The notes under the pieces are model-generated. The model searched no databases, was not told where the DNA came from, and saw nothing but the letters and a program-made list of their open reading frames with translations. From NCBI GenBank assembly GCA_019775845.1, contig JADQAV010000019.1, forward strand, positions 62,001 through 126,000: 64,000 nt of DNA. Direction: 5' to 3'. The position numbers were made by a program, and so were the translations under genes. Shown piece after piece: positions 1 through 64,000 of this stretch (its first letter is position 1; every line of letters begins with the position of its first letter). This DNA comes from Myrmaecium sp. VS I D KN 1 (taxonomy: Eukaryota; Ascomycota; Dothideomycetes; Valsariales; Valsariaceae).

Positions 1-283
1 ATAGATAATTAATATAGAAATTAATATAATACTTCTGAGTATTAAGCTACTCCTTAATATAGTATTAGAAGTAATAGTTACTAGTAATAACTTATATAAG
101 AGGGTATTATCTACCCTTAGATTATAAGCTAAGTAGCTACTATAATTTAAGCGTTAGTTTATAGATACTTTTTCTTATAATTTCTTCTTCTCTTTCTTAT
201 TTAGATATCTTTTTAATAGTCTTAGTACTTCCCAGTCTAGCTATTAGTAATTTTATTAATATACTACTTTAGAGATATAGTAT

Positions 284-1684
284 TATTAAATAGGATAGAG
301 CTGACTAAGTATATAAGAAGTTATAAAAGATTTTAGAGGAGTATTTTATAGGTAATAAATCAGCCCTAGTCTGTTTTATTATCCTAGTAGTTATCTGGAT
401 TACTTAGATAGTTTATCTAGATATAGATAAGTAGGCCTTATTTATAAACCTTCTCTGTAGTAATGCCGAGCCCCTAGTATAGGTACTAGGTCTCTAGTTT
501 TTTATAGAGTTTTCTATTAATTTAAAATTAACTTAGTAGAACTAGTTAGCTAGTTCTAGGCCTAAGTTATATAAACTAGTAGGTCTTATTATTATTCTAT
601 TCTCCCTTTTTAGAGAGTTATCTATATCTTATAATTAATCTATTAGGCTACTCTTACTTATAGTTTATAATATAGTCCTAAGATTCTCTTATCTGATATA
701 TTAGCTCTTCTAGGATTATGAAACAAGATTTATTATTTAAATAATATAGAAGTAAAGTAGGCTAATTCAAACCTTTATATTTATTTATATAGAAGTGAAA
801 TCTTTAGAGGACTAGAGAGTAGTTATAGAAGATTCTTTTTTTATTTATTACTAATATTCTAACTATAGTAAATAAAGCTTTATTAGAGCTCTACTTCCTA
901 GACCTAGCCTAGTATACTTAGTATTATCTGGAGGAAATCTCCTATCTTTAGGATACTCTATATATAAAGTTAGTAATAACTATAGGAAATTAATATTCCT
1001 ATAACCCCTACTTTACTGCGTATATAACCCCTGAACTACTAGACGTATAACCCCTCGATTACTCTATATATAGCCCCTTCTAATTAGCTAGGGTCAGGCG
1101 GTATATAGTAGTTATATACTTTTTTTAAATAATGTTATTAATAATATTATTATTATAAACGCTATTATTACCGTTAATACTATTAATACTATTAAGGCTC
1201 TTAAGGCTATTAAGGCTATCAACGCTATTATTCAGTAGTAACTTAATTAACTATAAAAGTAGTTAATTAACTACCCTTTACTATAAATATAAACTTTCTT
1301 TTCCTTCTATAGTTACTTATATAGGGCCCTCCCTTCTATAGCACCTATTAGTACTTATTATAAGCCCTAAGTAACTTCTTCTATAGCAGTGATTTAAATA
1401 TTATTTAAAGTACTTTAGGTTATCCTACTAGTATTAGAGAGTATAATAATAGAGGCGGTACTCTAGCCTTACTACCTCCTATAAGTCCTCCCTCTAAGCT
1501 TAGAATTAATTACTATAATAAAGCCTATAAATAAGGCCTGCCTATCTGTATCTAGATAAACTATCTAAGTAATTTAGATAATAACTAGAATGTTATTATA
1601 GACTAGGCTAATTAATTACCTGTAAAATACTTCTTAAATCTTTTATAACTCTCTGTATACTTAGTTAGCTCTATCCTGTATAAT
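284..1684. repeat. Inverted-repeat unit A (copy of unit B)
   Basis: The left arm, beginning with ATTAAATAGGATAGAG at 284 and running to ~575, is a direct copy of 17,300-17,600. The reverse complement of its outer part returns at ~1,515-1,684, ending in CTCTATCCTGTATAAT. The unit is therefore about 1.4 kb with imperfect inverted arms. The interior shows no recognisable protein. The family is unknown: a fold-back or long-TIR DNA transposon, or two opposed copies of one shorter repeat, would both fit. Confidence 0.6.
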
Positions 1685-2966
1685 AGGGATAAAGGCCTTT
1701 CAACTAGAATAATAGGGATAATACTAGTAGTAGTACTTATATATTAAAAATATAGATATCCTTCCAGAATTTAGTAATATATAAAATGTTCCTAAAGTTC
1801 CTATATAGACTATATAGATAGTAAACTTAGAAGAGGGTGCTATAAAAGGTAATTACTATAATATTTATATAGCACTAATCAGCGGTAGTAATTTACAAGA
1901 GCAAGGATTAATATAATAATTATATAAGAGGATAGAATAAGGTACTCGTTTAATAAATAGTTATAAGGGGATAATCTAGTAGTAAGTACACTTATTAAGA
2001 AGAAGAATAGCTAGGTTAGTATATTAATTAATAGTATCTCTTAAACTTCCCTCTATTTACTAGGTATTAATAGGGGGTAACAGAATAACAATAATAGTAG
2101 GAGAAGAAAGAGGTAGTAATAAAGAGTAATAAAGGAAGAAAAAAGAAGAAGACTAAAAGGGTAAAGTCCTCTTTTATAAAGAGTTTTACTATTTGCAGGC
2201 AGCGGAATTACTATATATAGGCTATCTTATCTGATCGATCTAATTAATAAGCCCCCTATTATTACTAGAAAAATAAAGAATCTTCTATATACGGAGTATT
2301 AGGAGCTATATTACTACTAAACCAGCCTATATAGGCCTAGAAACTATTAGAAAATCTATTTTAATACTCCTTTTAATATCTATAATAGAGCTAGTACCTG
2401 AAAATACCTACCTAAACTACTAATAGCCCTATAAGCGGTAAAGGATTAGGTGAAGACTTATAATTATAGTTTTATAACTATTAGTATAATTATATATATA
2501 ATACTACTAGATCTATAAACCAGCGAGCGGATAATATATAAAATATTTATTAGCTATAATATAAATAAATAATATAAATTAGTTACTCTTACGCATTATA
2601 TAGTATATATAAAAAGACTGCCCCTTTAAAGCTACTATAAAGAGTATAGTTAAGGACGTTAGTAATATTTCGTAGCTTTTATAAACTAGTAATCCTTACT
2701 ATAATTATTAGTTTATCCTCTTAAATATAGCTCTTCTAGCCTATTAAGAGCTTAGAGATAATAATAGATAGTTAATATAGCTTAACTACTATAAAAGTAA
2801 AGTTTAGGTAGATTAAGATAGTCCTCCTTTAATAGGATTTAATATAACTGTTTATCTAAAAAAATATATATAATAAGGTACTAAAGATATATAAGGAATA
2901 TCTAAATAACCTCTTATTAACTTATGCTCTCTAGGTAGCCCTTAAAGAGTATAGAAATAGTAATAG

Positions 2967-5700
2967 TAACTAGGGTAGCCTATCCGGTTAGCAGACCCGA
3001 GCTAACCGAAACCTGACGGGTTTTTTAGCTAGTAAGGACCCTGGATTTTTAGTTCGGGTTAGGTTTTAGCTGGACGATTTTAGCTTCGGTTAGCTCGGGT
3101 TTTTTTTAGTATACTAAGAATTTTTTTAGAAATATCCGTAGTTTCTTTAATATTTTCTATTTATCCCGCGACCCCTGCGCTATTCGCGGCCCGCCTATAG
3201 TACCTCCCTCTCCCCCCGTCCTTAATCCTCTTAGATTAATTAGCTATTTTAAATATTATTATAAAGCCTTAGATACTTAGACCCCCTTACTTATATTAAG
3301 GGCTAAATCCTATAATACTATACGGGAATATTAATTACCTATTAAAGTAAAAGTTATATAGAAATATATATAAGGGTTTTTATATAAGGTCTATATACCC
3401 CCCTAGTTATAAATAAATTAATCTATAGTATTAACTTATTTCTATCCGTAGTAATCCTACTTAATACTTACCTAGGATATAGAAGCGTCTAAGCGGCCTT
3501 TATAACTTACTATACTTTATATACTTCTAGCTAGGTAATCTATACTCTTATAAATTAGTAGTAGGAGGAGATAGCCGCTATATACTCTTCCTCTTATCTA
3601 ATACCCGAGATAATATAGCTATATTATTATTATCCTCTTTATTACTTTAAAGTATATTAATTATACTATTTACTTCTCGAGTATAGCTACCTACTCTAGG
3701 CAGTAATTCTTTAACCTCGTTATTCTCTAAGCTTTTAGAAAAGAAGAAAATAATAGACTCTAGTTTCTAGCGTACTACCTTCTAGCTATTATTATCTTCT
3801 CGCTCCTTAACTACTTCTTTATAAGAATTACTCTCTTCTAAAGCTTTTCTAGTTATAATATACTAATACTTAACCTATATAAGTATATTAATAGTTATTA
3901 CCGAAAGCCTATTCCTCCTATAATAGTATATATCTCTTCTAATATTAAATACTCTCTTAATATAATTCCTAGACGCGGGAACTACTAGAATATCTCGGGC
4001 TATTTATATAAAGGTAGGAAATTACGGTTTAATTACTACCTAGGACTAGAGAATATATATACTATATTAAACTAGGCTTCGGATATAGCGCTTAGCTATA
4101 GATATACTTTATATATTTTAATCCTTTACTATATATAAGTTTTATATAAGTAACTATAGGTTCGGTTTACTTATAATCCTAGGTTTTATTATAGTAGTAC
4201 TATCCTTTAGCTCTAAAGATAGATACTTTAAGTTATAGTACTTAATAACTTACGTCTAATATAGGTAAGTCTAGCTAATATTATCGTCTTTAAATAAGGA
4301 GTAGTCCTAAAAGTAAGAGAGTTTATCCTTAAAGATAATCTCTAGTAAGAGTAGTACCGATCTCTAGATATCCGCCTAGGAATAATAGTAATATAGCTTT
4401 ACTTTTAACGCCTATAGAGCTTACTAGAAATAACTACCCTATCTATTACTATAATACTATAAGAGGCTTTCCTTATAGCTCTTAATATAGTCGAATAGCT
4501 TATTATATACCTTAAGTACTATATTAATTAATACCCTATAATATTTACCTATATACTAGGTCTACTATTCGAAGAGTCGGAGTATAAAGATAATATACCG
4601 GACTACCTTTTACTTAAAACTTAATAGTATTAGGGTTAAGAGGTTAGGATTATTACGGGCCTATATAAACTCTATAATAATATCCTTTAATAGATAATAT
4701 TAGATATATATTAGAATAAATAAAGACTACTATATCTTAACGTCCTAGAGTAGAGTACGTTTTCGGTACTAGTTTTTTAACTAGAGGTTAAGGAATACTC
4801 TCTCCCGTTCTAGTAAGCTATAGATATATATAGCTAATTTATAAAGCTAAATAGAAAGTTAGGACTAATAACCTTATATATTTCCTTTATATACCTTCCT
4901 ATATATAATTTTATACGAAATTATTATAGTCTCGGGAAGATTATTATACTCTTTATCCTAGTTACGATCTTATTTAGTAGCGAGGTTAATTAAAAGTATC
5001 CTAAGGAATACTTTTATATATAACTAGATTATATATAATATAATATACTCTTATTATACTATCGAATATTAGATTTTCCCTTATATACTTATATATAAGG
5101 CTATTAAGCGTATTACGGAGGGTCTTATTATTTAAGGCGTTATCCGTAGTTATATAGGTAATCCTTTTCTATAATCCTTACTAGCGTAGAACGTAATATA
5201 CTATCCTTCTAAAATTACTATTAGTATAGAGGCTAATAACCTCCTAGAAGCTAGTTATAACTTTTCTTAGATCCTAGTCCTTTATAATAAACGAGCCGAA
5301 GATAGCTAAGAATAATATATTATTAGGACTAGTCTAATAATTTAAAGTAAGACTAATTTTAGTACCGGGGCCTAGGCTATCTAGAATACGACTATTAATC
5401 TAATCTAATAGAGATACTAGTAAGCAGCAGATTAATACTATATAAAATTAATATATACTATAAAAGTAGTATTTATATTACTTACTACGGCTAGGGAGCT
5501 TTATATCGCGACGGAAGAGGTAAAGGAGCTCTTAGAAGATAGGGGACTTAATAATTCTAAAAAGAAGATTATTCTCTATAATAAAAAGAAGAATAAGCTC
5601 CTAAAATCGGTCCTTTAAGAAATTATTTATAAATTAATATATTTAGGGTATATCCTAAATTATTAGTATTAGGGACGCGAATAGAACTAAGAGAAACTAA
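2967..5700 (-). mobile_element. hAT-like DNA transposon fossil
   Basis: The minus strand between ~5,600 and ~3,230 reads, through many RIP stops, as fragments like a hAT transposase: a DNA..N...L catalytic-type segment near 5,150-5,050, followed by the H-hydrophobic-NL segment and a long helical C-terminal half. The end near 2,985 begins CAGACCCGAGCTAACC, a hAT-style terminus, and its reverse complement recurs at ~3,080-3,105, giving a subterminal palindrome. I could not place the distal terminus, so the upper boundary is approximate. The C-terminal dimerisation motif is not clearly readable. Family call is moderate; that this is a dead DNA transposon is fairly safe. Confidence 0.45.
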
Positions 5701-8182
5701 TAGTTTATTATAGAAATAGTTTAATTCGGCTAGGAATACTACCTATATAATAGCTTTAATATATTATTATAGCGTTTATACTAGAGTTAAAAACCTTAGT
5801 ATACTAAATCGCGCTTAAATATTACTTATAGAGTTTAAAAGGAGTCCTATCCGCTACTTAAACCGCTTTCTTAAAACCTATATACTTTACTAATAAAGGT
5901 TTCTAATATTCTAGGTATTTAATTTTAGAGGTATATACCGTTCCCGCCTAATTATATATCCTAATAAATTAGAAGAAAGATATACTTTACTACTAAGTAT
6001 AGAAGGCTATATTATATAAAGGGTTATATATAATATAATTACCGGTTAGGGAGAGGAATACCTCTAGTAGGATAGGAAGTTATATATATCCTATTATAAG
6101 GTCTAGTTCCTCGGATTAAGGGCGCTCTTAAGAAAGATTATAAGATATTTATAACCCGAATAATATCTATAGAGGATACTCTATAACTAATAAGGATAGT
6201 AAATACAGCGACGATAGTAAAAACGATAATATTAATAACTAAGATCTTTTAGGTTCGAGAAGTATCTTAATACGGCTAAACGAGGGATATAAGGGTTTTC
6301 TATAAGGATAGAGAAATAATATTATTATTAGGAATTTAGAAAATTATTCTAGAGATAGCTAAAAGACTAAGAGGTTTCTAAGCTTATACGCTAGAGATAT
6401 AAGAGTTTTACGTAAGATTTAGGAGTTATAGTTACTTTATTATTATTTATAAGTCTATATAGAGTTATTATAGACCCGACTCTTTAAGTCTACTATTATC
6501 TTATTAAGAGGGATATATATATAGCTTAATACCCGTAATAGAATACTCTAAGTATTATTACCTTACTATTACCCGCTGTAAATTCTATAAAAGAACGACC
6601 CTTAATATATCCTTAATATTCGGACCTTCTTACGTAAAACTTTATCTATTAAACTTCCTAACTTAGGTAGCGCTCCGGACTCTTAAAGATATTAAGTAAA
6701 GTATTAGCCGGTTTAGCTATATTACTTATAAGCCCCTCTTAATTACCCGAGGGTATTTTACTAAATAGACTAATCTCTTCGAGTAAAGACTTATTAGTTA
6801 TTATAATATCTATATTAATAGAGCCGCTAAGGCTATTATCTTAAATTATAATTACTTTACTATTATTACCTTAGTTATCTAGCTTAGGGATCTCCTACTT
6901 ATTAAACTATAAGCTATAATTATAATCGTAAATATTAATAATTATATAATTATATTTTATATACTATCGTTTATCTTTCTTATCCTTAATAAATTTTTCT
7001 ATTTCCGCTATTACCTACGTAATAGATAGACTAAAAGATCTATATAGCTATCGGCTAAATATATTTATTCTAGATATTAAATTAGACTACCTAGCCGCGT
7101 AACGCGATACTAGAATATTTATTATTAAATTCTCTAGTCCCGTTTAAAATCTTTCTATTCTACTTAACTCTATAGGTTTAAGTATCGCTTTTTTAACTAT
7201 ACGGGAAATAAGAGATACTAAGCGATATAAGTAGATACTAAATAAGTAAAACTAGGTCGACTTACTTTAAGCAGAATATTTATATAAGGTTTTTAGGCCT
7301 CCTTACTAAAAACCTTTTAGACCTCTTCTTTCTTACGGTCTACCTTTAGCCGGTACTCGGTATTAATATAGTACTTTAAAGCGCGCTAATTAAGCTCTAA
7401 TTATTCTTTTTACTTAAGTTCTTAGTCTATTATCTTTTTTTAAGCGCCCGCCGGACGTCCTTATTACTCTATAACTAATCTAACGCTATATCCTAAAATA
7501 TTATATATATTAGCCCAGCTATTTTCTTATATAGTCTAGACTAGTTAAATTTATTAATAGTTCTCTCTAGTTTTAATAAAGGCCTTTACGGACGTCGTTA
7601 GGTTAAGGAAGCTCTTATAGGTATAGTATAAAGTAATATAATTAGTATTATTAGCCTTCTTCTTACTCTTACGGTTAGTAGTCTCTATAGTTATACTATA
7701 AGTTAATAGGAAGATTAGCTTAAAGAACCTTATATAAAACTCTAATATATATATACCTTATTAATTAAGAGTATCTCTTTATAAACTAACGGTTAGAATA
7801 TTATTATAATATAGTTAAGATCGGCGTTATTAATATTAGTACGTAAGGACGCGCTAGTAGAAAGTAGACTAGCGCGTTTCTCGCGTATATAATAAATATT
7901 ACTAATATATATACCTACCTCCTCTAATAAGGCTCTCTATAAAAAAGCTAAGCTATTAGAATATACTAAGATAGAGAAGAAGCTTTCTAATATAATACTC
8001 TTTAGGGCGGTAAGAGCGAGGTAATTTTAGGGCTCTTATAAGTAACCGTATATATAGACTTTTAATAGGGTCTTAATACGTTAATACACTTATTAATAAG
8101 ATTAATTAGATAAGATTACCTATAAATAGTAAAATAGCTCCCTGTAAATAGTAATTCCCTTAATTATAGTGTAACGCTCCTC
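5700..8182. other. Unassigned RIP-mutated sequence
   Basis: No gene. Short stretches of plus-strand reading (~5,600-6,150) resemble a retrotransposon gag-like region, but no second diagnostic domain follows and I cannot assign a family or boundaries. Confidence 0.3.
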
Positions 8183-9009
8183 TATTAGGAACTACCCTAG
8201 CTGGTAGCTTAAGGAGGTACCAGGTAGCCTTAGGTAGTACTAGGTAGGCTTAGGGGACGAACCTAAGGAGCACTATACCTGCTGGCTAGGGAGCACTACA
8301 CCTACGCGCCGGCCTCCCCCTTTTAGAAGCCTCTCCTCCTGCACCCGCAAATAAACTCCAGCGCAGCCCCCCTCGCAGCCCCTTAACAAGCTCCGTCGCC
8401 AGCCCTCACGCAGGCCCTTTCGCGGGCATTAATGCCCTATAAATGCGAGCCTGGGTGGTGGCCTGCGTAAGGGCCTGCGTGAGGGCCCGCGAGGGGGGCT
8501 GCGAGGGGGCTGCGAGGGGGCTGCGAGGGCCTGCGCGGGAGTAAGAGAGCCTACGAAGGAGCCTACGTGAAGGCACCGAGGGCCTTTAGGGGGTGAGGGC
8601 CTGCGTGGGAGGGTCTGCGTAAGTATTTTAAGGAGAATCCTCCCGAGGCCTTGGCAGCTTGTTCAGGCAAGACGTAGCCTATTAAGGGAAGGCGCAGGCC
8701 CATAGTAGTGCTCCTTAGGTTCGTCCGGCTCAGGTAGCGCTAAGTAGTACTAAGCGGCCCTCTAGGCTAATATAGGCTAGATAGTGCTAAAGAATAGTAG
8801 ACTAAGACTTATATTAATACTAAAGGTAATAATAATTAGTATTAATAGCTGGTTAGAGGAATTCTAGTTATTAGAAGATATAGAGGAGTTTTTTACTATT
8901 TAAAGAAGAGCTAAAGGTAGTATTAGTCTATTAGATCTTTAGTAATTTATCTTATTTAGTATTAGATACTCTTTCCTAATATCTTTAAGACCCTATATAA
9001 ACCCTAATA
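8183..9009 (+). repeat. 5' LTR of the Gypsy fossil (with nested insertion)
   Basis: Matches 12,524-12,851 along its length except for the interruption at 8,255-8,734. The shared blocks include GTAGTACTA, GCTAATATAGGCTAGATA and ATTAGATACTCTTTCC. Confidence 0.75.
8255..8726. mobile_element. GC-rich 472-bp TIR element (MITE-like)
   Basis: A perfect 21-bp terminal inverted repeat starts GGACGAACCTAAGGAGCACT at 8,255 and returns reversed at 8,706-8,726. It is flanked by 8-bp direct repeats GGCTTAGG (8,247-8,254) and GGCTCAGG (8,727-8,734). The one difference is a CA-to-TA change, as RIP makes. The 3' LTR of the host element holds the matching empty site near 12,560. The interior is strongly GC-rich, keeps intact CA/TG, and has nested inverted repeats (GCCCTCACGCAGGCCC near 8,411 against its reverse complement near 8,474; CCCCTCGCAGCCCC near 8,372 against the ~8,490-8,525 CTGCGAGGGGG tandem), so either strand could form a long hairpin. 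No coding capacity. Superfamily is open: 8-bp duplications fit hAT, P, Merlin or Mutator relatives. Confidence 0.8.
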
Positions 9010-12000
9010 TTTTAATCGCTCTTTATAGACTTAATAGAGGGGAATAAGTATACTTAATATAGGATTACTATTATCTACTCCTCCTAATAAGTTAATACTT
9101 AACGATATAAAAGCTAATATAGAAGAACTATAACTATTATAACTACCTTAGATACCTTACCCACCTTAACTACTATAATTATATAATAATTAGATAGAAG
9201 GGGTCTAACTATAATTAGCTAATAAGTTAGAAGATATCCTATAAAGATAATAATAGTTAGATGCCTATATTACTAGATTAAGGCTTATATAGAAGGATAT
9301 TAAAAGGAAGTTAGTAGAACTTACTCTCCTTTATTAGAGGGAGGATAGAGGCAGGGGAAGAGATATTTCTAGAAGAAATAACTTAATTAGACTTAAATAA
9401 GCTTAAAGAGATAGGGAAGACGCTATAATAATCCTATTTATCTAAACCTAAACCTCTATATATATTTAAAAGAGAGAATCGAATTAATTATAATTATTAA
9501 ATTTATAATTATAAGGGATATTATATCTACTTACCGGCAGACTTTAAAACTAAATAATAGAAAGTAGATCTTAGAGTATACTACCTAGTAGAGGTATAAA
9601 GGATACGATAAGAAATCTAAATAAATTTAAAGAAAGAATAGAATTTTATTTAGGAATCTATATAGGAAGACCTAAAGGCCTATATACTCGCTAGTATAGG
9701 GCTATAGGCTTAGTAACTAAGAGAAAGTAAAGAGTAATAGATTAGCTTAAAAGAGCTATTTAAAGGGCTATATAAATACTATCTAAGCTCTTAGGGTATA
9801 TACGACTACTATAAAATAAGATTAAACTAAGATTAGAAGAAAGAATAGCCTTTAAAAATTTATAAGTACCTTAAACCTAGCTATTAAGGAGAAGATATAA
9901 ACTATTAATTATAATATTCTTTAGATACTACTAATAGTAGAGGAGAAAGCTAACTAGCTCTAAAGGACTATAAAATTAATAGAATTATTAAAGTTTAATA
10001 GATTTAAGCGGAAGAGAGATAATAAGCTATATAGGGAAGATAAAATAAGTAAAAAAAGAACTAAAGAAAGCTAAATTAGACTAAGAAGGGATTAGTAATT
10101 TCTAAAGGACTTTATTAAAATTAAATATTATATTTATAGTAAAATAGGCTATCTCTGAAGGACCTATCCTAAAAAGAAGACCTATAAAGAATTAAAAAAA
10201 GATAAAGGGTATAAGAAATAGGATCTTAACTTATTACTTATATTAATCTTTAAGAATTACTAAAAAGGACTAATAAACTAGGATATCCTATTAGAGGAGT
10301 AGTAACTAAACTACTTACTTTAATAGTTTAAATTAGATTAACTTAAATAGAAGTACTAATAGATAATAGTTCCTTTCTTAATATTATTATATTAATACTA
10401 GTAAAACAGCTCGATCTAAAGGTTAAACTAATAATAGGCTTAGAAATAAAATAAGTAACTAGTATACTATTATTAATTTATAGATAAATAGAAGTAAAGC
10501 TTATCTTAAAGGACTATAAGGGCTATAAACTTATATAGGAGGTCCTAATTATTATTATAGAGAGTTAAGCTTATAATATAATTCTAGGAATACTATAGAT
10601 TAAGAAAATTAATCTAAGGATCGATTATAAGAGGAAGACTATTTAACTCTTATTAAAATAGATTAATAAGCGCCTATATAAGAAGATCTTAATAGTTAGG
10701 AGAAAGAGATTCGCTAAAATATTAAAAAAAGAGATATAGATATCTATATCTATATAATTACTAAAATAGAGATGGAATAGCTTTAGATTAAGATATTAAT
10801 TCTAAAGGAATACTAGCTATATATAGATATCTTTTTAAAAGAAGATAGTAAGGAACTACTAGCTTATATATAGTATAACCTAGTAATTAAGTTAATAGAA
10901 TAGAAGATACCGCTATATAGTCCCTTATATAACCTATCTACGGCAGAACTTACTATATTATATTAATAATTAGAAGACTACTTAAAAAGGGGCTAGATTA
11001 TCCGATTAAGATCTTTAGTAAGAGTACTAATTCTTTTTATAAAAAAAAGGACAGTAGTTTATAATTATATATTAATTATAAAGGACTAAATACTATTACG
11101 CTTAAAAATCGCTATCTATTACTATTTATCTAGGAATTATTAGATAGATTAGTAGGGGCTAAGATCTATACCTTCCTAGATTATAGGGATACTTACTATA
11201 GAATTTAAATTAAGAAAGGGGATAAGTAGAAAACTGCCTTTTAAACTAGATATAGTTATTTTAAGTATAAAATAGTCCCTTTTAGCTTAACTAATACCCC
11301 TACTGCATTAGTAGGCCTAATTAATATAATCTATATAATATACCTAGATAATATACTAATCTTCTTATAGAACTAAGAAGAATATATAAAGTATATCTAA
11401 TAGGTATTAGAAAGGCTGAGGGAATATAAGCTATTTATATTATATCTCTAGGAGGGATAAACATAGACTTAAAGAGGCTTAAGATAGTTATAAGATAGCT
11501 AGAACTAATAACTATAAAAGATATAAGAACATTTATTAGATTTATAAACTATTATAGATAATTTATTAAAGGCTTTTTAAGAATAGCTATACTACTAACT
11601 AAATTATAAGTTACTTAAAAAGAGCTAGATAGTACTAATTACTAAAGGAGGCTATAAATAGAGGAAAGAGGAATTAGTTATTATTAATATTAGTCTAGAA
11701 GATAGAATAACCTTCTAGAAATTAAAAGATACTTTTATAAACGTACTAATCCTAGTATACTTTAACCTAACTAAGCCTATATAAGTAGAAGTTAATACAA
11801 AGACTAATTATATTATAGAAGATAATTAAGGTAGAGTATAATTATAATATCTATAATAAAGTGTTATATATAATTAATAATAGTTATAAATAATAGAGGT
11901 ATTAATTAGAAGAGCTAAAAGATCCCTTTAACTTGATTATAGATTTTAATAGCCTATAATAGTTTATAAGGATAAAGACCTTAAATAAAAGGTAGATAGG

Positions 12001-12523
12001 ATAAGTAGAGAGACTCTATAATTATTATTCTACGATTATATATCGGCCAGAGAAGTTAAACCTAATTCATAGCCTATTTAAAAGACTAGATTATATAATA
12101 GATATTAAAGTAGACTTAGAAGAATATAATAGGTTAGTATTATAAGGCTTATAAATATAGCTAAGTATTAGAAAGGTAAATTAGGATAGTATACTAAATT
12201 ATAGTGTAGGATAGTTTGAAATAAAATTAAAAATTAGGATATATATCCTTTAATACTAAGGAATAGCCTAAAAGCCTTAAGAGGAGGTAAAAGTAGCTAA
12301 AGAGGGCTAGATAAGACTAAGAGACCCTATTTTTTCTAAATAAAAAGGAGAAAATCCTTAAGGCAGCTTATAATAATCTAATAGGAGGATACTTTAGATA
12401 TATATATAAGGATATTTAGAAAAGCTAAATAGATAATAACCTAGAATGGAATAAATAAAGAGGTAGAAGAGTATATCTAGGACTACTAAATCTATACTAT
12501 ATTAAAGGCCCAAAAATATAAAC

Positions 12524-12851
12524 TATTAGGAACTACCTTAGCTAGCAGCCTTAGGTAGTACTAAGTAGTCTTAGGTAGTATTAAGTAGCGCTAAGTAGCG
12601 CTAAGCGGCTATCTAGGCTAATATAGGCTAGATAACGCTAAAGAACGGTAGACTAGTACTTATATTAATACTAATATTAATAATAATAGTATTAATAGCT
12701 AATCGGAGGAGTTCTAGCTACTAGGAGTTATAAAGGGTTTTTCTAGTACTTAAAGAAGAGCTAAAGTTGATATTAGGACTTACGTAATTTATCTTATTAA
12801 ATATTAGATACTCTTTCCTTAAATCTCTAAGGCCCTATATAAACCTTAATA
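12524..12851 (+). repeat. 3' LTR of the Gypsy fossil
   Basis: Counterpart of 8,183-9,009 without the nested element; serves as the empty-site reference for the TIR element insertion. Confidence 0.75.
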
Positions 12852-13574
12852 CGCTTATACTATACTTATATACTTCTAGTACTATACCTAAGGTATCTAT
12901 ACTCTTATTAGCTCTAAGGCTTTTAAAGCCTTATAACTACCTTTCTTTCCTAAAGGGATACTCTCGCAGCCTTAGATATTATACTAGTTATAAGGATAAT
13001 TTTTATAGCTACTTCTTCTATTTTTTATATATCTCGCTTATATATATTATATATATAGATAGTAACTTCCTATCTTTAGAAAGGCGTCTATTATAGTTAT
13101 TCCTTCCTCTCTTCTTCTTTCTTCTTTACCTTCTTATTAGATTATCTATCCTCCCTTCTCTACTATCTATTATTATTTCTAATACTTCTACTCTTCTTTT
13201 ATTATACTTCTTATCTCTGTTTAAAAAGTTTAATATAGGCCTATTATAGTAGCCTCGCTAGCTAAGGAAATATCGGTCTTACTTATCTAATAACTATTAT
13301 AAATATAACCTCCCTTATTAATAAACGCCTCTTAACTGTCCTTCCCTTCTAGCTAGTAATAATAGTAAGCTTATAATACCTAGTCCTTCCTCTCTTTACC
13401 GCTTATAAGTATAGCCGTCCTAAGGATTCTTATAATAATCTAAGTAGAATTAGTAATCCTAATATAATAAGTAAGAGTACCTATAATAGAACTAAGCCCT
13501 TATATTATATTAAGGTAGAGTAAGTTACTATTAAGGTAATACTACTAAGATTAGGTAGAGGAGGCGGTTTTTAT

Positions 13575-13785
13575 TATAAGGCTTAGGAAGCCTTAGGACT
13601 AGATAGAGTATAAATACCTTAAGTATAACGCTAGAGGTAAGTAAGCGAGCTGTAAGTAAGTATAGACGTATAAGTATATTAGGGGAAGCTAGAAAAGAGG
13701 TAACTTATTAGGATTAGTTTATATACTATAAGTAATACTACCTTATTAATACTTAACTACGCTAGTTATTACCTATTTCCTAATA
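13575..13785. repeat. Left LTR (211 bp) of the 3.2-kb element
   Basis: Aligns end to end with 16,601-16,811, with scattered RIP-type differences only. Confidence 0.8.
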
Positions 13786-16600
13786 ATTCTAATCCTCTAA
13801 CTATATAACGGGAACTAGCCTAGCTATATATTTAATATAGGCTATATAGTATAACGTAAGCTTAGCGCCTCCTAAACCTAGGAATAAATCCGTACCCCCT
13901 AGCTAAAAAGGAGAATTAGTAGAAGCGATAGTAATATATATCCTAAATACTATTAAAGAGTAAACTATAGAGATTTAGAGACCCTAGCTATCTATTAAAG
14001 AAGATAATACTAAGTAATAAAAGTTATAGATACTTAAGAAATATATCTAAGAATCTAACTAGAAGAGGAAGGCCCTTTCAAAGTAATAGTAGAAATAGTT
14101 TAATAACTAGATTAACTAGTTATAAAAAGACTTTACTAGCTATATTCTGTAGACTAGGCGCACCCCTAATAATAGTAAATTATAGGCGGGTGATAACTAA
14201 AGAGTAGTAACTCCGGCCTTAATTAAAAGAGGTTTTATTAGCGAGGTATATAAGACCTATAAGCGTCCTAAAGTATATATACTTTTTTACTAAGCTAAGT
14301 CCTAAGCTAAGGGAGGCCTTAATAAACTATTAAGCCTTACTTATAATAAGAGATACTCTTATAGCCTTTATATAGCGTCTAGAAAGGAATATCTAAAAGG
14401 AGAAAGTAAGAGCTTTTAGAGGACTTAAAAATTTCCGGATATAAGGTTTATATATAAATAGAGTAACTATAACGCCGGCGGTATATAAGTAAACTAGGAG
14501 TTAGGAAAAAACTAAGCTATCTAAATTTATATATTATAACTACTAGGGAAAGAAATATTTAGTAAAGAACTATACTTAGCTTAAGAGGGGTCTCCTAAGT
14601 AGAAGTAACTAGATATTCCTAAATATAGTAAAGGTTATATAGGAAGGAAAAGTTAATATATTAGCGATAATACCTTAGCGCGGATATAGAAAGTAGTAGA
14701 GGTAAGTATATTTATTAGGATATATATAGAGATTCTATATAGCTAATAATAGGTTAAGATAGGTATACTAATTAATAGCGGCGCTAAGGTAAATATTATT
14801 AGCTAGATATATATATATATATATAAAATTATTAAAGTAATAGGGGCCTTAAAAGGAAATATTTTATTAAATAGAAGGGGTATCTAGACTAATATAACTA
14901 ATAGATTATTAGGGAGGACCTAGAAGGAGCTAGGGAGCTTAGAGAGGAATTTAATATATAAATAAGGACTAGTTATAAAGTATAAAAGAAGTAAGTAAGG
15001 AGTAGAGAAGGCTTATTTAGAGAGTTTTAAAAGGAGGTATTATAGCTACGCTAGTAATAAGTAAGTAGTACACCGGCTATATATATATATAAAAAGCGAA
15101 GAGTAGCCTAGATATAAAATAGCTAGAGAAGAGTAGCTAGATATAGAGTAGCTAAAGAAGTAACTAAAGAAGGGTAACTACTATAAAGTAACTACTATAT
15201 AGAAACTACTATATAAAGAACTACTATATAGAGAAGAATAAGCTATACTATTAAAACTTAACTACAGGTATAACCGCTATAACCGCGACCGCTACGACTA
15301 CTATAACTATTAGTAGGCTTAGAGGGCTTAGAGAGTTTAGAGAGCTTTAAGAGACTAGAAGTAAGTATCTCCTTACCGTTATTCTCCTCTAAAGTAAGCG
15401 ACGAGTATAAGTCCCGCCGGTCTACTATAAGAAGCTCTACTTAGTAAAGGGTTAGTAATACTACTAAAGGTATAAGAGAAATAAATATACCTTCGACCTC
15501 TTAAAGTTATAAAGACCTTTAAAAGCCGCGGCTCTACGCGCGACGGTAGGGACTAGTAGTATTAAGTAATTATTAGTACTTAACGGACGCCGGCGAGATA
15601 TAAGAACTACTCCGCTACCTCGCTCTATATCCTACTTTATTATAGTATACTAGGTATTAAAGGCCTAAATATTTTTACTTAAGTCTTTAGTAGTATTAGT
15701 ATTAGTAGTCTAGTAGATATAGTAGCGAGGCGACCGGGTAGCTCTTATATAAAATAATTATAAAGGGAGTATAAAAAGGGGGGAACTTATAGGTAGTTAG
15801 TATATAAAGAGCTAGGAAGGTAATAATAAAGAGCTAGTAACCTATAAAAGTATATTTATAGTATTATTTTATATAATATATATATCTTTTAATTATAACG
15901 TTTCTTTTAAATATAATATTATAGGTATTTACTTTATACTACCTTTTTATATACCTAGCGTAGGAGTAAACGGCGAGGGGCTTAATAATAGCGAGCGAGC
16001 GAGGAGTAAGGGGCATAGGAGTAGGCTATAATATAATTAATAAGAAGTTATCTTAAAGATAAGATATATATATATATAGTAGATAAGCTAGGAGTAATAA
16101 GATATTACGGAGTAGTAGTAGAACTACTAAATAATAAAGGCGGAAAGCTAGTATAAGGGGGGCGAGACGAAGACGGGCTAGGTATTATTAGAGGCGAGGA
16201 GTAATAAGGAGGTAGATACTTATAAACTTACTTCTATTTATTATTTAGTAAACGGGACTAATAATCGCCCTCTTAATAAGACGGTTATAAGAGAGCTACG
16301 CCTCCTATAATAAATAATAATAGGAAGCGAAAATAGAAGAAATATTAGAAGAGGAAAATAGGTAGATAATAAACTATAATTAGCGGAGAGAGAAGTAGTA
16401 TAGATATAAGGAAGGAAGAAGAGGAGAGGGAGAAATAGCTATAGAAGACGCCTTTTTAAAAATAAAGGGCTGTTATTTATAAGTATAACGTACGCGAGCG
16501 AGATACTTTAAAAATAGAAGGAATAGCTATAAATATTATCCTTAGGTCTATCGTAATACGTAAGGCCGCAGGAGCGTCCTTTTTAGGAAGAAAGAGTAGT

Positions 16601-16811
16601 TATAAGGCTTAGGGAGCCTTAGAACTAAATAGAGAGTAAATACCTTAGGTATAATACTAGAGGTATATAAGCGAGCTATAAGCGAGTATAGACGTATAAG
16701 TATATTAGGGGATGCTATAAAAGGAGTAACATGTTAGGATTAGTCTATATACTATAAGTAATATTACCCTGTTAATACTTAACTACGCTAGTTATTACCT
16801 ATTTCCTAATA
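16601..16811. repeat. Right LTR (211 bp) of the 3.2-kb element
   Basis: Aligns end to end with 13,575-13,785; followed directly by the TTTAT duplication. Confidence 0.8.
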
Positions 16812-16849
16812 TTTATATCTTAGTATATATAGAAATATAACACGGTCTT

Positions 16850-18320
16850 AGTACTCCTGAAACTATTTTTTCCGCTCCTAAAAGATTAATTAGATAAGAT
16901 AGCCTATTAATAGTAATTCCGCTGCCTATAAAGAGTAAGACTTATTTAAAAAGAAACTAAATAAGTCTATTATAGTACCTAATCTAGGGCTAGTAAAATA
17001 CTATCTAGGTATTAAGATATCTGGAAATAGAGATTAGAGATATAAAATAAATTATTTTATCGTAATTAATATATATAATAGAAATAATTAGTAAGTTTAA
17101 GAAGAGATTAAATTAAGTTTCTAGAGCTAGGAATATAACTGAAAAGTTAATATAGATATAAATAGCTCTGATAAAGCGCTAATTAGTTTATATTAAAATA
17201 AATCGGTAATCTAATTTATCTAGCTATTAAAACTAGATAGGATATAGCATTTACAGTTAATTAATGCGCCATATATATAGTAAATCTAGATAGAAATTTA
17301 TTAAATAGGATAAAGCTGGCTAAGCATATAAGGAGTTATAAAAGATTTTAGAGAAGTATTCTATAGGTAATAAATCAGCCCTAGTCTACTTTATTATCCT
17401 AGTAGTTATCTGGATTACTTAGATAATCTATCTAGATACAGATAGGCTATATAGGGAGGCCTTATTTATAAACCTCCCTGTAGTAATGCCGAGCTCCTAG
17501 TATAGGGGCTAGGCTTCTAGCTTCTTACAGAGTTTTCTATTAATTTAAAATTAACTTGGTGGAACCGGTTGGCCAGTTCTAGGCCTAAGTCTAGGCCTTA
17601 GTTAATTCTAAACCATCTAATCCTGGGCCCCGCTTAATTCCAGATCAGCTGGTTCTTTACCTTAGTTTCTAGCATTATAAGCATCTTATAATACCTTAAT
17701 TTAGTGGTTTTGAAATATTATAACCATATTATAATACCTTAGTTTTAATAAAATTACTAGAGGGTACTAAACTATAATTAGAAATATCTAAATAGTACTG
17801 TAGAATTAGGGCTAGTATATTACTACTCTAAATATACCTAATTTAACATCTTAATTTAATTAGCTATACTAATTCAGATTAGGGGGGTGATTATATATTT
17901 AGAAAAAGCACTACTAGCTATTTATTTCTATTAGGAAATATATATCTAATCAGTTAGTCTAGTACCCTATTAAACTTAGTAGCCCTGTTAAGATGTAAAG
18001 CTAAATATATAGTATTAAAAGAGGCTATAAACTAATATATATAGCTAGTCAGCTTACTTAAACCACTAGATATATATAGAAATAGTAGTAATAATATATT
18101 AATAACTGATAACTAATTATCTATTAGATTAGTAAATATTACTGAATACTACGCTAAATCTAAATGTATAGATATATAGTTATATAATATTATATAGTCA
18201 GGGATCATATAACGTCTGTTTTAGAAGCCTAAAGCTTATAGAACAAACAGCTGATTCATTTATAAAAGGGCTAGATAAATTGAAAACTAAAAGGTTCATA
18301 AACTACCTGGAAATGAATTT
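16850..18320 (+). mobile_element. Copia (Ty1)-type pol fossil
   Basis: The plus strand near 16,960-17,300 matches the C-terminal part of a Copia reverse transcriptase (the NLG-x-VKYYLGI-type segment, then the IKTR-DIAF-VN segment). Near 17,900-18,310 it matches the Copia RNase H end (YLFLLG..., SKHIDI-like and ADIFTK-like regions). Between the two lies ~0.5 kb of unrelated repeat, the left arm of unit B. LTRs were not identified. It is broken in many places. It retains more CA/TG than neighbours, so it may be a later arrival or less RIPed. Confidence 0.6.
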
Positions 18321-18958
18321 AATAGATAAATACTTACTATTATAAGATTATAATAGACAGATAATTACTATTATATAATTATAGGATACATAGACTAAAA
18401 ATTGCTGTTATAAGACTATAATAGACAAGTATTTATAATTATATAATCATATAATAGGGCAGAAAAATAATTGCTTTTATATTACTATAATGAATAAATA
18501 ATTACTATTATAATAGAAATGACTAATATTATAACCCTTAGGGAGTATATTAAATCTAAGGCATCATAATATAGTTATTATATATCAAAACTATCAGATA
18601 AAGGTATTATAATATACTTATAATATGCTAGAAATATCAGGAGCTAAGACACAGAACCAGCTAATTTATAATTAAGGGGGGCCTAAAATTAGAGAATCTA
18701 AAATTAAATACGGCCTAGAATCAGATAATTTAAATATAAATAAGCCCTAGAGTTAAGCCTAGAACTAGCTAACTAGCTCTATCTAGTTAGCCTTAAATTA
18801 AGAAAAAACCCTATAAAGGTTAAAGCCTAGCCCCTTACACTAGGAGCTTAGCGTTAGTATAATAAGACCTAAAAATAATACCTGCCTATAAACTTAGATA
18901 GAACTATATAAGCGATCTAGATAACTATTAAGGTAATAAAACAGACTAGGGCTGATTA
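17300..18958. repeat. Inverted-repeat unit B (copy of unit A)
   Basis: The left arm 17,300-~17,765 shares its first ~300 bp with 284-575 in the same orientation. It returns inverted at ~18,545-18,958: TAGCTGGTTCT-, CTAGCATATTATAA- and GGGCTTATTTATA-type blocks match in reverse complement. The outermost ~85 bp of the left arm lack a partner on the right. Copia RNase H sequence sits between the arms, so either this unit captured or split the Copia fossil, or two opposed repeats inserted independently. Confidence 0.55.
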
Positions 18959-19239
18959 AAAGTCTAGACTATAGTACTATATAATTATATAAGGAGATAT
19001 ATTATATTAAGAGAATAAAGACTATTTAACTCGGTTTAATATATACTAAGTAGTTTATACTATAATAAATATTTAACTTATTAATACTACTACTACTCCT
19101 AGAGATAGATATATAGTTTATACTTAAAAGTTTTAGATTAGTGCGCGGGGGCTACCTACTACTTATAAACTTTAGTAAATATTTTAAAAGATATATTAAT
19201 AACGAAAGACTCTTTAGGCTAGCTATCTATATAGATTTA

Positions 19240-20320
19240 AAGAGTAGCTTTTTAAGATTTAGAAGCGTATCTAGTAACCCCTTACGTTAATTACAGCCTG
19301 AAGCCTCTCTAGTATTAAATAGGCTAGCTTAAGGAGGTTAGTTTTAACCTCCTACTACGTAACTACTATAAACTAACTAATTTCCTTCTTAATACTAGCT
19401 AGGCTAGACTTTATAAGCTCTAAATAAGGCGCTAGGATGCGTAATTAAAGGTACTCTTAAGGGTTTAGATTAGGCGAGTAATACGGGTATTCTAGCAGCC
19501 TAAGCCCTTCCTCTTAAAGTATTCTAGTAACCTTTCTAGCCTTATAAATTAGCGCGTTATCGTATATAAAGATTATATTAGGCTTTTTAAGCTCTAGTAA
19601 GACTATTTAAAGTACTTTAATATAGCTATTAGTAGAAAAGCCTTACTTTTTAGCCTCCTCGTCCCTTATTATAGAGATTAGCTATAATAAGCCCTAGCGT
19701 ATTAAGAAGCCTACCTAGACTATTACTTAAATACTCTTAAAGAAATACTTTTCTTAAATATACTTTTAATTATAAATAAAACTACCTTTTAAATAAAAAA
19801 CCTATTCTCTTTTCTTTCTAGAGCCCTATTTAATTAAGTATTTATTATACTAAAAGACTCTCTTCTAGAAATTAAGTAGTTTTTTAAAATATTTACACGC
19901 GTATTAAAGCCTTAAGGCTACTATACGAGGACTAATAAAAGAACACTTTTTAGTACGCTATTTAATAATATAGTACTTCTTAAGAGTTCGATAGATAGTA
20001 TTTCTTAATAGTTTATAGTAAAGACTCCTCTAAAGGGCCTTATAAGTAATTTTTAGTTACTAATTAATAAGCTTAATAAGCTTACATTCTATACGTTTAG
20101 ATAGCTTCCTTAGTTTACTAGTACGAGGTTTTTAAGCTTATTAGGAGCTTCCTAAGCCCGCTTAAGGATGTTATAAATAGTAGAAAATAGTAAGCTAGAT
20201 AACTTTAAGAGGGCTTAAATTAAAGCTCCTTAGAGTTACGTACTTACTAGAAGGCCTCGCTAGTAAGAGTTTAATTTAGGGCCTTAATTACTACTAATTT
20301 CTCTCCTAAAGAATCTTTCT
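19240..20320 (-). pseudogene. Tc1/mariner transposase fossil
   Basis: Read on the minus strand, the order of parts fits a Tc1-type DDE transposase. A helix-turn-helix region lies at ~20,320-20,060 (STxYNILKRA-like, then RKLSKR-like), a catalytic core in the middle, the second catalytic segment (hydrophobic-x-x-DNA, ~19,580-19,545), and YSPxLNP near 19,490-19,455. The end at ~19,245 has the typical Q-A-VI-N-x-x-G tail. Many stop codons from RIP (TGG/CAA/CAG-type changes) interrupt it, so it is inactive. Terminal inverted repeats and a TA duplication were not located. Confidence 0.7.
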
Positions 20321-20399
20321 ATAGTAGTTATTAAGTATAAAAGAGGCTTAGGGAATAAGGGGCCTTAATATACGTAATTTAAAAGATAAGAATACTAAT

Positions 20400-21180
20400 T
20401 ATATACTTAAATCCTTAATAGAAGCTAAAAGAAGAAGTATAAATACTAATAATAACTTTAAGAAGTCTAGCTAGTAACTAGTAATAGATACTATATAGCT
20501 ATTAATATTTATATTAATTAAAAAAAGTACGTTAAGAATTATATTAATAGCTTTAAGAAGATATATAAGCTATAGAAGGAGTACTAGTAGGCGCTTTCTA
20601 ATTAGGCTAGGGATAATAATATAGGGTACTTTACTAATAATTTTAACGTTATTAATAATTACTTCTCTTAATACTTATAATTTTAATATATACCGCTGTA
20701 GTAGCTAATACTTATAAAGGAAGTCTTTAAAGATAATCTTATAATAGGTAAATATACTACTAGTATTTAGGCTCTTATATTATATAATAGTAAGAACTCT
20801 TAAGATAGTATAGATATTAATAAAAAAGAAATAAAAGAATTATTAGTTATATTAGTTATAAGTTCGCAGAAGTACTTATTAACTTATAATAGTTTATTAT
20901 TACTATCGCCGTTAAAGCGTATATATAGAGTTAGAATAAGAAGAGTAATAAGATTATAAACTCTCTTAAGTATAACGCTACGTTAATAGAGGAGCTAATA
21001 TATATACTATAAAATACCTCGTTAATTAGTTTAGTAGTAAAGATATTTATTTCTATATATTTAGATATAAGCGAGGACGATATTAACTATAGCCTTAAGT
21101 ATCTTAAGATAAAGAATAAGGCTTAAATCTTTCTAGTACTTCTAGAGCCTTAGTAATAATAATATATAAATAAAAGAATT
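20400..21180 (+). pseudogene. Myb/SANT-like ORF of a PIF/Harbinger element (fossil)
   Basis: The plus strand resembles the Myb/SANT-like DNA-binding partner protein encoded by PIF/Harbinger elements. It has an aromatic-rich helical segment (F-x-x-x-Y-K-L-x-K-E-Y), the GYFTNN-like counterpart of the GWD motif, then the YxxxP-like and ATG-like region near 20,700-20,760. It is interrupted by RIP stops. Its position next to a convergent Harbinger transposase supports the reading. Without that neighbour the call would be weak. Confidence 0.5.
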
Positions 21181-21559
21181 TAAGAAAGAAGGCCCTTACT
21201 ACTATAATACTAATAAATACTTATAATTAATCCGAGTCTAGAAAACCTATATATTTAATTATTATAATAGGTATAAGAGCTATAGCGTATTTAAGATTTA
21301 TTTATATATAATAAGCGAGCTATAGTATTAATTTACGTATATTAAATTATTCGGATTTACGGTTTTAGTATATATATAGTCTTTTTCTATATCTTAGAGT
21401 ATAGAGGGGTATAATAGCCGTTAGAAGGTTATAATATACTATTTTTCCTATATAAAATATATTCTTTTCTACTTTCTTATAGCTACTTCTTCCCTAAATA
21501 ATTTAGAGCGTTAAAACTACTTAGATTCGCTTACTTAGATACGCTTAGTACGTTCTTTA

Positions 21560-22300
21560 TATAGCTTCTATAATACGCCCTCGCCTATTATCCTATTATT
21601 AGTTAATAATATCTTTAATACTATCTTTAAAGCTATTTCTATTATTATTATTAATATACTCTTCCGTCTAGAAGTTACTTAAGTTATTAAAGAAGTTATA
21701 AAGAGCTATTAAGGCGTATATAATATATTTCTACGTCTTAATACTATATCCTACTCGCGGTATATCTAGTATATAAAAATAACGCTTTAAGATACTAAAG
21801 GTACGCTTAATAATATTATAAAGCTATTAATACTATAGATTAAATAGCTTCTTTTTATTTTATAGCTTTAATTACGCTCTTATTATCTCCTTTAAGTAAT
21901 ATCTTATTTATTAGTAAGGTATAAGTATTATATCTAGTTTAGAAGAGTAATTAATATCTATTAAAAAATAGTATCCTCTTAATATTTTAAAGCCTACTTC
22001 TATCGCTACTTATAATACTTTTAAATTATAAAAAGAGCCTTTAAAGCCGCAGAAAACGTACTAGAAGTTTATATAGAAGTTAATAGCGGTAAGGATATTT
22101 TAGTTTATTTAGCTCTTTTAATTACGTTAGGTAATATAGTTTCTAGTTACTTATATAAGAATATAAGTTCTATCTAGGGCGCTTATATAGTTCTTAAAAA
22201 AAGTAGCTATTTTTAAATTACGCTTAATACGCTCTAGTACTAATATTAAGTTATTAAAAAATAAGTATTAGTTTAATAAAGTAATAAGAAGGTATCTAGA
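21560..22300 (-). pseudogene. PIF/Harbinger (DDE_Tnp_4) transposase fossil
   Basis: The minus strand gives a good match in order to a Harbinger nuclease: a QNILAV..F segment followed by F-x-Y-V-x-x-G-x-x-GS (~22,115-22,040), a YFLID..Y segment (~21,975-21,940) with the second catalytic Asp, then R-Y-Y-L-K-E and N-KKLFNL....NIIKRTFSILK-R-F (~21,900-21,790) with the conserved (E/K)R-x-F-x-x-L helix, and a final ALYNF. RIP stops break it. It converges on the Myb-like ORF, the usual two-gene layout of this superfamily. Element ends are not firmly placed; a possible terminus lies at 22,989-23,005. Confidence 0.72.
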
Positions 22301-22905
22301 GTCTTATAAAAGGCTAGACTAATTATCCTTAATAAGTAAAAGAAGTACTTAGCGGTATTTCTTATACTAATATCCTAGCTATAAATATAGAGGAAGATTA
22401 TTAACTTTTATATTAATAATACTTTAGAGCTACCGTAAAGCTTAGTATTAAGCTCTAGCTAATAAAGAAGTTCCTAAAAGATCTTCTTTATTAGCCTACT
22501 TATATTAAAAATATATATATTATAACTATTAAGTAGGGTAGCTATCTACTACTTACTATTAACTCTATTTATATATATAAATTACTAATTACTAGACTTC
22601 TTCCTCTCTTCTACTATCTCCTCCTCTATAATATATTACTATATTACTTTATTAAGAGCTGCTATTTACTCTACCTATAAGTATATAAGCGTTCTAAGAA
22701 CTCGGGGGACGTTAATTAATATAATATTAAGTATATTAAGTATAAGTAGGGCCTAACGTAACGTAGCGACTATAATATATTAATTTTACGTAACTTTCCT
22801 ACCGTAGGCTAGTATTACTATTTATAATATACTATAGGATTAAAAGGGGCTAAAAACGCTAATTTTTAATAGCGCGACGGTTTACTACCGTACTATATAT
22901 TAGCG

Positions 22906-23648
22906 ACAAACGCAGGTAAATACTACTAACGTTTATAGTGCGTTTGTGACCCCACCGCGTTATAACACCATATTCGGCCATAACGTACCGCAGGTAAACA
23001 GGCCCTTTGGAGAGACGTCGCGCCTATGAGTGCTGACTAAGCAACTATATCTTGAGGTGCCCTGCGGCTCAAGTACTCGGAGGACGTTCATCCGCAGTCT
23101 GCCTTGCTGGGGAATAGCCCAGCAGACGTACCTTGAAATACTTCCGCTGTCCTTACCTCTACAGCTATTTTATCCGATATACCAAGCAATCCCCTCAGAA
23201 TCCATACAGAACGGTTCTATTTCGGTATCGACGACCCAGGACAGTGGTCTCATAGCCGCCCGGCCCCGGGCTCCTCCAATCAGCCTGCCACAATCCGCGG
23301 CTACTGGATGATCGCGTTTCAGTACTTTAAGAGTTAAAGATATGGTTCTGTTGGTTCTCTGTTCGACCAATGGCGGCGGTGGTGCGGGCCGCTCCGGCGG
23401 TTACGTGCGGGAGGGCGTCCGCTGTGCCGCAATCGAGCTTCGATATTTGTATGCCACTGGCCTCGCGGTGTGCCATTGTGAATCTCAGCAGCTACTTCTT
23501 GTTTTATGATCACTGTCATTGTTCCAATACGTCTCGTTGTCTTTTCTTCTTGGTCTGAGATACCCATCACTTGTGTTTCTGCAGCATTGCCGGCGTTGCT
23601 TGATCTTTTTATGTTGATTTCCTGCCATATACCCCCCATTTTCGAGAG
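22906..23648. other. Edge of RIP block and upstream region of DUF3433 gene
   Basis: Normal composition starts here. Contains an inverted 9-mer (ACAAACGCA 22,906-22,914; TGCGTTTGT 22,939-22,947) and a repeated 10-mer CGCAGGTAAA (22,911-22,920; 22,989-22,998). No gene is evident; presumably promoter and leader of the gene starting at 23,649. Confidence 0.5.
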
Positions 23649-26600
23649 ATGGAACAATCACCCCCGCCGTACGAGCAGATCCATCCAGCATACCGATTTC
23701 CCAATCGCACTATCAATCCGTCAAGAGAGACCTCATCGAACAGCTTGCGGAGTTTATGGCGCCGAGCTTGCAACTGGCGTAGAGCTCCGAAGGCTGAGAC
23801 AAGTACCCAGTCCCTCATCCACCCGCAAGGCTCAATACGATGCTGGAAACCTCTCACCCTCGGAACACCCGTCCTGTTATTCATCATAATCGTCTCCGCT
23901 CTCCTCATTGCAGTTATCCAAGTACTGCTGTCCAACAGCCAAAAGAACGATGGCATAATTTTTGCCTCCGACATCAATGACCTGCCCCTGAGCCGGGCCT
24001 TCAACTACCTCTATTTACCCACCGTGATCGCCGTCATCTACAGCTTTCTCTGGTCATGGATCGATCACGACGCCAAACGGCTCGAGCCATACCATCAAAT
24101 GTCCAAACCTGGCGGTGCTTCAGGGAAAGACTCCCTTGCGCTTCAGTATCCGCATGACTTCATCGCTTCTGTTCCCATATTCGCCGTTAAGCGAGGGTGA
24201 GTTTGCTTTTTTTTTTTCGAGGCGAAGATCGGGAATAAGACCGGCTAACGTTCCTAAGCCATTGGCCGGTTTTCTGCGCTTCCCTGAGCATGGTGCTGAT
24301 CTTCTGGGGAATCACGCCGACTCAGTCTGGTATATTTGCTACCGAGACGGTCTCGAAGGCGCAGAATATCTCTATGCTTCGTTCGACCAGTCTTATGAAT
24401 GCTACGGAGCAGCATAACAAATTGACAGGGGAATACGCTCAATCTGTTTACAACATTGCTTGGTTCAATGAGTCTCTCCCAAAGTTCATGAGCAAAGACT
24501 ATGCTCTAGCTCCTTTCACGTCAGTGATACCCATGGATACGATCGAAACCAACGAAACCTGGACCGCTGAAACAGAGCTATATTCGCTGGATATGAATTG
24601 CGAAGTAGCCGGTAAGGAAGGGAAGGGGAATTGGCCGCAATACACCAGCAAGAGTGGCTGCAGCTATGCGGGACCAGTACCAAGTTTTGATATTCAATGG
24701 CATTCTGGCTCTAACAAGGACGTCGTGCCAAAGAATTACTCGGCATACTTTGTCGGATATTACTCGACCAACTATACCGACTGGTATTTGGCAGGATATT
24801 GCCCGGAGACAGCCAACCATACTTTTCTGGCAGGATGGTGGACGAAGCCTGGAAATATCTCAGCCATCGACTATTGGAGCGGTACGATCATTTATTGCGA
24901 ACCGACCTACTACCGGCAGAATGTCACGGCGACTGTCGCACTCCCGAACATGACGGTTGTCGGCATGGACCGCCTAGGTCCGAAGGTTCCCCTTTCCGAT
25001 GACGAGTTCGACTCGGCGAACTTCGAAAAGGCCACCAACGATGGAATCATGGATGCTGCTACCAACAGAGGAACCTATATGAACTCCGCCTGGCCAAAGT
25101 CGACCTCGCATGTGGAGAAGATGGACGTGGATTCGGTCTGGCTCCCTGTGATATCCGCTTACGCACTCGCAACATACCAGCGACCTGCTGCAGACTATAT
25201 GGACTCGGAGACTCTCGCCCTCTCGTACCAAGCTGCTTATAGATTGCTCTTTGGCCGGTTGATGATAGAAGCTCTGGGGACTGACGTTTCGGCGAACTCT
25301 TCAATACCAGTCCAAGGGAGTCGGCAATATCAAACCCAGGCCATCAAGATCGTTCCGGTATTTGCGCACATCGTGCAGGGCTTTCTAGGCGCGATCATTC
25401 TGGCAACTGCGGGGCTCATCTATCTCTCGCTTACGAAGCCTCGTCTACTCAGCTCGGATCCGGCAAGTATTGCTTCTTTGATGTCGCTCGTAGCGGACAA
25501 TGACAATCTGCTGAGCAAGCTTAAACCTTTCGACAAGGCGCCCGCCGACGTACTACACAAGTCCCTGGATCAAGACAGTTTCATGCTCAAGAGCAACGAG
25601 GCCCCTCCGCCCGGATATCTTGTGGAATCGGCGAAAGAAGGAGCGGGATTCAGTGAGATCTCTGCCGAGCATCTTCAAGATGCGAGCAACCTCGACTTCG
25701 ACCCCGTTCGACCCACCGAGTTTCGTCTGCTCTCTGGATTGTTGCTGTTAACCTTTCAAATAACGGTATTTGTACTGGTTCTGGTTCTTTATATCCGGAT
25801 ACAAACTCTCAATGGTAAGTTGCATCCAGAACCTCGATATTACGGTCTTTCTGACGACTTCAGGCCTTCCTTTGCCGTCGTCGAGTCAGTTTGTAAGACA
25901 ACTGTTGGAGAACTATATCCCCACTGTAATCGCCACAGTGATCGAGCCTGTATGGGTCACGTTGAACCGATTACTATGCGTGCTCCAGCCTTTCGAGGAA
26001 TTACGAAAGGGAAAGTCAACCGCTCAGCGGACCATCACCCTTGACTATTCTTCCCTGCCGCCTCAGCTTGTTTTCTTGCGAGCTCTCAAGGCAGGCCATG
26101 CACTTTTGGCCGTTGTCTGTTTGATGGCAATTATCGCAAACGTCCTTGCCATAGCATATAGCGGTCTCTTCTTCGAAGACAGCGTGCAAAGCCCTAGACC
26201 GGCGACGTTCTCTGTTCCCTACAGCCCCACCATGAACAGCTCGGATCTTACTCACCTTGAAGGAACCGGAAATTATACGGACCTTCCGAATATCGATCTG
26301 TTTGCGCACGTTATGTCGAACTTGACCGCCGGCACGTCGTATCCTGCCTGGACAGACGAGAACCGATTCTACATGCCATTCCGCGGTGATGCGTCGGCGA
26401 ACAGCTCTACTTTGCACCGCACGACTACGCAAACATTCAGTTCGGAATTGGAATGTTACATCCCAACCGTGAACTATACGGTTGGACGAGATGGGTGGAG
26501 TGTCGTTTTGAAGAATATCTCGAAGGCCGATGAGGGAAACCTGTGCGAGGATTCAATCACTCTATTTACCCCTTCTTCTGGTGACATGGGAGGCATACAG

Positions 26601-27620
26601 GCCCTTGAAATCATGCCACAACCGGTCTGTGATGGGTATATGGTGGCCGGATGGTGGAGATCGAACTCGACCCTAACAAAGCCCCCCCATCTTTATGGCG
26701 GTATTGTAACGTTCCACAGTCTTCGGACGAGCTTCCTTGCCTGTCATCCAAAGGTGCGCACCGGGTTCGCCGATGTTACTGTCGACAACACCGGCGTGGT
26801 TCAAAAAGCTGTGCTCCTCAACGAGACAGCTATCTCGGCGACGCAGTTAGCGCAACCTTTGGCTGAGTTTATCAACAACGTACATGGCCTCATGAAGGGA
26901 GCACTAACGCCCTCCGGATATGCATGGCCTAACACCTGGCATCGCGACCCTTACCCATCAGATATGTGGAACTACCTCATGGGACAAATGATGAATTCCA
27001 CGGAGTTCTTGAATCCAGCAAGCGAGTTGCCCAAAGCCGAAGCAATGGAACCTTACCTGAAAAGTCTGTATACCCGTCTCTTCGCCGTTATGATCGGCAA
27101 CAACATGGATACGTTGTTCCAAGAAACTACGGAGGCCAAAACAATCACTGGGTCGACGTCACAGCCGGAAACACGCATCTTCATGTCCGTCCCCATGTTC
27201 ATCATCTCGGAGGTCATCATGGGCTGCTACATCCTCGTGACGGTGCTGGTCTATATCCGGCGACCCTGGCGCTTCCTTCCCCGCATGCCGACGACGATCG
27301 CGAGCATTCTGGCCTACGCGGCGGCCAGCACGGCCATTCTGGACCTGAAGGGGACCGCGGGCCTGAGTGCGCGCGAGCGGGAGCGGATGATACAGAAACT
27401 GGATCATCGCTACGGCTTCGGCTCGTTCGTCGGCACGGACGGCAAAGCGCACATGGGGATCGAGCGAACGCCGTTCGTCGCGCCCTTGCTCAGGAAGGCC
27501 GAGAGTAGCGATTCGGACAGCGATCGGGCGAGCGGAGAAGAATCCGGAGGGGCGATCCAGAGAATCCGGTCTTGGGGCCGAAAGAGGTGGGGTAAGGGGA
27601 AGGAGGGCGGGTTCATATAA
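23649..27620 (+). CDS. DUF3433 multi-pass membrane protein
   Basis: Three exons (23,649-24,196; 24,259-25,814; 25,864-27,620) encode 1,286 residues. Introns of 62 and 49 bp are placed by frame; the first has GGCTAACG ten bases before its acceptor and restores the KRGHWPVF junction. The protein holds two copies of the fungal DUF3433 module. Copy 1: WKPL at ~66, TM ~72-94, the LPT-IAVIYSFLW segment with D-x-KRLEPY (~123-148), TM ~185-205, a large N-glycosylatable extracellular part, and TM ~548-572. Copy 2: TM ~674-694, IEPVWVTLNRLLCVLQPFEELRKG (from ~727, beyond the first 20 residues abbreviated as IEPVWVTLN...), TM ~773-795, a second extracellular part, and TM ~1,142-1,165. A Ser/acidic tail follows. 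Function of the family is unknown; plasma-membrane or secretory location is inferred. It is the first gene beside the RIP block yet shows no RIP damage. Confidence 0.88.
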
Positions 27621-30044
27621 GGTTTTTTGCTGCATGAGGCTGGACGGTGGACTTATACGAGAGGTGGGGGGAGAGGGGATCCGGACTGCACGAATCGTCC
27701 ATGAGGATATCTATCTGCGTGCACAGATACGATCGGATCTAGCAATACTGCTTTTACTCAATCAATCCATGTGAGATGCACTCCCTGTGTCCAGCTCCAG
27801 TATTGACACCGATGAAAGAGTGCCAAGAGATGTCCTCATGGACGACGTCAAGCAAGCGATGAGATCCGTTAACCAATGTGGCGGAGCGCAAGCGCGGATA
27901 AACGTCGAGACGGACGGAAGCCGGCAGCGCGGAGGCCTATGCACACCCACCGGTCGATACATAGGTTGTATGCGCCACAGCCAGGAGCCTGGAAGCTTGG
28001 ATCCCCGGGGATAGCCGCTCAGTCTGGAAGGTTACGTCAACAGGACTGGCGAATTTCCTCCCTCGCTATCCCATCGAGGTGACTGTGGCCACTGCTTTCC
28101 CCGATGGTGAAACCGGGAAGCAAAAAACGACGAGCGCGGAAACCGGGAGGGGAGGGGAGGTGGGCGTGCAGAGACAGCCAGAGCATCGTGGCAGCGTCAT
28201 GGTGTTGAGAAAAATCCAGCGGGGGGGGGGCGGCACACACTGGACACGCAAGCAAAAGGATGTGCCGCCGCTCCAGCGTCGCGTGTCCTCACGATGCATG
28301 GCTATTGTTGTTTTTCTTTCGTCTTCGCGCCCGTCTTTTCGGGCACGCGAATGATGCGGGTCGACGCGAAGAGGGGGGACGATGGCCGAATAAGGCTGAA
28401 AGTTGAGGCTTCAAGCCCGTCCGAAAAGGGGCTAGGGGACGTCGGGGCGCGGGTGAAACGCGGTGGTGCGTTTCAGCTAACGGGGGGTCCTGGCCAGTGA
28501 TGCGCAAGGATGCAGCGCGCTGGGAGAGCACCCTAGCCCACCCCTAGCCCACCCTGTCCACCCTGTCGATCCGGACCCTCGGCTGGCAGACCACACGCTC
28601 ACACGCTCTTTGGGTTTGCCCCATAAGTACTGTACGATGTGCTTTGTCGCCTCCAGCGGCATTCGGAAAACCGCGCGGACGCTGTCGCAGCGCACGCAGT
28701 TGCGAAGCGCGCGAAGGGAGGTTTTGCGGTTGGGTACGCGCTGTATGTATGCGTGTGTGCCTGTGGCTGCCCGAGGACGGACAAAGTGTCGGCGATGGAC
28801 GACCTCAGCGAAAAGCATGCGGCGCATTGAGCGATCTTGAGGCATCTTTCCGGCACTCAGGGAGAGGCAGTGCAGGGGCGCTCCGCAGGGAGACGGTGGC
28901 TTTCGTCTCCGTCTGCCGGGCCGGACCTCACCCTTGGGGCTCTCGCCGTGGGGTCCGCCACCGGCATGCCAGGCTAGAGAGGACGACCTCACACCTCAGC
29001 AAATGGATGACCGCACACGCCCAAAGAGCAAGCAGCAGGGCGTCCAAGAGCTGTACCGGAAGCCGAGGACGATCAGCTGCCATGCGTTTCGAAACCCCCG
29101 AATGGCCCGCCACTGCTGCCCAGTCCGTCCATGGGGATGCGTGCTTGAGTCGTGCACCGGTTCCGCTTGGGTCACACCTTGACCGATCACTGGCCGTCTT
29201 CCCCCCCGCCGGTCCAGACGGCCGCTCCTCAGCTCTGCATAACGATAGGGTCATCGCGCCATCCGATTCGACCACAGACCACCTCCCCCCCCATGGCCGG
29301 CAGTCTGCGGCCAGTCACTGCCCGGTGCCTTGCATCCAGGCAAAGCAAAGCAGAGCTGGTATGTGGGTTCCCGACGTTTCTCTTTCTCAGGGGCCCCGTC
29401 CAGCCTATGGCTACAGATGGTCTATAAAGTTCCCGGGTGCGCGACATTCGAAACACCTGCTCTTCTTTTCCCTCCTCATCGCATCGTCGACGCCCAAAAC
29501 ATCCAGAGGACTTATTCCCCGTTCGCTCTCTTCTTTTTCCTCTTCCCTTCACTCACTCCTTGTTGCTTGCTTGCCCTTTTGGCACTGTCCAGTCCTTCCG
29601 AATTTCCGCGAAATTCACGAGCATCACTCTCCTTGATTTTTTTGACGGCTTCCTGAGAATCTCAAGCCGTGATCTACTCTTTGTCCTCATCTTTCTAAAC
29701 GTTGCCCACTCTGGTGGAGACATCTTTCTGTAGGGTACGTTCTGGACTTCTTGCTCTTTTCATCACGTATGCCTTGAACACCGGGAACTTGTACCACCAA
29801 GGCGTTTCAAGCCATAGTATCGTTGCTTGTTTCTTCATATCAAACTCTTCGGTTTCAGATTGCGGAGAACTCCCAAGCCACGACATCTATTGAGCTGTTA
29901 GAAAAGTCCGCTGGCAGCCATCATCTAATGCTCATCTAGATCTCTACGTAGCTCATCGACCATCCAATCGTACAGCAGGCTGTCCGATCTCAGCACAAAA
30001 GTCTCACAGACCTCCATCCGATCTTTCTCCAAATCAAATACACC
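27621..30044. other. Long intergenic region
   Basis: 2.4 kb with several open frames that show no family resemblance, no consistent codon bias and no splice logic. A run of ten G lies at 28,221-28,230. The last ~600 bp look like promoter and leader of the LPMO gene (TATA and CT-rich tracts). I see no convincing gene. Confidence 0.5.
29423..29428 (+). promoter_or_regulatory. Candidate TATA box for LPMO gene
   Basis: TATAAA within GGTCTATAAAGTTCC, followed 30-60 bp later by CT-rich tracts (TCTTCTTTTCCCTCC) typical of fungal start regions. It lies ~620 bp before the ATG, which would imply a long leader, possibly with a leader intron around 29,735-29,860. Inferred from sequence only. Confidence 0.35.
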
Positions 30045-31232
30045 ATGTTCTCCAAGACTACAGTCGCTGCTGTGACGGCGCTCGTGGCCTCCTCCAGTGC
30101 TCACATGATCATGAAGGTTCCGCAACCTTACAATTTCGCAACTGTTGAGACTAGCCCCCTGGATGGCACGTCTCTCCAGTTCCCTTGTCAAAGCGGCTCG
30201 GTAGCCCTGGAAGCCACCAATGTTACCCAGGCTGAAGCCGGAGGCACTATCAACACCCAGTTCACCGGCTCTGTCGTTCACGGTGGCGGCTCCTGCCAGT
30301 TCAGCGTCACCTACGAGAACCCTCCCCCGACCGATCAGAGCAAGTGGAAGGTCATCTACACCATCATCGGTGGCTGCCCCGCATCTGCTGCCGGTAACCT
30401 TGAAACTCTGGCCGCCACGGATGAGTACGGCCGCCCGCAAGGAGCGGAATGTGGCAACAGCGACGGCACGGAATGTGTCCGCGAGTTCAACGTGCCCGTT
30501 CCCAAGGAACTGAAGAACGGCAACGCCACCTACGCCTGGACGTGGTTCAACAAGATCGGCAACCGCGAGATGTACATGAACTGCGCCCCCATCGAGATCA
30601 CCGGCGGATCCGACGATGACACCTACTTCAACTCGCTGCCGAGCATGTTCGTGGCCAACATTCCCGGCGAATGCACCACCGGCGAGGGCGTCCTGGACAT
30701 CCCCGGCCACGGCTCTCTCGTCGAGACCCTGGAGGCCGCCAGTGCCGGTTCGTCGGGCACGTGCACCGCCGCCTCGAGCCAGGCGGCTTCTACCGGCGCT
30801 GCCGCATACACCACTTCCGCCGCACCGTCCGCCTCCACCCCCGCCGCGGAGGAGTCCAGCCTGGCCGCCTACAACACCGGCGGCAACTTCGCTCCCGTGG
30901 CCGCCTCCACCTCCCTGACCACCCTCGTCGTCACCACGACCGCCGCCTCCGCCCCCGCCGCCTCCGCCTACGCCCCCGCAGCGGACTCGTCGTCCACCGT
31001 CGCCGCGGCCTCCCCCGCCGTCTCCGGCGTCCCCTGCAGCACCAACGGCGCCATCGTCTGCATCGGCGACAGCCAGTTCGGCCTCTGCAACTGGGGCGTC
31101 GCCGTCCCGCAGGACCTCGCCGCCGGCACCACCTGCACCGATGGCACCATCAGCAAGCGCGACCTCAGCCACATGCGTCACGCTCGTCGCGCTCGGCGCC
31201 ACGCTGCTGGTGCCCTCCATGGCTCCTTCTGA
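30045..31232 (+). CDS. AA11-type lytic polysaccharide monooxygenase with C-terminal X278-like module
   Basis: Single exon, 395 residues. Residues 1-19 are a signal peptide; cleavage leaves His20 as the first residue (SSSA/HMIMKVPQPY), the copper-brace N-terminus of LPMOs. The second copper ligand is His79 in VVHGGGSC, position 60 of the mature protein, the same number as in the Aspergillus oryzae AA11 enzyme. NREMYMNCAP (~173-182) carries the expected axial Tyr177. The catalytic domain ends near 230; an Ala/Ser/Thr-rich linker (~240-320) leads to a Cys-rich module (~325-370, CIGDSQFGLCNWG) resembling X278. AA11 enzymes oxidatively cleave chitin outside the cell; here that substrate is by homology. 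A KR pair (371-372) precedes a His/Arg-rich tail. Gly/Ala codons are strongly GC-ending. Confidence 0.85.
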   Translation: MFSKTTVAAVTALVASSSAHMIMKVPQPYNFATVETSPLDGTSLQFPCQSGSVALEATNVTQAEAGGTINTQFTGSVVHGGGSCQFSVTYENPPPTDQSKWKVIYTIIGGCPASAAGNLETLAATDEYGRPQGAECGNSDGTECVREFNVPVPKELKNGNATYAWTWFNKIGNREMYMNCAPIEITGGSDDDTYFNSLPSMFVANIPGECTTGEGVLDIPGHGSLVETLEAASAGSSGTCTAASSQAASTGAAAYTTSAAPSASTPAAEESSLAAYNTGGNFAPVAASTSLTTLVVTTTAASAPAASAYAPAADSSSTVAAASPAVSGVPCSTNGAIVCIGDSQFGLCNWGVAVPQDLAAGTTCTDGTISKRDLSHMRHARRARRHAAGALHGSF

Positions 31233-33253
31233 ATGCGGTGACTGCGCCATTTGCACTGTACATACATACATACCATACGCGATGGCCTGGGCGTGGCTTG
31301 GTTTGATACCCCATACAACAAACGGGACGGGACGGCGTTTACAGCGGAGCGGAGCAGAGCGTGTTTTTTCCCCTTCTCCCTTCTGGCTGGACAGAAGCGG
31401 AAGTGATCTCCGCCGCATCAGGGAGGTGTTTTCATGAGCGTTCTAGCTACTCTCACCTTTCAACTTCATGATCATCCTTAGCGAGCGAGGCTTGGTGCAT
31501 TTGTTTTCTTCCTTTCTTCCTTTTTTGGGGAAGCATGACCAAGGAGACAGAAAAAAAGTCGGTTTGATTGCGGATGGATTTGGAAAGAGGGATGATGATG
31601 GTTAGGGAGGGGGTTCTGGGTTGGATGCTGAGGGGGTTGGAAGTGTCACTGGATGGCGCTTTTTCCTCCTTCTCATCTCTCTCTCTACCTTTGCCCTCCC
31701 TCTCTCTCATCTCCCCGGAGACTTCTTTTTTTCTGCCGAGCCCTTTTTTTCTTCATTTTTTCTTGTTCTTCTGCATCAGCATTTTCTTTTTCTCATGGGG
31801 GGAACTGGTCGCATGTCAGGCATGGTCCTGTCGCCTCCCGTCCCCCTCATGGTTTTCTTCTTCTTTTCTTCGTCGTTCATTATACCCCCTTTACCACCAG
31901 CAGGGCTACCTTTTTCCCCCTTCTTTCTTTGTTACTGTAGGGCTTTTTGGACATAGAATGGAGGAGATGGATCTACATTAGGGAAAAAATCTAAGGGTTG
32001 CGCGAGCGACGATATACTGATCACTACTTGATCTTCATTTGCTCTGTTATGCGTGAGGACTGAGGCGTGCACCTCGTCCCTGAGCTTCAAGCTTTTTCAC
32101 ATGCTGGTATAGACGGTAAGATCAGCATGCACTGCCCCTGTATTGCAGTCCAGGCTCATGCTATCCCTCTCCTTTTCCTTTTGCCCTCCTCTCGCCTTTT
32201 CCATCTTGCCTTGTCGGACATGCACTGTGCTGGTGCTAGTACTACAATCCGGTTCACGCACGCCCAAAAGATCTACACCCAAAGCCCCAAAGAAAAACCC
32301 AGGGAAATAACAGGAGCGACGCTAGGTTCCCCAGGCACGGGCAGACAAGATGCCATGTCGTACCTACATGTACCTACCACCTCCGTGCATTCTCGGTCGG
32401 CATCTCCGGGGGCACGGATACCTTTCCCCTTTATTTTTCTGGAAGATGAAGTAAAATGATGCACGGCCTCCCCTGGGTTTGTTATTGAAGGGTTGAGTTA
32501 TGGGGTGGAGAGGTTACATTGTCATGTTCATTTGCGATACCACTCCATGTGCGAGTCGAGGTTGATGTTCGAACGGCGGCTGTCGCGCATGTGAAAGGCG
32601 CGACGGCGTAGCGGTGAGGTGAAGTCAAGTCGCCAAACGCACACGCCAGTCTGCCAAGCACCCGCTGACTCATCCCCCTCGCTTAAGGCCCCCAAGTCTT
32701 GGCACCACACCTATAAAGGCACCACGCCCCCCTCCCCCTCAATCCTTTCTCTTTTTCTTCTTCTTCATCCCGGTGCAAGGGCATTACGCATATCAGTGAG
32801 GATTCGTCCGAGATTGCGTTTTTGCTAGTTGAAAACTATACAACTGACCGCTCCAGTTGGTCTTCGGATCGGCTGGGAATTTTTGCAACCCATTTCATTA
32901 ATCCTGAGGGATTGGATTTTGCTTTTCATTGACCGTTTGCTCGTCCTGCGGGATGAGAGGTTGAGGAAGAGCTTTTTTTCGTTTGGTTGTTGATTGTGTA
33001 TGTTGTGGACTGGGTGTTGCAGCGTGGTGCTTGGGGATTGTGTTGCTTTGTTCCATGTCTATAGCTGTGGTTTTTATCATGCTTGCTTTGCTGTAGGGTG
33101 CGTTGTAGAGTACTCCACGTTTATGGATGACTACTCCTACGGTTGACTCATCGAGCTGGTGTTTCAGTAAACAGTGACGTCGCTTATAACAACCTCTGAC
33201 TCCGAGCTGATTGCTGGTGTTCGCGCAAACAACTCCCATCATTCGACCACGTC
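31233..33253. other. Intergenic region, T/CT-rich
   Basis: 2.0 kb of T-rich 3' flank of the LPMO gene (long TTC/TTT runs ~31,650-31,950) and 5' flank of the next gene. Open frames here are low complexity and unconvincing; no gene seen. Confidence 0.5.
32712..32717 (+). promoter_or_regulatory. Candidate TATA box upstream of reductase gene
   Basis: TATAAA in CACCTATAAAGGCACC, followed within 30-55 bp by CCTTTCTCTTTTTCTTCTTC, a typical fungal initiation context. The next ATG in a real gene is at 33,254, so it would drive the MAT2B/RmlD-like gene with a ~490-bp leader. Confidence 0.4.
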
Positions 33254-34447
33254 ATGGCCCAACAGACAGCTCTCGTCACCGGAGGTGTGCCTTCAATACG
33301 CTGAACGACAAGACACCTTCTAACCTTTACCGCAGCATCCGGCTTGCTCGGTCGTCAAGTTCTCTGGGCTTTCGAGGATGGCGGTTGGAACGCGGTCGGC
33401 ACCGGTCTGATCCGCGCGCAGCCGCCCAAGATTATCAAGTTGGACTTGCTCGATGCAGCGCACATCGAGCAGGTGTTGGACGAGGTCAAGTGAGCTCGAC
33501 ATCACCTCGTGAGAAAGCGACGTTTTCCCTCAGCTGACACGTATCGATAACTCCTACCGTCAAGACCGCAAGTCGTGGTACACTGTACGTAAGCCCGCAA
33601 ACGCCGACCCCATCCCCATCCCACGATGCCAGTCGCCTGGCTGCAGAGACCCCCCAGTTAACCATCACCCACAGGCGCCGCCAACCGCTTCCCGGACGCC
33701 TGCTCCGCCGATCCCGACGCCGCGCGCGCCCTCAACGTCTCCTCCTCCGCCGCGCTCGCCAAAGCCTGCAGCGCCCGCAACGCCCTGCTCATCTACATCT
33801 CCACCGACTACGTCTTCTCAGGAGCGCCAGGGGAAGCGCCCTACCGCCCCTCCGACCCGCCCGCGCCGACCAACGTCTACGGCCGCACGAAGCTCGAAGG
33901 GGAAGAGGCGGTGCTGAGCGCGCCGGGCGCGGCGGTGGTCGTGCTGCGGGTGCCGATCCTGTATGGCCATGCCGAGCGACCCGCGGAGAGCGCGGTGAAT
34001 GTGTTGGTGGATCAGATTTGGGCGGCGCAGCGGGTGCGGGCGGATCGGGGAGAGCGGAGGATTGGGGTAGATGATTGGGCGGTGCGGTACCCAACGAATA
34101 CGGCGGATGTGGGGAGGGTGTGTCGGGAGCTTGCGAGGGTGTTTTTGGAGAGGAGGGGGAAGGGGGATGGGGAGGGGGAGGGGTTGCCGAGGGTTCTGCA
34201 TTTTTCGGCGGAGGAGCGGTTTACGAAGTGGGAGATGGTGAGGATGTTAGGGGAGATTTTGGATCTGCCGGTGGAGGATGGCATGGAGCCGGTTCGGCCG
34301 AGCGAGGAGGAGTTACGCGGCAGTGAGGTGAAGAGGCCGTATGATTGCCATTTGGATACGACGGAGCTGAAGGAGTTGGGTGTGGATGTTGATACGGTGG
34401 GGTTTGAGACGTGGTGGAGGAGGGAGTTGAGGGCTTTTAGACATTAG
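33254..34447 (+). CDS. MAT2B/RmlD-like NAD(P)-dependent reductase
   Basis: Four exons (33,254-33,284; 33,336-33,489; 33,565-33,584; 33,675-34,447) give 325 residues; exon 3 is only 20 bp. The splices rebuild continuous family motifs: VTGASGLLGRQV (Rossmann glycine motif, ~8-19), KPQVVVHCAANRFPD (~62-76), STDYVFSG and the catalytic-type YGRTK pair (NVYGRTKLEGE). Length and motif order fit extended SDRs of the dTDP-4-dehydrorhamnose reductase group, where fungal members are usually annotated as methionine adenosyltransferase regulatory subunit beta-like. In animals MAT2B tunes S-adenosylmethionine synthesis; in fungi the role is not established and a true rhamnose-pathway role is the alternative. 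Cytosolic, no signal peptide. Intron lengths are 51, 75 and 90 bp. Confidence 0.82.
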
Positions 34448-35588
34448 GTAGGTAGGAGGCTCTACTAGCATACACTGCATTTATATCAGTTTATCATTCC
34501 CTGTAGGTACTCCTTGTGACCTTGATCAAACCTGGACTGCATTCCGTTCTCATTGTGATATGGAACGCCTCACATATTTGTCTGCACAGCCACCTTGATC
34601 AACTCGACTGTTGCTATCGCCTCCGAGAGTGACAGGGGTCGCTGTACAGACTGCTACTCCGGATAGAATACACTTTTTATTGCATTCATCATCCTTAACC
34701 TCTATCCATTATAAATCTGCTCTTTGACCCTTTATCCACTACAAATCTGCTCCTCCGACATACGAAGAGGGAGCGATGTCGCTCCCCCCGGCCACGGCAT
34801 GTGACTGCTTACCCCCGTCGGCTGCCCCGCCTCCGATGGCGGGCCTGGATGTGGGCAGCCGCCCGCTGCGTCAGGTTCTTGCCCACCGCCGACCTGAACA
34901 ACGCATCCCGATAGCCACGCTGAACCGCACATCAAACGAACGTCTCTCCCTTGCGATATCAGGATTGTAGGAAGGAAGAACAGCAGGCTCGGCATCAGTG
35001 ACGACACGGCAGCAACCGCTGTTCATCGCATCGTGGGATTTCATATAAATATGTATCTGGCTGCCTGAACGGCCCCTATCAGGCTGCAACGCCCCAATCA
35101 GCACCGCTGGGTTCGAGTTCAAGTTCAGCGGTCATCGGTCATCGCTTCGGCCAGGCCAAATCATGACTAGTAGCCAGGAATAATATCCCCGTCCCCCGAC
35201 CGGCACTTCCATCAGCCCTGACCTCACTCCCTTCACTCCCTCCGCACTCCATTTTCCGTTGTCCGTTATCCCGTTTCCCGTCGCCACCCGCCCACGATTG
35301 AGGAACACCCGACAACCGCTATCCCACCGAACGTGAATGCCCGCAGCCTCCTGACGCCAGTCCCGCCAGCGTTCCGCCCTCGCGAAAGCCAACGAGTCGC
35401 GCCAACCCCTTGACCTCCTGTGGCGGAACACGAGGTTCCACTCCACACTTTCGCCGCCCAACTTCAGGGTCTCAGCTACCCTTCGTGCCTACGTGCCTTC
35501 ACCCCTCGCCGCGCCCGCCTCGGATCCCCCTCACTCCCCCTCCTCAACATCTCCTTATTGTTCGAGTCGCTCTTTCCAGCCCTTCACC
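34448..35588. other. Intergenic region and calcineurin leader
   Basis: 1.1 kb without a convincing gene. It holds a small tandem duplication at ~34,700-34,752 (TCTATCCATTATAAATCTGC and TTTATCCACTACAAATCTGC) and a C-rich leader before the ATG at 35,589. Confidence 0.5.
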
Positions 35589-37582
35589 ATGGAGAACAAC
35601 GCTCAACAGCAGGTCGATCAAAGCTACCTCGACAATGCCATTCGCGCCGTCAATCACAAGAAGCCCGCCCCTGAGATGGATTTTACGCTCCACATCATGG
35701 AGGACGGCACACAAGTGAGCACGCTCGAGAGAGTGGTGAAAGGTATGAGAAACCGCCCGGGTCTGATATGGCAATGACGCGGTTTCTGAGCCGCCAGTGC
35801 TGCTATCGCTCACCCTCCCCCCCTATCACCGGTCCCCCCAGCCCTTTCGCTGACGTCGGCGCAGAGGTACAGGCACCGGCCTTCAACACCCCGAGCAACG
35901 AGCAGTTCTTCTCCCCTCAAGATCCCAGCAAACCGAACATCCAATTCCTCAAGCAGCACTTCTATCGCGAGGGTCGTCTGACGGAGGAGCAAGCGCTATG
36001 GATCATCCACCGCGGCACCGAGATCCTCAGGTCCGAGCCCAACCTGCTGGAGATGGACGCGCCGATTACGGTGTGCGGTGACGTTCACGGGCAGTACTAC
36101 GACCTTATGAAACTCTTCGAAGTTGGCGGAGATCCCGCGGAGACGAGATATCTGTTTCTGGGAGACTATGTTGATCGTGGCTACTTCAGTATCGAGGTGG
36201 GTGGCAAAACGACCAGCACGCGCCGCCTGTATCAACACTGTGGCTAACCGTCATCTAGTGCGTTCTGTACCTCTGGGCGCTGAAGATCTGGTATCCGAAT
36301 ACCCTGTGGCTGCTGAGAGGCAACCACGAATGCCGGCATTTGACCGATTACTTCACATTCAAGCTTGAGTGCAAGCACAAATATTCGGAGACCATCTACG
36401 AGGCCTGCATGGAGTCGTTCTGCGCCTTGCCGCTGGCGGCAATCATGAACAAGCAATTTCTGTGCATACACGGCGGATTGAGCCCGGAGTTGCACACCTT
36501 GGATGACTTGAAGACGGTGAGCGATCATGTTTCGGCAATAGGCGATTGGTTGGCTAATTTGATCCAGATCGATCGTTTCCGCGAGCCTCCCACACATGGC
36601 CTGATGTGCGACATCCTCTGGGCGGATCCGCTCGAGGAATTTGGCCAAGAGAAAACCAACGATTTCTTCGTGCACAACCACGTCCGCGGTTGCTCCTATT
36701 TCTTCTCGTACCCGGCCGCATGTGCCTTTTTGGAGAAGAACAACCTCCTCTCCATCATCCGCGCACACGAGGCTCAAGATGCCGGATATCGGATGTACCG
36801 CAAAACCCGGACGACCGGATTCCCCAGCGTGATGACCATCTTCAGCGCGCCAAATTACCTGGACGTCTACAACAACAAGGCCGCCGTGCTCAAGTACGAG
36901 AACAACGTGATGAACATCCGGCAGTTCAACTGCACCCCCCACCCGTACTGGCTCCCTAACTTCATGGACGTCTTCACCTGGTCGCTCCCCTTCGTCTGCG
37001 AGAAGATCACCGACATGCTCATCGCGATCCTGAACACCTGCTCGAAGGAGGAGCTCGAGGAAGAAACGCCGAACACGCTCGCGTCCGGCCCGTCCTCCCC
37101 GCCGCTCACCGGCAGCATGGACCCGGAATCCATCGAGTTCAAGCGGCGGGCGATCAAGAACAAGATCCTCGCCATCGGCCGCCTCTCGCGCGTGTTCCAG
37201 GTGCTGCGGGAGGAGTCGGAGCGGGTGACGGAGCTGAAGACGGCGTCGGGCGGGCGGCTGCCGGCGGGCACGCTCATGCTCGGGGCCGAGGGCATCAAGC
37301 AGGCGATCCACAGCTTCGAGGACGCGCGCAAGGTGGACCTGCAGAACGAGCGGCTCCCGCCGTCGCAGGACGAGGTGCGCCGGTCGATGGAGGAGAGCCG
37401 GAATCAGGCGCTGGAGAAGGCGAGCAAGGAGGCGGAGAATGATGTCGGGTTGACGAATATTGCGCGGAGGATTAGCATGTAAGTTTTTTTTTTTGATGTT
37501 CTACACCCGGGTTGATGGGTACATCTTGCTGACATCGGCTTTCACTAGGTCATCGGGTTCTGGAAAGGGAAGGAAAGCGTAA
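35589..37582 (+). CDS. cnaA: Calcineurin (PP2B) catalytic subunit A
   Basis: Five exons (35,589-35,742; 35,865-36,196; 36,259-36,516; 36,568-37,478; 37,549-37,582) encode 562 residues. Ca2+/calmodulin-activated Ser/Thr phosphatase acting with the CnaB regulatory subunit on Crz1-type factors in stress, ion and cell-wall signalling. All metal-binding motifs are present: GDVHGQ (123-128), GDYVDRG (151-157), RGNHE (182-186), [16 protein letters not shown] and FSAPNYLD. The CnB-binding helix follows, then the calmodulin-binding stretch (~442-466, [19 protein letters not shown]) and the autoinhibitory segment (~490-512, [15 protein letters not shown]). The last intron (37,479-37,548) is inferred because splicing turns ...RRISM-stop into ...[15 protein letters not shown]; if retained, translation stops at once. 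Intron 3 is 51 bp and open in frame. Confidence 0.95.
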
Positions 37583-38176
37583 ACGCAAAGAATGGGGCTT
37601 GCTCATACAGGTCTGGGGGAAATAGGGGCGGAAGGGGGGAGAGGGAAGGGGGTGTTCTTATCTTGGGCCTTTGGTTTTGCTACTCCTCTACTACTTATTA
37701 TATATCAAAACGAGCACGGCCTTTTTTTTCTCTCTCTTTTTCTCTTACGAGTGCTCGGTTGATCACTTCCGGTATAGGAGCGCGCCGTTTGCTTTTCCCT
37801 GCTACTTGTTTGATTGTCAATTGTTTCGTCTTGTCTTGTTTGGTCGTGGAAGGGAAAGCTGTGAGTGATTTCTGATTCTGCTTGGGTGAATGTGTCATGA
37901 CTGATTATACAGCCGTGTGAGCCCGCTTGACATTCTCTTACTATTCATCTTGAGCTCTTGAAGATGAGAGGAATCTCCAAATGGAGTTCTTCTGAATAAA
38001 CATCTGTGTGACCCGGCAGCCTCTCCCGCCTTTCCGGGTTCTGTCTTGGCAACGAACCAACGAACGAACCTCTTGGCCCCAGGCACCAACCCACCGACCT
38101 CTCTCCACTTCCCAAGCTTTCCCTCAAAGCTTCAACCTCAAACCTCCAACACACTCACACAGAGCGCCATCGCAAA
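37583..38176. other. Intergenic region
   Basis: About 600 bp; calcineurin 3' end and CT/CAA-rich leader of the next gene. Nothing else seen. Confidence 0.5.
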
Positions 38177-40413
38177 ATGCCACCGCGCCTCCCTTCCGCC
38201 GCAGCGGCGCGCGCTCCCCCGCTTCGGCCCCGACCGATCAGACGACCCATTGGCCTCTTCTACTGCCCGTCTTGCTCGATATGGCGGCTGTGCGACCGAC
38301 CTGCTCCCATACCTACAACGAACACGACAACGACGACGAAACCACCCTCGCCCTCACCCTCCCTCCACCACCTCCGAATCACGCACGCGCGCCACCTCAC
38401 CGCCCTCTGCCCCCGCCACCGCAGCTACGCGACCACCATCCCCTCCCCCCGCGCCATCAACCCACCCCTCGACGTCCCCGCCGCCACGCGCCCGCTGCAC
38501 GATGCGCTGGGCGCCTTGCTCCGCCGCGACCGCGCGGCCGCGGCCACGTACGTGGATCCGAGTCGGGTGCGGTTGGCGATGCGGGGGCTGGAGCGGGGGT
38601 CCGCGGGCTCCGGGGAGTCCCGGCCGGTGGTCAGGGTTGCGATTCTAGGCATGGGTGGGGAGGAAGGGATGCTGAAGGCGAGACGGTTGGCGAGGGTGTT
38701 GCTTGCGGATCCCCTGGCGCCTGCGGGGGCGTGGGAGGAGATGGTTGAGAGGGGTGCGGAGGGGGGTGGGGGGGTGTTGTTGAGGTTGGTTTTACTTTTC
38801 TTCTTTTCTTTGGTGGGGGTTTGTTTGCTAATGATGGGATGCTTCTAAGGTATGGTGATGAGACGGACGTAGCGCCGCCCAATCCGCTTTTGCGGACGGT
38901 GTTCGTGCCGTCGCGCGTGCTGCAGAAGCACAACCTCGAGATCCTCATCCAGAGCCTGAACGTGGACGCCGCGGGGCCGAGCCGGTTCCACGGCACGGCG
39001 AAGCCGAAGGATGCGATCCTGGTGCCGACGCTGCAGACGCCGACGTCGGCGACGGGACGGGCGACCTTGGTCACGTACCCGGTGCACAGCGCCATCGTCG
39101 TCGGCACCGGGGTGGAGAGCGCGGTGGCGTACGGGAAGTTCGTCGCGAGCGAGCCGACGCCGGATGTGCCGCCGGAGATGATCAAGGTGGCCGTCAACGT
39201 GCCGGCGCCGGAGGTGGAGGTCCAGAACGCGGCGTCCGACGGGTTCACGACCGTCGACGTGGATACCGCGCTTGAGGCCATCAGCAAGTTCCGCGAATCG
39301 GTTGCCAACTCCACTCTCTTCGAGCGGAAATGGTTCCGCAGCGGGATGCCCGGGCTCCTCGACTGGATTGCGCTCAACGCTCCCGAAACCCCTGCGAACG
39401 TCTCGCCGGCGGTCCGGAACCTGATCGCGTCCATCCTGGACGACGCGGACGCGAGCATCGACCGCGAAGCCGCCGAGCGCCGGGCCGCGATCGCCCAGGC
39501 CGCCATCCCGGACCACGTGCGGGACTCGATCCTGGACTCGCTCCGCGTCTGGGCCGAGGCCGCGCACACGGAGCTGCGGGACCAGCTCGAGCTCGCCTTC
39601 GCCGGCCCAAACTGGCGCAAGCTGGCCTGGTGGAAGCTCTTCTGGCGCGTGGACGACGTCGGCATGATCGCGGCGGAGATCGTCGAGCGCCGCTGGCTCG
39701 TCGAGGCGGAGAAGAGCACCATCTTCCTCGCCGGCCGCATCGTCGAGGCCGCCACGTCCCGCGGCCTTCTTCCGGCCAGTCGCGCGAGTCTGCTGCCGCC
39801 CACACCTGCGCCCGAGCCCGCCGAACCGGCCCGCCGCGACGAACCTCTCGCCTCCACCACCACGATCCCGCCCGCGGACGACGTCCTCCCGGCCGACCAA
39901 GCCCTACACGACGCCATCGACGACCTCTCCCCCTCCCCCACCACCTCCACCCCCCAACCCCACCCCTGGCCCCAACGCATCCCCCACGCCCGCGCCCAGC
40001 TCCTGGCCACGCACATCCCCCCCCTCCATACCCACGCCCAACACCTCCTCCTCCAAACCCTGACCACGACGACCGCGACCACCGCCCTGGCCGCCCTAAC
40101 CTACCTCTCCCTCTCCCCTTCCTCATCCCCGCTCTTCTCCGCCGGCGCCATCGCCGCCCTCGGCGCCGTCGGGAGCTTGCGCCGTCTGCAGACGCGCTGG
40201 GAGCGTGCGCGCGCGCGTTGGCGCGAGGAGCTAAGGGAGCGTGGTCGTGCGGTGTTGAGGGGGACGGAGGAGGATGTTGGGGTGATGTTGAGGGGGGTTG
40301 TTGGGAAGGTGGGGGCGGATGGGGAGGGCGAGGCGGAGAGGAGAAGGGGGAGGGAGGAGCTGCGGGGGGTGAGGGGGTTGTTGGAGACGGTGGAGGGTGA
40401 GGGGAAGAGGTAG
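38177..40413 (+). CDS. Mmc1-like mitochondrial inner-membrane protein
   Basis: Two exons (38,177-38,784; 38,850-40,413), 723 residues, one 65-bp intron placed by frame (LLR-YGDETD junction). The first ~95 residues are Arg/Ser/Pro-rich with almost no acidic residues, as in a mitochondrial presequence. The core (~200-520: PNPLLRTVFVPSRVLQ, then LVTYPVHSAIVVG, later W-x-KLFWRVDDVGM) resembles the fungus-specific Mmc1 family, described in fission yeast as a dynamin-like inner mitochondrial membrane protein lacking GTPase motifs and affecting cristae. A hydrophobic stretch near 625-660 (TALAALTYLSLS...SAGAIAALGAVGSL) is a likely membrane anchor, followed by an Arg/Glu-rich coiled tail. No P-loop seen. 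Convergent with the telomere OB gene (626 bp between stops). Family call from memory of motifs, hence moderate. Confidence 0.62.
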
Positions 40414-41038
40414 AGGGTAGTGTGGTTTTTTGTTGTGTTGGGTTCTGCTTTTTTTCCTTTCCTAGAGGGGTGTCTACACGCATACGAAAAAGCCGCGTGA
40501 TGGTGGATTTTTTTACGGCGGGGTGGCGGAGGTGATGAGGTATGGCTAGATGGATGTATTATGTATCGTTCCCAGCGCTCGCCGTGCACGGTCGAGGCCA
40601 AAATGGGAGCGAAAGGGGGAACACGAAGACGGAGACAAAGAGGGAAAGGTTTTAAAAAAAAAGGTGTATGATTAGACGGAGTACGCCCAGCTTGTTTAAT
40701 TATCGGATTCGATCGAATCAAATGTCTTTCTTTAACTCACTTGTGTGGTGTGGAGGAGGGGTGAGATGTATAAATACAGCCAAAGAGTATATGCAATGCG
40801 AGACCTGAGTCGCCATAGTATGAAAAGGGAAAGGAAGGAAACAATATGAAATGCCCGCTTTCCCATGCCACGCCCCTCCTAGCCTACACTCCCGAAGAAA
40901 GCAATAACTAGAAAATAGAGTAACCGCTTTTAGAGGGAGGAAAAAAATGTCAACCGCAAAGAAGTAAATGCCGAATACCCGGGGTCACAGAGGGAGGAAA
41001 AAGAATCTCCTGGAGAGAAGAAACGGAGGAAAGGAAGA
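40414..41038. other. Convergent intergenic region
   Basis: 3' ends of two convergent genes; A-rich and GGAAAG-type runs, nothing else recognised. Confidence 0.5.
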
Positions 41039-44000
41039 TCAGCTCTTTCCACCCCCAACCCACCAAGCCCTCAACCGTCTCACCTCGCTCCTCTCCTCCT
41101 CACCAACCTCCACCGGCGGGCCCTTGACCTCCTCCCAAGGCCCCTCAGCCCCTTCTTCATTCCACCGCCACACGCACCAGGCCCCCTCCTCGCCATCTAG
41201 CAGCTCGATCCCGCCGTTCTCATTTCCCTCGTCATCCTCCTGCCCATCTCCGCTCTGCGTCCGCTCGCGGCGACGGTAGCCCTTCGCCACAAAGCCACGG
41301 AGCAAGACCACGTCGCCGGGCTGCACGACAGGCAACGCCGCTTTCCGCGGGCGGAAGACGCGCACCTGGAGTGCGGCCGACGGGTGGTCGTCGGAGTGGG
41401 GCAGGCTGGCATCCGTCACGGCGAAGCGGGTGTAGTAGTCGCGGGGGCCGGCCTTGGCGCGGACGGGCGGCGTGCTGGCGGCGGTGGCGACGGCCAGGAG
41501 GTCGAGGCCGCCGTGGCCGGGGGTTTGGGATTGGGGGCCGGGGCCGTTGAGGTGGTGGCGGCAGTGCGCGAGCGGGGTGTAGTAGCTGAGGGGGGTGCGG
41601 AGACCGTGGGAGGGGGTGATGTGTGGGGGGGAGGGTGGGGTGGTTGCGTGGGTGAAGAAGCTGGGGCGGCGGCCGCGGGGGCGGGGAAGGGCTTCGGAGG
41701 GGGTGACGGTGGTTGGAGCTGTCGTGGTGGTGGTGGTGGTGGTGGTGGTGCGCGGTTCAGGAGAGGCGGCGGCTGAAGACCGCACGGATTTCTGAGAGAG
41801 TGGTGTTGCTGCAGCGGACGACTCGCTTTCTCCAGACTCCTCCTCTCCTTCTTCTTCCTCGTCCTCGTCTTCCTTGTCCTGCTCATCCTCATCCTCGCTC
41901 TCCTCCTCCCCTTCTTCTCCTTCATCCTCCTCATCTTCTTCATCTTCTTCCTCATCCTCCTCATCCTCATCTTCTTCCGTGCTACTAACAACAGTAACCT
42001 CCTCCTTCCGGCTCTGCGACGGACTAGCCAAGATGCTCGACGTGAACCACTCGCTAAGAAGCTCAGGCACAGCACTAATGCGTTGACGAAGACTCCGCTT
42101 CACTTTCGGGGTGGCGGTGTCGGTAGTGGTAGTAGCGGTAGCAACCTGCTCCTCCCTGACCTCGGCGACAGGTGCTGGAACCGGGGTTGGCGCCCGCTCA
42201 TCTTCCGTCTCCATCCTCTCATCGACTTCGACTCCGTCCGCCGTCGGGATTGCAGGTGGAGGCCCCGCGGACTGCTGCTGCACCTGCGCTGGCGCCTGCT
42301 CGTTGTCCGTCTCCATCCTCTCGTGATCTCCAGGCGCAAACACCGGCTCGACGACCATGTCCTCGTCATCGTCATCATCCTCTTCTTCCTCAGAAGTGGA
42401 CATCCTCTCGCCCTCCGTGCCCTCCTCCACAGCCATAGGCTCCGGCCCAGCCTCATCGGCGGTCTCCATCGCCTCCTCGTCCTCGTCCTCATCCATCGCA
42501 GACGATGGCCTCGGCGTCGACGAACCAGACAACATGGCATCCTCATCCCAGACCGTCTCCGGGATCTCGCGGATCCGTTCGACCGACTCCGGTTCCGTGG
42601 ACATGTATTCCTCGTCGTCGTCTTCGCCTTCGGAGTCTCGCAGGGAGAGGATCGAGCCCTGCGACAAAGGCAGGGTTTCCTCAACCGCAGCCGCAGCTTC
42701 GGCTTCCATCTCCTCCTCTTCTTCCACTTCTTCTTCCTCATCTGCTCCTTCCTTCTTCCCCTCCTCCTCAACCTCCTCTTCTTCCTCGTCCTCGCTACTC
42801 CCACCAAGATCAATAATCTCAGGCTCCTTCGCCTTCGAAGACGGTGGGGCTTCCCGCTGGACCGGCTCCGGGCTCTCCGATACTGGACCAGCAACCACGG
42901 ATTCATCCGCAGATTCGACGATTTCCTCGTCAACGACGTGCGGAACGCTCAGGTTCTCATCCGCAGCGCTTCTCTCCTCGTCTTCGTCTTCGTCGTACTC
43001 TTCTTCTTCGTCATCATAATCCTCTTCGACATCCGCCTCAGAGCCTTCTTCTTCATCTTCACTTTCCTCATCCTCCTTATCTCCATCCGCAGACTCGCCC
43101 TCAACCACCTCCACACTCTCCTCCCTCCCACCCACACTTCTCCAAGCCCTCTCATCCTCCGCAGTAGTCTCCACCGGCTCAAGCACCTCCGGCGACTTCG
43201 CAGGTCGGATGACTTCCGCACCCTCAGCAAGCACCGCCACCGTCTCCACCTCCTCAACTTCCACCACCACCTTGACCGACCGTGCCGGCTCATCTGCCGG
43301 CGCCGGACTGCTGCTCTGCAGAAACTGCGCCAGGCCCTCCGCGACATCCGTCTGCGCCTGCAGATCCTCGGTCTCTTTCGGCACTTCTCGGGCTCTCTCC
43401 CTCATTTCCTCGACTGACTCGCCTTCCTCCTCCTCTTCTTCTTCTTCTTCGTCGTCGAGTTCCCCACGCTCACTAGCCGCATACTCCGACCCTTCTTCCT
43501 CCTCACCATCCTCCTTACGCTCTTCACTCCCATCACCCTCGCTCACCTCACTCTCCCCCTCCGACCCCTCCCCAAGCGCCATCGACGGATGCGAAATAAA
43601 CGAGCCATCAAAACCAAAACTCGACGGCACCGGCTTCTCCTTCCCCCGCTCCCGCATCAGCTCATCACCTTGACCCGTTCCCATCTTAGCAAAATCCTCC
43701 CGCCGCCCCTCCACCTCCGCCTTCTTCGCCGGCGACGGAGAACGACGAAGAGGAGGTTGATGGAACAGCCGCGGCTGGAACGTGAAGCCGAACTCCATCG
43801 GTCGACCGCTGACGGGGTCGGCGAGCGCGCTGGCGGGCGAGGGTGTAGAAGGCTTCTCTGCTGCCACGGGCGGGCTTGGCGTCATGTCTGGCGCCGTGGA
43901 TGGATGTGTTGATGGCTCTGTGGCGACAGGCTCGGGTGGTTTTGGTGTCTCGACCGGCTCGGATGCTTGTGCGGCTTGGGCAGGGCCGGGAGAGGCCTGC

Positions 44001-46254
44001 TTTTCCGCTTCCGTCTCGTGCGCCTGAACGGGGGGCTGCTCGTCGCTCTCTTCGTCTTCTCGAGGTTGAGGGAGCTCCGTTGCTTGTCGAGGCTCCGCGA
44101 ACTCCTTTTCTTCCTCTCGAGTTTCTGCGAGCTCCTCCTCTTCGTTCTCGACTTCCTCCGCTCCAGACGACGACATGGAGATAGGCGAGCGTTCCTCGTC
44201 AGCGATGGCGATGTCATCGCCTTCATCCACCGACCCCCCATCAACCGCCTCATCCAGCAGCTCTGCTTCAACGTCCGCCTCTTCATCTTCTTCAACCTCC
44301 TCATCCTCATCCTCAGTGTCATCCAAAACAATAACTTCAGGCTGCGAAGGCGCAGCAGGCACCTCGTCCTCCATCTCCTCTTCACTCTCCTCATCCTCCA
44401 TCTCTTCATCCTCACTATCCTCCATCTCCTCATCCACCTCCGAAGCCGAGTAATCCAGCTCCACCGGCATACTCTCATCCTCGTCGCTCATCTCATCACT
44501 CATCTCCTCGTCCTCGTCCTCATAGTCAAGCCCTTCATCCTCCATCTCCTCCTCACTGATCACTTCACCTTCTCCATCCTCCTCCATCGGCTCTTCTTCC
44601 TCGTCGCTCTCCTCCGACGATGACGCGGACGTCACGTCTTCCATCCGTCGATCCGCTGCTTCTTCGCTTTCTGGTAGGATCAGGTAGCCCGCTTCGTCCA
44701 CTTGCGTTTCCGCAACGATCGCATCACCTGAAGGCGATGTCTGCTCTTGGTCCGCTTCACCGTGGCCCGCGGCTGTGGTCTCTGGCGCAATCGCCTCCTC
44801 GGTTGTTTTAACCGCGGCAGATTGAAGGTTTTCAGCTTGTTTTGCCGCGTCCTCCGCCACTCTCTGCAATTGCTCGCGCTGCACGTCCTCGCCCGGCTTC
44901 GGTTGGGTGCTCTCCTGTTCCTGCCGAACGTGCGGTGGCTCTTGTTCTACCTCGTCTCTTGGTACTTCTGCCTCATGGGCTTCTATCGTCGGTGGCACGG
45001 TCTGCTCTGCGGCGTCTCTTGCATGGACTTCCGAAACCTGCGCGGGCGATTCATCTGCGTCCGCAGGAGCAGAAGGCGACCGGACCGGCTCTGCGGGAAC
45101 AGGAGAGGGCGAAGCGGCCCCAGCCGCTTCTGGAGATGAAACAGCAGCTTCCGGATCCTGCAGCGCCTTGACGGGAGACACAGGACTGGGCAGCATCGCA
45201 GCCGGCCTCCTGCGCAGCGGCGTGGTGCTCTCCACATCCTCCACCTCCTCCTCCCCATCAACCTCAATATCCTCGTCCTCCACCCAACTCGCCCCGGCCC
45301 TGGCCGCGCCCTTCTGCGGACTCAGCGGGCCATCATCCCACCGCCACACCTTCACATCTCCAAAGCTCTTCCGCTGTCGCTTCCTCCTGCTCCCGCCCGC
45401 GGCCCCACCCGTCGTCGCGTCTACGAACGGGTCCCAGGCGGAGTCGATGCTCGAGCCGGCGCTCTCGCGCGCGCGCTTCATGAACGCCGGACTCGACCAG
45501 ATCCCGGCGCCCTCTACGCCGCCGAGCGAACGGCGATTCTTGGTCGGCGCCGGCGCTGGCGTCGCGAAGCGGTCGAGCGGTAGGGTCGGGAAGGCTTCCA
45601 TCGGTCGGTGGTGCGGGGAGGACGGTAGGTCCGTCGTCGGGTCGTCGATGTCGATCGGCTCGAGCGGCTGGCCATCTCTGGTGATCTACTCCTCCGACAC
45701 GCAAACAATCAACAAACCAGAACAAAAAGAAAGGAGGGAGGGATTTCCGCGCGCAAACATACCAACATCCTCAACCTCCCCGCAAACCTAATCTCCCCCT
45801 CCACGCTCCTTCCCGGCGTCCGCTGCCGCAGCAACTCCTCCTCCTCCTCTGCCACCCATGTCGCCCCCTCCAATCCCAGCACCACCGCATCCCCGATGCC
45901 CAACCCCGCACGCGCGACGGCCCGCGCCGCGGCCCCCGCGAACTGCACCCGCACCTGCCCCCGCCGGTGGCGCAGGCGGAAGTCCGACTCGGCGAGCAGG
46001 ACGGCCAGCGTGCGCGTCCGCGAGCTGTAGGGCCAGAGGAGGGTGATGAGGCCGTGGAGGGTGTGGGTTGCTGGGGTCAGGTGGGCGGGGGAGAGGTCGG
46101 CGATGGGGAGGGGGGGGAGGGTTGTGAGAGTCGTGGTGGATGGGGTGTCGCCGTTGGTGGGTGGAGGGTGCTGTTGTGATTGCGACTGCTGCGATTGCGA
46201 CTGCGACTGCGACTGCGGCGTCGCTGGCGGTGGAGGAGAGCGGTTGGTCGCCAT
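41039..46254 (-). CDS. Giant acidic protein with N-terminal OB-like region and C-terminal POT1/CDC13-type OB fold
   Basis: Two exons on the minus strand (46,254-45,763; 45,685-41,039) with a 77-bp intron give 1,712 residues. After a Gln/Ser-rich start (SQSQSQSQQSQSQQ), residues ~50-170 look like an OB-type domain (LHGLITLLWPYSS, FRLRHRRGQVRVQF, GIGDAVVLGLEGA). The centre (~200-1,480) is extremely rich in Glu, Asp and Ser with some Pro/Val/Ala, mostly disordered by appearance, holding one conserved-looking patch near the phrase MEFGFTFQPRLFHQPP. Residues ~1,557-1,712 match the telomeric ssDNA-binding POT1/CDC13 OB domain (DYYTRFAVTDASL, VRVFRPRKAALPVVQPGDVVLLR, WCVWRW). Likely nuclear and telomere- or ssDNA-associated. 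Whether it is the functional CDC13 or POT1 of this fungus cannot be told. The coding DNA is highly repetitive (GAG/GAA/GAT), so the length may vary between strains. Confidence 0.78.
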
Positions 46255-47170
46255 GGTTGCTCGTTGTGCGTTGTGTCGTTGACCGTCCGTCGCGCGCGCC
46301 TGAGCTCTGCGGCGAGCTTTCCTCCTCGCGGAAAAAGGACGAGGACGATCTGATCGGAGTGACGGAGTCTTTTCTGCTGTCTGCTTCTCGTTAAGGAGGT
46401 CGTGAGGGCATTATCGCGATTGAGGGTTGAGGGTTGTTGTCGAGGTGATGTGGGAAGTATAGTGGTGGAAGAGAGACGAGAGGTTGAAGCTGTGGGAAGC
46501 TCTCTCTCTCAATCAGGTGCGCACGCGTGGGAAACTGCCCGAAGCTGTCGGTGCCGGACGTGGGGGCCGGGGGGTGCGGCGGGCTTGGCGACGGGGCATG
46601 GGGGATGATTGTCGGCAGGGATGACGCTTGTTGCTTTTAATCACTCGGAGTAGGTACATCGTCCGTTCGTTGATATTCAGCCCTACTGTTTATTTTTTCT
46701 CCTCCGCAATCTGGGGTTTATATGCTCGGGGATATATTGTGCAGTGTATTTGTGTGCTCGGTCTTTATTACCTCGTTGTGATTTTTCTTTTCGGGGCGTG
46801 GGAGGGCAGGGAAAGAAAGGAACCTAAGTATAAGAGAACACTGACTGATAATAGCTTCTTCTCGCATGCTACGTCCAGTCGATGCATTGGAAGAGATGAT
46901 ATAGAGCGTGCGTATACACGCTAACCCTCAGAAGAAGGTAAAAGGAAAAAGAGAAAGGAAGAACTTCAAGAGTTTGACGCCCCCAAAATGAGATGAGAAA
47001 CCTGGCATCTCCACCCATCTTTGCCCGGTGACGAGAAGATGCATGCCCCCGCCGCTCCACCCTCCCCAAATACTGCTTCCCGGTACGCCATGCAGAATGC
47101 GGAGACCTGTCAAGAAAAAGAAGAGGAGAAAAGAAAAAGTCATGATGCATCTCCAAAACCCCCTTCCCCT
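46255..47170. other. Upstream region of telomere OB gene / 3' flank of APC6
   Basis: About 900 bp between two minus-strand genes. AT-richer stretch 46,640-46,900; no gene recognised. Confidence 0.5.
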
Positions 47171-49111
47171 TCACTCCCCATCCGAATCCACCAACATACT
47201 CTCACCCTCGCCCTCCCCCTCGGGCGCAAGCACACTGCTCTCCACCCCCAGCACCGCCTTTCCCCTGCCACCCCGGCGCGCCCTCTCCCGCTCGCGGCTC
47301 TCATTCAGACGTCTCGCATCCGCCTTGCGGGCCGCCATCTCGCGCTCCGTCTCGCTCTCCTCGTCCTCGCCCATGAGGGGCTCGGCCTCGCTGGCCTCGA
47401 GGGCCTTGGCGAGCAGGTCGGTGGCGAGGGGGTCCTGGGGGCAGACGGCGAGGGCCTCGTGCAGGGCGGCGACGGCGTGCCAGGGGTCGGCCATCTCGAG
47501 GAGGACGAGCCCCTTCGCGGCGAAGACGGCGGCGTCCCGCCCGCCCTGCCGGAGCACCTCCTCGAACGCCGCCAGCGCGTCCTCGAGCCGGCCGAGCCGG
47601 CGGTAGGCGTGGCCCAGGTTGGCCCGGGTGGCGAGCCAGGCGCGCGGGTCGGCGCGGACGTCGGCGGCGATGCGGAGGGCGCGGGCGAACATGCCGACCG
47701 CCTCGGCCAGGTGGTCCTCGTGGTAAAAGACGACGCCGAGCTCGTTGAGGACGAGGGGGTCGGTCAGGCAGACGTGGTAGGCGGTCGTGAGGTACTCCTT
47801 CGCCAGCGGCAGGTTGTTCAGCTGCAGGTTCTGCATCCCCAGGAAGAGCGGCGGCAGGTGCGTGCCCTGGAACAGCCGGGCCGCCGTCGAGTACGCGCTG
47901 ATGGCCTGGTCGTGCTCGCCCTCGGCCGCGAACGTGTGCGCGAACCCGATCCACGCCGGCCCGAAGTGCGGGTCCATCATCGAGGCTTTGGAGAAGAACC
48001 GGCGCGCCTCGGCGATCCGGTGGATGGTGAGGTAGTACACCCCGATCGCCAGCCACGCGCACGGCTCCTCTGGGTGCTGGTCCGCGAGCTCGTGCGAGAG
48101 CAGGAAGAGCGCGTTCTTCTCCCCCAGCTCGTGCAGGCAGGCCAGGTGTACCGGGAACGCCTTGAAGTTGAACTTGTCCTTCTCGAGGATGGAGGAGGTC
48201 ATGCTGAGCGCCTCGCGGAATCGGCACTGCGTGAACAGCATCTCCGCGTTCGCGAGGAGGATGTCCGGGTTGGCGCCAAGGTTGTAGTGGGTCGAGAGCG
48301 TCTCGGTCGCGGTCGCGAACTCTTCCGGGTGCTGGTACTTGGAGAGGCGGGTGGTGTAGAGCATCTTGGTGAACTCGGCGGCCTCTTGGGAGCTCGAGTC
48401 GTTGTCGGTCGTGATGGTGTCGAAGTTGAGGGACTCGAGGAAGGCCCACTCCTCCTCGGGCGACATGAGCGAGTTCTTCATGAGCTGGTCGAAGGCCTCG
48501 AAGCATTGCACGTCGATCCGGACGGCGTCTTTGTAGCACTCCTTCGCGCGGTCGAACGCATTCTGCTTGGCGTGACAGACTCCTCGCAGGTAGCACATCG
48601 CAGCCTCGTAGCGGATGTTCGCCACGTCCTCCTTATCTCGCTCCTCGCTTCGGTCGACTCGGTCCGTTCGTGACGCCGCCTTCCCGAGCTTAGAGAGAGC
48701 CGTTCGTGAGTTGCCGTCGACATGCTGAAGCTTCCTCCGCGCGCTGCCGGGCGCCGTGATCAGGTGGACGGGGTTCTTGTCTCCCAGGATGCCGAGGGCT
48801 TCTTCGAACTTGCCCTGTTTTATGCAGCAATGCGCGGCGAGGTATCGACAGGAGGGGTTGTTGAGAAGAAGGTCCTGTCGGGACAGGAAGCTTTGAGCGC
48901 GCGTGTAGTTACCGGTGGAGAAGTGAACCTGAGCCAGCCAGAAGGCGTCCTGGTCATTGTCTATCGGAGCGTCAGTCGGGGGAGTACAGCGAGAGCAGGT
49001 GCGCCGGGCCTTACTGGTGAGGGCGAGCAGCTTGTCGCCGATGAAGATGGCGGACTCGTACTGATGTTTGTTTATGGCGTCCTGCCGCCATTCGCGGAGG
49101 AACTTTTCCAT
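47171..49111 (-). CDS. Anaphase-promoting complex subunit 6 (Cdc16/Cut9), TPR protein
   Basis: Two exons (49,111-49,015; 48,960-47,171), 628 residues. The start MEKFLREWRQDAI matches the family N-terminus; 97 upstream in-frame codons are rejected because they lack similarity and cross the promoter. The intron is 54 bp, open in frame; removing it gives the canonical LLALTNNDQDAFWLAQVHF. The rest is a ladder of TPR helices: NPSCRYLAAHCCIKQGKFEEAL (first 20 residues diagnostic), CYLRG, NPDILLANAEMLFTQCRFREA, AIGVYYL, GPAWIGFAHTFA and LNELGVVFYHEDHLAEA. A charged C-terminal tail follows. APC6 is a TPR scaffold of the APC/C ubiquitin ligase that drives metaphase-anaphase transition and mitotic exit, in the nucleus. 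Divergent from yju2 with 489 bp between starts. Confidence 0.92.
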   Translation of the reverse strand: MEKFLREWRQDAINKHQYESAIFIGDKLLALTSKARRTCSRCTPPTDAPIDNDQDAFWLAQVHFSTGNYTRAQSFLSRQDLLLNNPSCRYLAAHCCIKQGKFEEALGILGDKNPVHLITAPGSARRKLQHVDGNSRTALSKLGKAASRTDRVDRSEERDKEDVANIRYEAAMCYLRGVCHAKQNAFDRAKECYKDAVRIDVQCFEAFDQLMKNSLMSPEEEWAFLESLNFDTITTDNDSSSQEAAEFTKMLYTTRLSKYQHPEEFATATETLSTHYNLGANPDILLANAEMLFTQCRFREALSMTSSILEKDKFNFKAFPVHLACLHELGEKNALFLLSHELADQHPEEPCAWLAIGVYYLTIHRIAEARRFFSKASMMDPHFGPAWIGFAHTFAAEGEHDQAISAYSTAARLFQGTHLPPLFLGMQNLQLNNLPLAKEYLTTAYHVCLTDPLVLNELGVVFYHEDHLAEAVGMFARALRIAADVRADPRAWLATRANLGHAYRRLGRLEDALAAFEEVLRQGGRDAAVFAAKGLVLLEMADPWHAVAALHEALAVCPQDPLATDLLAKALEASEAEPLMGEDEESETEREMAARKADARRLNESRERERARRGGRGKAVLGVESSVLAPEGEGEGESMLVDSDGE

Positions 49112-49600
49112 TATGCGGCGGCGGAGAGGAAGTTGAAGGGATGGATTGGGTCGGAGAGGATGCGCAAAGCCATGAGGGGAGAGAAGTCCAGCGAGCACAG
49201 GTGTGAGGTTGGGAGGGCAGTGCGTCGCGCCTTCACCGTTGTTCACCCAGTGCCAGGTGCCAGGCCAGGATGCGGGCGGCGGAGCTGGCGATGCGGCGGA
49301 GGTGCATGCCAAGCCCGCCCGACCAGCGGAGTGGTAACCTCTACATGCCTGCAACCTCACGTCTTCAACCAACATCCTCGCCATCAAGACCACCCACACC
49401 ATTCACTCATCTCCGCTCTCTGGCCAAGAGAGCCTCACTCCACAGCTTAGAACGACGCCTTATCCCTTAGCCTGCGGAACCGCTTTCGCTCGGGACTTCC
49501 CCGAAACTCTACGGTCGCCACAGCCCACGATCGATCTGAGTCGCTACACTTCACTACTTTGAGCACCTACCCAGGGTCACATCCTTCTTAACGCTCCACC
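49112..49600. promoter_or_regulatory. Shared divergent promoter region (APC6 / Yju2)
   Basis: 489 bp separate the two start codons, so the region must hold both promoters. No TATA box; start regions look GC- and CT-rich. Divergence is seen; co-regulation is inference. Confidence 0.5.
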
Positions 49601-50398
49601 ATGTCCGAGCGAAAGGTCCTCACCAAGTACTATCCCCCCGACTTCGACCCGTCCAAGCTCGGGCGACAGCGGGGCCCCAAGAAAGCTGGGCCGAAAACGC
49701 AGACCGTCCGCCTGATGGCGCCCTTCTCGATGAAATGCACGACATGCGGAGAATACATCTACAAAGGGCGCAAGTTCAACGCGCGCAAGGAGACGACGGA
49801 GGAGAAGTACTACGCCATCAGCATCTTCCGCTTCTACATCCGCTGCACCCGCTGCTCGGCCGAGATCACCTTCAAGACGGACCCGAAGCACATGGACTAC
49901 ACGTGCGAGAAGGGCGCGAAGCGCAACTTCGAGCCCTGGCGCGAGCAGAAGCTGCAGGAGGAGACGGAGGAGGAGCGCCTCGACCGGCTCGAGCGCGAGG
50001 AGGCCGAGCGCGACGCCATGAAGGAGCTCGAGGCCAAGACGCTGGATGCGAAGACGGAGATGGCGATCGCGGATGCGTTGGATGAGATCCGGACGCGGAA
50101 CGCGCGTGTGGAGCGCGCGGGCAAGAATGGCGAGGTTATCGTTGAGCGACCGTTGGCGGTGGATGAGGAGCGTGAGAGGCAAGAGATGGAGGATGCCGAA
50201 GCCGCGCGGAAGGCGTTTGAGAAGCGCGAGCAAGAGTTGCTGGGGGAGATGGAGGTTATTGAGGAGGCGACCGAGCCGTCACCGCCCGTCGCCGAAGCGT
50301 CCGCCTCCGCCCAAGCTCCCTCCTTCAGGCGGGCGCCGAAGAAGAAGAAGGACTTCGCGGCGGCACTGGGAATCAAGAAGAAAACACCGTTGGTATGA
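49601..50398 (+). CDS. yju2: Pre-mRNA splicing factor Yju2/Cwc16
   Basis: Single exon, 265 residues, starting MSERKVLTKYYPPDFDP, the standard start of the family. Two CxxC pairs (Cys46/49 in MKCTTCGEYIYKG; Cys82/85 in IRCTRCSAEITFKTDP) form the zinc site typical of CWC16 proteins, with R-x-N-x-E-T-type link NARKETTEEKYY between them. KHMDYTCEKGAKRNFEPWRE follows in its first twenty residues, then a long charged helix and a Lys-rich tail (APKKKKDF...GIKKK) that looks like a nuclear signal. Yju2 joins the activated spliceosome and promotes the first catalytic step. Length is close to other filamentous-fungal Yju2 proteins. The paralogue Saf4/CCDC130 is the alternative but lacks this N-terminus. 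Confidence 0.93.
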   Translation: MSERKVLTKYYPPDFDPSKLGRQRGPKKAGPKTQTVRLMAPFSMKCTTCGEYIYKGRKFNARKETTEEKYYAISIFRFYIRCTRCSAEITFKTDPKHMDYTCEKGAKRNFEPWREQKLQEETEEERLDRLEREEAERDAMKELEAKTLDAKTEMAIADALDEIRTRNARVERAGKNGEVIVERPLAVDEERERQEMEDAEAARKAFEKREQELLGEMEVIEEATEPSPPVAEASASAQAPSFRRAPKKKKDFAAALGIKKKTPLV

Positions 50399-50585
50399 GG
50401 AACACATGATTCCCCGTTTTATTTCCGTTCGTCCCGTTCCTAGCTACATACACTACCGAGAATATATACCCCCAGAAGATTACCAGCCAAACGCAAGGAA
50501 GACCACCGCAGCCTTCGCTCACCCCGCTCCATCCAATCTACCCAACCTAACGCGCGAAACACCATCGAATCACAAAGCACACCAT

Positions 50586-51589
50586 TCAATACATCGTAAA
50601 CCCCCCACTAACCCCAATACACTGCCCGCTCACCCAGCGCGCCTCCTCACTCGCCAACCACCCCACCACCCCGACCACATCCTCCACCCTCCCCGTCCGA
50701 TGCTCCACCGGCGTCAGCCGACGCTGCAACTGCACCAGCTCCCGCGGGATCCCCTCCAGCAACTCGCTCTGCACCGGGCCCACCGCCAACGCGTTCACCG
50801 TGTGGCCGGCGGCCCCCAGCTCCGCCGCCAGACACCGCGTCACCCCTTCCAACGCCGCCTTGGCGCTGCAGTACAGGCTCAGGTCGCGGAAGCCGCAGCG
50901 CGCGCCGACGGAGGAGATGTTGATGATCCGTCCCCCGCCTCCGCCGCCGCTGCCGCCGGGAGTGGGCAGGTGGGGCAGGATGGCTTGGGTGAGCTGCAGC
51001 GGGGCCCGCACGTTGAGGTGGTAGATGGGGTCGAAGGCGCGGGGGATGTCGAGGGTGGTGAGCGGGCTGACGTGTGTGGTCCCGGCGTTGTTGACGAGGA
51101 TGTGGATAGTGCGGGTGTGGAAGCTGGAGAGGGTGGTGCTGATGATGTGGGTAGGGACGCTGGGGTCGCGCAGGTCGGCGCGGATTCGGATGGCGTTAGG
51201 TGACGCTGCTGCGTCTGTTGTTGTTGAGAGCTTGTCGGCGTGGGCGCGCTTGTGGATTTCTTCGATCTCGGACACGATGCGGTTTGCTTTTTCGTCGGAG
51301 GAGGGGGAGGCGTATACGATTGCGACCTGTCATCCTCGCGTGTCAGCGTTCAGGTTGGACGCGGATGGGGCTGTATCTTGCAACACCTCCTCCATCGGAG
51401 ATGTATTGCTCTCTTTGGGAGATTCCTCGTCTGCCTTGGGTCTTGTACAGTACGTACCTTTGCACCCCGTCGAGCCAACTCGAGCGCCATCCCCGCGCCC
51501 AGCCCGCGTGAACCGCCTGTGACGATGGCGATCTTGCCTTCGAGCGGACGGGCTGTTGGCGGGGATGCCGGTGCTGGAGGTGTTGCCAT
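50586..51589 (-). CDS. Short-chain dehydrogenase/reductase
   Basis: Two exons (51,589-51,458; 51,326-50,586), 290 residues; the 131-bp intron is phase 0 and its removal joins ELARRGAK to VAIVYAS. Classical SDR: cofactor motif TGGSRGLG (24-31), NNAG (123-126), catalytic Ser182/183 in INISSVG, Tyr196 and Lys200 in YCSAKAA, and the C-terminal WVSGQCIGVSGGF. The closest general type is the 3-oxoacyl-ACP reductase/versicolorin-reductase-like group, NADP(H) preferred because of the basic residue in TGGSRG and no acidic residue after strand 2. Substrate unknown. Convergent with yju2 (187 bp between stops). The Gly-rich loop GGSGGGGGG before RIINISS is an unusual extension for the family. Confidence 0.85.
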
Positions 51590-52782
51590 TGTTGGTGTGG
51601 TTTGGTTGGTTGTACGGTGGATGGGTGTACGGAGGTATGGGAGGTAACTGTGCTCGTGTGTATCCGCTCAACGAAGAGGAATTCAGAAGCTCAGGCTGGG
51701 TAGAGAGATGCTCTTGAAGCTGGATCTGAAGCTGGATTTCGTGAACGACCGAGGGGATGGGGGTGATATTTATACATCCATCCCCTCCCATCTCATAGCA
51801 TCCCAACCTACCTTCCCACTAAGTCAATCTAACCACGTCTCTCTTTCTCGATCACAAACACGCATCAGTAGTCCATCGGAGTTTACGCCAGGTAGGCAGC
51901 GATGTGAAAGTGGTAGGCGGGGTGAAACCAACCAATCAGACCGTGCCGGTGGTTTCCCCGGCCCGTTCATCTCACCCCCGTGTCCCCGATCGGCGCGCGC
52001 GGGCTCGGTGCGCGCACCCGTTCGGCTTGGGGAGGCTGCTCTTGTTCGCCGTCGCCGCGAACGGGTTTGATTAGGCCCCTACTTCTCCGCCGTTAGGAAG
52101 AGGGTCTTTGTCTCGTATGATGTTTTCATGAGATATATTTTTTTCTTCTTCTTCTTCTTCTTCTTCTTCTTCGTTGCTTCTTTGTTTACAAGATGGAGGA
52201 AGGATGGATGAAAACGGCAGATCGGCGCGGACGCAGGACCAGAGCGAGAGACCGGTTCTGATTGGTGGGATGTTCAGCCTTGCGTGACAGCCGCCCTGTT
52301 CATCATTGAAGTGGATGGAGAGAGGCTAGGCACGCCCTGATCATCATCGGCTGAGTGTTTACCTACTGACCTAGTCCTACGCCCTGATCATCAGTTGTCG
52401 GCCGGGGGCTTATCTCCGTCCGAGGTAGTGTATGGTGCATTCCAGTGCATGCTAGCAGGATGAGGGATGGCGTCAGATCACGGCTTGGTCATTATTTTTT
52501 ATGAAATAAAACATGATCATGTGTTTCAAGTCTGAATATGATGTATTGATGGGCGAGGATATGAAAGAGTACTCTGCCTGAAGCGTCCGACGAAAAGGAT
52601 TCACAAAGTCAGAGGATAATGACGCTTCGATCACAACGGCGCTTCTCGTGCTCGCAGAACCTCCTCGCTGTCTTCCCGTAGACCAGTGTATGCATGGGGT
52701 GTCCGAAGCATCTCGTCCCAAGGACAGGAGACGTCCAGTCTTACGTCCTCCTTACGCCTCCCCGACTTCATCACGACGTGGC
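51590..52782. other. Intergenic region with TTC microsatellite
   Basis: 1.2 kb; promoter side of the SDR gene and 3' side of the But2-like gene. Apart from the TTC run at 52,143-52,173 nothing is recognised. Confidence 0.5.
52143..52173 (+). repeat. (TTC)n microsatellite
   Basis: About ten uninterrupted TTC units in intergenic DNA. Confidence 0.9.
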
Positions 52783-53602
52783 TCAAAACTCCGAGTCCCA
52801 CATCCCGTATACGATGCCGTTCTGAGGGTTGTTGGTCTCTGGTGGATTGAAACTGATTAGCCACAGGCTCCATTGCTTTCTCTCGATACTTCCTCGTTCC
52901 CACGGACACAGCACACGGCACGCATACCGCGCCTTTGAACGAGGGGAAGAGACGACAAAAGAGAGGACAAAACATAAAACATACCAAACCAACTAAACGC
53001 CCCCTCCGCCAGGAGGGCAGGGGTAAGCAAAAACTGATCGCGCTGGTTCTTGCGGCAGGGCACGCGGCCACCCAAGGCCTGAGTGAAGCCCTGGGTCGGA
53101 TCGATCTGAGCGTTGCCGACGTAGGTGCCCAGAGGCGGGTGCGCGTTCCACGTGTCGGCCGTCTCGTCGACGGGGCCGTCGAGGTGGAAGATGTCGAAGG
53201 TGAAGGGCGCCGCGGACGAGCTGCCGCTGCCGCTGCCGCTGGTGAGCGACCAGGATCCGCCCGGCTGGAAGACGAAGGCGAAGCCGCAGACGGCGGCGTC
53301 GACGTTGGGGAGGTCGAAGGCGAGTTCGGTGTACACCTGCGAGAGGGTTAGGATATTGGGTTGGTTGAGGGGGTTGCGGTGCAGGGGAGGGGTTTGGTTG
53401 GGTTGGAAGGTGGTCGTACCCGGTGAGCGCCGCTGGTCTGAGCAATGCTGCCGTTATACTGGGTGTTGTAGATCTCGTCGGGGGTATCTTCGACTAAGGG
53501 GATGATGAGACGGGGGTAGAGCGTTGCGATGAGGTTGGCGGCATGGATGGGAGTCAGGACGAGGGAAACAACCCCGAGGAAGAGCGGGGTGATTGAACGC
53601 AT
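52783..53602 (-). CDS. Secreted But2-like C-terminal-domain protein
   Basis: Three exons (53,602-53,420; 53,336-52,985; 52,838-52,783), 196 residues. Residues 1-21 are a signal peptide (FLGVVSLVLTPIHA). The mature part begins LYPRLIIPLVEDTPDEIYNT, like the YPhLIVPVds-type opening of fungal But2 C-terminal-domain (ubiquitin-3-binding protein) proteins. Further agreement lies in the F-DLP, C-F-F-F-PGGSW, PFTFDIFHLDGP and late Cys segments. The last exon is placed by phase: acceptor CCACCAG gives SWFETNNPQNGIVYGMWDSEF, which reads like the family end. The second intron is 146 bp, long for this window, and an unspliced reading would end differently. Probably a small extracellular or wall protein; molecular function unknown. 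Confidence 0.6.
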
Positions 53603-54310
53603 ATTCTAGCGATGTTCAGGTTCACTCTGGTGATATATTGCTTGGTTGGAATGTGTGGAAAGCAGAAAGACGTCGAGGGAAAGGATCGGCAGGAGTGGGC
53701 CTTCTTCTTATAGATGTGCGCTCCTCGACTGAACTGCGCGGTTGCCGCTTTTTGCCAACCTTAGCCAGTAGAGGGGGCAGTCTGCTGGTGAATGTACCGT
53801 TTCACGAACGGCCGGTAGACCCAGAAGGGCAATGAATCTGCAGTTACACGCACGGATGCTAGATGAAGTACGGCAATGAACTCCGATATGAGCCGTCATC
53901 AAGGACCAGTGCTTCACTGACACGTTCGATGAACGTCCTTGGCCTCTTCCTAGATGCTCGGTGTGAGGTTGCAGATTCACTGACGGGCGTGTAGATTCCG
54001 CCACAACAAGCCCGTGCCAACTTCGAGTTACTCGGAGAGCGAAGCAGCACCACTCGTGATACGCGCAAGCCAGGAACAGATACTGCATGGAGTAAGCAGT
54101 ACGCGGGGTCCCGTGTTCTTTTGCGAATGCTCAAAGCCCGGTTGTTGGAAGTTTAGGAAAGAACTTCCGTTTTTCCTTGCACGGATCCGGCAGTTCTGTT
54201 GTCAAACCGATGAAGAAGATACGAGGGCTTAGTCTGGCGAGCGAGTTCATTGGCGCTCTTCCATGGAAGCTCGAAATGATTGTATTCTCTCGTCTGCAAA
54301 ATGGAATCTT
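53603..54310. other. Intergenic region
   Basis: Upstream of the But2-like gene and 3' of the oxygenase; 0.7 kb, no gene recognised. Confidence 0.5.
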
Positions 54311-55514
54311 TCAACCATACAAACCATCTCCATCCTTCTTCGCCGCCCCTAGTCGCTCCAAAATATACTCTCCGGCGCGAATGGGCGGATATCTCGAGGG
54401 GTTCCCCTCCGAAACGCAGCTCGGCAGCGTCTTCGTACCACAGGAAAGTCAGCAGAGCCACCCTACAACAATCCACCTGACCTTCTTCGCTTACCTCAAC
54501 AATCTGATCATAATTGATGCTGAAAAAGAACGGCACCGAATACCTCGGTTCCGCCGTGCGGTTGACGACCCGATGCACCGTGCTCTTGTACACGCCGTTG
54601 GTCCAGCGCATGAGGAAGTCGGCCACATTGACCACCAGCCCACCCTCCACGGCCGGCGCGCTCGTCCACCGGTTCTCCGGGGAGAGGATCTCCAGCCCGC
54701 TCCCAGCCGAGCAGAGGAGCAGGGTGAAGCACTCGTAGTCTGAGTGAGCACCGAGCCCGATCTCTTGGTCTTCTAGGCTGTCCGGGTCGAAGGGCCTCGG
54801 GTGCTTGGAAGGTGGGTAATACATGAGCCTTGCAATGCCGCCGGGATGGGTGGTCATGGAGTCGAAATGGTCTTCTGGGAGGTCCAGGCTGAGGGCGAAC
54901 AGGCGGAAGAGGTGTCGAGCCAGCTGCAGGACGCGGCTGTAGTAGTCCTTGACGCCGTCGTAGAAGCCTGGCAGGTCGGCTTCCGACGGCCACTGGTTGC
55001 CGTTCGCCTTTGCGCCGTCTAGTTGCCTGTACAGCCCATCGCCGCCGGTGGGATCCAGGCCTTCTTCGTAGCCCCAGTTGAAACCTTCTTTCGTCTCGGC
55101 ATCGCCGGCAATCGAAGTGCTTTCGGGGCTCTCGTAGCCGTAGTAGTAGGGTGAGTGACGGACATGGATCGCGTCTTTCTTTTCAGGGGAGAGAGTGTGA
55201 AAGAGTCGTCGAGCTTGGGAAAGGATGAGGTCGCAGCTCGACGCAGGAATAGAGTGATTGGTGATGTAAAAGAAGCCGGTTGAGAGGCAAGCAGCGCGGA
55301 TCTTCTGGGCTACTGCTTGCCGGTCTGCAATGGACGAGGAGAATGATGGACCCAGATCTATCACCGGGATCTCGAAAGATGCTGGTTTGTCCTTCGCGCT
55401 TGGTGCGGACTTCAATCGCGAGTCGAGGTAAGCTTTGGCTCCCGCTCGAGCTTCGGATTTTGTGGTGATGTCGTGAAAGAGCGGCGGCGGCTGAGGAGCC
55501 AGGGAGGATGCCAT
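54311..55514 (-). CDS. 2-oxoglutarate/Fe(II)-dependent oxygenase (isopenicillin-N-synthase-like)
   Basis: Two exons (55,514-54,495; 54,430-54,311), 379 residues. The N-terminal DIOX_N part has IPVIDLG (49-55) and STGFFYITNHSIP (78-90). The jelly-roll core carries iron ligands His257 and Asp259 (LGAHSDYECFTLL) and His314 (STVHRVVN), and the 2-oxoglutarate-binding RYS (Arg324, Ser326). The 64-bp intron is placed by family fit: NYDQIVE joins TLPSCVSEGNPSRYPPIRAG. Reading through gives no similarity. Start MASSLAPQP chosen as the first ATG near the conserved domain; 27 extra upstream codons lack support. Members act in secondary metabolism or in gibberellin- and flavonoid-like hydroxylations; substrate here is unknown and no biosynthetic cluster surrounds it. 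Confidence 0.9.
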
Positions 55515-58500
55515 TGTGAGCTTCTGTACAAGGGAGAGAAGGTTACGGGAGCGCTCATGTATGGGATGGGCTGTGGTTATCTTTAAGGGCCTCAAACGTG
55601 GGGTGAATGGTGGGGCCGCTGATAGCGGTGATGCGGGGTCTCAGTTGCATGAGTAGCTGAAAGATAGGATGGGACTCAAACATGACTCGTGCATGATAAA
55701 ACAACATGACGGTGGCCCACATGGATGAGATGTGGTACGTAATGATATAGATGTTTGTAGATACAGAGTCACTGCCGTGCCTTATTATCGAATCTTCCGC
55801 ACCTGCAATCCGGCAGCATCCGTCCGAGTACGAGTACATGGATGTTTTATATCACCTGTCGAAGCAAATCCTCGTCAAACATCCTACCCAAGATCCCGAG
55901 GGCTTTTACCCGAGTGATAGATATACATGTATACAATGCAGCTGGCATGCTCATGCTCATTCTCATGCTAGAGACAGCAACCGTCCCTCCCCAAGTGTGA
56001 GTATGGGCCGTCGACGCTTTTTGAAGGTCTATTTCTAAGCTCCATATAGCTATCGCTGTCTCGAGACGGCTAATCATTTGTAAAGCCAAAGCCCTGCGCT
56101 TCCAGCTTCGGGCTCCTAAGATATGGTCCTCATCACCCCCCCAGCCTCCGAAGATAATATAGAAAGGTCTCTCTTATATATCTTGGGCCGGGGATAGGGG
56201 GTTAAAGGAAGGGTGTCCGAGGTATATAATATCTTTAAAGTCTATAGGTATGGTACGCGGTCGCTGATTTTACTCCTATTATATACTCTAGTGATATAAA
56301 ACTCTAGTAGCTATAGTCTCTACGGAGATCGTTAACGGCCTATACTCGACTTTCTTCGCACTACCAGCCAGATCCCCTTATATCTTATAGAGATAGATCT
56401 AAAGAATCACCTAATCGGTCAATCGGGTCTTGAAATTCTGCCGCTTAACACCCGAGTGCGCGATCTGAGGATCTCAGCCTGTACCGGGCAGATGAATGCC
56501 CTTTTGCAAAACCGACGAAGTAAGTCGATTCACCCGGGAGCATCCGTACAGCTAGGCAAAGACTCACATGCCACCCCTTCCAGCAGAAAAGAAGTCTCCT
56601 CCTACACGCAGTGTCCATACGCCCACGTCCTCAGGAGGATCCTGTCCCCGTTATAGAAGCAGCCATAGCTTATATACATGAATACACCTGGCTGAAGAAA
56701 GCCCAAAAGCCAACATCAGAAACTCACAACTCCTTCTCTTTCAACCATGCTAACCCTGAGGCTCGCATGATCCCCGACAAGCTGGACGACTGCGTTCCGG
56801 AGCGCCGTCGACACGCGCGTGTGGGTGTACCTGTCTTCGACGAAGATGCTATGGACGCGGTTACGATGATTGCGCGCCTTTTACCAGTCACTGGTTCGGC
56901 GGGCGATGGTGCAGGGTAGATTGCAGTCTGAAGGGCTTCGCGGTGTAAGGCTCTTCCCTTCGTGGCATTTTTGCTGCATGACTACAGGGACGGAGAATGT
57001 AGATGGTTTGAGGAGCGGGAGGAACGATGGCGCCGGGTTGGAAGAGGTGGTTCCACGCCGTTGATTTTTCACTTCTTCTCTCTTATCCCTGCTGGTATGG
57101 CATTCTGCAGATACCAGTTATAGCGTGATGAATTAGGTGTTGTCTTTGCATATGGCTAACTATTTTAAGTTTGCACCCATATGTAAGAGGATATCTACGT
57201 ACAAACTCCGTCAGCTTGAGTTTGTGGTTTATGCCTTGAAGTGACCCATCGTCAGCCATCAATAGCAAAACAGACTCAATGAAGTCGAGGAGGGAGAGAG
57301 AGCGAGCGATGTGAGATTCCTTCACCAGTCGGTGCGGCGTAAGACTCGATAAGCATTCCACAGACGTGGGAATGGGATTTTTTTCTTGATCACACGACCG
57401 CTCGCTTCCAGGCTGGAGTTGCAGCCGGAATCCTGCTGTTTCTTCTTCCTGTTCTTTTCTTTAATTCTTCTTTTGAGTTCTATTCCGCCTTGTTGAGGCT
57501 CTCATCGTCATTGGTCCATGATGTGACGGCTGTGATGACCTGCCGGCGACATGTACGTATGTATCTCGTCGAGGCCGAAGCGGGAGGTGTGAACGTGAAC
57601 TTGGCACCTCAACCTCGGGAGCTCTCAACCCGTCACGCGGGGGGCGGAGGTCTCCACCTCACCGCCGCAAGGACCGGGTGGAGACCCGAGCTCGCACCGC
57701 ATTTTACCCGCACTCCCCGGTCCGGGGTGGGAGGGATGGACCAATGCCACACTGGAGTGTGACGAATGACGGGATCCTCCGCGTTCCCACCCCCGCATCA
57801 TCCATTTTCCTCGCCTCGCTGCGAGAGTGACGCAATTGGGGATGGTGTTGGTTTTGTTGTGATGGAAGGGCATTGTTGATTGTTTAAATATGGGTGGGGA
57901 TGGAGATGGGATATGGGAGGTGGAGAGGGGAGGAGCGGAGGCGCCACCGTGGGGATTTCGGACGGAGCGTGCGCTGCGCCGGATGAGTGGGCAGGGGGGC
58001 CCAGGAACAACTCGATTTTCCGCTTCTTCTGCTTGGAAGAAGATAGATGGATTCGTGACGAGCAAGTAATTGCCTTCATCCCGTGGGCAATTGGCCGAGG
58101 TGGCAATGCATTATACAAACTTCAAGTGCTCGAAGCATCATCGGCATCTCCACGTCTCCAGACTTTGCCCGGCCGTGCCGTCGTCATGTGGGGATCGGTC
58201 GCTGCTCGCTCGTTGCGGGGCAGTAGTGTCGCCCATCACCTCACCCACCCAGTCGAACCCCCCAATTCTCGACCGCCGACGACCTTGACATCATGAGGCG
58301 TTGCAGGGGGGGGGCCGCCCTTCGGAGCTCCAGCTCTACCTAACCGCTCACTAGCCCACCAACCTCTCCATTATTCTCCATACCCCAGCACCTTCTTCTC
58401 CACGCTTCCTCTTCCCCCTCCCCTTCCTTCTCCCGCACACCTCCCCTGAAGCTGAAGATAGGCGCTCCCTTTGCTTTGCTCTGCCTTTCCTTTCGACTCA

Positions 58501-58771
58501 TCCGCGACATCGCCCGCTGACGTTGCACCATCCATCCATTCATCGAGTCTCTCGTACCAGCAACGGCCCTTGCAGCTGCCTCGTACCCTTGCTCGTCGCT
58601 TCCCTCCTCGCCGAGATCCTGTGACGGTTACCGGGCCGTTGGCAGTCACCTTGACAACGGTTGCACGCCGGTAGCACCTTCATCCAAATCTCTTTAACCG
58701 GACCGCCTCCTCGAACCGCTGCACTCCATTGCCTCCCGTCCTCTCGTCCAAATCACACTGTCCCTCTCGCC
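55515..58771. other. Long intergenic region with small RIP-like relic
   Basis: 3.3 kb without a recognisable gene; the open frames present have no family features. The interval ~56,150-56,440 is AT-rich, with TATA-type dinucleotide runs and few CA/TG, and resembles a short RIPed repeat relic. 57,880-58,771 is CT- and GC-rich and probably promoter and leader of glycogen synthase. Confidence 0.5.
56150..56440. repeat. Short AT-rich RIP-like relic
   Basis: About 290 bp with composition like the 1-22,905 block (TATATA, CTATAG, few CA/TG) inside normal DNA. Family not identifiable. Confidence 0.4.
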
Positions 58772-61070
58772 ATGGCCGACAACCCGCCAGTCCGAGACGT
58801 CGCAAACCACGTCCTCTTCGAGGTCGCGACCGAAGTTGCCAACCGAGGTATGTCGCCCTGCCCTGCACCGCTCACACTATCATCTCCCAGTTCACGGCTG
58901 ACCAGATCACGGCAGTCGGTGGCATCTACTCCGTCCTCAAGTCCAAAGCACAGGTCACCACCGCGGAATATGGGGCGGCCTACACACTCCTCGGGCCTCT
59001 GAACCGCGCCTCGGTAAGCAGCCTGCGAAATGACCGACAGCGAGGTCCATGGCTAACTGCTTGTTCCAACCCAGGCCGCCGTCGAGGTGGAAGAGATCAC
59101 GCCACGGGATCCGGCTTTGGTCGAGACCCTCAAGGCCATGAACGAACGTGGCATCCAGACACTCTACGGCCGATGGCTCATCGACGGTGCTCCCCGTGTG
59201 CTCCTGTTCGATACCGGCACCGCCTATTCCTACCTCGATGAGTGGAAGGGCGATCTCTGGGCCGTCGCCGGCATTCCGTCTCCGCCCAACGACTCCGAGA
59301 CCAACGAGGCCATTGTCTTCGGTTATCTGATCGCGTGGTTCCTCGGCGAGGTGAGCCTTGCAAAGGGATATGATGGGATTTCGGGCGTCCCCTGTGCTAA
59401 CGCAGATGCAGTATGTCAGCCATGAGCGGAAACGGGCCGTTGTGGCACATTTCCATGAATGGCTTGCTGGCGTGGCGCTTCCCCTATGCAAGAAGAGGCG
59501 TATCGATGTCACCACCATCTTCACGACCCACGCTACTCTCTTGGGACGTTACCTTTGCGCTGGCTCGGTCGACTTCTACAACAACCTCCAGTTTTTCGAT
59601 GTGGACGCTGAGGCTGGCAAGCGCGGCATCTACCACCGATACTGTATCGAACGTGGAGCAGCACATTCGGCTGACGTCTTCACCACGGTCTCGCACATCA
59701 CCGCGTATGAAAGCGAGCATCTGCTCAAGCGGAAGCCGGACGGCGTGCTGCCCAACGGTTTGAACGTGAAGAAGTTCTCCGCGACGCACGAGTTCCAGAA
59801 TCTACATCAACAGGCCAAGTTGAAGATTGCTGACTTTGTGCGAGGTCACTTCTATGGCCACAATGACTTCGATCCGGAGAATACGCTCTACTTCTTCACC
59901 GCTGGTCGATACGAGTTCCGTAACAAGGGTGTGGACATGTTTATCGAGTCGCTTGCGCGTTTGAACCATCGGATGAAGAGTGAGGGATCGACTATGACCG
60001 TAGTAGCCTTCATCATCATGCCCGCTCAGACGCAGTCCCTCACTGTCGAGGCACTGAAGGGCCAAGCGGTCATCAAGTCTCTGCACGATACCGTCAATGT
60101 CATCAGCAACAATATTGCCAAGAAGCTCTTTGAGCGATCCCTCGCGTGGCATGAAGGCGCTGAGTTGCCCGAGGACAAGGAGTTGTTCACCGCCCAAGAC
60201 AAGATCATGCTGCGCCGCCGGCTGTTTGCGATGAAGAGACATGGGCTGCCTCCAATCGTCACGCATAACATGGTCAATGACGCCGAAGATCCGATCCTGA
60301 ATCAGATCCGTCGCTGTCAGCTTTTCAACCACCCTTCGGATCGGGTCAAGGTCGTCTTCCATCCGGAGTTCTTGAACTCCTCCAATCCGGTCCTTCCCTT
60401 GGACTACGATGACTTCGTGCGCGGCACGCACATGGGCGTCTTCCCGTCCTACTACGAGCCGTGGGGTTATACCCCAGCGGAGTGCACTGTGATGGGTGTG
60501 CCGAGCATCACAACCAACCTGTCCGGCTTCGGATGCTACATGGAGGAGCTCATCGAGAACGCCCAGGACTACGGTATCTACATCGTCGACCGTCGGATGA
60601 AGGGCGTGGACGACTCGGTCAACCAGCTCACGGACTACATGCTGCAGTTCACGAAGAAGAGCAAACGCCAACGCATCAACCAGCGCAATCGGACGGAGAG
60701 GTTGAGCGACCTTCTGGACTGGAAGCGCATGGGCATGGAGTACGTCAAGGCTCGCCAGCTGGCCCTCCGCCGGGCGTACCCGAGCGCCTTCGACGAAGCA
60801 GAGGTGCCGGACTTCTTCGGCCAGGCGGAGATGAAGATCTCGCGACCCTTGTCCGAGCCCGGCTCGCCGCGCGATCGATCGGGCATGATGACGCCGGGCG
60901 ACTTCGCTTCCATCCAAGAAGGCCTCGAGGGGCTGAGCACGGAGGATTACATCGCGTGGAAGCTGCCGGAGGAGGAGGATCCGGATGAGTACCCCTTCCC
61001 GCTGACGCTGAAGAATAAGAAGGGTGGCACGGGTTCGGGCGCGGTCTCGCCGGCGTTGAATGGCTCGTAG
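58772..61070 (+). CDS. gsy1: Glycogen synthase (GT3)
   Basis: Four exons (58,772-58,847; 58,916-59,013; 59,075-59,350; 59,412-61,070), 702 residues, near the 705-708 of yeast Gsy. Cytosolic UDP-glucose:glycogen alpha-1,4-glucosyltransferase. Motifs: [14 protein letters not shown] (~23-36), [32 protein letters not shown], [12 protein letters not shown], and the acceptor-side [16 protein letters not shown] with the catalytic Glu. An Arg-rich helix ([11 protein letters not shown]) corresponds to the glucose-6-phosphate regulatory region. [21 protein letters not shown] near the end resembles the phosphorylated C-terminal sites that inhibit Gsy2. At intron 3 two AG acceptors lie six bases apart (59,405 and 59,411); the second is chosen because it keeps family spacing and sits a normal distance from GCTAAC. 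Confidence 0.95.
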
Positions 61071-62501
61071 GCATGGAACTCATGGTCCACTTGCTCTGCG
61101 GAAATGGATCGGGGGTTTTCGGGGTGGTTTTGTATGCGGGGGGAGGGGTAGGGTAGGGTAAGGCAGGCAATGGGCTGGGGAAGGGCCAGGGGGAGTGGGG
61201 GTGGGTGGGATGGGCCAGCATGAGGAGGAGGAAAGGTGTGAGGATTGCGTGTGTGGCGTCGTCAGTAGTCTTCATCTCGGATGGGGGGTGTTTTCAACAT
61301 CTCATGTATGTACAAATGCGGAACATGTTGTCTTCTTTTATTCATTTCACCTTTACTACTAAACTACTATTTAACTTATCCCACCGTTCTTTTTTTTTCC
61401 CTCTCTGTTTCCTCTCCCTCTTTATACAGTTCTCCGTTTCTCCCCCTTTTAATTCCTTTTTCTTCCCTTTTGGGCTTGTATAGTGGTGATGGATATGCGC
61501 TCGGGCGATACTAGACACTGCTATTTTTTTTTACATAATTTTCATGGAGGTAGATATGCTGGTGCTGAGGCTGTGAACGAGGCTGGGTTGGCTTGGCGGC
61601 GCAGAGATTGAAGACTGCGTGTGGAGAGTACTGCGGTTTGTGACTTGTTGATAGGGAGTGATTCTTTCTCCGTGATTCTTTCCCCCAAGTACTGATGTGG
61701 CTGAGCCGGAGGGGGAGTCTCTGTCCCTTTCTCTCACTCTTCTCGGTCTTTGGTCTTGGCGTGAAACGGGGCCATGACCACGTCGAGTGTGCACGTCCCT
61801 CTGGTCCCGAGCTCGTTCTAGCCGTTTGAGCTAGGGCGTTAGGTACTTTTAGGAGGACCGCCATCTTTCACCACGCACGCATCCCGTCCCCCATATCCCG
61901 CACCCCCAGCTTCGTCGCCTGCTAACTACTTACTCCTACATCCTCCTCTCTTCCTATACATATTTCCCTCAAGTCCATGTCTCTTCATCCTTCGTTCCTG
62001 CGCAGCGTGGCGACCGCGCATCCGATTGTAGCCAGCTCTCTCCTCTTCACCGTCACCATCATCACCGCCTCCAACTCCTTCGACAGCACGCCCCTTCTTC
62101 AATAACCACCAGCCTCTCGACACCGGTTCGCAATGCGGCTTCCGTGAACCGCATCCTCACCCGTCTTTTTTTCCCGCCCACTCACTTCTCCCGCCCGTCA
62201 CACCTATCATACCTAAGCTACCTTCATCTCAATCGCCCGTCACCTCACCTCGTCAACCCGGACCACCATTCTTTTTTCTCCGACAATCCTACGAACCTAC
62301 CTACCTATCCACGCCGCCGCCCTGTCACGTCCGACCACGCACCCCTGTATACACACCGACCTATAATCCTTTCCGCGCCCCTGGAAGCGTTGTACCTGCA
62401 GCCCCTTCCTGGTCGTGCATATACGATATACCCTTTTCCGCCTTTCTTGTTCCTTTTCCTTTTCTTCTTCTCTCCGTACAACCACATCAACACCATACGC
62501 C
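61071..62501. other. Intergenic region and Trk1 leader
   Basis: 1.4 kb. 3' flank of gsy1 is T-rich; 61,860-62,500 is C/T-rich and lies directly before the Trk1 ATG, as a leader would. No other gene recognised. Confidence 0.5.
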
Positions 62502-64000
62502 ATGTTCGGTCCGTGGATTGCGACGTGGGCCTGGATCAAGCGGAGCATCCCGCGCAAGTTCCATTTCCCGCGGCGGAGGTTTAATTTCATCACGCTGCAT
62601 TGTATGTTGGGCCCCGTCCGTTGCGCGGGTGTCGCACGACTTTAGCACCGGCGCTGACTGCTGTCTTCGTCCAGATATCTACATGATCAGCATGACGATC
62701 ATCGGTTCAATCCTGCTGTACGCCGCCGGCGGGCTGCGCTACATCGACGCCCTCTTCTTCGCCAGCGGCAGCGTGACGCAGAGCGGGCTCAACACGGTCG
62801 ACGTCAACAAGCTCAAGCTGTACCAGCAGGTCATCCTGATGATGATCACCTGCATGTGCACCCCGATCTTCATCAACACCTTCGTCGTCTTCGTCCGGCT
62901 GTACTGGTTCGAGAAGCGGTTCCAGCACGTCGTGCGCGAGGCTCGCAACCTGCGGAAGACCAAGAGCCGCTCCATCTCGCGCAGCCAGGCGAAGGAGGAC
63001 CGCGACATGGATCGGGAGGAGCGCGGCGTCGCCGGTCGGGAGATCCGGGTGCTGCGGGCGGAGAACGGCCACGCGCACGGTCGGCCGCTGCCGAACGCGA
63101 CGGATATCCCGAGTCATGCGGATGGCACGGAGGAGAAGAGGATGAGCTCGGAGAATTCGGCGTCGCCGAGCGAGGCCGATGAGCATCAGGAAGGCGAGGC
63201 TAAGAGCGAGCTGGTCAGCGAGTATCCGTCTTTCCGCCGAGACATCATGTTCGCGGACGAAGTGGGCGATGCGCCGGTGCGGCTCCCGGAGCGCAGGACG
63301 ACCGATCAGCACATTGCGTTTGTGCAGAATCAGCGAAATCCGAAGGACAAGGGTACCTTTCGCATCCCCGGGCCGCGCGACTATGACCGTGGTGAAGTGC
63401 CTCGGCGGCTGGAGGAAGGTGAAGAATTGAACCGTGTGATCTCCGGGGACGGACCTGCAGAGTCAGAGGCGGGAGCCGGACGAGGCCATCGTGGAAGTAT
63501 GGAGGAGCCTATGGAGGAAATGAATGCGGATGACCATCCGGTGAAGCACAGCATCACCTTCGACGAGCCCGATCACCCTCGCATGCGAAACAGGATCTCG
63601 TCCGCCTTCACGCTCCACCGGAAGAATAGCGAGGACAACGAACGCATGACATTGCGCCAGCGCGCCCGCACGAAGACGCTGGCTAGCTTCATGACCGCGC
63701 GCAGCCAGGAGCGCGACCCGATGCCCTACCTTAGCTGGCAGCCTACCATCGGCCGCAACTCGGCCTTCATCGATCTCTCGGAGGAGCAGCGGGAGGAGCT
63801 TGGAGGGATCGAGTACCGTGCGTTGAAGACGCTCGCTTTCATCCTCGTCCTTTACTACGTCGGCTTCCACCTGTTTGGCATGCTGTGCCTGTTGCCCTGG
63901 GTCGTGCGGGACAAGCGCTACAGCGACATCGTCCAGTCGGACGGGGTGAGCTCGGTGTGGTGGGGGTTCTTCACGCCCGCGTCCATGTTCAACGATCTCG
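62502..64000 (+). CDS. trk1: Trk1-type high-affinity potassium transporter (5' part, truncated by window end)
   Basis: Exon 1 62,502-62,601, 73-bp intron, exon 2 from 62,675 to beyond 64,000; about 475 residues seen. MFGPWIATWAWIKRSIP..FNFITLHYIYM is a typical fungal Trk1 beginning (first 17 residues shown). The first hydrophobic hairpin (~34-57) leads to the first pore loop with TQSGLNTVD (~68-76), the SGLN signature of the Trk/Ktr selectivity filter. A second membrane helix (~90-112, VILMMITCMCTPIF) is followed by ~300 residues of hydrophilic, Ser/Arg/Glu-rich loop, the long cytoplasmic loop characteristic of fungal Trk. Membrane segments resume at ~440 (LKTLAFILVLYYVGFHLFGM). Plasma-membrane K+ uptake by family. 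The remaining pore loops lie outside the window. Confidence 0.93.

Follow-up and report, generated by a model that had tools for sequence, protein, structure and literature searches.

The presence of a short GC-rich element within an LTR heavily damaged by RIP raises the question of what the element is and how far it was itself reached by the process that ruined its surroundings. The window, i.e., the whole analysed stretch of 64,000 nucleotides, belongs to contig G000:C9 of a genome of 25,660,682 bases in 66 contigs. An earlier sequence-only reading had described in it a 472-bp insertion with perfect 21-bp TIRs and 8-bp duplications, possibly a new MITE family, that was spared by RIP. The structural part of this description has been borne out (Table 1): the TIRs are 100% complementary over 21 nt, the TSDs agree at seven of eight positions, and the two copies, GGCTTAGG and GGCTCAGG, do differ by the CA-to-TA change pointed out for the left one.

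Table 1. Features of the element (copy C9 of family 1) and of the repeat that carries it, in window coordinates
Feature	Position	Strand	Remarks
Non-autonomous element with TIRs, copy C9 of family 1 (MULE-type MITE, very probable assignment)	8255..8726		472 bp; perfect TIRs, 7/8 TSD, at most 87% identity to sisters
Left TIR, 21 bp	8255..8275	+	C-to-T changes at CpA compared with sisters
Right TIR, 21 bp	8706..8726	-	Adjoins gap of ~22 bp compared with sisters
Left TSD GGCTTAGG	8247..8254		TA at the position of CA in the right copy
Right TSD GGCTCAGG	8727..8734		7/8 identical to left TSD
Left arm of internal GC-rich inverted repeat	8368..8427	+	60 nt, 82% complementary to 8461-8520
Right arm of internal GC-rich inverted repeat	8461..8520	-	Pairs with 8368-8427
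Region with copies of 11-12-bp GC-rich unit, GGCCTGCGTGAG-like	8460..8623	+	
LTR-like repeat copy 1, RIPed, split by element	8182..9009	+	Direct repeat with 12,523-12,851
LTR-like repeat copy 2, without element	12523..12851	+	Direct repeat with copy 1

The element has a GC content of 0.63 compared with 0.32 and 0.28 in its flanks, carries 8.9 CA+TG per 100 bp versus 1.0 and 0.8 in the adjoining 500 bp, and reaches a (CA+TG)/(AC+GT) index, used here as the RIP index, of 1.24 versus 0.10 on either side. The AT-rich block at 1-22,900 minus the element contains 0.93 CA+TG per 100 bp and positions 23,001-64,000 contain 12.2, and the density in the flanking LTR is more than 90% lower than in the unRIPed part of the window. 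A 19-bp TIR pattern has been found, with up to three mismatches, at three sites in the window versus 0.13 expected from shuffles, two of them being the ends of the element and the third a lone three-mismatch site at 63501. The strong hairpin proposed earlier is also predicted by folding C9 as single-stranded DNA, which yields -140.6 kcal/mol compared with -95.9 (sd 4.9) for 100 shuffles (z -9.1). Near the right end, ~22 bp between two related motifs are missing from C9 in the alignment with its sisters.

The partner LTR had been taken as proof of the empty site. It does align without the element, but a gap of ~10 columns lies at the insertion point, which in the LTR is a run of short near-repeats, so that the partner supports an empty site and leaves its exact base unfixed. 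Between the two LTR-like repeats, at 11,080-11,210, a stretch resembling a Ty3/Gypsy-type reverse transcriptase has been noticed by eye. The AT-rich block holds a second, less RIPed stretch at 17,231-18,740, with 17,345-17,766 and 18,532-18,985 forming long inverted arms that are 73-78% complementary.

Further copies of this family, termed family 1, have been sought in the genome by DNA and TIR searches and by inspection of the ends, and all counts are lower bounds. At least 13 TIR-bounded elements have been found, at least 11 of them short (259-619 bp: C9 472, C18 537, C12 563, C11 619, C5 530, C8 469, C54 494, C64 434, C19 285, C10 501 and C56 259 bp), with TIRs of 21-47 bp, and at least two long (C25, 4,759 bp; C66, 13,763 bp). 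The earlier description had been made to depend on other copies in this genome, and the 12 found besides C9, with an 8-bp TSD in 10 of the 11 short copies (eight at 8/8, two at 7/8), confirm that the element belongs to a genuine TIR family of multiple copies with 8-bp TSDs. Over all 13 copies found, nine pairs are exact, three agree at 7/8 (C9, C54, C66) and C19 lacks a TSD; under equal base use, the chance per copy is 1.5e-5 for an exact 8-bp TSD and 3.8e-4 for a near-exact one. As in the TSDs of the window copy, the mismatched base of the C66 pair is a TG or CA that now reads TA. A 26-bp degenerate TIR pattern occurs at no fewer than 24 places genome-wide, all within the 13 elements, versus none in the reversed control. 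Such numbers of paired ends, and 12 exact or near-exact TSDs in 13 copies, leave a chance inverted repeat or a non-mobile GC island as a practically negligible explanation. A RIP-tolerant TIR pattern has yielded no further pair in the genome. Six of the 26 rows of the TIR search have been dropped as unpaired places with three mismatches, where the reversed control gives 18 places (C5:388396, C5:980748, C10:444746, C10:1352580, C29:425051, C57:581494). Identity over aligned columns amounts to 80-91% within the group C9/C18/C12/C11 and 83-95% within C5/C8/C54/C10. All 11 short copies are putatively non-coding and bounded by TIRs, as expected of MITEs, and both a constant TSD length and a partner sharing the TIR have been found.

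The two long copies, C25 and C66, possess the family TIR and the 8-bp TSD length, and both are degraded, so that their autonomy belongs to the past. Their RIP index is 0.03 for C25 and, taken over two overlapping halves, 0.04 and 0.05 for C66, compared with 1.06 and 0.91, then 1.17 and 1.26, in the respective flanks. No open stretch longer than 104 residues exists in any frame of C25, C66 contains no ORF that reaches 120 aa (four ORFs found in its locus, L047, belong to the left flank), and no intact autonomous copy is present among the family copies found in the genome. Nevertheless, a read-through frame of C25 with X at the stops matches PF10551 (MULE) at E 7.2e-6, the only Pfam family listed for it at E up to 1, and C66 matches the same family at E 8.9e-4, with scores of 26.8 and 20.1 bits that both lie under the curated cut-off of 27.6 bits. 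A genome-wide PF10551 search lists five loci, C25 and C66 not being among them; the C25 reading aligns with one of these, the C23 locus, at 37.5% over 357 aa, which passes the cut-off (38.1 bits), and the other four have no match to it at E 0.01. Between C25 and C66, the readings agree at 59%, 64% and 59% over 157, 36 and 117 aa, and the transposase DNA is 73-79% identical. The TIRs agree by subgroup between MITEs and long partners, as in the C64 MITE, which matches the ends of C25 over 62 bp at 84% on one side and 45 bp at 91% on the other. Only the ends are common to both, and plain deletion within the long partners does not account for the MITEs.

Since long partners with the same TIR carry a RIP-ruined MULE transposase, the element is grouped with the MULEs, based on the match to a MULE-type DDE transposase (in RIPed frames, under the cut-off) and a TSD within 8-11 bp, which supplies the TIR-sharing partner and the superfamily that the sequence-only reading had hoped for. 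A hAT-type MITE would account for the 8-bp TSDs, which are the rule in hAT and occur in 12 of the 13 copies, but the transposase regions of both long partners match only MULE in Pfam at E up to 1, Dimer_Tnp_hAT being absent from these matches, and the family ends start with GGAY, unlike hAT ends, which usually start with CAG or TAG. We consider a hAT origin very unlikely. The KDZ transposase domain PF18758 has no match in the genome, and the same holds for 14 of 14 control genomes. Within the C25 element, a stretch of ~230-270 bp (L081, ~3170-3400) recurs at 31 other places with 69-89% identity; its homologue in C66 measures 68 bp versus ~311 in C25, which suggests a short repeat nested in the element. 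One MULE-domain locus, G000:C10:2612416 (L087), is enclosed by an AT-rich inverted-repeat structure of 2.5 kb that is low in complexity and has TATATATA flanks.

The supposed sparing of C9 by RIP has to be judged against its relatives. The element is rich in intact CA/TG when compared with its flanks, but the sisters C18, C12 and C11 carry 12.4-13.1 CA+TG per 100 bp, and relative to their majority C-to-T changes on either strand are found at 15 of 56 CpA/TpG sites of C9 (27%; columns gapped in C9 are left out, superseding an earlier 15/67, and with four sequences per group changes common to two or more copies are missed). Cytosines in other contexts have changed in 11 of 239 cases (CpC 4/109, CpG 3/59, CpT 4/71), which constitutes a CpA-to-TpA bias (Fisher p 4e-6), and the sisters themselves show CpA conversion at 2/62, 3/67 and 1/63 sites (1.6-4.5%). 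The element has thus not simply escaped, as had been claimed; RIP-type change went on after its insertion, as had also been claimed, which explains the TSD mismatch, but this change was weak. A CA/TG density far above that of the flanks would look much alike if the LTR had been RIPed beforehand and the element, unprotected, had arrived late. Conversion at 15/56 sites in C9 versus 6/192 in the three sisters, and a TSD pair that differs by CA/TA, both point to RIP-type change after insertion and render this late arrival rather unlikely; an intermediate course, in which the LTR was already partly RIPed when the element inserted, may also hold.

Alternatively, the light marks in C9 may have spilled over from the RIPed LTR and not reflect RIP of the MITE itself, in line with the conversion of 7 of 15 sites lying within 60 bp of either end versus 8 of 41 in the centre. 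This difference is non-significant (p 0.085), lesser but significant marks are present in other copies with unRIPed flanks (C5 8/52, C54 10/55, and 10/42 in C64 of family 2, a second MITE family described below), and the RIP of the long partners stops within ~50-100 bp of their ends, which makes spill-over doubtful as the source. No significant CpA conversion has been detected in C8, C10, and the family-2 copies C62 and C8, and in C28 of family 2 it is marginal (5/44, p 0.03). The proposed tabulation of the RIP index inside versus outside has given its clear contrast in C9, but the other ten short copies lie in flanks with indices of 0.81-1.49; as RIPed flanks surround C9 alone (1/11), the comparison is informative for this copy only, and the LTR insertion as evidence for sparing is a sample of one. 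MITE pairs that are 90-96% identical over ~450-510 columns have indices of 0.69-1.71 and are largely intact. Three DNA-methylase loci are present in the genome and, together with RIP, suggest that it belongs to a filamentous fungus.

We regard the window element as very probably a MULE-derived MITE, with RIP after the insertion that was strong on the LTR and light on the element. Longer Mutator-like elements have its TIR and subterminal sequence, and their transposase would act on the ends of this short gene-less element, which duplicates 8 bp of target on insertion and in this case entered an LTR of a retroelement. RIP would then, or still, have mutated the LTR because of its being a long repeat, and the light damage to the MITE may be due to its lack of homology to other LTR copies and to relatives that are short (~260-620 bp) and mostly non-collinear over long stretches. 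Partners of the C25/C66 type, both dead now, presumably mobilised the MITE, and its shortness is the likely cause of the weak RIP in C9.

Resistance of MITEs to RIP through shortness is already in print. According to passages in two papers, RIP is poor below ~500 bp and hardly acts below ~200 bp, with a smaller effect on MITEs (PMC9970103, PMC4522978); in a passage of a third, MITEs have been excluded as lying under the RIP length threshold (PMC4994206). In Zymoseptoria tritici (Mycosphaerella graminicola), RIP is likewise stated to affect short TIR elements less than long ones (PMC9970103), and the MITE passages of PMC4522978 mention one family with 8-9-bp TSDs and place in one group families whose TIR is the same and whose interiors differ. 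Compared by description, these MITEs resemble family 1 in all these respects, and differ in that they are said there to lie mostly outside large RIP-affected regions, whereas C9 lies inside one. For MULEs, of which Hop and Mutyl are fungal examples, PMC6446971 gives TSDs of 8-11 bp and tabulates TIRs of 22-99 bp in several fungal groups. The 8-bp TSD, the family TIRs and the remains of a MULE-type transposase in C25 and C66 conform to this, but the transposase is never intact here, and TIRs of 21-47 bp are shorter than those of MULEs, for which lengths of hundreds of bases are described as common.

The GC-rich interior of family 1 is an array of an 11-12-bp GC-rich unit. Allowing one mismatch, GGCCTGCGNNAGGGCCTGCG occurs at 70 places genome-wide versus one in the reversed control, and the number of units exceeds the maximum of 200 shuffles in 10 of the 11 short copies, the exception being C56 with a single unit. 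A scan of 12 interior-match loci and five MULE loci has been made for further candidates. Family 2 (TIR GGAAATTGATAATCGTAC; seven TIR pairs and one lone end) is filled with the 12-bp unit and has 8-bp TSDs that are identical at 8/8 in all four copies examined. Family 3 (L010, L014, L017; 848-966 bp, ends TACGGAATAC...GTATTCCGTA) carries it as well, with exact 5-bp direct repeats in two of three copies by eye, or, in an alternative reading, a TA duplication. For family 4 (L009, L018, L012) no TIR pair has been found, and one end is recognisable in two loci. The 12-bp unit is common to MITEs with unrelated TIRs, one family apparently differing in TSD length, and its occurrence in elements with differing ends and apparently differing TSD lengths is the least ordinary result of this analysis. 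Weaker or nested candidates have been set aside (650-2831 in L010, 1349-1762 in L011, and pairs flanked by TATATATA within L087, which is AT-rich). At L012 (G000:C5 around 79,872), the array borders an AT-rich RIPed stretch with indices of 0.00-0.29 alongside, and this neighbourhood looks partly RIPed beside the similar L009. A MITE minisatellite of P. gingivalis (PMC4596501) and Tetris of Drosophila virilis, a TIR/foldback element (PMC4079207), reportedly contain internal tandem repeats. They share with the present elements a tandem repeat within TIRs, and differ in that here one 12-bp unit spans families with unrelated TIRs.

Variation in array length might itself weaken RIP. In an exploratory comparison, in which the copies are non-independent and are those at hand, the longest ungapped run with at least 90% identity to any other family copy correlates with CpA conversion over 12 copies (rho 0.65, p 0.023; 0.71, p 0.014 minus C9). 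Five copies with runs below 200 bp, a cut chosen post hoc, show 10/272 converted sites and seven with longer runs 53/354, exceptions being C18 (run 243, 2/62) and family-2 C8 (run 265, 3/43). The longest exact match is 66 bp among family-1 and 90 bp among family-2 copies. For closely placed repeats of N. crassa, passages of PMC4858203 put the perfect homology required at ~155 bp for RIP to occur at all and at 220 bp for it to be substantial, the number of mutations tracking length from 220 to 520 bp. As a long shot, the 12-bp array could be a module of non-autonomous elements moved by different transposases and kept as an aid under RIP, by means of out-of-register copies that would lack the few hundred collinear bp that RIP needs, such that large elements die and array-bearing miniatures persist.

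The family is best read as one of MULE-derived MITEs in which RIP is attenuated, not absent, and it offers a compact natural record of the length dependence of RIP within one genome. With identical transposon ends, elements of 4.8-13.8 kb are wrecked and those of 0.3-0.6 kb nearly intact, and in the small copy within a wrecked LTR the damage is measurable against sisters. If register-breaking were true, it would give MITEs a structural means of countering a defence that senses homology.
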